Shown here in pieces: positions 1 through 64,000 of a DNA stretch of 64,000 nt. The notes beneath the pieces were generated by a model that was not told where the DNA came from, made no database searches, and was given only the letters and a program-made list of their open reading frames with translations. The translations under genes and the position numbers were made by a program. Each line of letters opens with the position of its first letter. The first letter of the stretch is position 1. This DNA comes from Roseovarius atlanticus (GTDB lineage: Bacteria; Pseudomonadota; Alphaproteobacteria; Rhodobacterales; Rhodobacteraceae). The DNA is taken from the NCBI RefSeq assembly GCF_001441615.1, contig NZ_LAXJ01000026.1, forward strand, positions 1 to 64,000, given 5' to 3'.

Positions 1-249
1 CCTGACGCCATACGAATATGCTAACCGGTCAAAGGAAGACCAAAACGTGACCAAAGCTAACCTAAATTAGCGGACTCTCAAGGGAGTTGGTCAACGAGAC
101 ATGCCCAAAAAATCATTACTTCGTGTATCCGCCTTCTCCGATTGCCAAGGCGTTTCTGAATGTGGCGCCGAAGTGTCGAACCTTGTATCTTGAAACCCTG
201 CTGCTTTGGACGACGCTGCGATCTGGATTGATCCTTATCCAAGGATCGC
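1..249. other. Left-edge region without a recognisable gene
   Basis: This stretch lies downstream of the first operon, which runs on the minus strand and ends at 250. It is more AT-rich than the operon. The only open frames are short and overlap the ATPase gene antisense. I recognise no promoter, RNA or mobile element. It may be debris between clusters. Confidence 0.4.
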
Positions 250-1860
250 TCATGCCAATTGTCGATCCCATCTCGTGCCGGGCACGGCCGCCAGAAGGCT
301 GCGCGTATAGTCCTCTTTGGGATCGAGAAACACCTCGGCCACCGGGCCTATCTCCACCAGCTTGCCCTTTTGCATCACGGCCACCCGATCGCACAGCTGG
401 GCCGCCACGCGCATGTCATGGGTGATGAACATGAGCGAAAGATTCAGTCGGCTTTGCAGGTCCCGCAAAAGGTCCAGCACTTGGGCCTGGATGGAGACGT
501 CAAGCGCCGAAACCGCCTCGTCCGCAATGATAAGATCTGGATCCATCGCCAAGGCCCGGGCAATCCCGATGCGCTGTCGCTGTCCGCCGGAAAACTCGTG
601 TGGAAATCGGTCGGCGGCGCCGGCATCCAACTCGACGACTTCTAGCAGTTCACGTGCGCGGGCGTGGGCTTTCTCTTTGGACACGCCTTGCACTATGGGG
701 CCTTCGGAGAGCGCATGAAGGATCTTCTTGCGCGGATTAAGTGACGCATAAGGGTCCTGAAAAATCATTTGAACCCGGCAGCGGGCGTGGCGTAGCTCCT
801 GGGACGTGAGGCTGTTCATGTCTTGGCCGTCAAGGATGACTTCGCCGCTGTCAGCCTCCACCAGCCGAACGATTGCACGACCCACGGTGGACTTGCCCGA
901 GCCGGACTCTCCGACGATCCCCAAGACCTCGCCGCGTGCGATCGTGAAAGAGACATCGTCGATTGCGGTCACGCTGCGGGAAGCTTTGAACAGCCCGCCC
1001 GAGGTGACAAAGGTCTTGCGCAAGTTGCGGACTTCCAGCACCGGCTGCGCGCGCACAGGCTCCGGCGTCGGGACGTGATCGGACGGGATCGCTTCCAGCA
1101 GAGCTTTGGTATAGGCGTGTTGCGGATTGGCCAGAACCTCGCGCGCAGCGCCTTGTTCGACGATCTCGCCAAAGCGCATCACGATCACGCGGTCCGCGAT
1201 TTCGGCGACCACGCCGAAATCATGGGTGATGAACATCACAGCCATGCCGTGCCGAGACTGGATGGTCTTGATAAGGTCAAGGATCTTGGCCTGTGTGGTG
1301 ACGTCCAGAGCGGTTGTCGGCTCGTCGGCGATCAGGATTGCGGGATCGAGGGCCAAGGCCATGGCGATCATCGCACGTTGCCGTTGCCCGCCCGACAACT
1401 GGAACGGGTAAGCTCGGATGATCTTCTCGGGGTCGGGCAGGCCAACTTCGCGGACAAGGTCCAGCGCCTTGGCGCGACGCTGGGCCAAGCTATGGCGGTT
1501 ATGTGCCTCGAAAACCTCGGTAATCTGGTCGCCGATGCGCATCAGCGGATTAAGCGCTGTCATCGGCTCCTGGAAGATCATGCCGATCCGGTCTCCGCGC
1601 AGTTTGCGCCTTTCGTTGTCCGGGATCGCCAGAAGGTCGCTCCCTTCGAATTCGGCAGAGCCTTGGGCGACCTCAACCTGATCGGGCAGCAGCCCCATTA
1701 GGGCGTTGGCGGTCATGGATTTGCCCGACCCGGATTCGCCAACGACACAGAGGATTTCACCGGACTTCAGGTCAAAGTTCACGCTCTGAACGGCATAGTC
1801 CCGGTCCGCTCCGGGCGGCAGGGATATAGCCAGATCGCGGATCGACAGAACGGTCTCCAT
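250..1860 (-). CDS. Peptide ABC importer, fused double ATP-binding subunit (DppD-DppF type)
   Basis: This 536-residue protein carries two complete ABC ATPase domains and would power import by the adjacent permeases from the cytoplasmic face. Domain 1 has a Walker A GESGSGKS at residues 41-48, signature LSGGQ at 155-159 and Walker B ILIADE at 175-180. Domain 2 has Walker A GESGSGKS at 317-324, FSGGQ at 423-427 and IIADE at 444-448. Single-domain family members are about 330 residues, so this is the fused form common in Alphaproteobacteria. It is the last gene of the operon, one base from the permease stop. The substrate is unknown; dipeptides, opines or glutathione-like compounds are all possible for this family. 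Confidence 0.93.
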   Translation of the reverse strand: METVLSIRDLAISLPPGADRDYAVQSVNFDLKSGEILCVVGESGSGKSMTANALMGLLPDQVEVAQGSAEFEGSDLLAIPDNERRKLRGDRIGMIFQEPMTALNPLMRIGDQITEVFEAHNRHSLAQRRAKALDLVREVGLPDPEKIIRAYPFQLSGGQRQRAMIAMALALDPAILIADEPTTALDVTTQAKILDLIKTIQSRHGMAVMFITHDFGVVAEIADRVIVMRFGEIVEQGAAREVLANPQHAYTKALLEAIPSDHVPTPEPVRAQPVLEVRNLRKTFVTSGGLFKASRSVTAIDDVSFTIARGEVLGIVGESGSGKSTVGRAIVRLVEADSGEVILDGQDMNSLTSQELRHARCRVQMIFQDPYASLNPRKKILHALSEGPIVQGVSKEKAHARARELLEVVELDAGAADRFPHEFSGGQRQRIGIARALAMDPDLIIADEAVSALDVSIQAQVLDLLRDLQSRLNLSLMFITHDMRVAAQLCDRVAVMQKGKLVEIGPVAEVFLDPKEDYTRSLLAAVPGTRWDRQLA

Positions 1861-1861
1861 C

Positions 1862-2728
1862 TTAGCGCCCCTTTCTTGCCAGCCGGGGGTTCAGGGCGTC
1901 GTTCAGCCCCTCGCCAATGAGGTTCAGGGCCAGAACCGTCAGCAGGATCGCCACGCCCGGAATGAAGCTTAGCCACCAGGCCGTGCGGATCACCGTTCGT
2001 GCGGCTCCGATCATGTAGCCCCAGCTCATGATATTTGGATCCCCCAACCCCAGGAAGGACAACGAGCTTTCCAGCAGGATCGCCGTTGCCACCATCAAGG
2101 AGGCCATGACGATAATCGGTGACATCGCATTGGGCAGAATATGTCCAAAGAGAATACGGGCGTTTGATAGTCCAGCCAGCCGTGCGGCATCGACGAATTC
2201 CCGCTTGCGCAACGACAGAACCTCGGCCCGCACGAGGCGGGCGACGGGCGGCCAACTGACAATGGCGATGGCCAGCGTGATCGTCGGCAGCGTCGGTTCG
2301 AGGATCGCGACCAGGACGATGGCGAGGGCGAAGTTCGGGATCGTCTGGAAAAATTCGGTAAAGCGCATGGCGCCGTCATCCACTAGCCCTCCGTAGAAGC
2401 CCGCGAACGCCCCCAGCGGTACGCCGATCAACAGCGCCACCAGGGTCGACACCAGCCCCACGATCAGCGACACGCGCGCGCCATGCACCAACCCCGCCGC
2501 CACGTCGCGGCCCAACGTATCGGTGCCCAAGGGAAAGCCCTCGGTGCTGAACGGTTCGAGAAAGGGGCGTTGCACCATCTTCCACGGGCTTTCTGGGTAA
2601 ATCAGAGGCGCGAAGATGGCCAGGAGAACGACGCAGGTCAGGATCATCGCGCCGATCACCGCACCCCGGTTGCGGGAGAATCTTTTGAGGAAATCGATCA
2701 TGCGTGCTTCCTCAAATCCGCGGATCAA
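1862..2728 (-). CDS. Peptide ABC importer permease (DppC type)
   Basis: This is an inner-membrane permease of the binding-protein-dependent transport family, up to 288 residues. It has an N-terminal OppC-like segment and several hydrophobic helices. The EAA loop is seen around AARLAGLSNARILFGHILPN, which contacts the ATPase. The open frame starts at 2728 and overlaps the upstream permease by 17 bases. A second ATG at 2701 (MIDFLKRF) gives a shorter N-terminus and no overlap, so the exact start is uncertain. It would pair with the DppB-type subunit to form the channel. Confidence 0.9.
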   Translation of the reverse strand: MIRGFEEARMIDFLKRFSRNRGAVIGAMILTCVVLLAIFAPLIYPESPWKMVQRPFLEPFSTEGFPLGTDTLGRDVAAGLVHGARVSLIVGLVSTLVALLIGVPLGAFAGFYGGLVDDGAMRFTEFFQTIPNFALAIVLVAILEPTLPTITLAIAIVSWPPVARLVRAEVLSLRKREFVDAARLAGLSNARILFGHILPNAMSPIIVMASLMVATAILLESSLSFLGLGDPNIMSWGYMIGAARTVIRTAWWLSFIPGVAILLTVLALNLIGEGLNDALNPRLARKGR

Positions 2729-3677
2729 TCAGCCGATACACGATATCGGTGATTATGTTGAAGGCGATCACCATGGCCGCCGAGACAAGGAACACACCGA
2801 GGAGTGTGTTGTAGTCCCGTGCGGTCAGGCTCTCGAACATGAGGCGACCGATGCCGGGCCATGCGAACACGGTCTCGGTCAGAACGGCACCGCCCACCAG
2901 TTGCCCCGCCTGAAGACCGGCCAGTGTGACGACGGGCAAGAGGGCATTGCGCAGTATGTGACGACGCCGGATTGTTCCCTCGCGCAGACCCTTGGCGCGG
3001 GCCGTCTTGACGAAATCCATCTGGCTGACTTCGAGAACCGAGGACCGGGTCATCCGCAGGTAAACTGCCATGAAGAACAGCCCCAGCGTCAGCGCCGGCA
3101 GGAAGAGGTGTTTCAGCCGGTCCAGCACAGCGGTCATGCCGGTGTATTCAGCGCCGACGGTTTCGTATCCGAAGGCCGGGAACCAGCCCAGATGCACCGA
3201 GAACAGCACGACGGCCATCAGCGCTACCCAGAAAAGCGGTGTGGCATAAAACAGCAATGCCATGGTGGTGATCGCAGTATCGCTCCATTTGCCCTGCCGT
3301 GCGGCGGCGGCAAGGCCGAACACGATCCCCAGAAGCAGGGACATGCCAAAGGCGGTCATCGTAAGTAACAGCGTCGCGGGCAACCGGTCCAGGATCAGGT
3401 CCAGCACGGGCATCTGTTGACGATAGGAGTAGCCGAGGTCCAGTTGCACGACGCCTGAGACGTAGTTCCAGAACTGTACATAAAGCGGCTGATCCAGCCC
3501 GAACTGACGGCGCAGTTGTTGGATGAATTGTTCGTCCGCGGCGCCTGCCTCGCCCGCCATGACCATGGCTGGGTCGCCTGGGGCGGCATGGATCAGGAAG
3601 AAATTCAGTACGACAACCAGCAAAAGCGTGATGACGGCTTTGGCGGTGCGGCCAAATATGGCGGCGGCAAGATTCAT
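2712..3677 (-). CDS. Peptide ABC importer permease (DppB type)
   Basis: The 321-residue product has a DppB-like N-terminal helix (residues about 10-30) and an extracytoplasmic segment with the family pattern DPAMVMAGEAGAADEQFIQQ. The remaining helices lead to an EAA loop near TARAKGLREGTIRRRHILRN. It is transcribed after the SBP gene, from which it is separated by 92 bases containing a perfect 9-bp stem-loop. With the DppC-type subunit it would form the transmembrane channel. Confidence 0.92.
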   Translation of the reverse strand: MNLAAAIFGRTAKAVITLLLVVVLNFFLIHAAPGDPAMVMAGEAGAADEQFIQQLRRQFGLDQPLYVQFWNYVSGVVQLDLGYSYRQQMPVLDLILDRLPATLLLTMTAFGMSLLLGIVFGLAAAARQGKWSDTAITTMALLFYATPLFWVALMAVVLFSVHLGWFPAFGYETVGAEYTGMTAVLDRLKHLFLPALTLGLFFMAVYLRMTRSSVLEVSQMDFVKTARAKGLREGTIRRRHILRNALLPVVTLAGLQAGQLVGGAVLTETVFAWPGIGRLMFESLTARDYNTLLGVFLVSAAMVIAFNIITDIVYRLIDPRI

Positions 3678-3724
3678 TGTCTGGGCCTGCTCGGTTCGCG
3701 ATTGGCGTCAGGGGCCGAATGGAG

Positions 3725-3750
3725 GCTGGCCCGGGTGATTTCGGGCCAGC
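3725..3750 (-). terminator. Intercistronic stem-loop between SBP and permease
   Basis: GCTGGCCCG at 3725-3733 pairs perfectly with CGGGCCAGC at 3742-3750 around an 8-base loop. It sits between the SBP stop (3770) and the permease start (3677), with no T-tract. It probably stabilises the SBP message or attenuates read-through, so that the SBP is made in excess of the permeases. Confidence 0.6.
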
Positions 3751-3769
3751 TCTGCATGCTTATCCGGAT

Positions 3770-5314
3770 TTATTGCTCGACCCACGCGTCGCGCAATCCG
3801 TCATTCACACCGATGGCGGTGGTCACGAGGTCCTGCACATCGCAGCGATAGATCGTTGGAAACTCGATCTCCAGCAGCCAGGCAACCGGCACGTCATCAA
3901 CAAGTTGCTTCTGCACCTTGGAATAGATTTCCTGGCGTTCTTCCGGGGTGGCTGCCGTGGCAGCCTCGGCGAACATCTCGTCCACCTCTGGGTTTTCATA
4001 GCCGGCGACGTTGTTCCAAGGGCTGCCCTTGGCGATGTTGGACGAAAGATAGCTGCGCGCGACACCCAAGGCCGGATCGCCGTACTGATAGAGGTAGGTG
4101 AAGGCGATATCGAAATCCCACTCGGCCTGTTTCTGGTTCCAGCCGGCGACGTCGGTCGCCACCACTTCGACGTTGACGCCCACCTCTTCAAGGTTCTGCT
4201 TCATCGCCTCGGCCCAGCGTTGCCATGTCTCGCCGTAGGGCAAAGGCAGGATGCGCACGGCTTCCCCGTCATAGCCTGCGGCCTCCAGATGCTCGCGTGC
4301 CTTGTCGGGGTTATGGTCGTACATGATCGTGTCGTCGGTGTAGAAATTCGTCTTGGACGACACCGGACTGGTGGCGACCGTACCGAACCCGTTCCAGATC
4401 ACATCCTTCACGAACTCGCGGTCCATGGCGTACATCACAGCTTTGCGGAAATCCTTGTTTGCCGTGGCCCCTTCGCGATTGTTCATCCACGCCATCGCAT
4501 GGGGCGCGAAATACTCCCACCCTTGGCCGGTGGAACAGACGCCTTCCATCTCGGTCAGGCGTTTCACGTCCCAGTTTTCGACAGAGCCACCGGGCAGCAC
4601 GTCGACCTCGCCATTCTCGAACGCTACCGCACGCGAGGCGGCGTCGGGAATGACGCGGTAGAACACCTCGTCCAGATAGGGCTGTCCGTCCAGGTAGTAA
4701 TCCTCGTTCTTCACGAGGTGGATATAGCTACCTTTCTCCCACTCATTGAACTTGTACGGGCCGGTACCAATCGGCGTGTTGTTCGCTTCGTTGTTGGCGA
4801 AATCTGTCCCCTCGTAGATATGCTTGGGGATCATCGGCATGGTTCCGGCCTCGAAGACGCCGATGAATGGGCCAAAAGGGTTCTTCAGCTTGAAGACGAC
4901 GGTGTGATCGTCCGGCGCGGTCACGGATTCAACGTGTTCCAAGCTGACCCGAAGTCGCGCATGGGTTTCACGCAGGAAGGTGTCGACCGAAAACACCACA
5001 TCCTCGGCAGTGAAAGGCTCTCCATCATGCCAAGTCACCCCGTCCTGAAGAGTGAAAGTGTAGGTTAGCGCATCGTCGGAAATCTCCCACGACTTGGCCA
5101 GCGACGGCATCGGGTTCAGGTCGGTGTCATAGCGCAGAAGGCTTTCGTAAATGTCGCCCGCAACCAGCTGCGTCGGTCCGTTTTGCACGAGACCCAGCAT
5201 CAGGCTGGGCGGTTCGGGTTGCACCACGATGTCAAGCCGGCCGCCAGTGTCTTGTGCCACTGTCGGCAGCGCAAGCCCGAGGTACAGAATTGAGGCTGTC
5301 AGTGTCTTTTTCAT
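3770..5314 (-). CDS. Peptide ABC importer periplasmic substrate-binding protein (SBP family 5)
   Basis: This 514-residue protein has a Sec signal peptide (Lys-rich start, hydrophobic core, AQD at about 20-22). It has typical SBP_bac_5 features: an N-terminal LAKSWEISDDALTYTFTLQD segment, a WHDGEPFTAEDVVFS segment, and NTPIGTGPYKFNEWEKGSY. It would capture the ligand in the periplasm and deliver it to the permeases encoded downstream. It is the first gene of the minus-strand operon. Ligand cannot be assigned from sequence alone; the family covers di- and oligopeptides, nickel chelates, opines and glutathione. Confidence 0.93.
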   Translation of the reverse strand: MKKTLTASILYLGLALPTVAQDTGGRLDIVVQPEPPSLMLGLVQNGPTQLVAGDIYESLLRYDTDLNPMPSLAKSWEISDDALTYTFTLQDGVTWHDGEPFTAEDVVFSVDTFLRETHARLRVSLEHVESVTAPDDHTVVFKLKNPFGPFIGVFEAGTMPMIPKHIYEGTDFANNEANNTPIGTGPYKFNEWEKGSYIHLVKNEDYYLDGQPYLDEVFYRVIPDAASRAVAFENGEVDVLPGGSVENWDVKRLTEMEGVCSTGQGWEYFAPHAMAWMNNREGATANKDFRKAVMYAMDREFVKDVIWNGFGTVATSPVSSKTNFYTDDTIMYDHNPDKAREHLEAAGYDGEAVRILPLPYGETWQRWAEAMKQNLEEVGVNVEVVATDVAGWNQKQAEWDFDIAFTYLYQYGDPALGVARSYLSSNIAKGSPWNNVAGYENPEVDEMFAEAATAATPEERQEIYSKVQKQLVDDVPVAWLLEIEFPTIYRCDVQDLVTTAIGVNDGLRDAWVEQ

Positions 5315-5724
5315 CTAAGTCTCCCTGTTGCTGTTCGCGATGGTCACCTCACCGGGCTTTCAAATGACCGCCCGGTTGTGCTGATAGCACGCGAATTTTC
5401 CGTTACACACCGCGTGCCGGTTACCGGTCTAGCGGAGTGTTCGGCGTTTGTGATTGCCTCCGTTGTGTAGGCGTCTGGCATACCCGAGGTTCATAGGCGG
5501 GTCGGTCGGGAGTCAAGGCGGTTTGTCAGTTGATGAAAATCTGATTTCCAAAATCAAGGTTTTAGCACAAGCACGAAGCAGCCTTTTTGGGCAGTTCTGG
5601 CGTGATGCCAACACGGATCAAGGCGTTGATTAACTTCTGGGGCCGATTAGAGGCGGCAGGGTCTATTGGAAAAAGAACGCGCATACAGCAATCCGCGATG
5701 AGCGGGGACTTGGTCATATAGGTA
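5315..5724. other. Intergenic region upstream of the first importer operon
   Basis: This 410-base gap separates the SBP start from a gene remnant on the other strand. It should contain the promoter of the importer operon, but I could not fix a convincing -35/-10 pair. Composition is lower in GC than the flanking genes. No RNA or intact gene is recognisable. Part of it may be degraded DNA from the same event that left the truncated dehydrogenase beside it. Confidence 0.4.
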
Positions 5725-5907
5725 TTGATTCAACGCGCTTTCACCTACGGGCTCGGCGCGATGGGTCGAGAGGGCGTGACCGAGGCACTCAAGATCATCC
5801 ACAAGGAACTGGACGTCTCCATGGCGCTCTGCGGTCATCAGGACGTCACCAAGGTCGACCGAGATATCCTTATGACTCCAAAGGATTTCACCAGCGATTG
5901 GGTTTGA
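5725..5907 (+). pseudogene. 3' fragment of an FMN-dependent L-lactate / alpha-hydroxy-acid dehydrogenase gene
   Basis: The frame from about 5734 encodes RAFTYGLGAMGREGVTEAL followed by IIHKELDVSMALCGHQDVTK and a stop at 5905-5907. This matches the extreme C-terminus of LldD-type enzymes, where RAxxYGLGAxGxxGV is part of the FMN phosphate-binding end of the barrel. Roughly 50-60 of about 380 residues remain and the catalytic His/Arg region is absent upstream, so this is a truncated remnant. No functional start is apparent; the nominal start is TTG. Confidence 0.75.
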
Positions 5908-5997
5908 GGTCTGACCCAGGGCTTGCTCCCGGTCTCTCGCACGCGATGTGCCTCAGGGTCCCGGGAAGAACTCCTCTGTCTTTCCCGAAAGCTTGTA

Positions 5998-6729
5998 CTA
6001 CGCGAGGCCCAGCCATTCCTTGGCTGCTCTATCTGTCATGTCCAGCCCCTCGGTAAACTCATAGAAATAAAGCGGATCAAAGGGCGGAATCCAGCGGTAG
6101 TCTACAGGGTAAGGTACCGGTTCGACTTTGTTGGCCCGAAACACGCCGATCGTGCGCGACAGGCGCGCGGCGGAGGTTACAAGCCACCAAGTTTTGTCTT
6201 TGTCCTGCTGCATGAGCGCGATCGAGTTCTGTATGCGATCTTGGGTCGAGGCTGAGAGACCGTCCACTTCGATGCGGTCTTCGGAGACGCCGAAGAGGAC
6301 CATCAGCCGTTTCATGCCATCTGCCTCGCGCAAGGGTTCAAACGGAAAGTTTCCGCCATGACCCGCGCTAACAATGACACGTGCCTCGGGAAATTGGCGT
6401 GCCAAAAAGGTTGCTGCAAACACCGTTTCCGCCCCGTCGCGGAACCCCACCGGCGATCCGGTCGTTCCGGCATAGACTTCGGACACGCCGCTGCCGATCA
6501 CCACGATCCCGACGGGCGGCGCGGCGGCGTCCGGATCCGCCGCGACGAACCGCTGTTCCAGAGGGGCAACAAGACCTTCGCCGGCCGACGTGTAGCCGAA
6601 AATCAGGAACCCAGCCATCGAAAGAGCGATGCAGAAACGCCCGGATGCGAGCTTGCGAAGCACCAACAGCGCAGGCCCCAAGATCCCGAGCAGAAAAAAG
6701 AGATTCGAGGGCACGAGGACAAATCGCAA
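5998..6729 (-). CDS. YdcF/SanA-like DUF218 membrane protein
   Basis: This protein of about 243 residues has two N-terminal hydrophobic helices and then a DUF218 domain. GIVVIGSGVSEVYAG opens the domain, followed by ARVIVSAGHGG, then SASTQDRIQNSIAL and WWLVTSAARLSRTIGVFRA, all family-typical. DUF218 proteins act in envelope or polysaccharide metabolism in several bacteria, though the chemistry is poorly defined. It is the last gene of the polysaccharide cluster. The start is unclear: TTG at 6729 is the best standard codon, but the frame stays open upstream and an ATT at 6745-6747 follows a good GGGAGAGG ribosome-binding sequence. Confidence 0.8.
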   Translation of the reverse strand: MRFVLVPSNLFFLLGILGPALLVLRKLASGRFCIALSMAGFLIFGYTSAGEGLVAPLEQRFVAADPDAAAPPVGIVVIGSGVSEVYAGTTGSPVGFRDGAETVFAATFLARQFPEARVIVSAGHGGNFPFEPLREADGMKRLMVLFGVSEDRIEVDGLSASTQDRIQNSIALMQQDKDKTWWLVTSAARLSRTIGVFRANKVEPVPYPVDYRWIPPFDPLYFYEFTEGLDMTDRAAKEWLGLA

Positions 6730-6766
6730 CAGATCGAAGAGGCTAATCGTGCCTCTCCCGACTGGA

Positions 6767-7966
6767 TCAGGTTTTGGTCAATAGACTCTTGCATATGTAG
6801 TTCTCGGTGCGCCGCTTGAACGTCGCCTCAAAGCTATGCTGGATCGCGAAGGCGCGTGCCTTCTGAGCGGCGATGGCTAGGCGCTCACGGTCGGCGTGCA
6901 GCTCTGCGATGACCTGCGCAAGCTTCCCGGCATCTTTCATCGGCGCGAGAAACCCAGCCCCAGACAATCGCTGGAAGCCGCAGAACGCTTCGTTGTCAAA
7001 CCCGGCTATGGGCACGCCGCACGAACTGACCTCTGAATACGTGCTCGACGGGTCTCCCTGAGGATGGCAACACACGAAAAGATCCGGGACCTCCTTGAGG
7101 AAAGGTACCCAGCCGCTGCGAAAATCGATCGGTGCATGGATGGTCACGTGATCCTGTAGCGCATAACGCTCGATCGCACTTCGGAGGGCAGGCTCGTCGG
7201 GACCCGTTCCATAGATCGCAAGCTGGAAGGGCACGCCGTGATCGCGCAGCTCTCGGGCGACCTCGGGCAGGTACAGCGCGCCCTTCATCGGCACGAACCG
7301 CCCCCCGAAAACAAGTCGCAACGGCGCGCCCTGGCGCAGTTGTTCGGCTTTGCGCCGTAGCTCCTGAGGCGTAATCACATCCATCTCGCGTACTCGGTTA
7401 TCGAAATAAAGGAATGCTTCCGGACAGATTGGACGGTAGGCGTCGAATGTGGGCGTACCATTGCACTGAAGACCGGCGGAAAGTTTGATGAGGCGTCGCC
7501 TAACGCGTTCCGTTTTCCACGCCCACTGCTTGCGCCTCATGGCCACGATCGGGTTGGCGACTTGGGCGTCGATGATCTGCCATTCGGTCTTCAGCGTATA
7601 TTCCGACACCTGAACAACCGGCACCCCGATCCGGTTACATAAATCCGTAGTCGACTTTTCTTGTGGCGAAAGTGAACCTACAACCAGAGCAGCGGATTTA
7701 AGTCGTTCCGCAAGCTCGGCTGGCGATCGCGGCAAAAGCTCGATCCGGTGCGACCCGTCCTGCCCGTCTACCTCGACATGGTCCATGTCCGACGAAGGCT
7801 TGTCCGAGAGCTTGAAAAGGCTGATCACCGTTCCCGGCCAGGATTTCGCATACTCGTTGGCCCCGTCCACGTATTTCTGCGTTACCACCAAACGCCCCTG
7901 CTCTGTCCGGTGTGCCTTGAGGATCGGCATTAGGACGAGGTCGGTGGGTCTTGATCCGGTTGTCAT
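6767..7966 (-). CDS. Glycosyltransferase, GT4-like (GT-B fold)
   Basis: The 399-residue product has a C-terminal glycosyltransferase group 1 domain. GGRFVPMKGALYLPEVA lies at the start of the nucleotide-sugar-binding half, followed by FQLAIYGTGPDEPAL and then DLFVCCHPQGDPSSTYSEV with the conserved acidic E-x7-E-like region. It probably transfers a sugar to a lipid-linked or exported glycan in the cytoplasm. It overlaps the upstream GT61 gene by 4 bases, so the two are translationally coupled. Donor and acceptor cannot be predicted. Confidence 0.85.
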   Translation of the reverse strand: MTTGSRPTDLVLMPILKAHRTEQGRLVVTQKYVDGANEYAKSWPGTVISLFKLSDKPSSDMDHVEVDGQDGSHRIELLPRSPAELAERLKSAALVVGSLSPQEKSTTDLCNRIGVPVVQVSEYTLKTEWQIIDAQVANPIVAMRRKQWAWKTERVRRRLIKLSAGLQCNGTPTFDAYRPICPEAFLYFDNRVREMDVITPQELRRKAEQLRQGAPLRLVFGGRFVPMKGALYLPEVARELRDHGVPFQLAIYGTGPDEPALRSAIERYALQDHVTIHAPIDFRSGWVPFLKEVPDLFVCCHPQGDPSSTYSEVSSCGVPIAGFDNEAFCGFQRLSGAGFLAPMKDAGKLAQVIAELHADRERLAIAAQKARAFAIQHSFEATFKRRTENYICKSLLTKT

Positions 7967-9021
7967 GCGAGCCTATCCAAAAGCCGGTCGAGATCATCGA
8001 GATCGACGCTGAAGCCGCCCTCGGCCGGATCTCCGACGAGAAAAGCGAAGCGCATGTCCATGCAGTCTGCGAATTCCTTGTATGGTGTGGCGAAACGGTC
8101 TGGAGGCTCAAGCACAAGGAAAGCGCCGTCGCCAGCCATGCTGTAGATCGCATGCGACAAGTGGCTGCCCTCGACACTGACGATCAGACGCGCGTCAAGC
8201 AGGCGTCGTGAGGTCTCCTCCGCGCTCAGCCGGGCCGGCTCGACGATTTCGAAACCGCGCTTTTCCAGATGAGCCTCAAGCGCCGGTTCGTTTGCCACAA
8301 GCCGAGACTCTCCGGTCGCCCCGCGCTTGAGATATACGAGACCAATCCGCTTTTCATCGGCGGTGTCCAGCGCGGTGCGCAGACGCTTGCGAAGCGTGTC
8401 ATAGCGGCTGCGCTTGGAGGCATTCTGAGCGAAATCAGTATAAACGACGAGTTCGTCCGCGCGCGCGAGGTGCACCACCTGCGGTCGCGGCAGGTCGAGC
8501 AACTGCCGATAGCCGGCTTCGTGCTCGTAGACTTTCGTTTCAAGGACAATCGGCGTTTCTTCGGGATCCGGGAGCAAGGCCAGTGGGAAATCATCGAGCA
8601 CAAAATTACCGAAGAAATTGCTGCCGGGACTGTTCGAGACCAGATGCGCGCGGCTGAGCCGCATGCGCTTGGATCGGTGCGTGTTGAGCAGCCGTTCTTC
8701 GCCGAACCCACGCTCTCCCTTGTGTGCGCCGCAATAGAGCCAAGCACCATTGAGCCGCGCGTCACGCAGCAGATAGGCGACCGTCGCTGAATGAAGGATC
8801 GTCTCGCCATGCACGCGGGGTTTCTCGTACTCCCACGACGTCCAGGGGGAAAAGGCGGTGATTTTGTCCAGCGCGCCTTCGAGAAAGATCGCGGGCGGAG
8901 ACGCGGCTTTGTGCTCGGGTGATATTTCCCAGCTGTCGCTGGCGACCTCTTCCACAGAAAGTCGGCGTGCGGTTCGCGTTCGGTGCATGCCCCACACGAG
9001 CAAATCAGTATTGAGCCTCAT
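7963..9021 (-). CDS. Glycosyltransferase family 61-like (DUF563) protein
   Basis: I place the start at ATG 9021 (MRLNTDLLVWGM), which overlaps the upstream stop in an ATGA junction; the frame is open further upstream. The 352-residue product shows the GT61/DUF563 pattern: a SPGSNFFGNFVLDDFPLAL region, then VYLKRGATGESRLVANEPAL, and the conserved C-terminal VSVEGSHLSHAIYSMAGDG. Such enzymes transfer sugars in capsule or exopolysaccharide synthesis. Its neighbours are another glycosyltransferase and a sugar aminotransferase. Confidence 0.8.
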   Translation of the reverse strand: MRLNTDLLVWGMHRTRTARRLSVEEVASDSWEISPEHKAASPPAIFLEGALDKITAFSPWTSWEYEKPRVHGETILHSATVAYLLRDARLNGAWLYCGAHKGERGFGEERLLNTHRSKRMRLSRAHLVSNSPGSNFFGNFVLDDFPLALLPDPEETPIVLETKVYEHEAGYRQLLDLPRPQVVHLARADELVVYTDFAQNASKRSRYDTLRKRLRTALDTADEKRIGLVYLKRGATGESRLVANEPALEAHLEKRGFEIVEPARLSAEETSRRLLDARLIVSVEGSHLSHAIYSMAGDGAFLVLEPPDRFATPYKEFADCMDMRFAFLVGDPAEGGFSVDLDDLDRLLDRLA

Positions 9022-10133
9022 GGCGCGCGGAGAAGATCGATGATCCGATCCTGCGCTTTGGTCTCGAGATCCGGAAACAGCGGCAGGCAAAGGATGCGGT
9101 TCGCAGTGTGGACTGCCACCGGCAGCATGTCCCGAGCGGCCGATGGCATGTCCCGAAACGACGGCAAATCCGAGATAAGCGGAAAGAAATACATGCGTGC
9201 GAAAATGCCTTCGCGCTTCAATCGCTCGAAGAGCTCATCGCGCGAAAGCGGATACGCGGCGTCGACCACGATTGGAAACATATAGTTATTCGGCACCAGA
9301 TGCTCGGGCATCGGTCGCACCGGACAAAGCCCTTGGATCTCCTTCAGCGCTTCGAGATACCGCGCGACCAGGGCACCACGCCGGGCGATGTCGTCCGCGA
9401 CATAGGGCAGCTGCGCGAGACCGATTGCCGCGTGAAACTCACTCATTTTCGCATTGAGTCCGATGTCGGGGGTGTTGAATTCATCGTCGATGCCATGGTT
9501 GATGAGCCGGTCGACCGTATTCTTGATCTCAGGATCACGTGTGATCACCGCGCCGCCCTCGAAGGTGTTGAAAACCTTCGTTGCGTGGAAACTCACCACC
9601 GAGCAGGTGCCGAAATCCAGCAAGCTGCGGTCGTGCAGGCGCGCTCCAAAGCAATGCGCTGCATCAAAGATTAGCGGGATTCCATGCTCGTCCGCAATCG
9701 CTTGCAGGCCTTCAATGTCGCACGGATGTCCGTAGCTGTGCACAGCCACGATTGCAGAGGTACACTCGGTGATGCTCTCTGCCACGGTGCGAGGCGAAAG
9801 GTTGAGAGAGATCGGGTCTATATCCGCGAAGACCGGCGTTGCACCAGCCATGACGATGGCATTCGAGGTCGCGACAAAGGAAAACGGCGTCGTGATGACC
9901 TCGCCGCGGATGTCGAGCGCCCTCAGAGTAGCGATCAGACCAAGTGTGCAATTCGAGGTCAGACTGAGATGTGTCAAACCGAGGCTATCACACAGCTGCG
10001 CTTCGAGGGCTTGCGCCATAGGACCATTGTTCGTTAGTTTATGCGTTTCCCAGATGCGCTCGAGATGAACAATGACCTCGTCCAAAGGCGGCAGAGCGGG
10101 ACGCGTTATATAGACACCGTTCGGTTGTGCCAT
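9018..10133 (-). CDS. DegT/DnrJ/EryC1/StrS-family sugar aminotransferase
   Basis: This 371-residue PLP enzyme would aminate a keto sugar nucleotide. TTPFSFVATSNAIVMAGATP and VFADIDPISLNLSP are typical of the family. IPLIFDAAHCFGARL provides the PLP-binding Asp, and CSVVSFHATKVFNTFEGG holds the PLP Lys in HATKVFN, which is characteristic of this family. It is first in the four-gene polysaccharide cluster. The product is likely an amino-deoxy-sugar for a surface glycan; the exact sugar is not determinable here. Confidence 0.92.
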   Translation of the reverse strand: MAQPNGVYITRPALPPLDEVIVHLERIWETHKLTNNGPMAQALEAQLCDSLGLTHLSLTSNCTLGLIATLRALDIRGEVITTPFSFVATSNAIVMAGATPVFADIDPISLNLSPRTVAESITECTSAIVAVHSYGHPCDIEGLQAIADEHGIPLIFDAAHCFGARLHDRSLLDFGTCSVVSFHATKVFNTFEGGAVITRDPEIKNTVDRLINHGIDDEFNTPDIGLNAKMSEFHAAIGLAQLPYVADDIARRGALVARYLEALKEIQGLCPVRPMPEHLVPNNYMFPIVVDAAYPLSRDELFERLKREGIFARMYFFPLISDLPSFRDMPSAARDMLPVAVHTANRILCLPLFPDLETKAQDRIIDLLRAP

Positions 10134-10406
10134 ACCAAAAATCTCTTTGTCGTCGAATAAAAGAACGTCGTATCAAACAATATTGGAAGTCTAGCCATAA
10201 ACGTAACCCGACATTCCCCAAGCAGTAAGCTTTCGATCTGACACTGCCGCCTTTCTGCGCGCCGATCAAGTCTCGTGGGCACATTAGACCACAGATCGGC
10301 ATCCGATGCACGAGCTGACTACGATTTCTGGTCCTGGCGCCTGTGTCCTTCCCCCGTACAACCGGGCCATTACACTGGCCGCGAGAAGGGGATTGGTGAT
10401 GGAGAG
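10134..10406. other. Region upstream of the polysaccharide cluster
   Basis: This gap should hold the promoter for the minus-strand polysaccharide operon. The first 70 bases are AT-rich (around 10140-10200). Downstream the sequence runs into a decayed open frame on the plus strand. No other feature is recognisable. Confidence 0.4.
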
Positions 10407-10784
10407 GATGAGGGGAATGGTTTGCTGCTGCTATCAAAGGATCAAGGGTTGCGACAGTGGACGGCAGCCGCGCTTGAGGTCGGATCGAGTTGGCTGCAGC
10501 CTGTTCTACTTCTCGCAAAAGACCGAGGCTTGGTCTCGATTGAGGATTACACCAAATTCATCGTTGACTGCCTGAACCGCGACGTCACCTAAGCGTCAAT
10601 GGACTCGCGAACTTTGCTTAACCAGGCGAAGGCTGATGGGTTCAGCGGGAATAGTACCTTCAAGCAGATGTTGGAAGTGGTCGGCGGGAAGAACGCGGAC
10701 TTGGAAAACAACATTGATGTCGCCGCCCTGTTCCTTGACTTGGTGTTTCAGGAAACAAAACAAGCGCATCTGCTAGACCGATAG
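10407..10784 (+). pseudogene. Decayed C-terminal end of a large PIN-like domain protein
   Basis: One reading frame encodes LLLLSKDQGLRQWTAAAL, then WLQPVLLLAKDRGLVSIEDY, then a stop (TAA 10590-10592). The same frame resumes with LLNQAKADGFSGNSTFKQML and GGKNADLENNIDVAALFLDL before TAG at 10784. This layout resembles the C-terminus of large PIN-like proteins found beside TPR regions, where an L-S-D-D-like motif precedes WLQ and a GxKNA motif lies near the end. The in-frame stop and missing N-terminus mark it as broken. The family match is from memory of the pattern and is moderate. Confidence 0.5.
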
Positions 10785-11012
10785 GCGATGGTCCGGCACG
10801 TCAGGACACCAAGCCTCGCTTTCATCATCGAACTGTGGCGGGATGCCCATACCTTGCAACACTCGAGGATCACCTCTTTGAGTATCCGACCGAACCTTTG
10901 GAAACTCGACATAGGTCGCAGACACGCGATGACCGCAATTAACTTGAACCGTAGCTTAAGTTGAAGGTGGAATTGGACCGTGCCGGCATTCTGCTGCTTG
11001 TGTTTCTCGAAT
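10785..11012. other. Intergenic region before the zinc locus
   Basis: About 230 bases with no credible open frame. It lies between the decayed PIN-like gene and the AT-rich operator. GC content falls towards 11010. I see no hairpin or RNA feature that I can support. Confidence 0.4.
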
Positions 11013-11049
11013 TGATATAAGATAACGTTGTTATGTTATATAGTATCAC
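11013..11049 (+). promoter_or_regulatory. Zur-like AT-rich operator/promoter region
   Basis: This very AT-rich stretch is an imperfect 36-bp dyad whose ends are TGATA (11013-11017) and TATCA (11044-11048). Inside it are ATAAC-GTT-GTTAT (11022-11034) and GTTATA-TAG-TATCAC (11035-11049). The second resembles enterobacterial Zur boxes such as GTTATAATATCAC but with a 3-base instead of a 1-base centre. It lies 214 bases upstream of the COG0523 gene that opens a zinc-related operon. Zur, the zinc-loaded repressor, is the likeliest binder. No zur gene is in the window. Confidence 0.5.
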
Positions 11050-11262
11050 TATGCGCATCACCTAGAACCAGCTCGGCAGACCGGCACGGGCAGAAACATG
11101 AGACGACCTGAAAGAGCTTCAGATGGAAACTGTCGCACGACAGCCAAAGAGACACACGCGACCGAAGCATTTTGGGCAGGTTCTTCGTCGCTAAGGGCTG
11201 CCCGGATGCTGACATGGCAATCCTCAAGCGAACACAAGGCCCACATCCAAACAGAAGCACAC
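11050..11262 (+). other. Long 5' leader of the zinc operon
   Basis: About 210 bases separate the operator from the chosen start of the COG0523 gene. The frame of that gene is open through the leader back to 11098, but the encoded sequence does not look like the family N-terminus. No riboswitch or strong terminator hairpin was recognisable by eye. Confidence 0.35.
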
Positions 11263-12477
11263 ATGGAAAAAGCTAATGATTCACGTCTCCCCGTCACGGT
11301 GCTTTCCGGCTTTCTTGGCGCCGGAAAGACGACGCTCCTGAACCGCGTCCTGAACAACCGCGAAGGGCGACGTGTCGCCGTGATCGTCAACGACATGTCC
11401 GAGGTGAACATCGACGCTGACCTCGTGCGCGAAGGCGGCGCGAACCTCAGCCACACGGACGAGACGCTCGTGGAAATGAGCAACGGCTGTATCTGCTGCA
11501 CCCTACGCGACGACCTTCTGGACGAGGTCCGCAGGCTCGCCGGCGAAGGACGTTTCGACTATCTGCTGATCGAATCGACCGGCATTTCCGAGCCGCTGCC
11601 CGTGGCCGCCACCTTCGATTTCCGCGACGAGGCGGGCGACAGCCTGTCGGATGTCTCGCGTCTCGATACCATGGTCACGGTGGTCGACGCGGTGAACCTG
11701 CTCGAGGATTATTCCAGCCACGATTTCCTCAGCGACCGGGGCGAGACCTTGGGCGAGGCCGACGAGCGCACGCTGGTTCACCTGCTGACCGACCAGATCG
11801 AGTTCGCCGACGTGGTCGTCCTGAACAAGATCAGCGACGCGGGACCTGAGCGCACCGATGCGGCGCGCAAGATCATCCGCAGCCTGAACGCCGACGCCCG
11901 GATCATCGAGACAGATCATTCGGACGTTGCCGCGGACGCCATCCTCGACACTGGCCTTTTCGATTTCGAGAAGGCGCATGAGCACCCGATGTGGGCCAAG
12001 GAGCTTTACGGCTTTGCCGACCACGTGCCCGAAACCGAGGAGTACGGCGTTGCGTCCTTCGTCTATCGCGCGCGGCAGCCGTTCGAGCCGGAAAAGATCA
12101 TGGCGGTGCTGAACGGCAACCTGCCGGGCGTCATCCGGGCCAAGGGACATTTCTGGATTGCCACGCGGCCCGACTGGGTGGCGGAATATTCGCTGGCCGG
12201 GGCTCTGTCTTCGGTCACCCCTCTGGGCCAATGGTGGGCCACGGTGCCAAAGGAGCGGCATCCCGAACATGCCGGCGCGCAGGAGTACCTGCGGGCGCAC
12301 TGGCAAGAGCCGTGGGGCGACCGCCGGCAGGAAATCGTGTTCATCGGGGCAGGCATTGACTGGCCTGCGCTGAAGGCGCGGCTGGACGCGGCGCTCGTGC
12401 CCGAAAGCGCGGCGCTGGGACCCGACAGCCTGCCCCACCTGCCAGATCCGTTCCCGGCGTGGCGGAGGGCGTCATGA
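11263..12477 (+). CDS. COG0523/CobW-family metal GTPase (zinc metallochaperone type)
   Basis: I chose ATG 11263 because the domain begins at once: [16 protein letters not shown] with Walker A at residues 16-24; the longer frame from 11098 adds unrelated sequence. The 404-residue product has the hallmark metal-binding GCICC at 75-79, followed by TLRDDLL, a switch region [15 protein letters not shown] and a guanine-specificity-like [10 protein letters not shown]. The CobW C-terminal domain includes [14 protein letters not shown]. Known relatives (ZigA, ZNG1, YeiR) bind Zn and GTP and are made in zinc starvation. Its place downstream of a Zur-like site and before Zrg-like genes supports a zinc rather than cobalt or nickel role. 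Confidence 0.9.
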
Positions 12478-13106
12478 CCCTGCATCCGATTGTTCCAAAA
12501 GGGGCCGGGTCGGGCGTACTGAGCGTCAATGGCCCCGAGGACATGGGCGCGATCAGGCTGCCGGGTGTCGGTGGCGTGATCTGCCAGCGCAGGCTTCCCG
12601 AATACATGCTGGATTGGCTGGAGACCCTTCCTGCCGAAATGCTCCCCGCAGCCCGCGTCATCGTGCGACCGGGCGAGATTTACTCGGCCGTCACACTGGC
12701 GTGCGACGAGACGGGACTGAGCGACGCACCCGAGCGCCGGATCCTCATTGACGATATCGCGGGGCTGGCGGCCACCTTTGGCGAGATGACACGTGCCAAG
12801 TGGCTGCGCCTGCGGCTTGACGTGGTGATGACAAATGCCTGTCGCCGGTTCCACATCGACAGGGTCACGGCCCGTCTGGTCTGCACCTATCGCGGCACCG
12901 GCACGCAATACGGCGTGGCGCGAGATGATGCGCCGGACACAGTGCATACGGTGCCGACAGGATCGCCTTTCGTCATGCGCGGTACGCTCTGGCCGGCGCA
13001 ACCCGATCCGCACCTTCTGCACCGCTCTCCGCCGATAGAGGGCACGGGCGAAACCCGTCTGATGCTGGCGCTGGACCCGGTCACAGATCCGGATGCAGAG
13101 TCATGA
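12474..13106 (+). CDS. DUF1826 family protein, zinc-locus associated
   Basis: The start at 12474 overlaps the GTPase stop in an ATGA junction, giving 210 residues. The family signature is clear: [20 protein letters not shown] from residue 123, with Cys123, His127, Asp129 and Arg130, then GTQYGVAR. The middle holds [14 protein letters not shown]. The biochemical role of DUF1826 is not known to me. It is commonly a neighbour of COG0523 GTPases, and the conserved C-x3-H-x-D pattern could bind metal. It has no signal peptide, so it is probably cytoplasmic, and it may be a client or partner of the upstream GTPase. Confidence 0.85.
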
Positions 13107-13366
13107 GCCGCAACATCGCCACAAGCCTGCGCCGCCGCAGACGTAGCGACCCGATGCGTGATTTCGACGCCCTGCCGCCGCCGCTGCGCAACTGGATGAG
13201 ACAAGCGGCGCTGGCGTGGTCGCCCGCCTAGTGCCGCCGCATCTGGCAAAAGGCGCGGGCCGAGGGTGAGCCGCCCGACGCCATCCTGGCCCGGCTCGAC
13301 CGAGCGGAACGGATCACGCTTGCCCGCGACAGGCTGACCTGTCCGATCAGCACGATAGAGACATGA
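13103..13366 (+). pseudogene. DUF6525-like small gene interrupted by an in-frame TAG
   Basis: An ATG at 13103 overlaps the DUF1826 stop. The frame reads [20 protein letters not shown], then FDALPPPLRNWMRQAALAWS and PA, then TAG at 13229-13231 (codon 43). The same frame then continues in register with CRRIWQKARAEGEPPDAILA and ARLDRAERITLARD (overlapping residues quoted) to TGA at 13364. Together about 86 residues match a small arginine-rich Rhodobacteraceae family (DUF6525) whose members read through as WSP-x-x-x-RRIWQKA. A single nonsense change such as TCG to TAG explains the break. Alternatives are a sequencing error or a functional short peptide. Confidence 0.7.
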
Positions 13367-13388
13367 AAAGACGAAAGGACCGAAGACC

Positions 13389-14888
13389 ATGAAACGCACC
13401 CTGTCCCTGATCGCCGCGGCACTGCTTGCGGCGACAGCGCCCGCGCTGGCGGATGACACGCTCGATGTTGTGGCCCAGTTCGAGATCCAGTCACCGGAAC
13501 CCTCGACCTCGGGCTATATCTTCACCCGTATGGGCGTGACGGAAACGCTGACCAATGCCGACCCCGAGGGCCAGTTGACGCCCGGACTGGCGACCGACTG
13601 GTCCACGTCAGACGACGGCCTTACTTGGACTTTCACACTGCGGGACGGCGTGATGTTCCACGACGGCAGCGGGATGACGCCGGAGTCCGTGGTCAACGCG
13701 CTGAACATTGCCCAGGGCAAGCCCGGCCCGCTATCCTCGACGCCGGTCGAGTCAGTCGAGGCGGGCGACGGTGCGGTGATGTTCAAAATGTCGGAACCGT
13801 TCGCCGCGCTTCCGGCCTATCTTGCCCATTACAGCGCGCAGATCCTGGCGCCAAATGCCTACGGACCGGATGGCGCAGGTGTGCAGATCATCGGCACCGG
13901 CCCCTACAAGGTCACGGGCCTTGCCCCGCCGCTAAGCCTGAAGGCCGAGGCATTTGGCGACTATTGGGGCTCTGCGCCCAACGTGCCCAACGTCAGCTAT
14001 GCCGCTGTCAGCCGTGTCGAGACCCGCGCGCTGATGGCCGAATCCGGCGAGGCGGATTTTGTCTTCGGTCTGGACCCGGCCTCGGTCGCACGGCTGGAGG
14101 CGACGGATGCAACCACCGTCCATTCCGTCGCGATCCCGCGCACGCTGCTGATCAAGGTCAATGCCGGGCATCCTTTCCTGTCGGACCCCGAGGCGCGGCA
14201 GGCCCTGTCACTGGCGATTGACCGCGAGGGCATCGCCAAGGCCGTGCTACGCTACCCCGAAGGCGCCACGCAGTTGTTCCCGCCAGCGGTGGGAGAATGG
14301 CATGATGAGATGCTGGATCCGCTGGCCTATGATCCCGAAGCGGCCAAGGCACTGCTGGCCGATCTTGGCTGGGAAGCGGGCGGCGACGGCATCCTGACCC
14401 GTGACGGCGAACGGTTTGCCCTGACGCTCACCACCTATCCCGACCGGCCCGAATTGCCGCTGGTCGCCTCGGTGCTGGAACAGCAATTCCGGGCCGTCGG
14501 GGTGGAATTGAGCATCAACACCACCAATTCCAGCGAGATCAGTTCGGGGCACGCCGACGGCTCGCTCGATCTTAGCTTGATCGCGCGGAACTTCGGCCTG
14601 ATCCCCAACCCGGTGGGCACCGTGCTGTCGGATTATGCGCCAACCGGCGACTGGGGTGCGATGGGCTGGCAAAACGACGAGATCGTGGAAATTGCCCGTA
14701 GTGTCGGGCGCGGTGACGGTGGCGAGGATGCGCGCGCGCGGATCGCCGAGATCCTGCAAACCGAGCTGCCCATCATTCCGATCGCCTGGTACCGCCAGAC
14801 GCTCGCCGTCGCCGCCGGTGTCGAAGGCACCGTGATCGACCCGTGGGAGCGGACATTCGGATTGCAGGACCTGAAGCTGGCACAATGA
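13389..14888 (+). CDS. SBP family 5 periplasmic binding protein of the zinc locus (candidate metallophore receptor)
   Basis: A Sec signal peptide (residues 1-21, ending ALA) precedes a 499-residue peptide/nickel-type SBP. Family landmarks are LATDWSTSDDGLTWTFTLRD, VMFHDGSGMTPESVV and QIIGTGPYKVTGLAPP. It is preceded by GGACCGAAGACC, a reasonable ribosome-binding region. The downstream permease overlaps its stop by 4 bases, with no stem-loop in between, unlike the other importer operons in this window. Relatives such as NikA, CntA and Dpp proteins bind metal chelates, opine metallophores or peptides. The operon context argues for a zinc chelate, but that is inference. Confidence 0.88.
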   Translation: MKRTLSLIAAALLAATAPALADDTLDVVAQFEIQSPEPSTSGYIFTRMGVTETLTNADPEGQLTPGLATDWSTSDDGLTWTFTLRDGVMFHDGSGMTPESVVNALNIAQGKPGPLSSTPVESVEAGDGAVMFKMSEPFAALPAYLAHYSAQILAPNAYGPDGAGVQIIGTGPYKVTGLAPPLSLKAEAFGDYWGSAPNVPNVSYAAVSRVETRALMAESGEADFVFGLDPASVARLEATDATTVHSVAIPRTLLIKVNAGHPFLSDPEARQALSLAIDREGIAKAVLRYPEGATQLFPPAVGEWHDEMLDPLAYDPEAAKALLADLGWEAGGDGILTRDGERFALTLTTYPDRPELPLVASVLEQQFRAVGVELSINTTNSSEISSGHADGSLDLSLIARNFGLIPNPVGTVLSDYAPTGDWGAMGWQNDEIVEIARSVGRGDGGEDARARIAEILQTELPIIPIAWYRQTLAVAAGVEGTVIDPWERTFGLQDLKLAQ

Positions 14889-15814
14889 AGACACTGATTT
14901 CACGCGGCATTCAGGCGGTGATGGTGGCGGTCCTGATCGGGTCTGCCACATTCGCCATGATGCGCAGCCTGCCGGGAGATGCGGCCTATCGCATCGCCGC
15001 CGGGCGCTATGGATACGACAATGTCAACACCGCCGCCGCCGACGCGGTGCGCGAAGAACTGGCGCTGGGCGGCCCTGCGCTGCCCGCCTTCCTGAGCTGG
15101 CTGGGCGACCTCGCGCGGCTGGATTTCGGCACCTCGCTGGTGACCGGCAATCCCGTCATCGCCGAAATCGGCCACCAGTTGGGGGCCAGCCTCGCGCTGG
15201 CGGCGGTGGCGGTTCTGCTGTCACTTCTGATCGGTCCGCCGCTGGGCATACTGGCGGGCCTGCGCCCGGGCGGAGTGCTGGACCGTGCCCTGCTGATCGT
15301 CTCGACGGGGCTGAAGGCGGCGCCGCAATTCCTGATGGCGCTGATCCTGATCCTGGTCCTGTCGGTCCAACTGAAACTGCTGCCCGCAGCGGGCCACGGC
15401 GAGGCACGCCACTTCATCCTGCCCGCGCTGGCGCTGGCGCTGGGCCTTGCCGCCGTGAACGCGCGCATCGCACGGGACGCGATGGCAAGGGTGGGTGCCA
15501 TGCCCTATTACGCCTTCGCCCGGTGGAAAGGCCTCAGCCGGCGACAGACCCTGATGCGCCACGGGCTGCGCAACGTGTCGGTGCCGCTGCTGACCTATCT
15601 CGGCCTGCAATTCGTGACCCTGGTCGAGGGTGTCGTGGTGGTCGAGGCGGTGTTCGGATGGCCCGGGATCGGCCATGCGCTGGTGCACGCGATCTTTTCG
15701 CGGGACGTGCCGATGGTGCAGGGCACGGCGTTGGTTCTGGGCCTCAGCTTCGTCGTGATCAACGCGGTCATCGACCTTGTCACGCAACGGATCGATCCAC
15801 GGAGGGCGGCATGA
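14885..15814 (+). CDS. Peptide/nickel-type ABC permease (DppB/NikB type), zinc locus
   Basis: ATG 14885 overlaps the SBP stop (ATGA), giving 309 residues. The N-terminal helix (about 8-28) is followed by the family SLPGDAAYRIAAGRYG region. Later come helices with LSLLIGPPLGILAGLRPGG and the EAA loop ARWKGLSRRQTLMRHGLRN. VVEAVFGWPGIGHALVHAI is the conserved C-terminal motif of NikB/DppB permeases. It would form the importer channel with the next gene product. Confidence 0.92.
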   Translation: MKTLISRGIQAVMVAVLIGSATFAMMRSLPGDAAYRIAAGRYGYDNVNTAAADAVREELALGGPALPAFLSWLGDLARLDFGTSLVTGNPVIAEIGHQLGASLALAAVAVLLSLLIGPPLGILAGLRPGGVLDRALLIVSTGLKAAPQFLMALILILVLSVQLKLLPAAGHGEARHFILPALALALGLAAVNARIARDAMARVGAMPYYAFARWKGLSRRQTLMRHGLRNVSVPLLTYLGLQFVTLVEGVVVVEAVFGWPGIGHALVHAIFSRDVPMVQGTALVLGLSFVVINAVIDLVTQRIDPRRAA

Positions 15815-16623
15815 GTGATGCTGTAGTTGTCCCGCGTCCCGCGGGGCGTGCCGTGCGCCTTGCCGGCGCGACGCTGGTGGCGGCGGTGCTCGCTTTTGCC
15901 CTGATCGGCCCGTTAATCGTGCCGGGTGACCCTTTCGCGCAATCGCTGATGCAGGCGCTGGGCGCGGCCGACGCCACCGCGCCCTTGGGCTATGACCACC
16001 TTGGACGGTCGATCTTTCACCGGCTGGCCCATGCCCTGCGCCTGTCGCCCGTCATCGCCGTCGCTGCGGTCCTGACCGCAGGTGCTGCCGGGCTGGTTCT
16101 GGGCACATTGGCGGCGGCGCGGGGTGGCTGGGTCGACCGGATCCTGACAATCCTGGCCGACGCGCTTTTGGCCTTGCCGGGGCTTCTGCTGGTGCTGATC
16201 GTGCTGGCGATCGTACCGGGTACGGCGCTGGGGTTCTGGGCCGGGCTGTCGCTGGTCTTGTGGATCGAGTTCTTCCGCCTGACGCGGGCCGCCACGCGCG
16301 ACACGCTGGCCTCGCCCGCTGTCGAGGCGTCGCGCCTGCTGGGGTTCGGCCCGGTCTATGTCTTCCGCACGCATATCTGGCCCGAGATCGCGCCGATGAT
16401 GCTGACCGCCGCCGCCTTTGGCACGGCCACGGCGATCATGGCCATCGCGGCGCTGGGCTTCGTGCATGTGGGGATGCGCGCGCCGACGGCAGAACTGGGC
16501 CTGATGATGGTCGAGCTTCTGCCCTATTGGCGCGAGGCGCCGCTGGCGCTGCTGTCGCCGGTGGTGGCGACCTTCGTGCTGCTGCTTGGACTGACACTAT
16601 TGGCCGGGAGCCGTGAGACATGA
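15811..16623 (+). CDS. Peptide/nickel-type ABC permease (DppC/NikC type), zinc locus
   Basis: The start overlaps the previous stop by 4 bases. The 270-residue protein has the NikC/DppC pattern: an N-terminal helix, LGYDHLGRSIFHRLAHALRL (the conserved G-x-D-x-x-G-R-D/S region), then TLAAARGGWVDRILTILADA and an EAA loop ASRLLGFGPVYVFRTHIWPE. Five to six hydrophobic helices are visible. It pairs with the upstream permease. Confidence 0.92.
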   Translation: MSDAVVVPRPAGRAVRLAGATLVAAVLAFALIGPLIVPGDPFAQSLMQALGAADATAPLGYDHLGRSIFHRLAHALRLSPVIAVAAVLTAGAAGLVLGTLAAARGGWVDRILTILADALLALPGLLLVLIVLAIVPGTALGFWAGLSLVLWIEFFRLTRAATRDTLASPAVEASRLLGFGPVYVFRTHIWPEIAPMMLTAAAFGTATAIMAIAALGFVHVGMRAPTAELGLMMVELLPYWREAPLALLSPVVATFVLLLGLTLLAGSRET

Positions 16624-18062
16624 CCCTGCTGCGTGCCGAGAACATCACCGTCTCCGAAGGCGACACCCCGATCCTGCACCCGGTGTCCCTGCATCTCGAC
16701 CCCGGCGAGCCGCTGGTCGTGCTGGGCGAGACGGGTTCGGGCAAGAGCCTGCTTGCACAGGCCATCATGGGCACCTTGCCCAAGGACCTTTCGCCGAAAG
16801 GGCGCGTGGTTCTGGGCGACCGGTTGCTCGATGCCGCGCGGCCTGCGGGTTTTCGCCCGCTCTGGGGGCGCGAGATCGCGGTCCTGCCGCAGGAACCGTG
16901 GCTGTCGCTCGACCCGCTGATGAGGGCGGGCGCGCAGGTAAGCGAGGCGCACCGGCTGGTGCGCGGGCTGGGCGCCGCCGAGGCACGCGCGCAGGCGCAA
17001 GAGGATCTTGCGCGGCTGGGCCTGAGCGGTGCCGAAGACCGGTATCCGCATCAGCTGTCGGGCGGCATGGCACAGCGCGTCGCCATCGCGGCGGCGCGGG
17101 CGGGCGGTGCGCGCATCGTCATCGCCGACGAGCCGACCAAGGGACTGGACGCCGCGCGCCGTGACGAGGTGGCCGACCTGCTGCTTGCGGAACTGGCGCA
17201 CGGCGGGGGGCTGTTGGTCATCACTCACGACCTTGCGCTGGCGCGACGGATCGGCGGACGGATCATCATCCTGCGCGAGGGGAAGGTGGTGGAGGCCGGC
17301 GTGACGCGGTCCGTCATGGCCGCCCCGGCCAAGGAGTACAGCCGCGAACTGATAGCCGCCGATCCCGAGACCTGGGCCGTCCGGCGCAAGCCGCCCGCCT
17401 TTGCCGCCGTGCTGACCGCGACCGGCCTCGCGGCAGAGAGGGGTGGTAACCAGCTTTTCTCTGACATCTCCTTCGATCTCAGCGAGGGGCGCATTCTTGG
17501 GGTCACCGGCCCCTCGGGCTGTGGCAAGTCCACGCTGGGCGATGTGGTTCTGGGGCTTGTGCGGCCCGCCGCCGGGCGGGTGGAACGGGCTCCGGGCCTG
17601 CCGCCGACCGCGTTCCAGAAGCTTTACCAGGATCCGGTCGCCGCCTTTCCGCGGCACCGGACGCTGGGGCGCACTTTGGCCGATGTCGCCCGCCATCACG
17701 GGCAAACGCAATGCCAGATCGACGCGCTGATGCCGCGCCTCGGACTCGCGCCGGTATTGCTGAGCCGCAAGCCGGGCGCAGTATCCGGCGGCGAGCTTCA
17801 GCGTCTCGCGCTTCTGCGCCTGCTGCTTGTCCGCCCTAAATTCATCTTCGCCGACGAGCCCACGTCGCGCCTCGATCCGATTACACAGAAGCAGGTGATC
17901 GGCCTGCTGACCGAAACCGCCGAGGGCGAGGGATGCGCGATCATGCTGGTCAGCCACGACGCGGCATTGGTCGGCGCAACAGTGGATCATGTCCTGTCGC
18001 TGGCCGCGCCGCAAAAGCACACGGAATTGAACGCCCCGATCGTCGCAGGGGCGTTGCAATGA
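16620..18062 (+). CDS. Fused double ATPase of the zinc-locus peptide/nickel-type importer
   Basis: This 480-residue protein overlaps the permease by 4 bases. Domain 1: Walker A GETGSGKS 36-43, signature LSGGM 146-150, Walker B RIVIADE 165-171, with H-loop ITHD at 201-204. Domain 2: Walker A GPSGCGKS 297-304, signature VSGGE 388-392, Walker B FIFADE 408-413. It corresponds to NikD plus NikE in one chain. Domain 2 carries a short, divergent linker before Walker A. It should energise the SBP/permease set encoded just upstream. Confidence 0.92.
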   Translation: MTLLRAENITVSEGDTPILHPVSLHLDPGEPLVVLGETGSGKSLLAQAIMGTLPKDLSPKGRVVLGDRLLDAARPAGFRPLWGREIAVLPQEPWLSLDPLMRAGAQVSEAHRLVRGLGAAEARAQAQEDLARLGLSGAEDRYPHQLSGGMAQRVAIAAARAGGARIVIADEPTKGLDAARRDEVADLLLAELAHGGGLLVITHDLALARRIGGRIIILREGKVVEAGVTRSVMAAPAKEYSRELIAADPETWAVRRKPPAFAAVLTATGLAAERGGNQLFSDISFDLSEGRILGVTGPSGCGKSTLGDVVLGLVRPAAGRVERAPGLPPTAFQKLYQDPVAAFPRHRTLGRTLADVARHHGQTQCQIDALMPRLGLAPVLLSRKPGAVSGGELQRLALLRLLLVRPKFIFADEPTSRLDPITQKQVIGLLTETAEGEGCAIMLVSHDAALVGATVDHVLSLAAPQKHTELNAPIVAGALQ

Positions 18063-18103
18063 CCCTCGTCTGACTTCATCAATGAAACCTGAAAGGACCT
18101 GTC

Positions 18104-18706
18104 ATGAAACCGATTTATCTGGCCCTGGCCACCACGACCCTCGCCACGCCCGCACTGGCGCAGGACACGCGTGAACTGGACGCGCATGTGCACGGCGTCT
18201 CCACCGTCGAGATCGCGGTCGAACACGGGGCGATCGAGATCAACATCCTGTCCCCGGGCATGGACATCGTCGGCTTTGAGCATGAGGCGAGTTCTGCCGA
18301 GGACAAGGAGGCAGTAGCTGCGGCGATCCGGCAATTTCTGACTCCGGAAGAGATCGTATCCTTGCCCGAGGGCGCGGGGTGCCGCCTGACCGAGGTTCTG
18401 GCTCATTTGCACACCGGCGATCATGACGACGAGCACATGCACGAGGGTGATGACCACACGCACGACGACGACCACGCCGAAGGCGAAGAGCACGATCACG
18501 AAGACCACGCGGACGAGGCGCGGCATAGCGAATTTCATGTGACTTACGGCTTTGCCTGCGATGACGAGGACGCGCTGACCGGTGTGGGCTTCCCGTTTTT
18601 CGAACAGTTCCCCAATGCCGAGGAGATCGAGGTGCAATACGTGACCGAGACCGGCGCTGGCACGGCGGAACTGACGCCAGACGCCGCCAAAGTCTCGTTC
18701 GAGTAG
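18104..18706 (+). CDS. zrgA: His-rich periplasmic DUF2796 protein (ZrgA-like zinc-binding protein)
   Basis: The 200-residue product has a Sec signal peptide (1-20, LAQ at the end) followed by AHVHGVSTVEIAVEHGAIEI, the start of DUF2796, and PGMDIVGFEHEASSAEDKEA. Residues 101-145 form an intrinsically charged loop with about 15 histidines mixed with Asp/Glu, a typical zinc-capture segment. The C-terminal part (FHVTYGFACDDEDALTGVGF) closes the domain. Vibrio cholerae ZrgA is the known counterpart. A GAAAGGACC ribosome-binding site precedes the start. It is the first of five genes in the same order as I recall for ZrgABCDE. Confidence 0.85.
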   Translation: MKPIYLALATTTLATPALAQDTRELDAHVHGVSTVEIAVEHGAIEINILSPGMDIVGFEHEASSAEDKEAVAAAIRQFLTPEEIVSLPEGAGCRLTEVLAHLHTGDHDDEHMHEGDDHTHDDDHAEGEEHDHEDHADEARHSEFHVTYGFACDDEDALTGVGFPFFEQFPNAEEIEVQYVTETGAGTAELTPDAAKVSFE

Positions 18707-18708
18707 CG

Positions 18709-19398
18709 ATGGCGAATCCGGCCCTGACCCTGCAAGACGTCCGATTCCGCTGGCCGGGGCGGGCATCTTTCGGGATTTCGGTGCCGGAGTTCCGGCTGGA
18801 CCGCGGGGAAAGCGTTCTTCTGCTGGGCGAAAGCGGGTCGGGCAAGTCCACGCTCTTGTCGCTGGTCTGCGGGATCGTCACCGCCGATGCCGGACGCGTG
18901 GATCTGGCCGGCACCGACCTTGCCACCCTGCGGGCCGGCGCGCGCGACAGGTTCCGGGCCGAGCGGATCGGAGTCATCTTCCAGCAGTTCAACCTGCTGC
19001 CCTATGCCAGCGTGTCGGACAATATCCTGCTGCCTCTGAAGTTCGCGCCGGAGCGGCGCAAGCGATCCGAGGCAGGCGATGCGGCAAAGCTTTGCGCGGC
19101 GCTTGGACTGTCTTCGGATATTGTCGAGGCCAAGGCCGGGCGCCTTTCCGTTGGTCAGCAACAGCGGGTCGCCGTGGCACGCGCCCTGATCGGGCAGCCG
19201 CCCCTGATCGTCGCGGATGAGCCGACCTCGGCACTGGATGCGGCGGCGCAGGATGCGTTTTTGGGCCTGTTGTTCGACCAGATCGCGGCAGCCGGATCGT
19301 CGCTGTTGATGGTCAGCCATGACGAACGGCTGGGCGCGCGGTTCGACCGGGTGGTGCGGCTCGCTGACATCGCCTCTGTCGAAAGGCAGGCTGCATGA
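18709..19398 (+). CDS. LolD/MacB-like ABC ATPase (Zrg-type zinc system)
   Basis: This is a 229-residue ATPase with Walker A GESGSGKS at 40-47, Q-loop GVIFQQFNLLPYASV and Walker B LIVADE at 166-171. The signature is LSVGQ at 146-150, with Val in place of the second Gly, as seen in some LolD-type proteins. It starts 2 bases after the DUF2796 stop and overlaps the permease by 4 bases. It probably drives the membrane partner to move or release zinc, or to handle the periplasmic proteins, rather than energising a classical importer. Confidence 0.88.
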   Translation: MANPALTLQDVRFRWPGRASFGISVPEFRLDRGESVLLLGESGSGKSTLLSLVCGIVTADAGRVDLAGTDLATLRAGARDRFRAERIGVIFQQFNLLPYASVSDNILLPLKFAPERRKRSEAGDAAKLCAALGLSSDIVEAKAGRLSVGQQQRVAVARALIGQPPLIVADEPTSALDAAAQDAFLGLLFDQIAAAGSSLLMVSHDERLGARFDRVVRLADIASVERQAA

Positions 19399-20645
19399 TC
19401 CTCCGCCTCGCTTTCGGCTCTTTGCTGGCGCGCGCCCTGACCGTCAGCATGACGGTGCTGGCCATCGCCCTGTCGGTCGCGCTATTCCTTGGCGTCGAGA
19501 AGGTGCGCACGGGTGCCAAGGCCAGTTTCGCCGACACGATCTCTGGCACCGACCTGATCGTCGGGCCGCGTTCGGGCTCGGTTCAGCTGTTGCTCTATTC
19601 AGTGTTCCGGATCGGCAACGCCACCAACAACGTGACCTGGCAAAGTTATCAGGATATCGCCAACCGGCCCGAGGTGGACTGGATCGTCCCCATATCGCTG
19701 GGCGACAGCCACCGCCAGTTCCGGGTCATGGGCACCACGCAGGCGTTTTTCGAACATTACAAATATCGCGGCGGAAGGTCACTGGAGATCGGGGATGGCC
19801 ACGGGCTGAACGACCTTTACGATGCCGTCATCGGCGCCGAGGTCGCGGCCACGCTGGACTATGCGGTGGGCGCCCCGATCGTCGTGTCGCATGGCCTGGC
19901 CTCGTTCACCCACCACGACGATCAGCCCTTTCGCGTGGCCGGCATCGTCGACCGCACCGGCACCCCGGTGGACCGGACCGTTATCGTCAGCCTGGAGGCC
20001 ATCGAGGCGATCCATGTCGATTGGCAATCCGGCGCGCAGATCCCCGGCCAAAGCACGCCGGTCGAGCAGATACGTCAGATGGATCTGTCGCCGTCGGCAG
20101 TGACAGCCGCGCTGGTCGGGGTCAAGTCGCGGCTGCAGATCTTCGGCCTGCAACGCTGGATCAACACCTACCCGGAAGAGCCGCTGTTGGCGGTCCTGCC
20201 CGGTGTCGCCTTGCAGGAGCTTTGGCAGATCGTCGGCGTGGCCGAAACCGCGCTGATCGGCGTCTCGGCGATGGTTGTGGTGACGGCCCTTTTGGGCATG
20301 ATGGCAATGATCTTTTCCTCGCTCAACGAACGCCGGCGGGAAATGGCGATCTGGCGGGCCATGGGTGCGCGCCCGTCTACCATCCTTGGCCTGCTGGTGC
20401 TGGAAGCGGCGCTGATGGCCGCCTTGGGCGCACTACTGGGCCTCGCACTCCTCTACACCGGGCTGGCGTTGGCGCAGCCGGTGGTGGACAGCGCCTTCGG
20501 CCTCTGGCTGCCGATCGCGCCGCCGACCGGGCGGGAACTGGCCACTCTGGCAGGTGTGATCGGCGCGGCGGCACTTGTCAGCCTGTTTCCGGCCCTCAGG
20601 GCCTACCGCCTGTCGCTGTCCGATGGCATGATGGTGAGGATATGA
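19395..20645 (+). CDS. MacB/FtsX-like ABC permease (Zrg-type zinc system)
   Basis: The 416-residue protein has one N-terminal helix (about 8-30), a large periplasmic MacB-PCD-like domain (roughly 35-280) and three C-terminal helices. The FtsX-like loop includes SLNERRREMAIWRAMGARPS, a hallmark of the family. It overlaps the ATPase upstream and the DUF3299 gene downstream (ATGA at 20642). This topology belongs to mechanotransmission-type ABC proteins, so direct zinc permeation is not obvious from sequence. Confidence 0.88.
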   Translation: MILRLAFGSLLARALTVSMTVLAIALSVALFLGVEKVRTGAKASFADTISGTDLIVGPRSGSVQLLLYSVFRIGNATNNVTWQSYQDIANRPEVDWIVPISLGDSHRQFRVMGTTQAFFEHYKYRGGRSLEIGDGHGLNDLYDAVIGAEVAATLDYAVGAPIVVSHGLASFTHHDDQPFRVAGIVDRTGTPVDRTVIVSLEAIEAIHVDWQSGAQIPGQSTPVEQIRQMDLSPSAVTAALVGVKSRLQIFGLQRWINTYPEEPLLAVLPGVALQELWQIVGVAETALIGVSAMVVVTALLGMMAMIFSSLNERRREMAIWRAMGARPSTILGLLVLEAALMAALGALLGLALLYTGLALAQPVVDSAFGLWLPIAPPTGRELATLAGVIGAAALVSLFPALRAYRLSLSDGMMVRI

Positions 20646-21154
20646 CACGCACGCATCCCTCTCGCCGGGCCGTTTTGGCCATGCTTTCGGCAACCCTGCT
20701 TCCAGGCCAGGCCATGGCCAGCCCGTTCCGCGTGATTGAATGGCCGGACCTGATCCCCAAGGGCGTGCCCTATGGCGAGATCATCGGCCCCGGCAAGATC
20801 GACGAGGCCAATGACACCTGGGTGCCCGAATACGACCGCAACGCGTGGCGGATGAACACCCGGCTGAACGGCAAGGCGGTCAAGCTGCCCGGGTACATCA
20901 TCCCGTTCGACGTCACTGCGCAAGGTGTGACCAGCTTCATGCTAGTGCCTTACGTGGGCGCCTGCATCCACACGCCCCCGCCACCCCCAAACCAGCTTGT
21001 CTTCGTCACCGCCAAGACCCCCTGGCCAAGCGACTCTTTGTGGGACCCGGTCTGGGTATCGGGGCGTCTGTCAGCCAAATCCATGCAGACGCAGATCGCC
21101 GATGTCGGGTACCAGATGACCGCCGAGCGGATCGAGGTCTACGAATGGCAGTGA
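20642..21154 (+). CDS. DUF3299 secreted protein, copy 1 (Zrg-type zinc system)
   Basis: This 170-residue protein has a signal peptide with RRAVLAMLSATLLPGQAMA (about 8-26). The mature part shows DUF3299 features: WPDLIPKGVPYGEI, KLPGYIIPFDVTAQGVTSFM and LVPYVGACIHTPPPPPNQLV, where one Cys and one His lie beside a proline run. It overlaps the permease stop. The role is unknown; the conserved CIH next to prolines could be a metal site. Confidence 0.85.
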   Translation: MTRTHPSRRAVLAMLSATLLPGQAMASPFRVIEWPDLIPKGVPYGEIIGPGKIDEANDTWVPEYDRNAWRMNTRLNGKAVKLPGYIIPFDVTAQGVTSFMLVPYVGACIHTPPPPPNQLVFVTAKTPWPSDSLWDPVWVSGRLSAKSMQTQIADVGYQMTAERIEVYEWQ

Positions 21155-21651
21155 AAGGCCCGACACGTCGTGCCCTGTTTCTGTCCATCGCGGCGTTTGG
21201 AATTGCCGGACAGGCGCTGGCCGACACGGTGATCGTGCTGGATTGGCGCGACCTTCTGCCCAAGGACGACACGTCTTTGCCCGGCAACCTGCAAGGCATC
21301 CTGCCGCATGACGAAAGCAGCATGGCCGCGCGTCAGCCGCCATCGACGGGCATCCGCACCGACTGGACCGGCAAAATCGTCCAACTTTCGGGCTTTATCG
21401 TGCCGCTCGACCACGACGGCACCGGCGTCACCGCGTTCATTCTGGTGCCCTATGTCGGTGCCTGCGTCCACGTGCCCCCACCGCCGGCGAACCAGCTTGT
21501 CTTCGTGACCACCGGCACGCCCTATGAAAGCTCCGGCATGTTCGAGCCCGTGACGGTCACCGGCATGTTCGGCACGGCCTCGAGATCAACCCAACTGGCC
21601 GAGATCGGCTATGCCCTTTCGGCGGAAGACATCCGGAGCTTTAGGCAGTGA
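21145..21651 (+). CDS. DUF3299 secreted protein, copy 2 (Zrg-type zinc system)
   Basis: ATG 21145 lies 10 bases inside the previous gene. The 168-residue product has a signal peptide (RRALFLSIAAFGIAGQALA) and the same fold markers as copy 1: WRDLLPKDD, VQLSGFIVPLDHDGTGVTAF and LVPYVGACVHVPPPPANQLV. The region after the first motif differs strongly, suggesting specialised rather than redundant copies. It ends the eleven-gene locus. Confidence 0.85.
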   Translation: MAVKGPTRRALFLSIAAFGIAGQALADTVIVLDWRDLLPKDDTSLPGNLQGILPHDESSMAARQPPSTGIRTDWTGKIVQLSGFIVPLDHDGTGVTAFILVPYVGACVHVPPPPANQLVFVTTGTPYESSGMFEPVTVTGMFGTASRSTQLAEIGYALSAEDIRSFRQ

Positions 21652-22173
21652 GCGAGCCGGCAGGGCGGACAAGTGACACAACACAGTCTTCCAGAAGCGT
21701 TTCGCGATAACCTGACACGCAGATCAATCGTGAAACGCCGCGCGCCACGCAACCGTTGCACACGTTTCGCCTTGAGCTGATACTTCGGGTTAATAGCGAA
21801 GACCATGCAGAGCCCGTCGCCGCTGGCTTTGTGGCCAAACCCGATCGGCGAGTTACTGAAAGTATGTCCGGCGACGAAAATAGGTCAGGAACAAGACCAT
21901 AATAATTTCCCGCGTGCAGTACCGGGGACCGCGGTTCGGACTGACCCCACAACGGCTCCGATCCTCCGTCACCTATCAAGTTCTCAGGGTGCAAGGTACT
22001 TGATAACCGCCGTCGGTTTGGCTCTGGGCTCGCGACGAGATCAAAATCCTGTCCGAGCGCGATCCCAATTGTGCGCGTGCCCGTATGACGGACCCGTCAA
22101 AAGGCTTAACAGGCTGGAAAATCGCGCCGGCATGATCCACTAGTGCGCAAAACCCGACAAGAGCATTGGAAAA
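21652..22173. other. Gap after the zinc locus with no recognisable gene
   Basis: These 522 bases hold only short frames whose translations resemble nothing I know. Composition is less GC-rich than either side and stop codons are frequent in all frames. No clear terminator hairpin follows the last zinc gene. The region may be decayed DNA or a boundary of a transferred block. A promoter for the VOC gene should lie near its right end. Confidence 0.4.
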
Positions 22174-22962
22174 TTGAGCATGAAACTGGATCATCTCGTT
22201 ATCAATACAGGGCTAGACATGGATGCGGCGTCGGACCTTTTCGGCGAACTCGGTTTCCGGCAGACACCACGCGGCTACCACTCGCTGGGGTCGATCAACC
22301 ACCTGATGATGACGGATCACGCGTATCTGGAACTTGTTGGTGTTCCTGTGACAGGCAAACAGCGCGAGGATGTACTGAAGAGCCCCATCGGACTAAGCGG
22401 CCTGGTATTCCGCACCGATGACGCGCAAGCGACGTTCCAGCAACTGACGCAAGCCGGGTTTGCTCCCCTCGATCCGATTGTGCTGGAACGGCCTGTCACA
22501 ATAGACGGAAACGAAGAAATGGCACGTTTTCACAACGTCCGCATGACGTCGGCAGAGTTTCCAGCCGGACGTGTCTATTTCTGTCAGCACCTTACGCCGG
22601 AATTTGTCTGGCGCGATGAGTGGCTAGACCATTGCAATGGTTTCTGCGGTCTTTCGGCTCTGACCGTCGCCTCGCCAGATCCCGCAGCGGCAGCGCGCAG
22701 CTATGCCACGCTTGCAGGTGGAGAGGCGGAATACGGCGCAGAAGGCTGGACAGTTTCCGGCAACGAGTTCACTTTGAGCTTTCGCGAGGGGACGGACGCC
22801 TTTACCGACGCCACACTGATGTTCCGAACGCTGGATGAGATCGAGCGACGCGCTGTGAAATGCACGCACGCCGATTGGCGACAGGACGAGGACGGCATGG
22901 GCGTCCTGACGCTTCCAGGTTTGAAAACACGCTTGCTGTGCCGCGCCCATGAACAGGACTGA
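22174..22962 (+). CDS. VOC-superfamily (glyoxalase-like type 3) protein
   Basis: This 262-residue protein starts MKLDHLVINTGLDMDAASDL and has the Glyoxalase_3-like layout: an N-terminal beta-alpha-beta-beta-beta unit containing LELVGVPV, a middle RVYFCQHLTPEFVWRDEWLD and a second module starting GLSALTVASPDPAAAARSYA. These proteins bind a divalent metal through His/Glu and act as lyases, isomerases or dioxygenases. Here it forms a pair with a gamma-glutamyltransferase gene. Substrate unknown. Confidence 0.8.
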   Translation: MSMKLDHLVINTGLDMDAASDLFGELGFRQTPRGYHSLGSINHLMMTDHAYLELVGVPVTGKQREDVLKSPIGLSGLVFRTDDAQATFQQLTQAGFAPLDPIVLERPVTIDGNEEMARFHNVRMTSAEFPAGRVYFCQHLTPEFVWRDEWLDHCNGFCGLSALTVASPDPAAAARSYATLAGGEAEYGAEGWTVSGNEFTLSFREGTDAFTDATLMFRTLDEIERRAVKCTHADWRQDEDGMGVLTLPGLKTRLLCRAHEQD

Positions 22963-22969
22963 AATCGAA

Positions 22970-24547
22970 ATGACCTCTGGCGGATTTTATCCCACCCACC
23001 GCACGCCGGTTTTTGCCCGCAACATGGTGGCGGCGTCGCAGCCCCTGGCGGCGCAGGCCGGACTACGGATACTGGCCGAGGGCGGCAATGCGATCGACGC
23101 CGCGCTGGCCACTGCGATCTGCCTGACGGTGGTCGAGCCCACCGGCAACGGCGTTGGCTCGGACGCGTTCGCGATCTTCTGGGACGGCGACACCCTGCAC
23201 GGGCTGAACGCGTCGGGCCGTGCGCCCGCCGCCTGGACCGAAGCGCAGTTCGACGGCGGAGTTCCGCAGCGCGGTTGGGATGCTGTCACCGTGCCGGGTG
23301 CGGTCTCGGCCTGGGTGATGATGTCGCGCGACCATGGGCGGCTGCCCTTTGAGCGGCTGTTCGCGCCTGCCATCGGCTATGCGCGGGATGGCTTTGCCGT
23401 GTCGCCCACCATTGCGGGTCTGTGGGCGAAAGGGGCGAAACTGCTGTCCACGCAGCCGGGCTTTGCCGAGTGCTTCATGCCCGACGGACGCGCGCCGCGC
23501 GCGGGCGAGCTTTTTCGCAATCCGGCGCTGGCCGACACGCTGGAACTTATCGCGGATACGAATGGGGAGGCGTTCTATCGCGGGGCGCTGGCCGAAAAGA
23601 TCGAAGCCGCCGCCCGCGCCAACGACGCCAGCCTCAACGCCGAGGACATGGCCGCGCACGAAGCCGACTGGTGCGGCACAATCCAGATGCCCTTTCGCGG
23701 CACGGAATTGCACGAGATTCCCCCCAATGGACAGGGCATCGCGGCGCTGATCGCCTTGGGCCTCACAGACCGGACCGCCATCGCAGATCATGGCCCCGAC
23801 GATCCGATGGCGATTCACCTTCAAATCGAGGCAATGAAACTCGCCCTGGCCGATGCGGCCGCGCATGTGGGTGATCCGGCGCGGATGGCGTTCGGGCCCG
23901 AGGCGCTGTTGGTGGCGGATTACCTTGACCGTCGCGCCGGGCTGATCGACCCCGCCCATGCGGGGGATCCCGGCGCGGGCGCGCCCACCGCAGGCGGCAC
24001 CGTTTATCTGACCGCAGCGGATGCCGAGGGACGCATGGTGTCGTTCATTCAGTCGAACTACATGGGGTTCGGCGCGGGCGTGGTGGTGCCAGGCACCGGC
24101 ATTCACATGCAGAACCGCGGCGCGGGCTTCGTGGCCGAGCGTGGCCATCCCGCCGCTGTCGGCCCGTCTCGACGCCCGTTCCACACGATCATTCCCGGCT
24201 TCGTCACCACGGGCGGCGCGCCCGAAATGAGCTTTGGCGTGATGGGCGGACCGATGCAGGCGCAGGGGCATCTTCAGATGATGCTGCGCACCATGTTGTG
24301 GGGCCAGGACCCGCAGGCGGCCAGCGATGCGCCGCGCTGGCAGGTCATCTCGGGCCGCCGCGTCGCGGTGGAGGATGCGATGCCAGATGCGACGGTGGCC
24401 GCGCTGGAAAAGCTGGGCCACGACGTGGCGCGCGGTGGCACGGCGGCCGAGTTCGGATTTGGTGGCGCACAGCTGATCCGGCGCAGCGGCGCGGGCTATG
24501 TGGCTGGATCGGACCACCGCAAGGACGGCTACGCCGCCGGGTTCTGA
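22970..24547 (+). CDS. Gamma-glutamyltransferase-family protein
   Basis: I prefer ATG 22970, 7 bases after the VOC stop; ATG 22949 is also open and would overlap that gene. The 525-residue protein begins HRTPVFARNMVAASQPLAAQ, typical of the family. The autoprocessing and catalytic Thr is Thr344 in GGTVYLTAADAEG. SFIQSNYMGFGAG and GGPMQAQGHLQMMLRTML are family motifs. Such Ntn hydrolases cleave gamma-glutamyl bonds. No signal peptide is evident, so a cytoplasmic hydrolase of imported gamma-glutamyl compounds is likely. Confidence 0.9.
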   Translation: MTSGGFYPTHRTPVFARNMVAASQPLAAQAGLRILAEGGNAIDAALATAICLTVVEPTGNGVGSDAFAIFWDGDTLHGLNASGRAPAAWTEAQFDGGVPQRGWDAVTVPGAVSAWVMMSRDHGRLPFERLFAPAIGYARDGFAVSPTIAGLWAKGAKLLSTQPGFAECFMPDGRAPRAGELFRNPALADTLELIADTNGEAFYRGALAEKIEAAARANDASLNAEDMAAHEADWCGTIQMPFRGTELHEIPPNGQGIAALIALGLTDRTAIADHGPDDPMAIHLQIEAMKLALADAAAHVGDPARMAFGPEALLVADYLDRRAGLIDPAHAGDPGAGAPTAGGTVYLTAADAEGRMVSFIQSNYMGFGAGVVVPGTGIHMQNRGAGFVAERGHPAAVGPSRRPFHTIIPGFVTTGGAPEMSFGVMGGPMQAQGHLQMMLRTMLWGQDPQAASDAPRWQVISGRRVAVEDAMPDATVAALEKLGHDVARGGTAAEFGFGGAQLIRRSGAGYVAGSDHRKDGYAAGF

Positions 24548-24553
24548 CGCCGC

Positions 24554-25255
24554 TCAGGGCGCGTAGAGCCGGGAAAAGGCGAGGCGGACGTTGTTCGTCA
24601 CCTCCTCGAGCCGCCGGGTGATGTGGCCGCGCATTTCGGCGCCCGCGCCGTCCTCGTCCCCGGCGGCGACGGCGTCGAGAATCCGGGCGTGGGGCTGGAT
24701 CGTGATGGCCTGCGTGCCGTCGCGTTCGCCAAGCAGTTGCAGGTCGATCACGCGGATGTAGTGGATGCGCGCCGCGGCATTGTCGAGCAGGCGCACCAGT
24801 TCGGCATTGCGCGACAAGAGCGCAAGGCGGCGGTGAAACTCCTCGTCCAGCCGGACCAGTTCGACGGGCGAGACGCCGCCGGTGTACCGCGACTCGGACT
24901 GCTGGAGAAACGCGCGCAGGTCCGCGACGCCTTGGGCATCGGCCCGGCGCGCGGCAAGACGGGCAGCCTCGGCCTCGATCGCCGAGCGGGCCTCGTATAG
25001 GTCCAGCATCTCGGCGGGGTTGAGCGACCGGCAATGAAACCCCTGGCCGCGCCGGAACGTCAGGAACCCTTCCGCCGTCAGACGATTGAGCGCCTCGCGC
25101 AGGGGCGTCCGGCTGATCGACAGCTGCACCGAGATCGCGCTTTCGTTCAGACGCTCGTCCGGCTTGAACTCGAAGCTGGCCGCCATTTCCTTGAGTGTGC
25201 GATATGCCCGCTCGACCGCGCCGGTATCTTCCGCCATTTCGTTACCTTGAAACAT
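24554..25255 (-). CDS. GntR-family transcriptional regulator, FCD type
   Basis: The 233-residue product has an N-terminal winged helix (AYRTLKEMAASFEFKPDERL, then LSISRTPLREALNRLTAEGF) and a C-terminal FCD ligand domain with conserved Asp/Arg and His residues such as LDEEFHRRLALLSRN and HARILDAVAAGDEDGAGAEM. ATG 25237 (MAEDTG) is an equally good start with AAGG upstream. It is divergent from the ThDP gene and convergent to the gamma-glutamyltransferase gene. A CTGTATACAG palindrome between it and the ThDP gene is the likely operator. Confidence 0.9.
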   Translation of the reverse strand: MFQGNEMAEDTGAVERAYRTLKEMAASFEFKPDERLNESAISVQLSISRTPLREALNRLTAEGFLTFRRGQGFHCRSLNPAEMLDLYEARSAIEAEAARLAARRADAQGVADLRAFLQQSESRYTGGVSPVELVRLDEEFHRRLALLSRNAELVRLLDNAAARIHYIRVIDLQLLGERDGTQAITIQPHARILDAVAAGDEDGAGAEMRGHITRRLEEVTNNVRLAFSRLYAP

Positions 25256-25336
25256 GATCCCTCAAAAGCCGTCTGTCCCAACCTACCCGGCACCGGAAAA
25301 ATAGCAATTGCTTTGCGTACATTTCTGAATATGGTG

Positions 25337-25346
25337 CTGTATACAG
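25337..25346. promoter_or_regulatory. Candidate GntR (FCD) operator, perfect palindrome
   Basis: CTGTATACAG is a perfect 10-bp palindrome in the divergent GntR/ThDP intergenic region, 45 bases before the ThDP start. FCD-type GntR proteins often bind TGTATACA-like cores. It is well placed to control both directions. Confidence 0.55.
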
Positions 25347-25391
25347 ATGTGTAGTATGCGTGATCGCGTGACAATGCAGGTGGGAGACAGG

Positions 25392-27083
25392 ATGAGCAAC
25401 TCGATGACAGGCGCGCAGGCCATGGTGAGAAGCCTCGAGGCCCATGGCGTGCGGCATATCTTTGGCCTGTGCGGTGACACGACGCTGCCGTTCTATGACG
25501 CGATGCTGCAACTGGATCACCCGATCAGCCATGTTCTGACCCGCGACGAACGCAGCGCGACCTACATGGCCGACGCCTATTCCCGCGTCACCGGCCGGGT
25601 GGGCGTCTGCGAGGGTCCGTCGGGCGGCGGCGCCACCTATATCCTGCCGGGCCTGATCGAGGCGAGCGAAAGTTCCTATGCCGTGCTGGGGATAACCACC
25701 GACGTGTCGGTCGCCAGCTATGGCCGCTATCCGCTGACCGAGGTGGACCAGGAGGCGCTGATGCGTCCCCTGACCAAGTGGAACACCGTGATCAAACGCG
25801 CCGATCATATCCCTCGCATGGTGCGGCAGGCGTTCCGCGCGATGACCACGGGGCGGTCCGGCGCGGCGCATCTAGGGCTGCCCTATGACATTCAGTATGA
25901 CGACGTCCCCGCCGACGATGTCTGGGCCGATCCGCAGCTGGCCAGCTATCCGGCCTATCGCACCGGCCCGGAACAAGGCGCGGTCGAGGCGGCGCTGGAT
26001 GCGATCCTGTCGGCGAAATCGCCGCTGATCGTCTGCGGCGGCGGCGTGGTGATCTCTGGTGGCATGGAAGAGCTGGACCGGCTTGCCACGCGGCTCGACA
26101 TCACCGTGGCCACCTCGATTTCCGGTCAGGGCAGCCTGGCCGAGACGCATCCCAACTGCCTGGGCGTGGTGGGCAGCAACGGCGGCACGGACGAGACCTG
26201 GGAGGCGATGGCGAATGCCGATCTGGTCGTTTTCATGGGCTGCCGGGCCGGATCGACCACCACGTCGCGGTGGGAAGCGCCCAAGCCCGGCACGCGCGTC
26301 GTGCATTGCGATGTCGATCCGATGGTGATCGGGGCCGTGCTTCCGACCGAGGTGGGCGTGGTGGGCGACCTGCGCATGACCCTTGCCGCGATGAACGCCG
26401 AGCTGGACCGCCGCGGCCAGGGCGCCGACACCTTCGGCGGGGCCGCGGCCATCGCCGACATCCACAAGCGCAAGTTCGACAAGTTCCGCGCGCTGGCCCA
26501 GTCCGACGCGACGCCGATCAAGCCCGAACGCGTTATCGCGACCCTGCAAGCCGTGCTGCCCGAGGATGCGACCGTGGTGTCGGACCCTGGCACATCCTGC
26601 CCCTATTTCTCGTCCTATTACCAGCTGCCCAAACCCGGCCGGCATTTCATAACCAACCGGGCGCATGGCGCTCTGGGCTATGCCCTGTCGGCCTCGCTGG
26701 GCGCATGGTTCGGTCGGCCCACGTCCAAGGTCGTTGGTCTGATGGGCGACGGGTCGTTCGGGTTTACCTGCGGCGAGCTGGAAACCGTGACGCGCTGCCG
26801 GGCGCCGATCACCTATATCGTGTTCTCCAACGCCAATTTCGGCTGGATCAAGGCCAGCCAGCATGACGATTGCGGGGCGCGGTACTATAACGTGGATTTC
26901 AACCGGGTCGACCAAGCCGCCGTGGCCGCCGCATACGGCGTCAAGTCGTGGCGGGTCGAGGACCCGGCCAAACTGGAAGGCGTCCTGCGCGAGGCCATCG
27001 CGCATGATGGACCAACGCTGGTCGATATCGTCTGCCAGCCGCTGGAAGAAGCCAAGGCGCCTGTCCGCCGCTGGATGGGCTGA
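25392..27083 (+). CDS. Thiamine-diphosphate-dependent enzyme (acetolactate-synthase-like)
   Basis: The start at 25392 follows GGGAGACAGG and gives 563 residues. The catalytic-type Glu53 lies in RDERSATYMADAYSRVTG. The central domain includes SGAAHLGLPYDIQYDD and the ThDP/Mg site GDGS at about 452-455 is followed by SNANFG. This three-domain fold is shared by acetolactate synthase, glyoxylate carboligase, sulfoacetaldehyde acetyltransferase and several decarboxylases, and I cannot choose among them. It shares an operon with a TctCBA transporter, so the substrate may be an imported carboxylate or its product. Confidence 0.88.
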   Translation: MSNSMTGAQAMVRSLEAHGVRHIFGLCGDTTLPFYDAMLQLDHPISHVLTRDERSATYMADAYSRVTGRVGVCEGPSGGGATYILPGLIEASESSYAVLGITTDVSVASYGRYPLTEVDQEALMRPLTKWNTVIKRADHIPRMVRQAFRAMTTGRSGAAHLGLPYDIQYDDVPADDVWADPQLASYPAYRTGPEQGAVEAALDAILSAKSPLIVCGGGVVISGGMEELDRLATRLDITVATSISGQGSLAETHPNCLGVVGSNGGTDETWEAMANADLVVFMGCRAGSTTTSRWEAPKPGTRVVHCDVDPMVIGAVLPTEVGVVGDLRMTLAAMNAELDRRGQGADTFGGAAAIADIHKRKFDKFRALAQSDATPIKPERVIATLQAVLPEDATVVSDPGTSCPYFSSYYQLPKPGRHFITNRAHGALGYALSASLGAWFGRPTSKVVGLMGDGSFGFTCGELETVTRCRAPITYIVFSNANFGWIKASQHDDCGARYYNVDFNRVDQAAVAAAYGVKSWRVEDPAKLEGVLREAIAHDGPTLVDIVCQPLEEAKAPVRRWMG

Positions 27084-27093
27084 CCTTACGACG

Positions 27094-27113
27094 CCCCCGG
27101 ATCGTGCCGGGGG
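27094..27113 (+). terminator. Stem-loop between ThDP gene and tctC
   Basis: CCCCCGG (27094-27100) pairs with CCGGGGG (27107-27113) around a 6-base loop, 11 bases after the ThDP stop. No T-tract follows. It likely modulates message stability or read-through into the transporter genes. Confidence 0.55.
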
Positions 27114-27144
27114 TCACAACGAAAACCAACAGGGAGAAAAGCAA

Positions 27145-28128
27145 ATGCTCAAATTCACTCGCAGAACGGCCGCCTTGGCGGCGCTGGCCATTGCCATGCC
27201 GCTGGGCGGCGCCATGGCGCAAGACTATCCCAGCAAGGATATCACCCACATCATGCCCTGGAGCGCGGGCGGCGGCACCGACACCGTCATGCGGACCTTC
27301 ATGAACTTCGCCGAAGAGACGCTGGGCGTGGGCATCAACACCCAGAACATCACCGGCGCCCAAAGCGGCATCGGCACGCTGCGCCTGATGAAGGCGCGCC
27401 CGGACGGCTATACCATCGGCTCGCTGACATGGGACAGTGTGATTACCGTGCCCTTTTACGACCTCGTGCCGGGCTATAACACCGACGAGCTGGAATACCT
27501 CGCCTCGGTCACGGTGCACCCCACCGTGCTGGCAGTCAGCGCGGACTCGCCCTACGAGACGCTGGAAGATTTCATTGCCGCCGCCAAGGAAGCGCCCGGC
27601 ACGCTGTCGATCTCGAACGTGGGCAGCGGCGGGGTGTGGCACCTGCCTGCGCTGGACCTTGCCGATGCGACGGGGATCGAGGTGAACCACGTGCCCTACC
27701 CCGACGGATCGGGCCCCCAGCGCGAGGCGCTATTGTCGGGCGAAACCGACGCGGCCTCGCTCAGCGCATCGGCGGTCTACTCGGCGGTGGAATCGGGACA
27801 GGCCCGCGTGCTGGGCGTCATGGGCACCGAGCGCAGCGAATTCCTGCCCGACGTGCCCACCATGACCGAACTTGGCTATGACGTGGTCTGGGGCAGCTTC
27901 CGCCTGATCGCGGCACCCAAGGGGATCGACGCAGCGCAGAAGGATGTCCTTGAAAAAGGCTTTGCCGCGGTGTTCGAAATGCCCGAATTCCAGGCCAAGG
28001 CCGAGGAAACGGCGATGGGGGCGGTCTACATGAACGCCGAGGAAACCACCGCCTATGTCGAAGCGTCGCAACAAAAGGCCTTTGCCCTTATCGACAATCT
28101 GATCGAGCAGGGTATCCTCGAGAAGTAA
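27145..28128 (+). CDS. tctC: Tripartite tricarboxylate transporter substrate-binding protein (TctC/Bug family)
   Basis: ATG 27145 after AGGGAGAAAA gives a 327-residue protein with a signal peptide ending AMA (about 1-26). Mature features match the Bug fold: PSKDITHIMPWSAGGGTDTV, LMKARPDGYTIG, GSGGVWHLPALDLADATG and VNHVPYPDGSGP. It binds a carboxylate in the periplasm and hands it to TctBA. It is followed by a 10-bp stem-loop before tctB. Confidence 0.92.
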   Translation: MLKFTRRTAALAALAIAMPLGGAMAQDYPSKDITHIMPWSAGGGTDTVMRTFMNFAEETLGVGINTQNITGAQSGIGTLRLMKARPDGYTIGSLTWDSVITVPFYDLVPGYNTDELEYLASVTVHPTVLAVSADSPYETLEDFIAAAKEAPGTLSISNVGSGGVWHLPALDLADATGIEVNHVPYPDGSGPQREALLSGETDAASLSASAVYSAVESGQARVLGVMGTERSEFLPDVPTMTELGYDVVWGSFRLIAAPKGIDAAQKDVLEKGFAAVFEMPEFQAKAEETAMGAVYMNAEETTAYVEASQQKAFALIDNLIEQGILEK

Positions 28129-28135
28129 GCCCACG

Positions 28136-28166
28136 GGCGGGGCGCCGGCAAAGGACGCGCCCCGCC
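28136..28166 (+). terminator. Stem-loop between tctC and tctB
   Basis: GGCGGGGCGC (28136-28145) pairs perfectly with GCGCCCCGCC (28157-28166) around an 11-base loop. It lies 7 bases after the tctC stop and 30 bases before tctB. It lacks a T-tract and is probably a differential-expression element favouring the binding protein. Confidence 0.6.
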
Positions 28167-28195
28167 GCCTGCCCCGCGCGAAGGACGCCCCTAGA

Positions 28196-28702
28196 ATGAC
28201 CGGAATTGCCCGCCCGAACGGACAAGCGATCTTTGCGTTGGTGCTGCTGGTGCTGACCTCGGTCTATTCCAGCCAGATCTTCAAGCTGGGCCTGCCCTTC
28301 GAGAACGGTGTCGAACCCGGCGCGTCGTTCCTGCCGATCGTGCTGAGTGCGATCATGTATGTGGGCGCCCTGCGCATTCTGCTGGTCGAGCTGCGGCGGG
28401 GCCGCGCCGAGACTGCCGATGCGCGTCCGCAGTCTGACACCGTGCCCGCCGTGACGGTGCTGGGGCCACTGGTCGTGATCGCGGCCACCGCGCTTTTCGC
28501 CTACGGGCTTGAACGGGTGGGCTATTTTGTGGCCGCCGGGGCCTATACCTTTGTTGTCGCGCTTTACTTCAATTTCGAGGACAGCGGCAGGCCGGTTTAC
28601 GCGCTGGTCCTGTCGGCGATCACGGCGCTGGCGGTCACGCTGTTCGGCTGGGCGTTCTTCGTCTGGCTGTTCGAGCTGACCCTGCCCGGCTGGAACCTCT
28701 AG
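28196..28702 (+). CDS. tctB: Tripartite tricarboxylate transporter small membrane subunit (TctB)
   Basis: This 168-residue membrane protein has four predicted helices: near 11-29, 42-60, 88-107 and 118-155. The layout, including an N-terminal SSQIFKLGLPFENGVEPGAS loop, fits TctB, the small membrane subunit that pairs with TctA. It sits 3 bases before tctA. Low sequence conservation is normal for TctB. Confidence 0.85.
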   Translation: MTGIARPNGQAIFALVLLVLTSVYSSQIFKLGLPFENGVEPGASFLPIVLSAIMYVGALRILLVELRRGRAETADARPQSDTVPAVTVLGPLVVIAATALFAYGLERVGYFVAAGAYTFVVALYFNFEDSGRPVYALVLSAITALAVTLFGWAFFVWLFELTLPGWNL

Positions 28703-28705
28703 ACC

Positions 28706-30211
28706 ATGCTGGAGCTTGCAGGCGGTTTCTCGGCCCTATTCGCACCTTGGCCGTTTCTCTATCTCGTCGGTGGCTTCCTGCTGGGCCTCCTCTTTGGCGC
28801 CATTCCCGGCCTGACGGCGACGCTGGCCATCGCGCTACTGCTGCCGTTCACCTTCGGGATGGAGGTAACGAACGCGCTGATCATGGTCATGGGTATCTAC
28901 ATGGCCGGCATATATGCCGGGTCGATCACCGGCATCACGCTGAACATTCCCGGCGCGCCCTCGGGCGCGATCACCAGCATCGACGGGCACGCGCTTATGA
29001 AAAAGGGGCATGGCGCACAGGCGCTGAGCCTTGATGCCTTCGCATCGTCCGTGGGCGGCATGATCGGGGCGCTGGTGCTGATGATGCTGGCCCAGCCGAT
29101 CAGCCAGCTCGCGCTGCTGTTCCGCACGCCCGAGAAATTCTCGCTGGTGCTGCTGGCGGTCGTTACGGTGACCATCGTGTCGCGCGGATCGCTGTGGCGC
29201 GCGACCATCGCGATGACGCTGGGCCTGATGATCTCGACCGTGGGGATCGACCCGATGGTCCCCAAGGGACGGTTCGATTTCGGCAGCTACCACCTTGTCG
29301 AAGGGATCGGCCTGCTGCCCGCCGTGATCGGCCTCTTTGCCATCTGCGAGCTTCTGGTGCAGGCGGCCACGCCCGCGCGCAACGCCATGGGCGTGGCGGT
29401 GGCCGAACTGCCGCGCCTGCGGCACCGCGATTTCATCCCCGATTTCCGTATCATCCGAGAGATCGGCGCGTTTCTTTACCTGAAAAGCTCGGTCATCGGG
29501 GTGCTGATCGGGATGCTGCCCGGCGGCGGGGCCGCCATGGCATCGTTCATCGCCTATGCCGAGGCCAAGCGCACGGCCAAGCGGCCCGAGGCGTTCGGCG
29601 ACGGTTCGCACGAAGGTCTGGCGGCGTCGGAATCCGCCAATAACGCCATGTGTGGCGGGGCGATCATCCCGCTGCTGACGATGGGCATCCCGGGCGACGC
29701 GGTCACCGCGATCATCTTCGGCGTGCTACTGATCCATGGTCTTGTGCCCGGTCCCGGCCTGCTGGTCGACCACACGGCCACCATCGCGCCGATGTTCGCC
29801 GCGCTCTTCGTCGCGTCGGCCTTTGTCATGGTGTCGGTCGTGGCCTTCGGGCCGTTCTACCTGCGGCTGGCGCGGATCAACCGTGGGATGCTTTACGCCT
29901 TCATCGCGCTGGTTTCGATGGCGGGTGTCTATGCCTCGTCCTTTTCGGGGTTCCAGATGTGGATGGCGCTGGCAATCGGCATCTTCGCCTTCGCGCTACG
30001 CCGTTTCGACTATCCCGTGGTTCCGATGCTGATGGGTGTGATCCTTGGCCCGTACCTCGAAGAGTTCCTGCGCCGCTCGCTGATCGTCTCCAAGGGCGAT
30101 CCGACGATCTTTGTGACCAGCCCCTTCAGCCTGCTGTTCCTTCTTTTGACATTGGTGTTCATCTGGCTTTTGCGGCTCAGGCCGTCGGCCCGGGCGGGCT
30201 CAACCGGATAG
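28706..30211 (+). CDS. tctA: Tripartite tricarboxylate transporter large permease (TctA)
   Basis: This 501-residue protein has about 11-12 helices and the duplicated TctA motifs GAIPGLTATLAIALLLPFTF near residue 32 and GMLPGGGAAMASFIAYAEAK near 270. AGSITGITLNIPGAPSGAIT and GIPGDAVTAIIFGVLLIHG also match. It is the ion-coupled permease of the system and ends the operon. Probable ligand: a carboxylate handled by the upstream ThDP enzyme. Confidence 0.93.
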   Translation: MLELAGGFSALFAPWPFLYLVGGFLLGLLFGAIPGLTATLAIALLLPFTFGMEVTNALIMVMGIYMAGIYAGSITGITLNIPGAPSGAITSIDGHALMKKGHGAQALSLDAFASSVGGMIGALVLMMLAQPISQLALLFRTPEKFSLVLLAVVTVTIVSRGSLWRATIAMTLGLMISTVGIDPMVPKGRFDFGSYHLVEGIGLLPAVIGLFAICELLVQAATPARNAMGVAVAELPRLRHRDFIPDFRIIREIGAFLYLKSSVIGVLIGMLPGGGAAMASFIAYAEAKRTAKRPEAFGDGSHEGLAASESANNAMCGGAIIPLLTMGIPGDAVTAIIFGVLLIHGLVPGPGLLVDHTATIAPMFAALFVASAFVMVSVVAFGPFYLRLARINRGMLYAFIALVSMAGVYASSFSGFQMWMALAIGIFAFALRRFDYPVVPMLMGVILGPYLEEFLRRSLIVSKGDPTIFVTSPFSLLFLLLTLVFIWLLRLRPSARAGSTG

Positions 30212-30286
30212 AGTCGCCTTATTTTGTCTGGATAACCAACGCGGTCAATCCAAGCCCTTGGAAACCACAAGCCGGATCACCCCCAC

Positions 30287-32320
30287 CTAAGCCACTGAAC
30301 AAAGGCGCAACGCGTCGTAAACCGCCGCGTGAATGTTTCGCGACGCCTGCGCATCGCCGATCCGATGCAGTTCGAACCCTTGGCCCTTTCTGGGTTGCGC
30401 GCGAAGCTCCTTCAAAGCGTGAAGATCCGTGACGCCGCCATTTGCAGACTGGTCACGAAGCTCCTCGAACAGCTCGTTCATCGGGATCGTGCCCATTTCG
30501 ACGATGACTTGGTCGAAAAGCTGAGCCTCGGTGACGTGGGTCAGCTCATTCATCAGCGTCGCCTCCAGTTTGTTGCCCTTGCGAACGACGCCGGTCAGCC
30601 GCAGATTGCCTTCGGGGCGCAGGCCTGTTCTTGCGAATTCCTTGTGCCATCGGGTGGACTCCGGATAAGCAAGATCCTGGCCTATAGTCACGTCGATGGT
30701 CGTCAGGCGCACTTTGGCACCGTCCGCCTGCGCCGCGTGGGCGGCCAGAAGCGCCGGATGCCGGCCCGTATTGTCCCAGATCAGAACATCGCTTGCGGGT
30801 TTGACCTGCCGTCCCACGAGATCCCACGCGGATAAAACGAGATCGCTGCCGGAACCGAAGTCGGTTTGCGGGATACCCCCCGTCGCAAGGATGACCAGAT
30901 CGGGCTCGAGGGCCGCAATACTGTCACTGTCCATGAAGCGGTTGCAGTCAATCGAGACGCCCAGTGCCTCCAGCTCGGCAAGCCGCCAGTCGATGATCCC
31001 GATGAGGTCGCGCCGCCAGTCCGACGCCGCAAGCAGCACCTGCCCGCCAGGCTGCGCGGCGGCCTCGAAGACCTGTACCTCATGCCCGCGCTCGGCGAGC
31101 ACGCGGGCGGCTTCCAGCCCAGCCGGCCCCGCCCCCACGACAACCGCCCTGCGCGAAGTTGCTGCGCGCTCGATCCGATGGCCGATGGTTAACTCCCTCC
31201 CGGTCGACGCATTGTGCAGACATTTCGGGCGATGCTGCGATTGGCAATGACCCGCTCCGACGCAGGGGCGCACGCGGTGCTCTTCGCCGCGCATCAGCTT
31301 GGCCACCATGTGCGGATCGGCGATCTGCGGACGCGTCAGCCCCGCCATGTCGATATGCCCCTCTGAAACGGCAAACCGCGCCGACGCAAGGTCCGACAGC
31401 TTGGCGGCATGAAAGACCGGCAGCGTCACCTCGCGCTTGAACCGACCCACCGCAGCCACCCACGGTGCCGCGGGCGCGCCCATGCCGGGGAACACCTCTT
31501 CGGACAGTGAGCGCGATGTGTCCATGGACCCGAAAAGCGCGTTGAAGAAATCCACCGCGCCCTCGCGCTCGAGTATCTGCGCCGCCGCGATGCAGTCCTC
31601 GGCCGACAACTCCCCGTCGACACCCTCGTCCACGACATAGCGCATCCCGACAACGAAATCGTCGCTGACATTGCGGCGGATCTCCTCGTGCACCATCAGC
31701 GCGAACCGCACCCGGTTTTCCAGCGACCCGCCGAAACGGTCGGTGCGATGGTTGGTCTTGGGCGACAAGAACTGCCCGATGATATGCCCCGAGGCCAGCG
31801 TCTCGATCCCGTCAAGCCCGCCCTCCTCGCAGCGCCGCGCGGCCTGCCCATAGGCTTTGACGACGCGGTCGATGTCGTGCTCATCCATCTCGCGCGGGAT
31901 GCCACGGTGCAGCGTCTCGCGAATGGGCGACGGGCCGATCGCGGGCATCCAGTCCTGCGCATAGGGATCGCCCCGCCGGCCCAGGTGGGTGATCTGGCAC
32001 ATAAGAGCGGCACCCTGCGCGTGCATCCGTTCCGCGAAACGCTGGAAATGCGGGATGATCGCATCGGTCCCGACATTGAGCTGCTGAAAGATATTGGGGC
32101 TGTCCACGTCCACGTTCGACGACCCGCCGAACATCGACAGGCCAATGCCGCCCCGCGCCTTTTCCTCGTGATAGGCTTGGTAGGCCTCCTGCGGCAGGCC
32201 GTCCTTTTCCAGCCCGCAGGCGTGCGACGTGCTCAGGATCCGGTTGCGCAGCACCAGCTTCTTCAGCTCAAGCGGTTGCAGCAGCGGGTCCTTGGCGCGA
32301 ACGGGGCTTTGATCGGTCAT
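30287..32320 (-). CDS. NADH:flavin oxidoreductase with FAD domain (DgcA / N-methylproline demethylase-like)
   Basis: ATG 32320, after GGAGATCTCC, gives 677 residues. Residues about 10-340 form an FMN barrel: NRILSTSHACGL, KARGGIGLSMFGGSSNVD, GLDGIETLASGHIIGQFLSP and TDRFGGSLENRVRF. A short Fe-S region has Cys353, Cys359 and Cys366 (CVGAGHC-x6-CLHN), more compact than in trimethylamine dehydrogenase. The C-terminal half starts AVVVGAGPAGLEAARVLAER and binds FAD/NAD. Relatives demethylate dimethylglycine, N-methylproline or histamine-like amines, or reduce dienoyl-CoA. The gene abuts an amino-acid importer, so demethylation of an imported N-methyl amino acid is plausible. Confidence 0.85.
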   Translation of the reverse strand: MTDQSPVRAKDPLLQPLELKKLVLRNRILSTSHACGLEKDGLPQEAYQAYHEEKARGGIGLSMFGGSSNVDVDSPNIFQQLNVGTDAIIPHFQRFAERMHAQGAALMCQITHLGRRGDPYAQDWMPAIGPSPIRETLHRGIPREMDEHDIDRVVKAYGQAARRCEEGGLDGIETLASGHIIGQFLSPKTNHRTDRFGGSLENRVRFALMVHEEIRRNVSDDFVVGMRYVVDEGVDGELSAEDCIAAAQILEREGAVDFFNALFGSMDTSRSLSEEVFPGMGAPAAPWVAAVGRFKREVTLPVFHAAKLSDLASARFAVSEGHIDMAGLTRPQIADPHMVAKLMRGEEHRVRPCVGAGHCQSQHRPKCLHNASTGRELTIGHRIERAATSRRAVVVGAGPAGLEAARVLAERGHEVQVFEAAAQPGGQVLLAASDWRRDLIGIIDWRLAELEALGVSIDCNRFMDSDSIAALEPDLVILATGGIPQTDFGSGSDLVLSAWDLVGRQVKPASDVLIWDNTGRHPALLAAHAAQADGAKVRLTTIDVTIGQDLAYPESTRWHKEFARTGLRPEGNLRLTGVVRKGNKLEATLMNELTHVTEAQLFDQVIVEMGTIPMNELFEELRDQSANGGVTDLHALKELRAQPRKGQGFELHRIGDAQASRNIHAAVYDALRLCSVA

Positions 32321-32387
32321 GGAGATCTCCGGTTGAACAGGGCCGGTCCGGCCACGGTGTTGTGCAGCGGGCAGCGTCGTGTGCGTG

Positions 32388-33146
32388 TCAAAGAACCTTT
32401 GACAGGAATTCCTGCGTCCGCGGGTCCTGGGGCGCATCGAAAATCTGCGCCGGCGGGCCGCTTTCGACGATCCGCCCGGCATCGGTGAAATAGACCCGGT
32501 CCGAGATTTCCCGCGCGAACCCCATTTCGTGGGTGACCAACATGCAGGTCATCCCGTCCGTCGCCAGGTCCTTGATGGTCATCAGCACCTCCTTGACCGT
32601 CTCGGGGTCAAGCGCGGCTGTCACCTCGTCGAACAACATCACGTCGGGCCGCATACACAGGCTGCGCGCGATGGCGACGCGCTGCTGCTGACCGCCCGAC
32701 AGCTCCGCCGGATAAGCGTCTTCCTTGTCGCGCAGCTTGACCTTTTCCAGCAGCGTGCGGGCGCGCGCCTCGACCTCGCTGCGGTTCTCCTTCAGCACCA
32801 GAAGCGGCGCCATCATCACGTTTTCTAGCACAGTGCGATGCGGAAACAGGTTGTATTGCTGGAACACGATGCCGACCTTGCGCCGCAGCGCCAGCTTGTC
32901 CAGCTTGGCGTCATGCACCTCGATCCCCTCGACCTTGACCGACCCTTTGCTGACAGGGGTCAGCCCGTTGATCGTGCGAATGAGCGTGGACTTGCCCGAC
33001 CCCGACGGGCCGATGATGCAGACCACCTCACCCTTCATCACCTCGATGTCGATGCCCTTGAGCACCTCGAACGTGCCAAAACTCTTGTGTACGTCATGCA
33101 GCGCCACGATGGGCTGCGCCTCGGTCCAATTCTCGTTGCGTGGCAT
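32388..33146 (-). CDS. Polar amino-acid ABC importer ATPase (GlnQ type)
   Basis: The 252-residue ATPase has Walker A GPSGSGKS at 46-53, Q-loop [10 protein letters not shown], signature LSGGQ at 149-153 and Walker B LFDEVT near 171, all characteristic of GlnQ/HisP. It energises the two permeases upstream in the same operon. The intergenic distance to the permease is 17 bases. The next gene is the demethylase-like oxidoreductase, 67 bases away. Confidence 0.94.
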
Positions 33147-33163
33147 GGTGGTCGGGTCTCCTG

Positions 33164-33964
33164 TCAGGACGCCGCGGCGAAGCGTTTCTCAAGCCGGCGG
33201 GTGTAAAGCGATATCGGGTAGATGAAGACGAAGAAGATCGTCATCAGGAAAAGGTAGAACGGGATCAGGAACTCGGGGCGCGAGCCGGCCGCCTCCATCG
33301 CCGCCTGGGTGTTGCCCAGCGCCTCATCGACGCCAAGGATCGCGGCCATCGGCGTCATCAGCGTCAAAAGGGCGTACCAGTTCATCCACGGCGGCATCAT
33401 CCGGCGGATACATTGCGGCAGGATGATGTGCCGCAGGGTCTGCCCGCGCGTCATGGCCAAGCTGTCGGCGCTTTCCCATTGGCCGGTGGGGATCGACATC
33501 ACCGCACCGCGCAGGATTTCCGAGATATTGGCCATGACCGGCAGCGCGAAACCGAAGGTCGCCTTGACCCAGTCCGGGATCAGGATGCGTTCGCCCCCCG
33601 GCAGGGTGATCTGGAACGGCACCAGCAGCATGATGGCGAACAGGATCACCAGCCAGGGCGAGTTGCGAAACAGATGCGTCACCAGCTTGGCGGGCACCCG
33701 GATCAGCGCCAGCGGGCTGATCTGCATGAAGCCCAGAATCACGCCCGTCACCGTGGCGAACGCCATGGCCAGGACGCTCATCAGCAGGTTCAGGCCAAAA
33801 CCCTTGAGGATGAAGGGCATCCACGTCACCAGCGAGTCCAGCGCGCTGGGGCGCGCGGCAGCCTCGTCCTGCGCCACGGCGGCCAGGCTGGCGGCAAGGC
33901 ACAGGCACGCGGCCAGCACCGGCGCGCGCCATGTCAGTCGGGATACGGTCCAGCCTTCGGTCAT
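33164..33964 (-). CDS. Polar amino-acid ABC permease (HisMQ type), second copy
   Basis: This protein of 266 residues has a hydrophobic N-terminal segment (about 14-30) that ends in a signal-like AVAQDE, which is unusual for these permeases. Then come the normal helices, [20 protein letters not shown], and the EAA loop [18 protein letters not shown]. The start overlaps the previous gene's stop (tcat at 33961-33964). Together with the first permease it forms the heterodimeric channel. Confidence 0.9.
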
Positions 33965-34707
33965 TGTCCGTACCCCGGCAGCGCCAGCCGACGCTCAATC
34001 ATCGTCATGACCCGCGCGATGATCGCGACCAGAACGATGTAATAGGCGAAAAGAAGCACCATCATTTCCGGTACGTTCACGCTATCCGACCAGATTCCGC
34101 TCAGCGAATATGTGATCTCGGGCACCGCGATCACATAGGCCAGCGACGATGTCTTGGCCAAAGAGATGATGTTGTTCGTCAGCGCCGGCAGGCAGATGCG
34201 GAACGCCAGCGGCAGCGTCACGTAGACGAAGATCTGAAACCCCGAGAAGCCCAGCGATTCCGCGGCCTCTTTCGTCGAGTCCGGCACCGCCTCGACACCC
34301 GAGCGGAAGATCTCGACATTGTAGCTGCCGCCGAAGATCCCGATGGCGATGACCGCCCAGCCGAAGGAGCCGATCATCGGCTCGTACCAGCCGCCCATGT
34401 CCACCTGTGGCGTGATCGCGCCAAGGCCGAAGTAGAAGAACAACAATTGCACGATGGGCGGCGTGTTGCGGAAGACCTCGATATAGGCCGCAACCAGCCC
34501 TCGCACCAGCTTCAGCCGCGAGGTCTGCGCGCCCGCCCCCACCACGCCGATCACCAGCGACAGCGCGATGATGGCCGCGATCAGCTTGACCGACACGGTC
34601 ATGCCCTCGACCAGACGGCCCCAGTCGTAGGAATCGTAGAACGGTGAAAAGTTGAGTCCCGTCGTCTCGTTGAGACGCTCGAAGAACGGTGCGATCAGGT
34701 CCAGCAC
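33961..34707 (-). CDS. Polar amino-acid ABC permease (HisMQ type), first copy
   Basis: The frame is open from 34839, but that start lies inside the SBP gene. I therefore choose GTG 34707 (VLDLIAPFF), giving about 248 residues after the intercistronic hairpin at 34736-34753. The family markers VFRNTPPIVQLLFFYFGLG and the EAA loop AESLGFSGFQIFVYVTLPLA are present, with four to five helices. It overlaps the next permease by 4 bases. Confidence 0.88.
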   Translation of the reverse strand: MLDLIAPFFERLNETTGLNFSPFYDSYDWGRLVEGMTVSVKLIAAIIALSLVIGVVGAGAQTSRLKLVRGLVAAYIEVFRNTPPIVQLLFFYFGLGAITPQVDMGGWYEPMIGSFGWAVIAIGIFGGSYNVEIFRSGVEAVPDSTKEAAESLGFSGFQIFVYVTLPLAFRICLPALTNNIISLAKTSSLAYVIAVPEITYSLSGIWSDSVNVPEMMVLLFAYYIVLVAIIARVMTMIERRLALPGYGQ

Positions 34708-34735
34708 GAATAATATCCCGTCAGTGGTTCGGATA

Positions 34736-34753
34736 GGGGGGCTTGCGCCCCCC
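34736..34753 (-). terminator. Stem-loop between amino-acid SBP and first permease
   Basis: On the minus strand, GGGGGGC pairs with GCCCCCC around a GCAA tetraloop (plus-strand coordinates 34736-34742 with 34747-34753). It lies just after the SBP stop at 34761 and before the GTG start at 34707. It has no T-tract. A GNRA-type loop on a GC stem is very stable and likely protects the SBP message 3' end. Confidence 0.65.
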
Positions 34754-34760
34754 GCCTCGA

Positions 34761-35603
34761 TCAATTCTCCAGGTAGGAATCGTCGTACTGAAGGGACTCG
34801 TTCATCTCGGCCAGCCAGGGCGACGGCTTCACGCCCCACTTTTCCTCAAGCGCGATCAGCGTACCTTCCTTGTGCCAGTTATAGGCCATGCCGGCCAGGA
34901 ACGCGCCCCAGATGCCGTCCTTTTCCTCCAGCGGCACCGCGGCGCCCCAGGGATTTGAAAATACCGTGTCGACGGGCATTTCATAGCCTTCCCACTCGCC
35001 GCTGGCGAGGTCCGCCGCGATCGACGTGTCGTCATAGACCCAGGCCACGCACTTGCCCGAACGCAGCGCCTCCTTGGCCTCGGTGTTGCCACCAAAGGCC
35101 ACCACGTCGGCGCCGAATTCGACCTCGGCGATCTTGTTGTAGAACACGCCCTGCTTGCCGCAGACCGGCTTGCCCTCGATATCGTCCCAGGACGAGATCA
35201 CGCCTTCCTTGGCCATCAGCGTCGGGCCCGAGGTCCAGTAGGCCGGCTCGACGATGCCGACGATCTCGCGGCGGTCGGGACGGTCCGACATTGCGCCGAT
35301 CAGCAGGTCAATCTTGCCCTGTTGCAGAAACTCCATGCGGTTGGCCGAGGAAATGACCACGGTTTCCAGCTCTACGCCCATGCGGTCGGCGACTGTCTGC
35401 GCCAGGTCCACCTCGATGCCCTGCACGGCACCGTCCGGCGCACGAAAGGCCCACGGCTTGAATGCACCCTGCACACCCACGCGCAGCACGCCGCGCTCCA
35501 GCACGTCCTTGAAGCGGTCGTTCGATACCTCCTGGGCCTGCCCCGCCGTGGCGGTCACCGTCGCCAGTGCAAGTGTTCCCAGCATCTTGTTCATCTTGGT
35601 CAT
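34761..35603 (-). CDS. Polar amino-acid ABC importer periplasmic binding protein (SBP family 3)
   Basis: This 280-residue protein has a signal peptide (about 1-23, ending GQAQ). SBP_bac_3 landmarks are LRVGVQGAFKPWAFRAPDGA, VQGIEVDLAQTVADRMGVEL and SANRMEFLQQGKIDLLIGAM. The ATG shares one base with the stop of the GlpD-like gene (TGATG), so the two are coupled. It would bind a polar amino acid or derivative. The binding-pocket Arg and Asp cannot be assigned to a ligand by eye. Confidence 0.93.
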   Translation of the reverse strand: MTKMNKMLGTLALATVTATAGQAQEVSNDRFKDVLERGVLRVGVQGAFKPWAFRAPDGAVQGIEVDLAQTVADRMGVELETVVISSANRMEFLQQGKIDLLIGAMSDRPDRREIVGIVEPAYWTSGPTLMAKEGVISSWDDIEGKPVCGKQGVFYNKIAEVEFGADVVAFGGNTEAKEALRSGKCVAWVYDDTSIAADLASGEWEGYEMPVDTVFSNPWGAAVPLEEKDGIWGAFLAGMAYNWHKEGTLIALEEKWGVKPSPWLAEMNESLQYDDSYLEN

Positions 35604-37159
35604 CAGTCTCTCCTTGTTGGGGTTTGGTCTTGTTTACTGTCGGATAGTCGCGGTTCGGTCCTGCGGTCCGACGGCACGCAGAACTCGGTTTCCTGCCGGG
35701 CAAGAAAGGCATCGACCTGGGCGTCTCTTTCCGCTTCGGTCCAGCCGAACAGCGGCGCCACCTCCTCGGCGACGCGCGCCGCCTCCTCTCGGCTGACCAG
35801 CCCGCGCCAGATCGCCCCGGTGCGCCGGGTCAGAACGGCATAAAGGTCGGGTGCGTGTTCGTGGGTCACGGCAAACCTGGCCGGGGGGTGGTTGGCGCGC
35901 GACACCTTGGGTCGCCCGGTGGCATCGCCTTGTGTCGCGGGACTGATACGGCCCTTGACCTCGCGCAGCATCTGGCGCCCGCCGCTGCGGTGGCTCATCA
36001 CCGGACCGGCCGTCATCGCCAGCACGTTCTGAAACCCCTGTTGCGCCAGGTCGTGGACCCGGCGTTCGCGCGCGCCCATCGGACGCGCGGGGTCATCTGT
36101 CAAAGGCCGTACACCGGCCCAGCACTGTTCCACATCCTTAATCGTCAGTCCCAGCCCAGGCAGCAGGTGGTTCGCCTCGGCCAGCAGGAACGCAATATCC
36201 TCTTGGTCGGCATGAGCCTGCCGCGCATCGCCCTCGAACGGCGTTTCGGTCGGTCCGAAATAGAATCGGCCCTGCCCCAGCGGCAGGCCATAAAACGGGT
36301 GCCCGCCACGATGCAGCGTGGCGATGCCGCGATCGGCAAACCCCTCGGGCAGGCGCAGGATGATATGCGCCCCCTTGGTCCCGCGGATCAGCCGCTTGCC
36401 AAAGGTACCGACGTCGTCGGCCCAGCTGCCGGCCATGTTCAGCACCACGCGGGCGCGCACCTCGCCGCTGCTGCGCAGCCCGTCCAACGCCACGCGCCAG
36501 GCGCCGTCGCTGTCTCGCGCGCGCAGCCGGGCCCGGGTCATGACGCGGATGTCCGCGCCGCACGCCTCGGCCTCCAGCACGTTCTCGACACACAGCCGCT
36601 CGGGCGCCTCGAAAAGATACTCGCGAAAGCTGACCATCCCGCGCAATCGCGACTGGTCGCGCAGGTGACGCCCGATGGGATGCGCCCGCGCCGCGTCGGC
36701 GTCCAGCACCATTCGGTCCAGCGGCGGCTCCGTTGGGCCAAGCAATCCCAGCAGGCGCAGACCCGCATCCAGCTGCCAGCGTTGAAACGGCCCGTCTCGC
36801 CACACCGGAAACGACAGCTCGATCGCGCGCGTCTCGACGGTCTCGTCCTGCGACAGCTCCGCCCGCGCGCGCATCGCATCACGCGCCATGCGCAGAGCTC
36901 GGACAAACCGGACCGGATGGCGCAGCGCGTTCTTCACGGGCTTTGGCGACTCCAGATACCGCAAGCCGCAATGCAACATCCGCGACGAACGCCCGCTCGC
37001 GCCCGCGCCCAGATCTTCGGCCTCCGCCAGCAGCACGGAATACCCCGCCCGCGCCAGTTCACGCAGCGCCGAGGTGCCGTTGATGCCGCCGCCGATGACG
37101 ACCACGTCGAAGTCCGTTTGCGCGGTAACAGGGCCGGGTTGCTGATTCATGGACGGCAT
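35603..37159 (-). CDS. FAD-dependent GlpD-like oxidoreductase
   Basis: ATG 37159 (MPSMNQQPG) after GGCGGGG is favoured; ATG 37150 is also possible. The 518-residue product binds FAD through DFDVVVIGGGINGTSALRE and has the GlpD features ASGRSSRMLHCGLRYLE and a C-terminal helical domain. True GlpD oxidises sn-glycerol-3-phosphate. Its location between a LysR gene and an amino-acid SBP, with coupled translation, suggests a different alcohol or amine substrate linked to the importer. The quinone is a likely electron acceptor. Confidence 0.8.
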   Translation of the reverse strand: MPSMNQQPGPVTAQTDFDVVVIGGGINGTSALRELARAGYSVLLAEAEDLGAGASGRSSRMLHCGLRYLESPKPVKNALRHPVRFVRALRMARDAMRARAELSQDETVETRAIELSFPVWRDGPFQRWQLDAGLRLLGLLGPTEPPLDRMVLDADAARAHPIGRHLRDQSRLRGMVSFREYLFEAPERLCVENVLEAEACGADIRVMTRARLRARDSDGAWRVALDGLRSSGEVRARVVLNMAGSWADDVGTFGKRLIRGTKGAHIILRLPEGFADRGIATLHRGGHPFYGLPLGQGRFYFGPTETPFEGDARQAHADQEDIAFLLAEANHLLPGLGLTIKDVEQCWAGVRPLTDDPARPMGARERRVHDLAQQGFQNVLAMTAGPVMSHRSGGRQMLREVKGRISPATQGDATGRPKVSRANHPPARFAVTHEHAPDLYAVLTRRTGAIWRGLVSREEAARVAEEVAPLFGWTEAERDAQVDAFLARQETEFCVPSDRRTEPRLSDSKQDQTPTRRD

Positions 37160-37206
37160 TAAGACCCCGCCGCCATTAGAATCAAAATGCAAAGTTCTGC
37201 TTTCAA

Positions 37207-37223
37207 TATGCACCATACGCATA
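37207..37223. promoter_or_regulatory. Candidate LysR-type box upstream of the GlpD-like/amino-acid importer operon
   Basis: TATGC-N7-GCATA is a perfect 5-bp inverted repeat and contains the LysR-type T-N11-A spacing. It lies 48-64 bases upstream of the GlpD-like start and just after the LysR gene (37239). It may be the binding site of one of the two LysR proteins. Confidence 0.45.
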
Positions 37224-37238
37224 CCGAGAGCGCACCGC

Positions 37239-38144
37239 CTACGGTATCAGTGCAAGCACCTCGTCACGCAGCTCTTCGGCATGACCGATCAATTCCGTGG
37301 CCAGCACCGTGGGGGTCCGCGTGTCCGGCCGCAGCAGCGCGAACCGGCATGGAATCTGCGGCCGGAACGGGCGATATACGATGCCGGGATGCGGGTTGGC
37401 CCAGGCCGTGAACGGGTCGACGAAAGCCAGCCCCAGCCCCCGCTTGACCATGTTGCACATCGGTGCCGACATCGTGCTTTCGATGATCTGCCGCGGGATG
37501 ATCCCCGCGCCCTGCATGATGTCGTCGATAATCCGGCGGGCCGACACCGACACGGTCCATCCGACCAGCCGTTCGTCGTGCAGATGCTCGGGGCGCACCG
37601 CCTCTTCGTCTGCCAATGGATGGCCCGCGGGCACGGCCGCGACATAGGCGGTGTCCGCGAAGATCCGCGTGCCAAACCCGTGCAGCTGAAACGGCGTCTC
37701 GGCCAGCCCGAAATCGACCTGCTGTGTCGCGACCCATTTCTCGACGCTGACCGACATTCGCACGTTCAGCTTGACATGCGCCTGCGGGCGCTCCCGTGAA
37801 AACCGTGCAATGACCTCGGGCATGAAATCCAGCCCCAACGCCGGAAGCGCCGCGATCCGCACGCCGCCATCCTGCCCCTCTTCCATCCGCCGGCTGAAAT
37901 CGTCCAGCGACGCCAGCGACACGAACAGCCGCTCGACCTCGTCCAGCAGCAGATGCGCCGCGTGGGTGGGCACGACCCGCCCCTTGCGCCGCTCGAACAG
38001 CTTGACGCCCACGCTGCTTTCCAGCTTGTCGATCATCCGGCTGACCGCCGGTTGGCTGCGGCCCAGATCGTCAGCGGCGCCCGACATGGTGCCGGTGCGC
38101 ATCACCACCTGAAAGGCTTCATAGATCGACGGATGCAGCCTCAT
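37239..38144 (-). CDS. LysR-family transcriptional regulator, tandem copy 1
   Basis: The 301-residue product starts MRLHPSIYEAFQVVMRTGTM at ATG 38144, which overlaps the upstream LysR stop by 4 bases. The helix-turn-helix is SGAADDLGRSQPAVSRMIDK. The effector domain begins around residue 90 and contains VRIAALPALGLDFMPEVIAR. It probably responds to an amino-acid-like effector and controls the importer and oxidoreductase genes that follow. Confidence 0.9.
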   Translation of the reverse strand: MRLHPSIYEAFQVVMRTGTMSGAADDLGRSQPAVSRMIDKLESSVGVKLFERRKGRVVPTHAAHLLLDEVERLFVSLASLDDFSRRMEEGQDGGVRIAALPALGLDFMPEVIARFSRERPQAHVKLNVRMSVSVEKWVATQQVDFGLAETPFQLHGFGTRIFADTAYVAAVPAGHPLADEEAVRPEHLHDERLVGWTVSVSARRIIDDIMQGAGIIPRQIIESTMSAPMCNMVKRGLGLAFVDPFTAWANPHPGIVYRPFRPQIPCRFALLRPDTRTPTVLATELIGHAEELRDEVLALIP

Positions 38145-39079
38145 GCCTGTCCCCCCGGCGTCAGAAGCGTCTCGACACCCAGCGCCGGATAACGGCGGGC
38201 GATCTGTCTCAGGTCCGCCTGCATCTGATCGACCAGCCAGTCTCGGACGGCGTGCACGACCTCCCTGTGCGGCCCGTCGGCCCGGGTCAGCAGACGGCAG
38301 TCCCGCCCGGGCAGGACCATCTCTTCGACCGCCGGCACAAGGCGCTCCTCGTTCATCCAGTAGCTCACGATATTCATCCAACCCGCGGCAATGCCCTGCC
38401 CCACCAGCGCCGCCTGCACCACTACGGCGTAATCGGAAAACGCCAGCTGCGACTCTCGCCGCTGGTGGGTGCCAGGCATCCGCGAGGCCACGCCCTCGGC
38501 CGCCGTTCCGTCAAGGCGGATCAGGGCCGGTCCACCCTCAGGCGGCGGATCAAGATAACTCGGCGCGCAGACCGGAACATACGCTTCACGCATGACAAAC
38601 CATCCCGTGCTGTCTGAAGGACCACCATATCGCATGGCAATATCGACGCCGCCCGTCGGCCCGGTGACCGGCCCCGGGATCAGCTGAAACCGCAGATCGA
38701 CGTCCGAGAACGCCTTTTGAAACGTCGCGATCCGCGGCATCAGCCAATGCGTCGTAAAGGCCGTCGAAACCGATAATGTGACCTGCGCCTTGCCCGTGCG
38801 CCGCTCCTGTAACTGGTCCAGAACGCCGTCAATCTGCGAGAACGCCGATTCAACGACTTTTTTCAATAATATACCGTCCTCGGTTAATCGTGCTCCGGGT
38901 TTGCCGCGCAAAAACAGTCGCGCGCCCAGATGCTGCTCCAGCCCCGCGAGCGTCCGGCTGACGGCAGGCTGCGTCACATTCAACTCTTCCGCCGCCCGTG
39001 TGAAATTCTCATGCCGCGCGGCCGCCTCGAAAACGAAGAGCGCATTGGCAGAGGGCAGTTTGCGTCGCAGTCCTTCCAT
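38141..39079 (-). CDS. LysR-family transcriptional regulator, tandem copy 2 (GcvA-like)
   Basis: This 312-residue regulator has the GcvA-type N-terminus LPSANALFVFEAAARHENFT and helix-turn-helix RAAEELNVTQPAVSRTLAGL. The effector half includes AQVTLSVSTAFTTHWLMPRI and PVTGPTGGVDIAMRYGGPSD. It overlaps the next LysR gene by 4 bases, so both are co-translated. It is divergent from the HAD/oxidase pair at 39192; a TTGG-N7-CCAA box lies between them. Confidence 0.9.
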   Translation of the reverse strand: MEGLRRKLPSANALFVFEAAARHENFTRAAEELNVTQPAVSRTLAGLEQHLGARLFLRGKPGARLTEDGILLKKVVESAFSQIDGVLDQLQERRTGKAQVTLSVSTAFTTHWLMPRIATFQKAFSDVDLRFQLIPGPVTGPTGGVDIAMRYGGPSDSTGWFVMREAYVPVCAPSYLDPPPEGGPALIRLDGTAAEGVASRMPGTHQRRESQLAFSDYAVVVQAALVGQGIAAGWMNIVSYWMNEERLVPAVEEMVLPGRDCRLLTRADGPHREVVHAVRDWLVDQMQADLRQIARRYPALGVETLLTPGGQA

Positions 39080-39107
39080 GATTTGACGTTATGGAAAGCC
39101 TCAGGAT

Positions 39108-39122
39108 TTGGCAATTGCCCAA
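39108..39122. promoter_or_regulatory. Candidate LysR-type box in the divergent LysR/HAD region
   Basis: TTGG-N7-CCAA (39108-39122) contains T-N11-A and overlaps a perfect palindrome CCCAATTGGG (39118-39127). It is 29-43 bases from the GcvA-like LysR start and 70-84 bases from the HAD start, a normal place for an autoregulatory and activating site. Confidence 0.5.
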
Positions 39123-39191
39123 TTGGGCCCATCTGCCTCATGGTCGTATCGGACACAAACGCCCGGACGGGCCATCACCACGAGGCTTTTC

Positions 39192-39893
39192 ATGGATTTT
39201 TCCCCCTTCAAGGTCCTGACATTCGACATTGTCGGCACCTGCATCGACTTTGAAAAAGGCGTTCTGGACGCCGTGCGCCGAATCGGTGGCGACGCCGCCG
39301 CCAACCTGTCCGACGACGACATCTTCGGGCCCTACATGGCGGGCCGCGCCCGCAACAAGGGCCGGTCGAGCGAATCCTATGCCGGTGTCTACATGCACCT
39401 CGCGCAGGAACTGGGCCTGCCCGCGACCCAAGACGCCGCCCGCGACTTTCAGCTGTCCGTGCTGGAATGGCCCGCCTTCGCCGATTCGGCCCAGGCCCTG
39501 GCCCGGCTGCGCACGCGCTTTCATCTCGTCGCCATGACAATTGCCGACCGCACGGCCTATTCCGCCTATGCGCACCGGCTTGGTCTTCCGTTCCACGACT
39601 CGGTGACTGTGGACGAGGCGCAGTTCCCCAAGCCGGACCCCCGGTTCTTTGCCTACACCCGCGGGCGGCTCTCTGCGCACGGTTACAAACAAAGCGAGAT
39701 CCTGCACGTCGCACAAAGCCAGCACCACGACATCGGCGTGGCGAAATCCCTGCGTTACGCCACCTGCTGGATCGAACGGCGGCATGATCAGGACGGCTAC
39801 GGCGCCTCGCCGGAACCGGAGACCTTCACCGAACCGGATCTGCGCCTGCCCAGCCTCGGCGCGTTGGCCGATAAGGTTTTTGGGACCGCATGA
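39192..39893 (+). CDS. HAD type II (haloacid-dehalogenase-like) hydrolase, copy 1
   Basis: ATG 39192 gives 233 residues. The nucleophile Asp12 lies in VLTFDIVGTCIDFE. Motif II is VAMTIADRTAY with Thr, and motif III has the PKPDPRFFAY Lys with the later acidic SQHHDIGVAKSLRYATCWIE. These match type II HAD hydrolases that act on haloacids or phosphorylated metabolites. It overlaps the oxidase start by 4 bases, so both act in one pathway. A related copy is encoded at 60513-61244. Confidence 0.87.
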   Translation: MDFSPFKVLTFDIVGTCIDFEKGVLDAVRRIGGDAAANLSDDDIFGPYMAGRARNKGRSSESYAGVYMHLAQELGLPATQDAARDFQLSVLEWPAFADSAQALARLRTRFHLVAMTIADRTAYSAYAHRLGLPFHDSVTVDEAQFPKPDPRFFAYTRGRLSAHGYKQSEILHVAQSQHHDIGVAKSLRYATCWIERRHDQDGYGASPEPETFTEPDLRLPSLGALADKVFGTA

Positions 39894-41188
39894 CGCGCCT
39901 CCCGGCTCCCGCGCCGTCGCTGTGGCGCAGCGAGGCCCCGCCCCTCGCCGATTTTCCGGCTCTGGCACAGGACACCGCCTGTGACATAGCAATCGTGGGC
40001 GGCGGCTATACCGGCCTGCACGCCGCCCTGACCTTTGCCGAGGCGGGCCTGTCCGTCGCCGTACTCGAGGCCGGCGAGCCCGGTATCGGCGGCAGCGGGC
40101 GGAACGGCGGCGTGGTCAATGCCAAGTTTCGCCGCGGCTTCGGCGACATCGCACGGTCTCATGGGCTGGACATGGCAAAGCGGATGCACGCCCTCGCCAC
40201 GGGCAGTTTCGACCACGTCTGCGAAACCGTCGACAGGTACGATCTGACTGATGCGGGCTTTCGCAAATCGGGCACGTTGAAATGCGCGCATTCCCGCAAA
40301 GCGTTCGATCACGCCCGGGCCGAGGCCGACTGGCTGCGCAACACGATGGGCGACACCGGCGTACATATCCTGGAGGCCGACGCCGTCGCCGAGGAAACGG
40401 GAACCCGCAGTTTTGTCGGTGGCGTCCTGCAAGACGGTGCGGGCACCATCCAGCCGCTGGCCTATCTGCGCGCCCTTTGGCGCACAGCGCAATCGCGGGG
40501 CATAGATCTCTATGCCAATACGCCCGTCCAATCGGTCACGGCGGAGGGTCGAAAGGTCCGCCTTGCGACACCGTCCGCATCCGTGCTTGCCGACCGCGTG
40601 CTACTGGCGACCAATGCCTATTCCTGGCTGACGTCGGCGGCAAAGCCCGTCGCGCGCAGTCTCGTGCCTTTCCGTAGCGCGATGATCGCGACCGAACCGC
40701 TGCCGGATGAGCTAAACACACGCCTGCTGCACAAATCCCGCAGCTATAACGAGACCCGACGCATGATGCGCTGGTTCCGCAAGGTCGACGGTCGCGTGGT
40801 GTTTGGCGGTCGTGGCGCGCTGGGCGCCGTCGAATCCCCTGCTGCGTTCCGCCGGCTAGAACGCGCCATGGTCAAGATTTTCCCCGAACTGGCGGACATA
40901 CCGATCGCCTACCGCTGGTCCGGCCAGGTCGCGCTGACCTTCGATGGCCTGCCGCAGGCGGGCTTTCTGTCGGACCGCGTGGCCTATGCGGCTGGGTTCA
41001 ATGGTGCTGGCGTCGCCATGTCGGGCTATGTCGGCGATCAGATGGGGCGCCGCATGACAGGCCAGCCACACGACCTGGGCCTGATCGCCCGCGAAGGTAT
41101 CCCGAAGATCCCGTTCTATCCTATGCGCGCCATCGCGGTACGTGCCACGACATTCTGCTACGAAATGCTCGACGCCGCGGGCCTATGA
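39890..41188 (+). CDS. FAD-dependent amine oxidase (DadA/PuuB-like)
   Basis: This 432-residue flavoprotein begins with CDIAIVGGGYTGLHAALTFA (FAD dinucleotide-binding) and GIGGSGRNGGVVNAKFRRGF, the covalent-type FAD region seen in gamma-glutamylputrescine and glycine oxidases. The C-terminal part contains FDGLPQAGFLSDRVAYAAGF. It oxidises an amine or D-amino acid to an imine with release of aldehyde or keto acid. Its neighbours GabD and a second aldehyde dehydrogenase could remove the aldehyde. Confidence 0.85.
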   Translation: MTRLPAPAPSLWRSEAPPLADFPALAQDTACDIAIVGGGYTGLHAALTFAEAGLSVAVLEAGEPGIGGSGRNGGVVNAKFRRGFGDIARSHGLDMAKRMHALATGSFDHVCETVDRYDLTDAGFRKSGTLKCAHSRKAFDHARAEADWLRNTMGDTGVHILEADAVAEETGTRSFVGGVLQDGAGTIQPLAYLRALWRTAQSRGIDLYANTPVQSVTAEGRKVRLATPSASVLADRVLLATNAYSWLTSAAKPVARSLVPFRSAMIATEPLPDELNTRLLHKSRSYNETRRMMRWFRKVDGRVVFGGRGALGAVESPAAFRRLERAMVKIFPELADIPIAYRWSGQVALTFDGLPQAGFLSDRVAYAAGFNGAGVAMSGYVGDQMGRRMTGQPHDLGLIAREGIPKIPFYPMRAIAVRATTFCYEMLDAAGL

Positions 41189-41202
41189 CACCCGCGGCGT
41201 CG
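41170..41202. terminator. Strong inverted repeat at convergent gene ends, overlapping the oxidase stop codon
   Basis: CGACGCCGCGGG (41170-41181) is a perfect reverse complement of CCCGCGGCGTCG (41191-41202) with loop CCTATGACA, which contains the TGA stop of the oxidase at 41186-41188. It lies between convergent genes (gabD ends at 41213) and lacks T-tracts on either side. It could act in both directions as an RNA-stability or termination element. Confidence 0.55.
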
Positions 41203-41212
41203 CGCGTGCTGA

Positions 41213-42661
41213 TCAGGAGTCGTAAAGCCCGCCCATGTGAAACGCCTTGGTCTCGAGATATTCCTCGATGCCTTCCCGCGCCCCTTCCCGGCCAAGGCCC
41301 GAGGCCTTGACGCCGCCGAACGGGCTTTCGGCATGGCTGACCACCCCGGTATTCAAGGCCACGATCCCGAACTCCAGCTCCTCGCCCACGCGGAACGCCC
41401 GCGCTAGGTCGCGGGTGTAGAAATAGGCTGCGAGCCCATAGGGCGTGCCATTGGCAAAGGCAATCGCCTCGTCCTCGGTTTCAAAACGGAAGATTGGCGC
41501 AACAGGGCCGAAAGTCTCTTCACTGGCCAACTGCATATCGGACGTGGCGTCGGTCAAAACCATCGGATCGGCATAGTGCGCTGCCAGCTCGCGCGCGGCA
41601 GTGCTGCGCCGCGCCCCCTTAGACAGGGCATCCTCAACATGGGTAGTGATCTTCTTGATTGCGGCCGCGTTGATCATCGGGCCGATGTCGCTTCCCTCCG
41701 CGTCGCCCGGTCCGACCTTCAAGGCATCCACGCGCTCTGACAGCGCCGCCACAAATGCGTCATGTATCCCCGCCTGCACCAGAATGCGGTTCGCGCAGAC
41801 GCAGGTCTGCCCACCATTGCGGAATTTTGACAGCATCGCCCCTTCGACCGCGGCCTCCAGGTCGGCATCGTCGAACACGATGAACGGTGCGTTGCCGCCC
41901 AGTTCCAGCGACAGCTTCTTGAGCGTGGGCGCGCATTGCTCGGCCAGCAGCGCGCCGACGCGCGTAGAGCCGGTGAAGGACAGCTTGCGCACCACCGGCG
42001 AGGCAGTCAGCGTCTTGCCAATCTCCTCCGGCCGCCCGGTCAGGATGTTCAGCACGCCCTTTGGAATTCCGGCCCGCTCGGACAGCACGGCCAGCGCAAG
42101 CGCCGAGTAAGGCGTAAAGTCTGACGGCTTAATCACCATGGTACATCCCGCCGCCAGACCGGGCGCCACCTTGCGGGTGATCATCGCGATCGGAAAGTTC
42201 CACGGGGTGATGATTGCGCACACGCCCACCGGCTCCTTCATTGCAAGGATCTTCTTGCTCGGCACCGGCGACGGGATGATCGCCCCGTCAATGCGGCGTG
42301 CCTCTTCGGCAAACCAGCGGATGAAGGATGCGCCATAGGCCACCTCGCCACGCGACTCGGCTAGCGGCTTTCCCTGCTCGGCGGTCAGGATTTGCGCCAG
42401 ATCCTCGGTATGCTCCAGCACCAGGTCATGCCATCGCATCAGAAGGTCGGCCCGTGCGGCATGGGTCCGCGTCCGCCAGTCCCGCATCGCCGTCTCCGCC
42501 GCCAGGATGGCGCGCTCTGTCTCCTCGGCGGTCATGTCGGGCATGGTGCCCATCACCTGGCCGGTCGCTGGGTTTATCACCTGCATGTCTGCACGCTCAA
42601 TCCAGTCACCGTCGATCAACGCGGCCTGGCGGAAAAGATCAGAATCACAAAGCTTCATCAT
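41213..42661 (-). CDS. gabD: NAD(P)-dependent succinate-semialdehyde dehydrogenase-like (GabD)
   Basis: This 482-residue aldehyde dehydrogenase has catalytic Cys287 in GGQTCVCANR, general base Glu253 in LSLELGGNAPFIVFDDADLE, and the coenzyme loop VGVCAIITPWNFPIAMITRK. VVSHAESPFGGVKASGLGRE is typical of the GabD branch. It oxidises succinate semialdehyde or a similar omega-carboxy aldehyde. It begins directly after the tartrate-dehydrogenase-like gene (no gap). Confidence 0.9.
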   Translation of the reverse strand: MMKLCDSDLFRQAALIDGDWIERADMQVINPATGQVMGTMPDMTAEETERAILAAETAMRDWRTRTHAARADLLMRWHDLVLEHTEDLAQILTAEQGKPLAESRGEVAYGASFIRWFAEEARRIDGAIIPSPVPSKKILAMKEPVGVCAIITPWNFPIAMITRKVAPGLAAGCTMVIKPSDFTPYSALALAVLSERAGIPKGVLNILTGRPEEIGKTLTASPVVRKLSFTGSTRVGALLAEQCAPTLKKLSLELGGNAPFIVFDDADLEAAVEGAMLSKFRNGGQTCVCANRILVQAGIHDAFVAALSERVDALKVGPGDAEGSDIGPMINAAAIKKITTHVEDALSKGARRSTAARELAAHYADPMVLTDATSDMQLASEETFGPVAPIFRFETEDEAIAFANGTPYGLAAYFYTRDLARAFRVGEELEFGIVALNTGVVSHAESPFGGVKASGLGREGAREGIEEYLETKAFHMGGLYDS

Positions 42662-43708
42662 TCACCCTTTCATCGCGGCAATCACCGCATCGGTAATCTC
42701 GTCCGTGCCGTGACTGCCGGGGCGAATCCCGATCCCTTGACCCGTGGTCTCGGCAATCGCCTTTTCCACCCTGTCTGCAGCTCTGTCCTCGCCCAGGTGG
42801 CGCAACATCATCGCCCCCGACCAGATCGCCGCTATGGGGTTTGCAATCCCCTTGCCGGCGATATCCGGGGCCGAGCCATGCACCGGCTCGAACATCGATG
42901 GCGCGGACCGGTCGGGGCAAATATTGGCAGACGCGGCAAACCCAAGCCCGCCCTGAATGGCCGCGCCCAGATCCGTCAGGATGTCACCGAAAAGGTTAGA
43001 CGCCACGATCACGTCGAGGTTCTCGGGGTTCATCACCATCTTGGCGGCCATGGCGTCGATATGGACATGGCTGACAGTCACATCGGGGTACTCCGCGGCC
43101 AGCGCGCGCGTCATCTCGTCCCAGAAGACCATCGAGTATTGCTGCGCATTCGACTTGGTGACCGAGGTCAGGTGCCCCCGCCGCGCTTGCGCCTGTTCGA
43201 ACCCGAAACGCAGGATGCGCTCCACCCCCTGCCGGGTAAAGATCGAGGTCTGCACCGCGACCTCGTTATCACGCCCTTGATGCACGCGTCCGCCCGCACC
43301 GGCATATTCGCCTTCGGTGTTTTCGCGGATGCACAGAATGTCGAACGCGCCCGACTTCAACGGGCCTTCGACACCCGGCAAGAGACGGTGCGGGCGGATA
43401 TTTGCATACTGGTCGAACGCCTTGCGGATCGGCAGCAGCAGACCGTGCAGCGACACCGCGTCCGGCACCGACTCGGGCCAGCCGACGGCCCCCAGAAAGA
43501 TCGCGTCGAAACCACGCAGCGTTTCGATCCCGTCCTGCGGTATCATCGCACCCGTCTCGTGGTAATAGGCGCAGGACCACGGGAACGTTCCGGTGTGCAG
43601 AGTGAAACTCTCCATCCCGGCGACGGCCTGCAATACCTTCATGGCGGCCTGGGTCACATCAACTCCGATCCCGTCCCCGGGAATCAACGCAATTTGGTGT
43701 TCGGTCAT
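42662..43708 (-). CDS. Tartrate dehydrogenase/decarboxylase-like (isopropylmalate dehydrogenase family)
   Basis: ATG 43708 (MTEHQIALIPGDGIG) gives 348 residues. LGAVGWPESVPDAVSLHGLL and LPIRKAFDQYANIRPHRLLP are strong matches to TtuC-type enzymes rather than LeuB. The active-site ENTEGEYAG and TKSNAQQYSMVF are present, as is HGSAPDIAGKGIANPIAAIW for NAD/metal binding. It oxidises a beta-hydroxy acid, possibly with decarboxylation. Confidence 0.87.
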   Translation of the reverse strand: MTEHQIALIPGDGIGVDVTQAAMKVLQAVAGMESFTLHTGTFPWSCAYYHETGAMIPQDGIETLRGFDAIFLGAVGWPESVPDAVSLHGLLLPIRKAFDQYANIRPHRLLPGVEGPLKSGAFDILCIRENTEGEYAGAGGRVHQGRDNEVAVQTSIFTRQGVERILRFGFEQAQARRGHLTSVTKSNAQQYSMVFWDEMTRALAAEYPDVTVSHVHIDAMAAKMVMNPENLDVIVASNLFGDILTDLGAAIQGGLGFAASANICPDRSAPSMFEPVHGSAPDIAGKGIANPIAAIWSGAMMLRHLGEDRAADRVEKAIAETTGQGIGIRPGSHGTDEITDAVIAAMKG

Positions 43709-43731
43709 GGATGGTCCTTCGGATACGTTGT

Positions 43732-45195
43732 TCAAAATGCGGCCAGCACGGCTTTTGTGCGGCGGTTTGCGGTATAGGCTTCGCGCCCGAGATCCTTGCC
43801 CAGCCCGCTGGCTTTCCATCCGCCGGTGGGCAGGATGTGGTCGCGCGAGCGGCCATAGCGATTGATCCAGACTGTCCCCGCCTCGATCCGGCGCGACACG
43901 CGCAGCGCGCGGCCCAAATCACGGGTGAAGACGCCCGCGCACAACCCGTACGTCGGATGCGCCGCCATCGAAATGGCCTCGTCCTCGGTCTCGAATGTTT
44001 GAAATGTGGCGACGGGACCGAAGATCTCTTCGGTCACGGCAGGATTATCGGGTGACGGCCCCGCCAGCAGCGTGGGTCGGTAATAACTACCCTCGTGGTC
44101 GAACCGCGCCCCGCCACACAACGCCTCAGCCCCCTGGTCGCACGCCGCGCGCACGAGGCTGTCGATCCGGCCAAGCTGCGCTTCGGATATGATCGGGCAA
44201 AAGCCCGATTGGGCGTCCCAGGTGCTGGCCGGCGTGTGCCGGTCGAACCTTTCGGTCAGACGCTGTGCCAATTCCTCCGCAATCCCCCGGGCCACGATCA
44301 TCCGCGAACCCGCGACACAGAATTGGCCGGCATTGGGCAGGATACCACGTTCAAGGCACTCCGCCGCAAGATCGAGGTCGGCATCCTCGAACACGACCAT
44401 CGGGCTCTTTCCACCAAGCTCCAGCGTCATCGGCTTGATCCCGCACCTGGCGACATTCTCCATGATCGCGGCACCGGCGCGGGTCGAGCCGGTGAACGAG
44501 ATCTTGTCGATGCCCGGATGGCCCGTGATCGCTGCGCCGGTTTCCGGACCATCGCCCAGAACCACGTTGAACAGCCCTTCGGGCAGGCCCGCGCGCACCG
44601 AAAGCTCGGCCATGTAAAGCGCCGACCAGGGCGTCATCTCTGACGGTTTCAGGACCACCGCATTCCCCGCGGCGAGCGCAGGGCCCAGTTTCCAACCCGC
44701 CATCGAGATCGGGAAATTCCACGGAGTGATGGCCCCCACCACACCATGCGGCTCCGAGGTGACCATACCCAGGCTTCCCTCTGCCGTGGGCGCCAGCGCG
44801 TCGCATTCCTTGTCGGCGAACTCGGCGAAGAACCGGATCTGCTCGGCGGTCACGGGGATGTCCCCGGCCACCGTGTCGGCCACGGGGCGGCTCGAACAGA
44901 CCGCTTCCAGCCGGGCCAGTACGGGGGCCTCCTCTTCCATCAGGTCGGCCCACCGATGCAGCGCGCGCAACCGTTCGCGCGGGGACGCACGCCCCCAGCC
45001 GGATGTGCGCAGTGCGGTGCGCGCGGCCTCGACCGCGCGGTCCACCACTGCCATGTCGGCTTGGGGCACTGCGCCCAGCGTGGCACCGTTCGACGGGGCC
45101 GTCACTGTGATTTGGTCGCGGGCGGTCACATAGCGTCCACCGATGTAATGCCCGCGGGGCAGCGTCAGCTCCGCAGGATCGAAGGCAAGTGTCAT
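43732..45195 (-). CDS. Aldehyde dehydrogenase family protein
   Basis: ATG 45195 after GAGGTGACC gives 487 residues. The catalytic Cys293 is in AGQFCVAGSRM, the base Glu259 in MTLELGGKSPMVVFEDADLD, and GVVGAITPWNFPISMAGWKL is the coenzyme loop. It differs from the GabD-like paralog, so it probably takes a different aldehyde, for example from betaine, amino or alcohol oxidation. It is the first gene of a three-gene operon. Confidence 0.92.
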   Translation of the reverse strand: MTLAFDPAELTLPRGHYIGGRYVTARDQITVTAPSNGATLGAVPQADMAVVDRAVEAARTALRTSGWGRASPRERLRALHRWADLMEEEAPVLARLEAVCSSRPVADTVAGDIPVTAEQIRFFAEFADKECDALAPTAEGSLGMVTSEPHGVVGAITPWNFPISMAGWKLGPALAAGNAVVLKPSEMTPWSALYMAELSVRAGLPEGLFNVVLGDGPETGAAITGHPGIDKISFTGSTRAGAAIMENVARCGIKPMTLELGGKSPMVVFEDADLDLAAECLERGILPNAGQFCVAGSRMIVARGIAEELAQRLTERFDRHTPASTWDAQSGFCPIISEAQLGRIDSLVRAACDQGAEALCGGARFDHEGSYYRPTLLAGPSPDNPAVTEEIFGPVATFQTFETEDEAISMAAHPTYGLCAGVFTRDLGRALRVSRRIEAGTVWINRYGRSRDHILPTGGWKASGLGKDLGREAYTANRRTKAVLAAF

Positions 45196-45317
45196 GGTCA
45201 CCTCTCGTTGGTTGTCCACAGTCTGACGTGATCGGATTGGCAACACTTGCCGAAAGCGTTCGGATGGCGGCATTTTTCGCCGCCATCGCCATCATGGGAC
45301 GCAGAAGATTGTGTAGC
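45196..45317. other. Intergenic region upstream of the aldehyde dehydrogenase operon
   Basis: About 120 bases that should carry the promoter of the operon ending at 41213. The end of the preceding operon (45318) lies on the same strand just upstream. No clear operator is visible. Confidence 0.4.
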
Positions 45318-46691
45318 TCATTCGGGCGCATCGGCGCGGGAGGCCAACAGGCCAAGCGGCGCAGGACGCACGGGCGGCTGTGACCGCAGACGGCCCACGG
45401 AGGCGGGATCGCACCCTGCCTGCCCCGCCATCACCTCGGCCCCCGCAATCTGGCAGTACCGGCCCTGGCAGCGCCCCATACCGACACGGCTGAGCGACTT
45501 GGCCCGGTTCGCATCCTTTCCGGACAGGCTCAGGCTCCGGCGCAGCTCGCCCGCGGTGATGCCTTCGCACCGGCAAAGGACCGCTTCGTCCGGCACGGCC
45601 CGGACCATCTCCGCAGGCCAGGGAAACGCGGCGGCGACCGCCTTGGCGAAACGGGCCATGCGCCGCATCCTTCGAATATCGCCATCCTGCTCCCCCGTGT
45701 CCACGGGATGCCCCAGATCGGCAAGGCAGGCACGCGCGGCCAGCCGCCCGGCGATCTCCGCTCCGTCGGCTCCCAAAAGACACAGCCCGTCCCCCGCCAG
45801 GTACAGCCCGTCCCGGACCCGTCCTGCCATGTCCGTCCGGGGCAGCCACTGCGCCCATGTATCCGACCACGCGAACTCTGCCCACGCCAGATCGGCCAGC
45901 GCCGTCTCGGCGCGCAGGTGCCACCCAAGCGCCACGGTATCGCAGGCCGTGCGGTGATGCCGGCCCCCCGCGTCCCGCCAGGTGATCGCGGCAGGGCCGC
46001 TCCCATCACCCTCGATCTCCGTCAGGTTGACACCGGCCGAGTACCGCCGGCCCAGCCCGGCCCGCAACCGCAGACCGCGCAGCGTGACCCCCGGCCGGGC
46101 CAGCGCCATACCGATTCCGCCACGAATCTGAGCACGCCATGGCGCGGTGTCCAGCACCGCAGCCACCGTCGCCCCCGCGGCAATCAGCTGCGAGGCCACC
46201 AGCGTCAAAAGTGGCCCAGATCCCGCCAGCACGATCCGCCGTCCGAGTGCCACGCCCTGGGACTTCAGCGCTATCTGCGCGGCACCCAGCGAATAGACAC
46301 CCGCCATCTGCCATCCCGGCACCGGCGCCAGCCGATCGGTCGCACCGGGCGCGAGCAGCAGGCAATCGTATGTCAGCGACAGGACACCGTCAGGAGAGAG
46401 CACCTGAGCGCTCCCGTCCTGCAGACCCAGGACACTGCACCGAGGGTGATAATCGATCTGCCGTTCACGCACGAGGCCATCGAACGTCTCGTGTAAACTC
46501 ATGGCCTTCCCGGCCTCGGATCCGTACAGGGTACGCGGCGGGCGCAGGAAGCCTTCGGGGGGACGACGATAGATCTGGCCTCCGGCGCGTGCACCCTCGT
46601 CCACGACAACCGGGCACAGACCGGCGGCGACGAGCGTTTCCGCCGCGCGGATGCCCGCCGGCCCCGCCCCAACAATCAGCACGCGCGTCAT
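45318..46691 (-). CDS. FAD/NAD-binding oxidoreductase subunit with BFD-like [2Fe-2S] end (HcnB/opine oxidase A type)
   Basis: ATG 46691 overlaps the small [2Fe-2S] gene. The 457-residue product binds FAD at GAGPAG (residues 8-13) and NAD at GRRIVLAGSGPLLTLVASQL. The C-terminus has four Cys at 373, 375, 408 and 413 (CRC and CQGRYC), a bacterioferritin-associated-ferredoxin-like [2Fe-2S] motif. This is the electron-transfer subunit layout of opine oxidase, hydrogen cyanide synthase B and D-hydroxyproline dehydrogenase alpha. It is the last gene of the hydantoinase operon. The catalytic oxidase subunit is not in the operon. Confidence 0.85.
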   Translation of the reverse strand: MTRVLIVGAGPAGIRAAETLVAAGLCPVVVDEGARAGGQIYRRPPEGFLRPPRTLYGSEAGKAMSLHETFDGLVRERQIDYHPRCSVLGLQDGSAQVLSPDGVLSLTYDCLLLAPGATDRLAPVPGWQMAGVYSLGAAQIALKSQGVALGRRIVLAGSGPLLTLVASQLIAAGATVAAVLDTAPWRAQIRGGIGMALARPGVTLRGLRLRAGLGRRYSAGVNLTEIEGDGSGPAAITWRDAGGRHHRTACDTVALGWHLRAETALADLAWAEFAWSDTWAQWLPRTDMAGRVRDGLYLAGDGLCLLGADGAEIAGRLAARACLADLGHPVDTGEQDGDIRRMRRMARFAKAVAAAFPWPAEMVRAVPDEAVLCRCEGITAGELRRSLSLSGKDANRAKSLSRVGMGRCQGRYCQIAGAEVMAGQAGCDPASVGRLRSQPPVRPAPLGLLASRADAPE

Positions 46692-47011
46692 GGCCCGGGC
46701 CAGCGGTCGGGCGGGGCCGCGCGCAACCGCATCCCCTCTTGCAGCAATGTCGAACAGGCGCGCAGACGCGGGCCGTCTTCCTGCCACAGCCAGCAATCCT
46801 GGCACGCGCCCATCAGGCAGAAGCCCGCGCGCCGCTCTGGCCCGAACTCCGCGTCCCGCAGCGAGGGTTCCGACGCCAGAATGGCGGTCAGGAGCGTATC
46901 GCCCTTCAGCCCTGACAGCGCACGCCCATCGAAGGTAAAGGTCACTGTAGGACGATCCGCTTCGGCCAGACGTTGGAGACGCCCCGTGTGCATCGCGCCC
47001 GAACGGCTCAT
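46688..47011 (-). CDS. Small [2Fe-2S] ferredoxin-like oxidoreductase subunit (HcnA/SoxA-N type)
   Basis: ATG 47011 overlaps the HyuB stop by 4 bases. The 107-residue protein has Cys65, Cys70, Cys73 and Cys86 in CLMGACQDCWLWQEDG and RACS, typical of a plant-type [2Fe-2S] ferredoxin. The N-terminal half TVTFTFDGRALSGLKGDTLL fits the family. It pairs with the FAD subunit that overlaps it, forming an electron path in a heteromeric oxidase. Confidence 0.87.
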   Translation of the reverse strand: MSRSGAMHTGRLQRLAEADRPTVTFTFDGRALSGLKGDTLLTAILASEPSLRDAEFGPERRAGFCLMGACQDCWLWQEDGPRLRACSTLLQEGMRLRAAPPDRWPGP

Positions 47012-48996
47012 TCCGCGGCCTCTGCCGTGGCCTGACTTTGCGGGATGTCGGGAAACCGCACGCAGGTCTCGTCGAAAGCGGCGCTGACTCCTTCGGCGCC
47101 CGCGCGCCCGTCCATACGGCGGAAAACCTCCGTCTTGACGAAAAATCGCCAATGGACGGGCAGCGCCGCCAGGATGTCGGTCAGGCGCGCATAGGCCGGG
47201 GCCGTCCACTGTGCCTCGTATGCCTCGCGTTCGGGTCCGAAATGGAAATGATTCTCATGCGCGCCTGAGGCGGACCTCAGTGCGGCCGTGGCCGCCTCGT
47301 CCACCTCTCCGTCGTCCAGCAGGACCACACCATACTCGGATCGCGCCGCCTCGTCCGAGACATGGCCGCGCCGCACGTCGAGGGCGACGCGCCAGGCCTC
47401 GCGTTCCATCGGATCACCTCGCCCGCCTCCTCCTGCAGACCTCAGCGACAGAACGTCGCCCGGTTGCAATATGGCTGTGTCGGCACTGCCCATCCGGCGT
47501 GCCTCGGGCGTGTCGGGATTGACCGCCATCTCGGCCAGCCCCGCCGCGCGCCCGCCCAGTACGCCCCAAGGCCGGAACCGCGAACGGTCGCGATTGCGGG
47601 CCGTGATACGCGTATCGGGTGTGAAAACGCGAAACGCCATTTCCGTGGCCAGCCCGCCGCGCCAGCGCCCCGCCCCGCCGGTGTCGCGGGCCAGACCGTA
47701 TTTGACGAACTCGATCGGCACCTCGGTTTCGGTGATCTCGATCGGCGTATTGCGCAGATAGGCCGCATCCGCGCCAGACCCGTTGGTGCCGTCGCGGTCG
47801 GGCATTCCGCCTCCGCCTCCGACCACCGGGTTCACCGCCGCGATGATTTTCTGCCCGGTGCGCTCGTCGTGTGTCATAACGTTGACGATGCAGTTGTTGC
47901 CGGCGGGCGCGGCGGGCATCCGGTCCGGAACGGCTTGGCTGAACGCGCCGAAAATGACCGAGCGCAGCCGCGCACAGGTTAGCGATCGCATTCCCACAGC
48001 CGCTGGCGCCACGGGATTCAACACGCTCCCCTCGGGCGCGATGCAGGTAAAGGGCCGTGTCAGTCCGGTGTTCAGCAACAGCCGCGGATTGAGCGTGTAT
48101 AGCACATAGTAGACCCCCACCATCAGGATCGTGTGACGTGGGTCGCCCCCCGATGGCACGTTAAGCGACGAGCCCAGCTGCGGATCCGATCCGGTAAAAT
48201 CCAGCTCCGCGCTGTCGCCACGTATACGTAGCGTAAGGTTCAGGCGGCATGGATTGGCGAAATCGCTATCCTCGTCCGCGTAGTCGGCGAAGGAATAGTC
48301 ACCATCAGGGATCGCCCTCAGGATTTCTCGCGCCTGCGCCTCGGCCTGGTCCTTGAGCGCGGCCACACCCGACACGAATCCGTGCCGCCCGAACCGCGCC
48401 AGCATCCCGTGCACCTTGCGCTCGCCGGTGTTGAGTGCGCCCACCAGCGCCTTGATATCGCCGACATTTAGACCCGGCTTGCGCACGTTCGTCTCCATGA
48501 TCCGAAGGATCTGCGCGTCGAAGACCCCTTCGTTCACCAGCTTCATCGGCGGGAACCGCACACCTTCCTGATGGATCTCGGTCAGTGAACGCGACAGTGA
48601 CGCCGGCACCGCACCGCCCATATCGGTGTTGTGGATATGCCCCCCGGTCCAGGCCACGATCTCGTCCTCGTGAAAGACCGGCTTCCACAAATGCGTATCG
48701 GGGGCGTGGGTTGCGACATGCCCGGAATAAGGATCGTTGGTAAATGCCACGTCACCGGGACGGTAGCCGTCGATCATGTCGATGGCGCGTCCGTAGGTCA
48801 GGCCGGGGTACCACGTGGCACCAAGGCTCATGGGCACGGCAAAGGTGTCGCCGGCACGGTCCATGATCATGACGGTGAAATCCTGCGTCTCTTTCACGAA
48901 GGCGGAATGGGCCGTGCGTTGCAGGGTATACGCCATGTTCTCGGCCGCTGCGCGGGCGTGGTTGGCCAAAACCTGAAGGGTCATCTTTTCGGTCAT
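47008..48996 (-). CDS. hyuB: Hydantoinase B/oxoprolinase subunit (HyuB)
   Basis: This 662-residue protein shows HyuB motifs: ENMAYTLQRTAHSAFVKETQ, FTNDPYSGHVATHAPDTHLW, GGHIHNTDMGGAVPASLSRS and SGGDPRHTILMVG. HyuB works with HyuA to open a cyclic amide such as N-methylhydantoin or 5-oxoproline, using ATP. The gene lies 4 bases downstream of HyuA. Its overlap with the [2Fe-2S] gene ties ring opening to an oxidation. Confidence 0.93.
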   Translation of the reverse strand: MTEKMTLQVLANHARAAAENMAYTLQRTAHSAFVKETQDFTVMIMDRAGDTFAVPMSLGATWYPGLTYGRAIDMIDGYRPGDVAFTNDPYSGHVATHAPDTHLWKPVFHEDEIVAWTGGHIHNTDMGGAVPASLSRSLTEIHQEGVRFPPMKLVNEGVFDAQILRIMETNVRKPGLNVGDIKALVGALNTGERKVHGMLARFGRHGFVSGVAALKDQAEAQAREILRAIPDGDYSFADYADEDSDFANPCRLNLTLRIRGDSAELDFTGSDPQLGSSLNVPSGGDPRHTILMVGVYYVLYTLNPRLLLNTGLTRPFTCIAPEGSVLNPVAPAAVGMRSLTCARLRSVIFGAFSQAVPDRMPAAPAGNNCIVNVMTHDERTGQKIIAAVNPVVGGGGGMPDRDGTNGSGADAAYLRNTPIEITETEVPIEFVKYGLARDTGGAGRWRGGLATEMAFRVFTPDTRITARNRDRSRFRPWGVLGGRAAGLAEMAVNPDTPEARRMGSADTAILQPGDVLSLRSAGGGGRGDPMEREAWRVALDVRRGHVSDEAARSEYGVVLLDDGEVDEAATAALRSASGAHENHFHFGPEREAYEAQWTAPAYARLTDILAALPVHWRFFVKTEVFRRMDGRAGAEGVSAAFDETCVRFPDIPQSQATAEAAE

Positions 48997-49000
48997 GGGA

Positions 49001-51055
49001 TCACTCCGCGAATATCAGATGGATGTTGAGATGCCGGTCTACTTGCGCCGTCGCACCACCGGGGATGGCCAGCGTCGTGTCCTCCTGACACACCACGGCG
49101 GGGCCGTGGAATTCCGTACCCGAGACCAGATCGGACCGTTGGAACAGCGGGATGTCCCGCGCGCCGTTCAAATGCACTTGCACGTACCGCTCGGGCGTGG
49201 CTTGGGACGCGCCATCCGATGGCTCTGCTGCCATGTCAAGCTTGGGCGTCAGCCCGATTGCCGCCAGCCTCAGGTTCACGATCTCGATCGCCCCGTCATC
49301 ATCATTGAAATCATAGATCTGACGGTGCGTTTCGTGAAAAGCGGCCGCCATGCGAGCGGGGTCTGACAGCCAGTCCGGCTCCAGCGGCGTTTCAATCTCA
49401 TAGCTCTGTCCGGCGTAGCGCATATCGGCCGAAAGCCGGATCTGAGCCGGACCGTCATGGCCTTGCGCCGTCAGCCATGCCTGTCCCTCGTCCCGCAGCG
49501 CTTCGAACGCGGCGCGCAACGTTGACACGGCGGCTGCGTCAAGGTCCCTGAACACCGTCCGCAGGAAATCACCCCGCATGTCGGCCACCAGTCCTCCCAA
49601 CGCGGACACCACGCCCGGCCGTCGCGGCGCCAGCACCCGCTCCATGCCCAGTTCTCTTGCCAGAAAGGCACCCAGCATCGGCCCGCCGCCGCCAAATGGC
49701 ATCAGCGTAAAGTCTCGCAGGTCGACCCCCGCACGCGAGCCCAGCTTCTCGACCTCGACGAACATCTCGGACACCGCGATATCCAGTATCGCCTGCGCGG
49801 TCTCTTCGACGCTTCGCCCAATCGGCTCGGCGAGTCCGGCCACAGCCGCGCGGGCCAGATCACGATCGATTTTCAACTGCCCATAGGCCATCTCGACCTG
49901 CCCCAGCCAACCGCAGACGGCCATCGCATCGGTCACTGTCGGCGCCGTTCCACCTCGCCCGTAACAGGCTGGCCCTGGCGTAGAGCCGGCCGAGTCCGGC
50001 CCGACGCGCAGCACGCCATGGTTGTCGACGCTGGCGATGGAGCCACCGCCGATGGCGATGGAGCTTACCGATACCGAAGGAATGTGAAGAGGAAAGTCGC
50101 CGATCCGCTCGTCCGAACCGTACTGGACCTCTCCATCTACAATCAGCGCGAAATCAGCAGACGTGCCACCGATATCCAGCGTCAGAACCTGCGACTCCCC
50201 AGCTTGCCGTGCCAGGAACGCGGCGCCCATCACGCCCGACGCAGTGCCCGAAAGCAGCATCGAGACACAGCCCCGACGCCCCTCGGAAGCACTCATCAGC
50301 CCGCCGTTTGACTTGGTCAGCAATGCCTTGGCCGGCACGCCACGCGACGCAAGCCGGTCTTCCAGCGCCGAAAGATACCCAGCCACGCGCGGGTGCACAT
50401 ACCCGTTGAGGATGGCGGTCGAACTGCGCTCGTATTCCCGGATGACCGGCCAGACCTCTGACGAGGTGAAAACGAAAAGATCAGGCGCCTCTGCCTCGAT
50501 CATTGACTTGACCTTGGCTTCCTGGGCGCCGTTACGCCAGCTGTGCAGGAACGAGACGATGATCCCGTCCGCTCCGACATCGCGCGCCTGCGCGACAGCG
50601 TCACGCACCGCCTCGGCCGTCGGCGCCAGCGGTTCGCTGCCATCCGCACGCAGCCGCGCCGGAACGCCGAAGATGCGGTCGCGCGGCACCAAAGGATTGG
50701 CGCGGTGACAAAACAGCGAGTACATGTCCGGCATGGCCAGCCGCGCCAGTTCGATCACATCCTCGAACCCTGCATTGGTGATCATCGCCAACCGCGCGCC
50801 CTTGCGCTGCAAGATTGTGTTGACGCCCACCGTGGTGCCGTGCACGAACCGCGACACGCAGGCCGGATCCAGCCCCACACGCTCGGCCAGAAGGTCCAGC
50901 CCGGTCAGCAATTCGGCGCCCGGCTCATCGGGCGTGGTCAGTACCTTGAGTGACGCGATGCGCCCGCTGGTCGTGTCCAGCGCGCAGAAATCCATGAAGG
51001 TTCCGCCAATATCGACGCCGACTTTCCAATTCGCCGGGGCGAGAGTGCCATCCAT
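49001..51055 (-). CDS. hyuA: Hydantoinase A/oxoprolinase subunit (HyuA)
   Basis: This 684-residue protein starts ANWKVGVDIGGTFMDFCALD, the ATP-binding phosphate loop of the HyuA/oxoprolinase family, and contains VSRFVHGTTVGVNTILQRKG. LTLDIGGTSADFALIVDGEV is the second ATPase motif and FGGGGPMLGAFLARELGMER the third. It is first in the operon; a LysR box lies 81 bases upstream. Substrate could be N-methylhydantoin, 5-oxoproline or another lactam or imide. Confidence 0.93.
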   Translation of the reverse strand: MDGTLAPANWKVGVDIGGTFMDFCALDTTSGRIASLKVLTTPDEPGAELLTGLDLLAERVGLDPACVSRFVHGTTVGVNTILQRKGARLAMITNAGFEDVIELARLAMPDMYSLFCHRANPLVPRDRIFGVPARLRADGSEPLAPTAEAVRDAVAQARDVGADGIIVSFLHSWRNGAQEAKVKSMIEAEAPDLFVFTSSEVWPVIREYERSSTAILNGYVHPRVAGYLSALEDRLASRGVPAKALLTKSNGGLMSASEGRRGCVSMLLSGTASGVMGAAFLARQAGESQVLTLDIGGTSADFALIVDGEVQYGSDERIGDFPLHIPSVSVSSIAIGGGSIASVDNHGVLRVGPDSAGSTPGPACYGRGGTAPTVTDAMAVCGWLGQVEMAYGQLKIDRDLARAAVAGLAEPIGRSVEETAQAILDIAVSEMFVEVEKLGSRAGVDLRDFTLMPFGGGGPMLGAFLARELGMERVLAPRRPGVVSALGGLVADMRGDFLRTVFRDLDAAAVSTLRAAFEALRDEGQAWLTAQGHDGPAQIRLSADMRYAGQSYEIETPLEPDWLSDPARMAAAFHETHRQIYDFNDDDGAIEIVNLRLAAIGLTPKLDMAAEPSDGASQATPERYVQVHLNGARDIPLFQRSDLVSGTEFHGPAVVCQEDTTLAIPGGATAQVDRHLNIHLIFAE

Positions 51056-51135
51056 CTTGCGTGGTCCTTTCGGTCATTTGCCGCAAAGGGACCAGATTAG
51101 TTACACGCCGTCCAAGACTGATCGCGCGGCAGCGC

Positions 51136-51150
51136 ATAAGAAGAGCTTAT
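51136..51150. promoter_or_regulatory. Candidate LysR box upstream of hyuA (ATAAG-N5-CTTAT)
   Basis: ATAAG-AAGAG-CTTAT, inside a perfect 7-bp repeat GCATAAG...CTTATGC (51134-51152), fits the T-N11-A rule. It is 81-95 bases upstream of hyuA and overlaps the LysR stop at 51147. It has nearly the same half sites as the box before the FAD oxidase gene. Confidence 0.55.
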
Positions 51151-52031
51151 GCCTCGGTCACGGGCGTGGCGTGCAACAGCTTGCGCATCGCCACTTCGGC
51201 GCGCGACAGGCTTCGGTCCCGGGACACCAGCAGGGAAACCGGAAGGCTTGGCGTATCGCTCAGAGGTCGCGTGAGGATGCCCGGAAACTGCTCCCACGGC
51301 AAAAGCGCATCGACCAGCGCGACACCCAAGCCGGCCCGCACGAATCCCGCTGCCGAAATTGAACTGTCGATCTCGATCTGCGGCGAAAAACTGATTCCGC
51401 GCCTGCGCATGGCCATGTCCAATTCGTCATGCGGCCGGGTCTGACTGCGATAGGAGATAAGTGTCTCGTCCTTCAGATCTGCATAATCGAGCGTGTCCTG
51501 AATGGCCAAAGGATGATCCACCGGCAGAAGACAGCAGAAATGCGTCTTTCCGATTTGCTCGACCGTGATGTCGGGCGGAAGGTTGTCATCCAGCGCCAGT
51601 GCCATCGCGGCATCGCCCTTGCGCAGCAGGTCCACCATAGCCGCCAAGGGCGCGACATGTGTCCGCAGCACCACATCGGGGTGATTCGCGCGGAACGCAC
51701 TCAGGGCGCGCGGCAGCAGCGACATTCCGGGCGGCGGCGAGGCGGCAATGCGCACCAGTCCCGCCCGGCCCAACCGCAAATCGGATGTCTTGCGCCTTAA
51801 TCCTTCAAGCCCCGCAAACAGGCGTTCGGCCTCGGGATAAATTTCAAACGCTTCGGGCGTCGGCCGCAAACGGCCTTTCTCGCGGTCGAAAAGGTCGAAG
51901 CCCAGCTGCGCCTCGGTGTGGATCAGAATCTGGCTCAGCGCGGGCTGGGAAATATTGAGCAGGCGCGCGGCCCCGGTAACGGTTCCGGCCCGCATCACGG
52001 CGGTGAAGACTTCAAGCTGACGCGCGCGCAT
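51147..52031 (-). CDS. LysR-family transcriptional regulator
   Basis: The 294-residue regulator begins MRARQLEVFTAVMRAGTVTG with helix-turn-helix AARLLNISQPALSQILIHTE. The effector domain contains LVRIAASPPPGMSLLPRALS and the binding-site-like DETLISYRSQTRPH. It is divergent from an FAD oxidase and precedes the hydantoinase operon. The ATARG-N5-CTTAT boxes in both control regions suggest that it coordinates both units. Confidence 0.92.
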   Translation of the reverse strand: MRARQLEVFTAVMRAGTVTGAARLLNISQPALSQILIHTEAQLGFDLFDREKGRLRPTPEAFEIYPEAERLFAGLEGLRRKTSDLRLGRAGLVRIAASPPPGMSLLPRALSAFRANHPDVVLRTHVAPLAAMVDLLRKGDAAMALALDDNLPPDITVEQIGKTHFCCLLPVDHPLAIQDTLDYADLKDETLISYRSQTRPHDELDMAMRRRGISFSPQIEIDSSISAAGFVRAGLGVALVDALLPWEQFPGILTRPLSDTPSLPVSLLVSRDRSLSRAEVAMRKLLHATPVTEA

Positions 52032-52043
52032 CGTTCATACCCC

Positions 52044-52058
52044 ATAGGTGCAGCTTAT
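52044..52058. promoter_or_regulatory. Candidate LysR box between lysR and the FAD oxidase (ATAGG-N5-CTTAT)
   Basis: ATAGG-TGCAG-CTTAT has the T-N11-A spacing and differs by one base in its half sites from the box upstream of hyuA. It is 13-27 bases from the LysR start and 85-99 bases before the FAD oxidase start, typical for autorepression plus divergent activation. Confidence 0.55.
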
Positions 52059-52142
52059 AGCGTGCCACGGATCCGGTCTTTGACTCAAGCCGTTGTAACG
52101 CGTCTCATTGCGCAAATTCCTGGGCCAAAGGGACAATGCTGC

Positions 52143-53249
52143 ATGGATGTGATCGTACTCGGTGGCGGCCTGATGGGAACGGCATCGGCCTTCTTTCTGG
52201 CGCGACGCGGCGTCCGCGTGACCCTGATCGAGCGCGGTCGGATCGGTGCCGGGGCAACCGTGGCCTCTTTCGGCAACATCCGGCGCAGCGGGCGTCACCT
52301 GTCGCAACTGCCGCTGGCAGCGCGTTCACTGTCGATCTGGAACGAGGCGGAGACGCTCCTTGGCCGCGATGTGGAATTTCGACCGACCGGGCACTTGCGC
52401 CTGATTTTCGATTCCGAAAGCCTGGATGACATGCGCGCCTTCGCCCAGTCGGCTCAGGCCGAGGGCCTGATCCTCGATGAACTCGACCCCGCCCAGCTGC
52501 GCACCCGGTTTCCGGGTCTCGGTCCAACAGCCATTGCCGCCTCCTTCTCGCCAAACGACGGATCCGCAAACCCCCGATTGGTTGGCCCGGCATTCGCAGA
52601 CGCCGCCGCGCGCGCAGGGGCACGCGTGGTCGACGAGGCTCTTGTCTCGGAGATCCGAACCAGTGACGCCGGCTTCGAGGTCAAGACGGCCAAAGGCACC
52701 TTTCGCGCCGCGAATTTGCTCAACTGCGCAGGTGCCTGGGGCCGTTCCGTCGCTGCGCAATTCGACGAAGATGTGCCCCTGGAAACCTGGGGGCCGCAAA
52801 TGGCGGTGACCGAACCCCTGCCCTATCGCATTGCGCCGGTCGTCGGGGTCTGGTCCCAGACGCACGGTGCCTATCTGCGGCAGGTCGAACGTGGCAATGT
52901 CGTCTTCGGCGGGGCGGTCGACCGCGTGCGCATCGAGTCCGAGCCGGGGTTTGCGCGTCCCGATCCCGCCCGCCTGCCCGCCCAGGTCGCCGCGGTGCTC
53001 AAGCTGGTTCCTGCCCTGGCCGACGTGGCCATCATACGTCAATGGTCCGGTTGCGAAGGCTATGTGGCCGACGCGCTGCCCATCATGGGGCCTTCGGGCA
53101 CGACACCCGGTCTCTTCCACGCGTTCGGGTTCTGCGGGCACGGGTTTCAGCTGGGGCCCGGCGTCGGCGCGGCCATGGCAGAACTGATCGCAACAGGGCA
53201 GTGCGAGACTCCGCTGAAAGAATTCGCCATCACGCGGTTCGCCGCATGA
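52143..53249 (+). CDS. FAD-dependent amine/amino-acid oxidase subunit (DAO family)
   Basis: ATG 52143 begins with MDVIVLGGGLMGTASAFFLA, the FAD site at residues 6-20; the frame is open further upstream without a plausible domain. The 368-residue product has GAGATVASFGNIRRSGRHLS and a C-terminal GFCGHGFQLGPGVGAAMAEL that is typical of DAO-fold enzymes such as D-hydroxyproline or opine oxidase beta. It shares a LysR box with the hyu/Fe-S operon and may be its missing catalytic subunit. Confidence 0.88.
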   Translation: MDVIVLGGGLMGTASAFFLARRGVRVTLIERGRIGAGATVASFGNIRRSGRHLSQLPLAARSLSIWNEAETLLGRDVEFRPTGHLRLIFDSESLDDMRAFAQSAQAEGLILDELDPAQLRTRFPGLGPTAIAASFSPNDGSANPRLVGPAFADAAARAGARVVDEALVSEIRTSDAGFEVKTAKGTFRAANLLNCAGAWGRSVAAQFDEDVPLETWGPQMAVTEPLPYRIAPVVGVWSQTHGAYLRQVERGNVVFGGAVDRVRIESEPGFARPDPARLPAQVAAVLKLVPALADVAIIRQWSGCEGYVADALPIMGPSGTTPGLFHAFGFCGHGFQLGPGVGAAMAELIATGQCETPLKEFAITRFAA

Positions 53250-53251
53250 GA

Positions 53252-54577
53252 TCAGAAGTCCGCCACCTTGCCCCATTGTCCCTTGCCGAACCGATCAAGC
53301 CGGTATTGCCGTGTCTCGGTGATCGGCGCGCGCCCCAACACCATGTCGGCCACCAGATGCCCGACGCCGGGACCTATGCCGAACCCATGTCCAGACAGAC
53401 CCGCGGCCAGTACCACACCCGGCGTTCCGACATCGGCATCGATGACCGGCACGCCATCGGGCGTGCTGTCGATGTAGCCGGCCCATTTCGCCTGCACGGG
53501 CAGTCCGCTCAGCGCAGGCAACAGGGTGCGGGCACGTTTCAGCGTCAGGTCGACCAGCGCCTTGCTGGGCACGGGGTCAAGGATGCGCTCACGCTCCATC
53601 GGAGTCTCGCGGTCAAACGCCCAGAGCTTGCGCGTCTCGAACCCGGCGCGCCAGGCCTGCAATCCGCCCGGGCGCAGCACGCGCCAGCGCCGTGCGAACA
53701 TCGGCAGGAAATGGCGCGCTTCTGCGATGGCTCCGGGTGTGGGATCAATATTGGCCAGGCCCGAGACCGCAAGGGTATAAGCACCGTCGCGGCGCCGCGT
53801 TGCGGACACCTTGGCGGTGTGCAGCGCATCCGGAATGCCCGTCGCGCCCGGCGCCACCGACAGGATCGAACTGCGCGCCGCAGCCTGCGGAAACCTAATG
53901 CCGTGCCGGTGCATGAAGCTGCCGGCCCATGCCCCGCCGGCCATCACGGCCACACGGGTGCGGATCGTCCCGCGCTCGGTAATAACGGCAGAGACCGCCC
54001 CGCCTTCGGTTTCCAGCCCGCGCGCCGCGCAGCCCTGAACGACCGTACCGCCGTGCTGGATGATCCCCGTCGCGATCAACGGTGCGGCCCGCGACGGGTC
54101 CGCAACCCCGTCACTGGGCGACCAGACACCGCCCTGCCAGTCCTTGCCCGTGGCCGATCCGCGCTCGGTTGCTTCGTCTGCGCTCAGCATCCGCGTGTCC
54201 ACACCCTCGCCGCGGGCAAACTTTCCCCAGCGCGCCCAGCCGTCCAGTTCCGCCGCATCGTTCGACAGGTACAACAACCCGCAGCGCCGAAAACCCAGGT
54301 CCGCGCCGATATCGGCAGTCATCTCTTCCCACAATCCAAGGCTCCGCGTGGACAGCGGCAACTCGCGCGCATCGCGATTCTGCTGGCGGCACCACCCCCA
54401 GTTGCGGCTCGATTGTTCCGCGCCGATCCGGCCTTTTTCCAGCAGGACGACGCGTTGCCCGGCGCGGGCCAGCCAGTAGGCGGCGCTGACGCCCACGATT
54501 CCGCCGCCGATGACCACGCAATCGGCGTGCTCCGGAACTTCGGTATGTGTTTCGATATCGAGCAAGGGTGCAGGCAT
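53252..54577 (-). CDS. FAD-dependent amine/D-amino-acid oxidase family protein
   Basis: ATG 54577 starts a 441-residue flavoprotein with ADCVVIGGGIVGVSAAYWLA and SSRNWGWCRQQNRDARELPL, a motif widespread in alphaproteobacterial amine dehydrogenases. The C-terminus has AAGLSGHGFGIGPGVGHLVA. It is divergent from an Lrp/AsnC gene, which likely controls it. The gene end is only 2 bases from the convergent oxidase at 53249. Confidence 0.88.
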   Translation of the reverse strand: MPAPLLDIETHTEVPEHADCVVIGGGIVGVSAAYWLARAGQRVVLLEKGRIGAEQSSRNWGWCRQQNRDARELPLSTRSLGLWEEMTADIGADLGFRRCGLLYLSNDAAELDGWARWGKFARGEGVDTRMLSADEATERGSATGKDWQGGVWSPSDGVADPSRAAPLIATGIIQHGGTVVQGCAARGLETEGGAVSAVITERGTIRTRVAVMAGGAWAGSFMHRHGIRFPQAAARSSILSVAPGATGIPDALHTAKVSATRRRDGAYTLAVSGLANIDPTPGAIAEARHFLPMFARRWRVLRPGGLQAWRAGFETRKLWAFDRETPMERERILDPVPSKALVDLTLKRARTLLPALSGLPVQAKWAGYIDSTPDGVPVIDADVGTPGVVLAAGLSGHGFGIGPGVGHLVADMVLGRAPITETRQYRLDRFGKGQWGKVADF

Positions 54578-54590
54578 GATTATTCCACGT

Positions 54591-54620
54591 GTTTCCCGAA
54601 ACATAGCTGTAGAGTTTCGG
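54591..54620. promoter_or_regulatory. Candidate Lrp/AsnC operator (GTTTC half-site array)
   Basis: Three related half-sites occur: GTTTC-CC-GAAAC (54591-54602) and GTTTCGG (54614-54620), the latter pairing perfectly with CCGAAAC (54596-54602) over an 11-base spacer. The array is 14-43 bases upstream of the minus-strand oxidase and about 115 bases from the Lrp gene. Confidence 0.45.
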
Positions 54621-54735
54621 TGCTTTGTGCCGCATATGGGAAGATGACCGGCAGATCGTTGCGTATTCGCTGGCGCTCGTGGGCGGGCAAACCACGGCAT
54701 GGCGTGGAGGGCCAATTCATGCAAGGACAGGACGG

Positions 54736-55230
54736 ATGAGCAATTCGCAAAAGCTGGACCGCATCGACGTCAGAATCCTGGCCGAGTTGCAGCGCAACGG
54801 CCGGATCACGAATGTCGAACTGGCCGATCTCGTCCATCTGTCGCCCTCGCCGTGCCTGACCCGCGTCAAGAAGCTTCAGAAATCCGGATACATCACCGGG
54901 TATTCTGCGCTGATTAACGTGGCCAAGCTAGGTGAGACACTGACCGTCTTCACCGAATTCACCCTGAAGAACCATCGGCAGATCGATTTCGCCCGCTTCC
55001 AGGAGGCGCTTGAGAAAATTGACAATTGTGTCGAATGCCACCTGATTTCGGGCGGCTACGATTATCTGGCAAAGTTCGTCACGTCGGGAATCAGCGACTA
55101 TCAAGAGATCATCGAGGACCTCATCGACCGCAGCGAAGTGATCGACAAATATTTCAGCTTCGTCGTGATGAAGACACCCTTCGTCAAGCGGCAACTGCCC
55201 CTGACCCGGCTCTTTGCCGACACCCAGTGA
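54736..55230 (+). CDS. Lrp/AsnC-family transcriptional regulator
   Basis: The 164-residue product starts with LDRIDVRILAELQRNGRITN and has helix-turn-helix VELADLVHLSPSPCLTRVKK. The RAM effector domain includes FARFQEALEKIDNCVECHLI and SGGYDYLAKFVTSGISDYQE. It is most like regulators of proline or D-amino-acid catabolism. It lies between a divergent oxidase and a convergent importer operon. Confidence 0.93.
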   Translation: MSNSQKLDRIDVRILAELQRNGRITNVELADLVHLSPSPCLTRVKKLQKSGYITGYSALINVAKLGETLTVFTEFTLKNHRQIDFARFQEALEKIDNCVECHLISGGYDYLAKFVTSGISDYQEIIEDLIDRSEVIDKYFSFVVMKTPFVKRQLPLTRLFADTQ

Positions 55231-55245
55231 TACCCCGAACCCGCG

Positions 55246-56910
55246 CTATCGGTCCGAAAATGCCGCCAGCAGTTCCGGGTCCTGCTCCAGCCCGGCCAGC
55301 CATCCGGTATCCAGCTGCGGAACCGAAGAGACCAGCAGACGCGAATAGGCATGTGTGGCCTCGTCTGACATGCGCGCCGCCGGCAGCGCCTCGACGACCT
55401 CGCCCTTGTACATCACCAGAACGTCATCGCAGATCGCCTCGACCGTCGACAGGTCGTGGCTGATGAACATGTAGCTAAGGCCCAACTCCTGTTGCAGTTC
55501 CTTCAGCAGGTCCAGAATCGCGGCGGCAACGACCGTGTCCAGCGCCGAGGTGATCTCGTCACACAGGATCAGTTCAGGCTCGGCCGCCAGCGCGCGCGCC
55601 AGGTTTACACGCTGTTTCTGCCCGCCCGACAGTTCCGACGGCAGGCGATGCCGCAGAGCCGGAGGCAAGTGGACCATGTTCAAGAGTTCGATCACGCGCT
55701 TCTCGCAGGCCTCGCCGCGCAGGCCCTTGTAGAACTTCAGAGGCCGCGCGATGATCGCGCCGACAGAATGCGCCGGATTGAGCGCCGTATCGGCCAATTG
55801 AAAGACGATCTGCGCACGGCGCAATTCCTGCTTGCTGCGCTTGCCCAGCGACGGGTCCAGCACCTTCCCGTCCAACAGCACCTCGCCGCGATAGGCCGGC
55901 AGAATTCCGGCGACGGCTCGAGCCAGCGTTGACTTGCCAGAGCCGGACTCGCCGATCACGCCCAGATTCCGGCCGCGATACAACTCGAAATTCACGTCGC
56001 GCATCACCTTGGCCAGAGGCTCACCATCCTTCATCGGGCCGTACCCTGCGCACAGGTTCCGAACTTCCAGGATCGGGGTCTCCTTCTCGGGTTCGACCTG
56101 GGCGACGGGCTCGTGCGGTACCGGGTCGAAGGCCGCCAGCAATTCCTTGGTATAGGGGTGCTTCGGCGCTTTCAGAATCTGCTCGGTCGTGCCCTGCTCC
56201 TGGATCTCGCCGTTTTTCAGTACCACGATCCGGTCCGCGATCTGCGCCACAACGGCAAGGTCATGGCTTACATAGACACCGGCCATCCCGCCGTCTTTCA
56301 TCACCCGTTTGAACGCGCGAAGCACCTCGATCTGCGTGGTGACATCTAGCGCCGTCGTCGGTTCGTCGAAAATGACCAGTTCCGGATCGCCGATCAGGGC
56401 CATGGCCGCCGACAGACGTTGAAGCTGCCCCCCCGACACCTGGTGCGGATACCGGTCACCAATCGTGTCGGGATCGGGCAGGGCCAGCGCACGAAAGAGC
56501 GACCGCGCGCGCTCCCGCGCCTTTTCGAGCGGCATCATGTCGTGGATGCGGGCCGCCTCCACCACCTGATCCATGATCCGCTTTGACGGGTTGAACGCCG
56601 CCGCCGCGGATTGAGGAACATACGATACGTCCGATCCGCGCAGCCGCGCCCGTTTGCGTTCGCTCATGCCGGTGATGTCGTGCTGGCCCACGCGAATGGT
56701 GCCGCCCTTGATGTCGCAGCCGCGGCGCGTATGGCCCATCAGCGACAGCGCAATCGTCGTCTTGCCCGACCCGGATTCGCCGATCAGCGCCAGCATCTCA
56801 CCCGGCGCAATGTCGAAATCCACGCCGCGGATGATCTCGACATTCCGGCCCGAGTCGGTCACCGCGCCGATATGCAGGTCGCGGACGGAAACAAGTGGAG
56901 TATCTGTCAT
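55246..56910 (-). CDS. Peptide ABC importer, fused double ATPase (second importer)
   Basis: ATG 56910 (MTDTPLVSVRDLH) overlaps the permease stop by one base. The 554-residue protein has two ATPase domains: Walker A GESGSGKT at 44-51 with LSAAMALIGDPELVIFDEPT region, and a second GESGSGKS near residue 327 followed by LSGGQKQR and LILCDEIT. The first domain's signature is VSGGQLQR. It is the last gene of this operon. Confidence 0.92.
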   Translation of the reverse strand: MTDTPLVSVRDLHIGAVTDSGRNVEIIRGVDFDIAPGEMLALIGESGSGKTTIALSLMGHTRRGCDIKGGTIRVGQHDITGMSERKRARLRGSDVSYVPQSAAAAFNPSKRIMDQVVEAARIHDMMPLEKARERARSLFRALALPDPDTIGDRYPHQVSGGQLQRLSAAMALIGDPELVIFDEPTTALDVTTQIEVLRAFKRVMKDGGMAGVYVSHDLAVVAQIADRIVVLKNGEIQEQGTTEQILKAPKHPYTKELLAAFDPVPHEPVAQVEPEKETPILEVRNLCAGYGPMKDGEPLAKVMRDVNFELYRGRNLGVIGESGSGKSTLARAVAGILPAYRGEVLLDGKVLDPSLGKRSKQELRRAQIVFQLADTALNPAHSVGAIIARPLKFYKGLRGEACEKRVIELLNMVHLPPALRHRLPSELSGGQKQRVNLARALAAEPELILCDEITSALDTVVAAAILDLLKELQQELGLSYMFISHDLSTVEAICDDVLVMYKGEVVEALPAARMSDEATHAYSRLLVSSVPQLDTGWLAGLEQDPELLAAFSDR

Positions 56911-57776
56911 CAGTCTGCCCTGTCTCTGATCTTGGTGGGAAGGTTGTCGATGAACATGTTCACCGAGATGGTCAGCGACGCGATGGCGATGCAGGGAAAG
57001 ATCACCGCCGGCGCCCCAAGGCTCAGCCCCTCGATATTCTCGCGCACCAGTGCGCCCCAGTCGGCATAGGGCGGCTGAACGCCCAGGCCAAGGAACGACA
57101 GACCGGACAGGACCAGAACGATAAAGACGAACCGAAGGCCCAGGTCCGCCAGCACCGGCCCCAGGATGTTGGGAAAGATCTCGCGCGCGATCATGTAGGG
57201 CGTGCCTTCGCCCCTTGCCCGCGCCACGGTGACGAAATCCATCGTGTTGATATTGACCGCCAGCGCCCGCGCAAACCGGTACGAACCGGGCATGTAGATC
57301 GCCGCCAGCGTCAGGATCAGAACCGGAATCGAGGAGCCCACAGCAGCTACGACAACAAGGCCGAAAAGCAGCGAGGGGATGCCGTTGAACGCATCCAGCA
57401 GCCGCGACAGCAGCGTGTCGAACCAGCCACCGATGACCGCCGCGATCATGCCCAAAATCACACCGATCGAACAGGCCAGCGTCACCGCCGCCAATGCAAT
57501 CCCCACCGTGTAGCGTGCGCCCATCAGAACGCGCGAGAAGATGTCCCGTCCCAGATAATCCGTGCCCATCCAATGCGCCGCGCTAACGCCGCTGAAATAG
57601 TCCCAGTCGACGATCTCACCCACCGGGTAAGGGGTGATCCAATTGCCGACCAGCGCGACGATCGCCCAGAACAGGATGATCGCGGCGCCGATCCTGCCCA
57701 CCCAGCCAAAGCTGTAGCCCATGTTTGCGGGCGTCGGCAGGCGGAATTTGCGGGAAGAGCCGTTGGTTGTCGTCAT
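56910..57776 (-). CDS. Peptide ABC importer permease (DppC type, second importer)
   Basis: ATG 57776 (MTTTNGSSRKF) is coupled to the upstream permease stop (TGATG). The 288-residue protein has WMGTDYLGRDIFSRVLMGAR, the typical post-helix segment, and six helices. The EAA loop is ARARGEGTPYMIAREIFPN. It forms the channel with the DppB-type protein. Confidence 0.9.
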   Translation of the reverse strand: MTTTNGSSRKFRLPTPANMGYSFGWVGRIGAAIILFWAIVALVGNWITPYPVGEIVDWDYFSGVSAAHWMGTDYLGRDIFSRVLMGARYTVGIALAAVTLACSIGVILGMIAAVIGGWFDTLLSRLLDAFNGIPSLLFGLVVVAAVGSSIPVLILTLAAIYMPGSYRFARALAVNINTMDFVTVARARGEGTPYMIAREIFPNILGPVLADLGLRFVFIVLVLSGLSFLGLGVQPPYADWGALVRENIEGLSLGAPAVIFPCIAIASLTISVNMFIDNLPTKIRDRAD

Positions 57777-58735
57777 CACTGGCGTAGCCTTGGGTTCGAG
57801 AGGATTGCGACCATGTCCGCCAGCGTGATCAGCGTCAGGTAGCTGACGCAAAAGACCATCGCGCAGGACTGGATCAGTGGCAGGTCCCGGGTCGAGACGG
57901 CATCTACCATCAGCTTGGCAACTCCGGGATAGTTGAAGACGGTCTCGACGATGATCACCCCACCCACGAGATACGAGAGCGACAGCGCCACCGCGTTGGC
58001 AATGGGACCCAGCGCGTTCGGCAGGGCATGGACAAGCACCATGCGCTGGCGCGAGGCGCCTTTCAGCAGCGCCATCTCGACATACGGCGTCTCGATCGTC
58101 TCGATCACGGCAGCCCGGGTCATGCGGATCATTTGCGCCGACACGACGAAACTCAGGGTGATCACCGGCATCGCATAGGCCCGCAACATCGCGCCGATGC
58201 TGTCGACATTTACGCCATAGCTCAGCGCCGGCAGCCAGTCGAGCCAGACGGCAAAGACCAGAACGGCCAGCGTCGCCACCATGAACTCGGGCACCGAGAT
58301 GACCGAAATCGTGGCGACCGAAACCGCCCGGTCCAGCCAAGAGCCGCGATACATCGCGGCGACGATCCCCAGGGTCAGCGCCACCGGCACGCAGATCGCC
58401 GTCACGATCCCGGCCAGCCGCAGCGAATTCTGCAAACGCCCGCCCAACAGCTCGGCCACGTCGATGCCATTGACGTAAGAACGTCCCATGTCGCCGGTGG
58501 CAAGCCCCGCCAACCAGCCCAGGAACCTCTGCAGCGCCGGCTCGTCAAGCCCCATCGCCTCGCGCAGGCCTGCCACCGCCTCCGGGGTCGCCGCCTGGCC
58601 CAGCAGGATTTGCGCCACGTCACCCGGCAGCATTTCCGTGGCAAAGAACACCGCAAAAGACACGATGATCAGCGTCAGAAACGCAATACCCAGCCGTTTG
58701 CCGACAAGGATCCATGTTGTGGTCGAGCGGAGCAT
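57776..58735 (-). CDS. Peptide ABC importer permease (DppB type, second importer)
   Basis: This 319-residue permease has the N-terminal helix VGKRLGIAFLTLIIVSFAVF, the periplasmic MLPGDVAQILLGQAATPEAV segment, and the EAA loop ALLKGASRQRMVLVHALPN. VIIVETVFNYPGVAKLMVDA is the conserved DppB C-terminal motif. A stem-loop at 58766-58791 separates it from the SBP gene. Confidence 0.92.
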   Translation of the reverse strand: MLRSTTTWILVGKRLGIAFLTLIIVSFAVFFATEMLPGDVAQILLGQAATPEAVAGLREAMGLDEPALQRFLGWLAGLATGDMGRSYVNGIDVAELLGGRLQNSLRLAGIVTAICVPVALTLGIVAAMYRGSWLDRAVSVATISVISVPEFMVATLAVLVFAVWLDWLPALSYGVNVDSIGAMLRAYAMPVITLSFVVSAQMIRMTRAAVIETIETPYVEMALLKGASRQRMVLVHALPNALGPIANAVALSLSYLVGGVIIVETVFNYPGVAKLMVDAVSTRDLPLIQSCAMVFCVSYLTLITLADMVAILSNPRLRQ

Positions 58736-58765
58736 CAGACGCCTCGCGTATCAAAAATGAAAGTG

Positions 58766-58791
58766 GCCCGCGCATGATACCACGCGCGGGC
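58766..58791 (-). terminator. Stem-loop between second-importer SBP and permease
   Basis: GCCCGCGC (58766-58773) pairs with GCGCGGGC (58784-58791) around a 10-base loop. On the minus strand it is followed by a T-rich stretch (CACTTTCATTTTTGA), the best intrinsic-terminator character of the SBP-linked hairpins here. Partial termination would favour SBP over permease. Confidence 0.62.
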
Positions 58792-58810
58792 GTTTGGTTC
58801 AGCCGGGGCC

Positions 58811-60424
58811 TCAGGCGTCCAGCCAGACGTATTCAGCAAAGGCATAGCCCATCTGCCCGCCCAGCGGGTTCGGACGCATTCCCTTCAGCTCCTTGGCCAT
58901 GCCATCGACGTTCGAGATGTAGGTCGGGATGATCGTACCGGCCTCGTTGGCCACCATCTCCTGCATCTCCCAATACATGTCGGTCCGCTTGGTCTCGTCC
59001 AGCAGCCCGCGCGCCTCGACCAACATGCTGTCGAACTTGTCGGACTTGTACTGGCTTTCGTTCCACGGCGCCTCGGAGTGATACAGCAGCGAGAACAGGA
59101 TGTCCGGCGTCGGTCGCGGGTTGATGTTGCCGAAATGGACCGGCGACTTCAGCCAGTAGTTCGACCAATAGCCGTCTGAGGGCACACGCTGCACGTCAAA
59201 GGTCATGCCGATTTCTGCCCCGGCCTGTTGCACCACGGTCGCCATGTCGATCGACGCGTTGGCGGCGTCGGATGCCACAATCGGAATGGTCTGCCCCAGC
59301 AGTCCGGCTTTTTCGAACAGCGCCTTGGCCTTTTCGGGATCGTATGCTTTGGGCTGCAACTCGCTGTTGTGATAGCGGTTGGCGGGCGAAACCGGCTGGT
59401 CGTTGCCGATCTCGGCCATGCCACGCAGAACCGATTTCTGGATCTGCTCGCGGCGCACAAGGTGCTTCATGCCTTCGATGAACCCGGCCTTCGCACCCGG
59501 GTCCAGGTCCAGACGGATGTTGAGGTTGGTATAGTTACCGGAGGTGCTGATCATCGTTTCGACGTTCGGCTGGCCTTCCATCATCCGCAAGGACCGCGCG
59601 TTGACCGCCGCGGCCAGGTGGATGTCCCCGGACAAAAGCGCGTTGACGCGGGCATTGTTGTCGGGAATGGCGAAGTATTCAAAGCTGTCCAGGTAGGGCC
59701 CGCTTTCCTTGAAGTAATCCGGGTTCTTTACCAGGATCGACCGGACACCCGGCTCGAATTCCTCTACCTTGAACGCGCCGGTGCCGTTGCCCTTGGCGAA
59801 ATCCGTGGTGCCGTCTGCCACGATCATGAAGTGGTGCAGCGACAGGATTGTGGGCAGGTCGGCGTTGGGTTCCGACAGAACGATTTTCACGTTCAGATCG
59901 TCCACCGCCTCGATCTCGGCCATCTGCGACGCGATCGAGTTCACCTTGGAGCCCACATCGGGATCCAGATGGCGCTTCAGCGTAAAGACCACATCGGCAG
60001 AGCTCAGCGTCTTGCCGTCGTGGAAGGTGACGCCAGGCCGCAGCTTGACGTTCCAGGTCTTGGCGTCGTCCGAGTCGACCGCCTCGGCCAGTTCCATCTC
60101 GACCTCGCCCGCCTCGTTCAGGAACGTCAGGCGATTGTAGATCGCGCAGCAGCGCGTGTAGTCGGTGGACAACGACGCTTTCGCCGGATCAAGCGTATCG
60201 GCGGTCGAAGCCGACCAGCCCGCGGCCTTGAGGTGGCCACCGGTCTTGGGCGTCTGGGCCACGGCGCGGCTTGCACTCATCAGCAGACTGCCGCCGGCGC
60301 CAACGGCGATACCCGAGCCCATGAGCATCTTCAGCAAATCACGGCGCGATGCACCACGGCGGATGGCACTCTCGACCATCGCGTCGTCGCGCGCGGTCCA
60401 GTTGGTAGGTTTGGAGTGGGTCAT
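58811..60424 (-). CDS. Peptide ABC importer binding protein with Tat signal (SBP family 5, second importer)
   Basis: ATG 60424 (MTHSKPTNWTARDD) gives 537 residues with a twin-arginine signal: GASRRDLLKMLMGSGIAVGA then SRAVAQTPKTGG (about 28-60). The mature part has SBP_bac_5 motifs such as KTWNVKLRPGVTFHDGKTL and SADVVFTLKRHLDPDVGS. Tat export means the protein folds before transport, and many such SBPs bind peptides without metal. The longer frame from 60649 adds no domain. Confidence 0.9.
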   Translation of the reverse strand: MTHSKPTNWTARDDAMVESAIRRGASRRDLLKMLMGSGIAVGAGGSLLMSASRAVAQTPKTGGHLKAAGWSASTADTLDPAKASLSTDYTRCCAIYNRLTFLNEAGEVEMELAEAVDSDDAKTWNVKLRPGVTFHDGKTLSSADVVFTLKRHLDPDVGSKVNSIASQMAEIEAVDDLNVKIVLSEPNADLPTILSLHHFMIVADGTTDFAKGNGTGAFKVEEFEPGVRSILVKNPDYFKESGPYLDSFEYFAIPDNNARVNALLSGDIHLAAAVNARSLRMMEGQPNVETMISTSGNYTNLNIRLDLDPGAKAGFIEGMKHLVRREQIQKSVLRGMAEIGNDQPVSPANRYHNSELQPKAYDPEKAKALFEKAGLLGQTIPIVASDAANASIDMATVVQQAGAEIGMTFDVQRVPSDGYWSNYWLKSPVHFGNINPRPTPDILFSLLYHSEAPWNESQYKSDKFDSMLVEARGLLDETKRTDMYWEMQEMVANEAGTIIPTYISNVDGMAKELKGMRPNPLGGQMGYAFAEYVWLDA

Positions 60425-60473
60425 GTTCTGTCTTCCCTGTTGTTTTATCGGTTTCTGGTTCAGTGAAGCCCCT

Positions 60474-60512
60474 GCCCGGCTCTCTCGACCGGTTCGGAGC
60501 AGGAAGCCGGGC
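60474..60512 (-). terminator. Stem-loop between HAD and second-importer SBP genes
   Basis: GCCCGGCT (60474-60481) is the exact reverse complement of AGCCGGGC (60505-60512), with a 23-base loop containing a further GAACCGGTCGA-like stem. It begins right at the HAD gene end (60513) and precedes the SBP. No T-tract is seen. It may end the HAD message. Confidence 0.45.
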
Positions 60513-61244
60513 CTAGGGTCCGGCGTCGCGGGCGACCGCATCGGCCAGCTCGCCAAGCGACTTGAAATGGTAATCGGGTTCGGTAAAGGACTCGGGCGCG
60601 ATCGTGCCGCCATATCCCGCCTGGCCGTGCCGCCGCTCGATCCATGCATTCGTCATGCCAAGCTGACGCGAAACGCCGATATCGTGATATTGGCTTTGCG
60701 CCGTATGCAGGATACCGCCCGTCGTGCCGCCTTTTTCTTCCACGAAGGCAAAGACCTTGTGAAAGAAGGCGGGATCGGGCTTTTCGGTGCCGGTGTCGTC
60801 GGTGGTGAAACTGGCCCAAAACGGATGCCCCAGCTTCGCCTCGTATTTCTCGAAGGCCCAGCGCCGGGCGTTTGTCATGGCGATCAGCCGAAAGCGCGCG
60901 GCCAGACTTTCAAGCGCCTCGACACTGTCGGCGAATGGCTCTGCCTCGCCCACCGCCTCGATCACGCGGCTGCGCAATTCGGGCGTGTCGGGCAGACCGA
61001 ATTTGGCGGCAATACCGGCATAGCAACGGCCCAGGTCATCCGGGAACAGTCCCGCCTCGGGGGCGCGCCGCGCCGCCCCGTACAGCGACAGAACCTCTTC
61101 GCGATCAAGCTGAACGCCAGCCTCGGACGCGATACTCTCGATCGCTCCGATGATCGCCGATTCAAAGTCGATCAAGGTGCCGACCACGTCGAAGCTGACG
61201 TAGCTGAAGGCGCTCAAGGGCTTTGTCGCTGTGGTCTGGGTCAT
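60513..61244 (-). CDS. HAD type II (haloacid-dehalogenase-like) hydrolase, copy 2
   Basis: ATG 61244 gives 243 residues. Nucleophile Asp19 lies in VSFDVVGTLIDFE. Motif II is IAMTNARRWAFE, motif III KPDPAFFHKVFAFVEEKGGT, and QYHDIGVSRQLGMTNAWIER is the fourth. It is clearly related to the HAD at 39192, sharing the FD-x-VGT-x-IDFE and YHDIGV-x-x-x-L patterns. The pair sit in separate importer-linked clusters, which suggests a common pathway step. Confidence 0.87.
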   Translation of the reverse strand: MTQTTATKPLSAFSYVSFDVVGTLIDFESAIIGAIESIASEAGVQLDREEVLSLYGAARRAPEAGLFPDDLGRCYAGIAAKFGLPDTPELRSRVIEAVGEAEPFADSVEALESLAARFRLIAMTNARRWAFEKYEAKLGHPFWASFTTDDTGTEKPDPAFFHKVFAFVEEKGGTTGGILHTAQSQYHDIGVSRQLGMTNAWIERRHGQAGYGGTIAPESFTEPDYHFKSLGELADAVARDAGP

Positions 61245-61412
61245 GGGAACCTTTTCTTTCCTTGCCGCGCCGCAACTTGAAGGCACGGCGCACCCTATCA
61301 TTCGATATTCGCCGGACCGGCAAAGACTGTGACATCGAAATTTGCCGAAGATGCAGCAGAATCTTTCGTTCTGCCCGAGTGCGCAGTGCGAAATGCCGTG
61401 CCTTTCATGCGC
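61245..61412. other. Intergenic region upstream of HAD copy 2
   Basis: About 170 bases between the HAD start and the end of the GhrA-like gene, both on the minus strand. It likely holds the promoter of the HAD gene. No operator is evident. Confidence 0.4.
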
Positions 61413-62324
61413 TCAGTATCCCTTCTTTTGGTGAACCAGACCGGGCAGAGGCTGGCCATCCCGACAAGCGCGAATGACCGCCAGTGCGTGGTGCGCTCCT
61501 TCTTCGGCATCCGTTTGCCCGGCGATGTGCGGTGTGACGATGACCCTCGGATCGCGCCACGCCCAATGGTCATTCGGCAGCGGCTCGGGCTCAGTCACGT
61601 CAAGCATCGCCCCCCGCAATTGCCCGCTATCCAAAGCGCCGCGCATCGCCTCCATATCCAGTTGCGCACCGCGCCCCGCCTGGACAAGCGACGCGCCTCG
61701 GGGCAGCATCCCGAATACACGCCCCGATAAAAGCCCCCGCGTTTCATCGGTCAGCGGCAGCAGACAGATCAGCATGTCGGTCCGCGCCAGGAACGGCTCC
61801 AGATCATCCTCGCCATAAACCTCGATGCCAGGCACGGGCGCGCCCGACCTGCTCCACCCCGCGACGTCAAAGCCAAGCGGCGTCATGACGTCCGCAACCG
61901 CGCGGCCGATCCGCCCCAGCCCCATGATACCGACACGGCCGCTGCTGGCGGCCTTGGGCGGATGGGCGCACCAGTCTCCGTCGGCCGCTTGCGTAAGATA
62001 GCGCGGCATGTCCCGGAAGAGCATCAGGCTCGCCATCAGGACCCAGTCGCGCACCATCTCGTCGACGCTGGACGCAAAAGTGCGCACAAGGCTCACGCCC
62101 TGCGGCAGCGCCGGCATCTGGTCGACACCTGCGCCGGTGCTGATGACGGTTTTCAGGTTGGGATAGCGCCCAAGGTCTTCGGGCGGGTTCCAGCAGGCGA
62201 TATGCACGATGGCGTCGGGGTCCGCCACGGCGTCTTCGCCGAACACCATGCGCTCCCCCGCCTCTTCGAAAACTTGGCTCCAGACCCGTCCCCGCTCTGT
62301 CGGCCCGATCAACAACAAGGTCAT
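61413..62324 (-). CDS. D-2-hydroxyacid dehydrogenase (GhrA-like)
   Basis: ATG 62324 overlaps the aminotransferase stop (tcat at 62321-62324). The 303-residue enzyme has a Rossmann NAD(P) site RVGIMGLGRIGRAVADVMTP and a catalytic set LVQAGRGAQLDMEAMRGALD, DVTEPEPLPNDHWAWRDPRV and TPHIAGQT with active-site His. It is closest to glyoxylate/hydroxypyruvate reductase A. It probably reduces a keto acid formed by the aminotransferase. Confidence 0.88.
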   Translation of the reverse strand: MTLLLIGPTERGRVWSQVFEEAGERMVFGEDAVADPDAIVHIACWNPPEDLGRYPNLKTVISTGAGVDQMPALPQGVSLVRTFASSVDEMVRDWVLMASLMLFRDMPRYLTQAADGDWCAHPPKAASSGRVGIMGLGRIGRAVADVMTPLGFDVAGWSRSGAPVPGIEVYGEDDLEPFLARTDMLICLLPLTDETRGLLSGRVFGMLPRGASLVQAGRGAQLDMEAMRGALDSGQLRGAMLDVTEPEPLPNDHWAWRDPRVIVTPHIAGQTDAEEGAHHALAVIRACRDGQPLPGLVHQKKGY

Positions 62325-63700
62325 ACGCGCAGCGCCTCGCGGATCTCGGGATCTTCCAACGTCAGGTCCAGCACCCGGCGCGTACGGTCGATGATCTCGT
62401 CGATCTCGGCGTCGGTACAGCACAGTGGCGGGGCAAAACCCAGGATGCCCTGCGCAAACGCACGCACGATCAAACCGTTCTCGTAGGCGCGGTCGAACAG
62501 CCGCGTACCACCCTCCAGCGCCGCTGCGGGCAGCGGTGTCTTCTTGTCCTCGTCGGTGACAAGTTCCACCGCCGCGAGCATCCCGCGACCGCGGACATCG
62601 CCCACAAGCGGATGGTCCGATAGGCCTGCCAGCCCCGCCTGCAGGCGCGCGCCCTGGCGACGACCGTTGTCCAGCAACCCGCCCTCGTAAAGCTTCAGCA
62701 CCTCCAGCCCGACCGCCGCCGACACAGGATGACCCGAGTAGGTAAACCCGTGCCCGATCAGCTTCTGGCCCGCGCCTTCGCCGATCGTTTGGTAGACGTG
62801 ATCGCGCATGAACACCGCCCCCATGGGCGCGTAGCCCGAGGTCAGCCCCTTGGCGACCGTCATCAGGTCAGGCACGATCCCTTCCTCTTCGCTGGCGAAA
62901 AGTGGTCCGGTCCGGCCGAATCCGGTAATCACCTCGTCCGCCACGAACAGGATGCCAAGCTCGGTGCAGACCTCGCGCATCGCCTTGATCCAGCCCTTGG
63001 GCGGCACCAGGACCCCGCCCGACCCCTGGATCGGCTCGACGAAAAACGCGGCGACGCGCTCGGGGCCAAGCTCCTCGGCCTTGGCACGCAGGGCCGCCGT
63101 CGACGCCGCGATGATCCCGGCCTCGTCCGACCCAACCGGATTGCGATAAGCATAATGCGACGGAATCTTGTGCTGCCAGTCATAGGGCACGCCGAAGCCC
63201 TCGTGAAAGACCGGCAGCGCCGTCAGCCCCGCACCCGCCGATGTCGAACCGTGAAACCCCTGCGCGACCGAGATGAACTGATCCCGCTCCGGCTGGCCTT
63301 TCGAGTGCCAGTAATAGCGTATGAACCGCACGGCGCTGTCCACCGCGTCGGATCCGCCAAGGGTAAAATAGACATGGTCCAGATCTCCCGGCGCGCGTTC
63401 GGCCAGTTCTGCGGCCAGCCGGATCGGCGCCTCGGCGCCCAAACCGAAATACCCTGTGGCATAGGGCAGTTCCCGCATCTGCGCCATGGCGGCCTCGACC
63501 ACGCTTTCCTGCCCATAGCCGGCATTGACGCACCACAGACCGGCAAAGCCGTCGATCAGTTCATGACCTTCGTTGTCGGTCACCCGCGCCCCTTGCGCGG
63601 ATCGCATGACGCGCACACCGCGCGCCTCGTGCCCGTGAAACGAGGAAAGGGGGTGCACAAGGTGCCGGCGGTCGAGTTCGACAAGGGAATTTGTAAGCAT
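62321..63700 (-). CDS. Class III pyridoxal-phosphate aminotransferase
   Basis: The 459-residue PLP enzyme shows ELIDGFAGLWCVNAGYGQES, YFTLGGSDAVDSAVRFIRYY and LFVADEVITGFGRTGPLFAS (PLP Asp). The PLP Lys is in LMTVAKGLTSGYAPMGAVFM. Relatives include polyamine, beta-alanine, taurine and omega-amino acid transaminases; substrate cannot be chosen. It lies 12 bases after the GNAT gene and overlaps the dehydrogenase gene. Confidence 0.9.
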   Translation of the reverse strand: MLTNSLVELDRRHLVHPLSSFHGHEARGVRVMRSAQGARVTDNEGHELIDGFAGLWCVNAGYGQESVVEAAMAQMRELPYATGYFGLGAEAPIRLAAELAERAPGDLDHVYFTLGGSDAVDSAVRFIRYYWHSKGQPERDQFISVAQGFHGSTSAGAGLTALPVFHEGFGVPYDWQHKIPSHYAYRNPVGSDEAGIIAASTAALRAKAEELGPERVAAFFVEPIQGSGGVLVPPKGWIKAMREVCTELGILFVADEVITGFGRTGPLFASEEEGIVPDLMTVAKGLTSGYAPMGAVFMRDHVYQTIGEGAGQKLIGHGFTYSGHPVSAAVGLEVLKLYEGGLLDNGRRQGARLQAGLAGLSDHPLVGDVRGRGMLAAVELVTDEDKKTPLPAAALEGGTRLFDRAYENGLIVRAFAQGILGFAPPLCCTDAEIDEIIDRTRRVLDLTLEDPEIREALRV

Positions 63701-63712
63701 GATCTTCTCCGA

Positions 63713-64000
63713 TTATCCAAGCGCCTGGGATACAAGCGCGTATGTCGTATAGCTTCCGGACTTGGCCGGCTCAGGGTCGAGAACCATCGCGGTCCCTCCG
63801 CCAACATGCGCAAGCCCCAGCGCCTCGACGAATTCCGACAGTCCGGCGCTCTCGGGCAGGTCGATGCGCAGAAACTGGCCCGCACACCTGTGCGCGGCCG
63901 CGGCGATCAGCGCGCGCGCTACGGCCGGATCGTTCGCCACCACGGGTCCGACGACGTGACCGCGCCCGAACTCGCGCAAAAACGCAAAGCCGCCCTCGGC
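63713..64000 (-). CDS. GNAT-family acetyltransferase (YitH-like), truncated by the window edge
   Basis: The minus-strand frame is open to the window edge. It reads GGFAFLREFGRGHVVGPVVA, ending with a C-terminal domain FLRIDLPESAGLSEFVEALG and HVGGGTAMVLDPEPAKSG. This resembles the C-terminal half of YitH-type two-domain GNAT proteins. Only about 95 residues are visible; the catalytic N-terminal GNAT domain would lie beyond 64000. Confidence 0.72.
   Translation of the reverse strand, partial: AEGGFAFLREFGRGHVVGPVVANDPAVARALIAAAAHRCAGQFLRIDLPESAGLSEFVEALGLAHVGGGTAMVLDPEPAKSGSYTTYALVSQALG

What the first reader, a model, noticed from the sequence alone, without database searches (positions are those of the whole stretch)
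13389..18062. Candidate zinc-metallophore importer inside the zinc locus
The SBP, two permeases and fused ATPase follow CobW/DUF1826 genes and precede Zrg-like genes with overlapping starts and no SBP-specific hairpin, unlike the other importers in this window. SBP family 5 includes metal-chelate binders. Expression locked to zinc genes and absence of the hairpin suggest a metal role rather than bulk nutrient uptake.
Basis: inference. Interest (0 to 1): 0.65.

Follow-up and report, generated by a model that had tools for sequence, protein, structure and literature searches.

The report
Zinc-starvation importer of unknown zinc complex
A four-gene uptake pump sits in a block of zinc-starvation genes behind a likely zinc-repressor switch, and most relatives of the pump that were examined carry the same kind of switch, so it very probably brings in zinc bound to some small molecule that has not been identified.

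Summary
A family-5 solute-binding protein, two permeases and a fused double ATPase (13389-18062) lie between CobW/DUF1826 genes and ZrgA-E, overlapping by 4 nt each. Two Zur-type boxes precede cobW (11014-11026, 11035-11047) and are the two best matches in the 64-kb window. Relatives support a zinc role: a Zur-type box lies within 400 bp of the operon start in 33 of 48 loci (window included) against 5 of 305 control gene starts, also where no zinc gene was found beside the importer (A. vitis, Rhizobium, Sinorhizobium, Azospirillum, Aureimonas, Pantoea dispersa). Two Cupriavidus copies and 13 other loci show none at that distance. The system is not wholly new: Paracoccus denitrificans pden1338-1344 has the same plan, is 8.6-16-fold induced without zinc and carries Zur motifs, specificity left open (PMC5387054). 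The substrate remains unknown. An opine-dehydrogenase model gave no hit (control silent) and nicotianamine synthase was not found; two distant relatives hold an EamA (metabolite-exporter type) gene inside the operon. Best reading: a Zur-repressed cluster C importer for a zinc chelate. 'Metallophore' is not proven.

The parts
11014..11026 (+). Zur-type box 1 (GATATAAGATAAC)
   Evidence: matrix from P. denitrificans Zur sites, score 12.0, second best position of the 64-kb window; same place conserved in 6 aligned relatives
11035..11047 (+). Zur-type box 2 (GTTATATAGTATC)
   Evidence: score 13.5, best position of the window; 100 first-order Markov copies of the 380-bp upstream region reach at most 11.6; footprint; 215 bp before cobW
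11263..12477 (+). COG0523/CobW GTPase, ZigA-like
   Evidence: Pfam cobW 4.4e-53; NCBIfam ZigA 585.5 bits, cut-off 600, so just below
12474..13106 (+). DUF1826 protein
   Evidence: Pfam 6.7e-48
13103..13366 (+). DUF6525-like small ORF with an in-frame stop at codon 43
   Evidence: translation; same place as the DUF6525 gene of Pseudosulfitobacter (Pfam 1.6e-29 for that gene)
13389..14888 (+). substrate-binding protein, cluster C / SBP_bac_5, signal peptide by eye
   Evidence: Pfam 2.5e-72; nearest solved chains by sequence are nickel/metallophore SBPs
14885..15814 (+). ABC permease 1
   Evidence: Pfam BPD_transp_1 8.6e-35; 4-nt overlap with the SBP stop
15811..16623 (+). ABC permease 2
   Evidence: Pfam BPD_transp_1 7.7e-19; 4-nt overlap
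16620..18062 (+). fused ATPase with two nucleotide-binding domains
   Evidence: Pfam ABC_tran, two stretches; two Walker A, signature and Walker B motifs read by eye in the translation
18104..18706 (+). ZrgA zinc-uptake protein
   Evidence: Pfam 3e-50; NCBIfam 194.5 bits over the cut-off of 185
18709..19398 (+). Zrg ATPase (ZrgB-like)
   Evidence: Pfam ABC_tran 9.3e-31
19395..20645 (+). Zrg permease (ZrgC-like)
   Evidence: Pfam FtsX, MacB_PCD
20642..21154 (+). DUF3299 protein (ZrgD-like)
   Evidence: Pfam 3.1e-39
21145..21651 (+). second DUF3299-like protein (ZrgE-like)
   Evidence: the preceding protein matches the corresponding second gene in L036 (43%) and L038 (47%); itself not scanned with Pfam

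Best explanation
The four genes encode a cluster C (Opp/Nik-type) ABC importer that Zur keeps silent while zinc is plentiful and that is made together with the CobW zinc chaperone and the ZrgA-E uptake system when zinc runs short. The binding protein most probably captures zinc already bound to a small, acid-rich ligand (a chelate: perhaps a foreign or unknown metallophore, or a zinc-histidine/citrate-type complex); the two permeases and fused ATPase move the complex into the cytoplasm. Supported here by sequence comparison: gene content, Zur-type boxes, wide conservation of the link. Reported by others for a P. denitrificans operon of the same plan: induction without zinc and Zur motifs at its promoters. 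Inferred: that the cargo is a zinc complex, and its identity.
For: Zinc genes on both sides in one tightly packed block. Pair of Zur-type boxes upstream, conserved as a footprint in the window and six relatives; the same matrix finds two boxes (15.8, 15.7) between znuA and zur of the own genome. A Zur-type box of score 12 or more within 400 bp of the operon start in 33 of 48 loci (window included) against 5 of 305 control starts, p about 1e-29; the same 33 of 48 and 5 of 305 when the matrix is trained only on the three sites that are not of the P. denitrificans counterpart operon. Two further loci (L036, L037) have strong boxes before an extra first gene. Box before the SBP where no match to CobW, DUF1826, Zrg, ZnuA or Zur was found in the stretch fetched: A. 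vitis, Azospirillum, Aureimonas, R. leguminosarum (7 kb each side), S. fredii, Pantoea dispersa, Pantoea sp. X85 (4 kb each side). One relative has znuC-zur / znuA, importer and ZrgA-E as one block (L082); Paracoccus aestuarii has it before a znu-type operon. P. denitrificans pden1338-1344: 8.6-16-fold up in zinc-depleted medium, Zur motifs at pden1338 and pden1341 (PMC5387054). Best-matching solved SBPs are NikA/CntA types. Cluster C SBPs bind metal chelates (PMC5666155 passage). Peptide-anchoring Asp408 of DppA has no counterpart in 44 of 44 aligned family members; Arg400 is present in 44 of 44 and Arg353 in 41 of 44.
Against: No ligand is known. The boxes of the window itself are weaker than those of most relatives and lie 215 bp before cobW, farther than the 2-50 bp of the P. 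denitrificans sites. 15 of 48 loci show no box >= 11 at that distance: L031, L036, L037, L054, L069, L070, L072, L077, L079, L080, L089, L090, L092, L114, L115; of these L036 and L037 have one further upstream, L069 and L089 reach 10.8, L077 had 349 bp and L092 none before the contig end, L090 has an interrupted SBP. Both Cupriavidus copies (L114, L115) lack it. NikA ligand residues are mostly not kept, and lack of the DppA Asp is shared by the four own-genome paralogs that were aligned and by NikA, so it does not single out this family. Opine genes were not found. The AlphaFold model was too poor to use (pLDDT 58).
Confidence: 0.62

Rival explanations
1. The importer belongs to the zinc-starvation response but carries cobalt or nickel chelates, so that another metal can stand in for zinc.
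For: Best curated family hits are nickel importers (NCBIfam Opp5A_nikA 206.6 bits, NikA 150.7); the S. aureus Cnt system was first read as a Co/Ni importer expressed in zinc-limited medium (PMC5666155 passage); zinc-starved Cupriavidus can replace some zinc with cobalt, not with nickel (PMC11340326, start of abstract).
Against: All curated cut-offs are missed (600, 393). NikA ligand residues are mostly not kept. Neighbours are zinc proteins; nickel or cobalt enzymes were not looked for.
Confidence: 0.17
2. The importer takes up a nutrient (peptide, amino acid or other organic compound) that helps zinc-starved cells, for instance as an intracellular zinc ligand, with no metal on the cargo.
For: SBP_bac_5 proteins carry peptides, opines and other organic cargo as well (solved relatives listed); the one 36%-identical Agrobacterium locus tested lies beside a MurR/RpiR regulator and lacks a Zur-type box.
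Against: The DppA peptide anchor is missing (shared by paralogs); I saw no metabolic neighbour common to the relatives, while the Zur-type box is in most of them.
Confidence: 0.15
3. The importer recovers a metallophore that the cell itself makes and exports.
For: Two distant relatives (L077, L078) hold an EamA gene between SBP and permease; an EamA protein exports pseudopaline in P. aeruginosa and EamA genes are common in zincophore clusters (PMC5719457, PMC7438024 passages).
Against: No EamA gene in the window operon; PF10100 in 0 of 19 genomes and records (control silent) and PF03059 in 0 of 1; no biosynthesis gene recognised at the locus.
Confidence: 0.1

Closest known systems
Paracoccus denitrificans pden1338-1344 (Neupane 2017, PMC5387054)
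   Same: COG0523 gene, two hypothetical genes, cluster C SBP, two permeases, one ATPase gene; Zur motifs; specificity unassigned
   Different: described as a seven-gene operon, without ZrgA-E; Zur motif also at the SBP gene there, none seen at the SBP gene here. The P. denitrificans proteins themselves were not compared; a P. aestuarii copy (57%) was.
CntABCDF (Opp1) of Staphylococcus aureus
   Same: Opp/Nik-type ABC importer used under zinc shortage
   Different: gene names imply two ATPases, opine synthesis genes alongside, staphylopine cargo (PMC5666155); the SBP here scores 123.9 against the CntA cut-off of 800
NikABCDE of E. coli and Opp5A nickel SBP
   Same: same SBP family, nearest curated SBP models
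   Different: below the cut-offs, most ligand residues of E. coli NikA not kept, two ATPase genes in E. coli, zinc rather than nickel neighbours
ZnuABC and AztABCD
   Same: Zur-controlled zinc uptake
   Different: cluster A-I SBPs that bind the metal ion directly (PMC5387054); a different SBP family
ZrgABCDE of Vibrio cholerae
   Same: ZrgA-E-like genes lie directly downstream in the same block
   Different: a separate uptake system with an FtsX/MacB-type permease, not the importer asked about

Membership tests
Cluster C (SBP family 5) ABC importer | SBP_bac_5 protein, two BPD_transp_1 permeases, ABC ATPase(s) | tested here: met
Zur regulon | Zur box at the promoter | tested here: met
   scores 13.5 and 12.0, weaker than in most relatives; binding itself not tested
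Zur regulon | derepression in zinc shortage or in a zur mutant | not testable with these tools
   zinc depletion induces the P. denitrificans operon of the same plan (PMC5387054)
NikA / Opp5A nickel SBP | score over the curated model cut-off | tested here: not met
   206.6 of 600 and 150.7 of 393 bits
NikA nickel SBP | ligand residues R97, R137, W100, Y402, H416 (recalled) | tested here: not met
   window has P, S, S, P, T; the R137 position is R in 12 of 44 aligned family members
CntA staphylopine SBP | score over the curated cut-off | tested here: not met
   123.9 of 800 bits
Opine zincophore cluster | opine dehydrogenase (PF10100) in the genome | tested here: inconclusive
   0 of 19 genomes and records, control silent in 14 of 14
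Opine zincophore cluster | nicotianamine synthase-like gene (PF03059) | tested here: inconclusive
   0 of 1 own genome, control rings in 1 of 14; bacterial CntL may be too distant for the model
Dipeptide SBP (DppA) | Asp408 anchor for the peptide amino end (recalled) | tested here: not met
   no counterpart in 44 of 44 aligned family members, also absent in 4 of 4 aligned own paralogs
Metallophore importer | binding of a metal-ligand complex | not testable with these tools
   needs protein and ligands

The most novel reading that the evidence does not exclude
A broad, so far unnamed family of Zur-controlled cluster C importers (alpha- and gammaproteobacteria) that feeds on zinc complexes without the known opine biosynthesis genes: either piracy of foreign zincophores or a zincophore of unknown chemistry, exported in some lineages by an EamA protein encoded in the same operon.
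Probability: 0.33. Interest if true: 0.72.

Novelty: new member of a known kind. Interest (0 to 1): 0.45.

Why it matters
Bacterial zinc uptake is usually told as direct-ion import by ZnuABC-type pumps; a chelate route is established for opine zincophores. A Zur-linked importer family found in many genera, without recognised opine genes, would mean that uptake of zinc complexes is wider, and gives a defined protein with which to fish for the unknown ligand, notably in marine Roseobacters.

Tried and rejected
AlphaFold2 of the SBP with 10 sequences gave pLDDT 58 and pTM 0.45: not used for pocket or fold search. Reading the window boxes alone as proof of Zur control was rejected: in the whole genome the loose pattern (2 mismatches) has 14 hits against 12 for the reversed control; the weight matrix, the footprint and the relatives carry the claim. 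Absence of a hairpin as evidence for a metal role: true observation, weak argument. Nickel importer by name (NCBIfam best hit): rejected on cut-offs and residues. Ten neighbouring genes of relatives as substrate clues: mixed families, no common partner. Papers: PMC5387054 section 16 whole, section 19 second part, and passages; passages only of PMC12183173, PMC4176598, PMC2770081, PMC7438024, PMC6103462, PMC5719457, PMC5666155; PMC10957091 searched for six terms, no occurrence; PMC11340326 start of abstract in a search listing. That no later test of the Pden_1341 specificity was seen rests in an open-licence library only.

Rows dropped before counts: L030 (same as L037) and L045 (same species as L040) as duplicates, L044 (fragmentary), L043 (Corynebacterium, 30%); L055-L068 and L073-L076 were replaced by longer stretches of the same places, or left out where covered by them. 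Of seven other own-genome SBP loci held, four gave a match and were scored; three (L004, L007, L008) gave none. The operon start was set by a script that walks through cobW/DUF1826 matches. Tree labels were set by hand.
Full report
What is there. The window lies on contig 19 of a 4.58-Mb genome. From 11263 to 21651 twelve ORFs on the plus strand form one compact block: a CobW/COG0523 GTPase, DUF1826, a DUF6525-like ORF with an in-frame stop, then SBP, permease, permease and fused ATPase, then ZrgA, an ATPase, an FtsX-type permease and two DUF3299-type proteins. The importer genes overlap by 4 nt each.

The switch. A weight matrix made from the five P. denitrificans Zur sites of PMC5387054 has its two highest scores in the whole 64-kb window just upstream of this block, 13.5 at 11035-11047 and 12.0 at 11014-11026; the next best is 11.0. 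The same matrix finds two boxes of 15.8 and 15.7 between znuA and zur of the own genome. The pair of boxes is a footprint: in an alignment of the window and relatives from six named genera the invariant columns gather in the two boxes. The window copies are weaker than most. A loose pattern search over the whole genome is not informative by itself (14 hits, 12 for the reversed control). The sharp form GTTATNNNATAAC has 25 sites in 15 genomes against 9 for the reversed control; flanking genes that I scanned include ZnuA, ZrgA and two COG0523 genes, which supports reading it as a Zur box. Its two sites in the own genome are elsewhere and the genes there were not identified.

The relatives. Close relatives of the binding protein are rare: E <= 1e-70 in 12 of 394 genomes of the family and 7 of 385 of the class, own genome included. 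Named ones include Roseovarius (92%), Pseudooceanicola, Arenibacterium, Primorskyibacter, Sulfitobacter, Pseudosulfitobacter and Natronohydrobacter; plasmid copies include Paracoccus aestuarii, Agrobacterium vitis, Azospirillum, Aureimonas, Pantoea, Rhizobium, Sinorhizobium and Cupriavidus. The neighbourhood varies: CobW before the importer in many, ZrgA-E after it in the window, L036, L038 and L082, a znu-type operon after it in P. aestuarii, znuC-zur / znuA directly before it in L082, a divergent CobW in P. ananatis and L071, and no match to CobW, DUF1826, Zrg, ZnuA or Zur in the stretches of A. vitis, Azospirillum, Aureimonas, R. leguminosarum, S. fredii, Pantoea dispersa and Pantoea sp. 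X85 (7 kb each side for the first four, 4 kb for the rest).

The test. If the zinc link were only an accident of neighbourhood, copies without zinc neighbours should lack the switch. These seven have it, with boxes of 17.5 to 19.7 before the binding-protein gene. Over 48 loci, the window among them, 33 have a box of 12 or more within 400 bp of the operon start against 5 of 305 control gene starts from the same loci; training on only the three sites from other operons gives the same 33 of 48 and 5 of 305. The first round was 30 of 43 against 4 of 300. Loci share ancestry, so the p-values overstate independence. The misses are told in the evidence-against field: two of them (L036, L037) have boxes over 19 further upstream, before an added oxidoreductase gene; both Cupriavidus copies have none. 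Four paralogs of the own genome and the one 36%-identical Agrobacterium locus tested have none of 12 or more. In the tree the 41 other relatives fall in two groups (6 and 35 rows) that meet the Agrobacterium locus at an open fork; 32 of the 41 were labelled Zur-linked, 2 weak, 4 unresolved and 3 without a box. Deep forks are weakly supported and long outgroup branches warn against reading the root.

What it carries. By sequence the best-matching solved proteins are nickel and nickel/metallophore binding proteins (3t66, 4oer, 5yh5, with E. coli NikA close behind). The curated NikA, Opp5A and CntA cut-offs are missed. Aligned with E. coli NikA and DppA (fetched), most NikA ligand residues are not kept, the DppA peptide anchor has no counterpart, and two arginines (353 and 400) are nearly or fully invariant. 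This suits an acid-rich ligand such as a metal-carboxylate complex, but the residue roles are recalled, the alignment is distant and paralogs share part of the pattern. A usable structure model was not obtained. Opine dehydrogenase was not found in 19 genomes and records, but the control for that model was silent.

A pointer to a metallophore. In two distant relatives (L077, L078) an EamA-family gene sits between the binding protein and the first permease. Of 44 loci measured, only these and L093 (547 bp, an ORF with no Pfam hit) leave more than 120 bp there. An EamA protein exports pseudopaline in P. aeruginosa, and such genes are typical of many opine zincophore clusters (PMC5719457, PMC7438024). 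This is suggestive for those lineages and says nothing direct about the window.

What is known. PMC5387054 reports for P. denitrificans a seven-gene operon with COG0523, two hypothetical genes and a cluster C SBP, two permeases and an ATPase, 8.6 to 16-fold up in zinc-depleted medium, with Zur motifs at its first gene and at the SBP gene, and says that the specificity has not been assigned and that metal binding by the pden1341 protein would be of interest. The window system is of that kind. A 2018 review of Zur regulons lists for P. denitrificans only znuABC, aztABC and yciC in the passage seen (PMC6103462). What this work adds is the conservation of the switch across families, also without zinc neighbours, the joint block with ZrgA-E and Znu, the EamA-bearing variants and the residue comparison.

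Verdict. Zur control: very likely. Zinc-complex import: more likely than not. Metallophore in the strict sense: open.

Noticed in passing
window 13103-13366: DUF6525-like small gene between DUF1826 and the SBP has an in-frame stop at codon 43; intact copies exist in the Roseovarius and Pseudosulfitobacter relatives.
   Followed up: partly
L082 5119-15882: znuC-zur, znuA, the importer and ZrgA-E lie in one block with three clusters of Zur-type boxes.
   Followed up: partly
L077 5242-6171 and L078 3823-4737: EamA-family gene inserted between SBP and first permease of the importer operon.
   Followed up: partly
L109 394-1431; L108 660-1439; L042 14919-17859: Zur-type boxes near a Peripla_BP_2 binding protein (L109) and an ABC ATPase gene (L108), and a Peripla_BP_2 gene and an ABC ATPase gene after the importer in L042: chelate-type importers of another class may also be zinc controlled.
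   Followed up: no
L036 7586-8503 and L037 7527-8444: A Pyr_redox_2 oxidoreductase gene stands between the Zur-type boxes and cobW (only L036 was scanned).
   Followed up: no
   Followed up: no
L051 5497-6666: Pantoea ananatis plasmid: a CobW gene (59%), missing from the gene table, lies divergent from the importer with a strong Zur-type box between.
   Followed up: no
window 58736-58810 and 3650-3770: Hairpins after the two other family-5 SBP genes on the minus strand, possibly stabilising or attenuating the message.
   Followed up: partly
plasmids collection: The importer SBP is plasmid-borne in 45 Pseudosulfitobacter records; those listed are about 80 kb.
   Followed up: no
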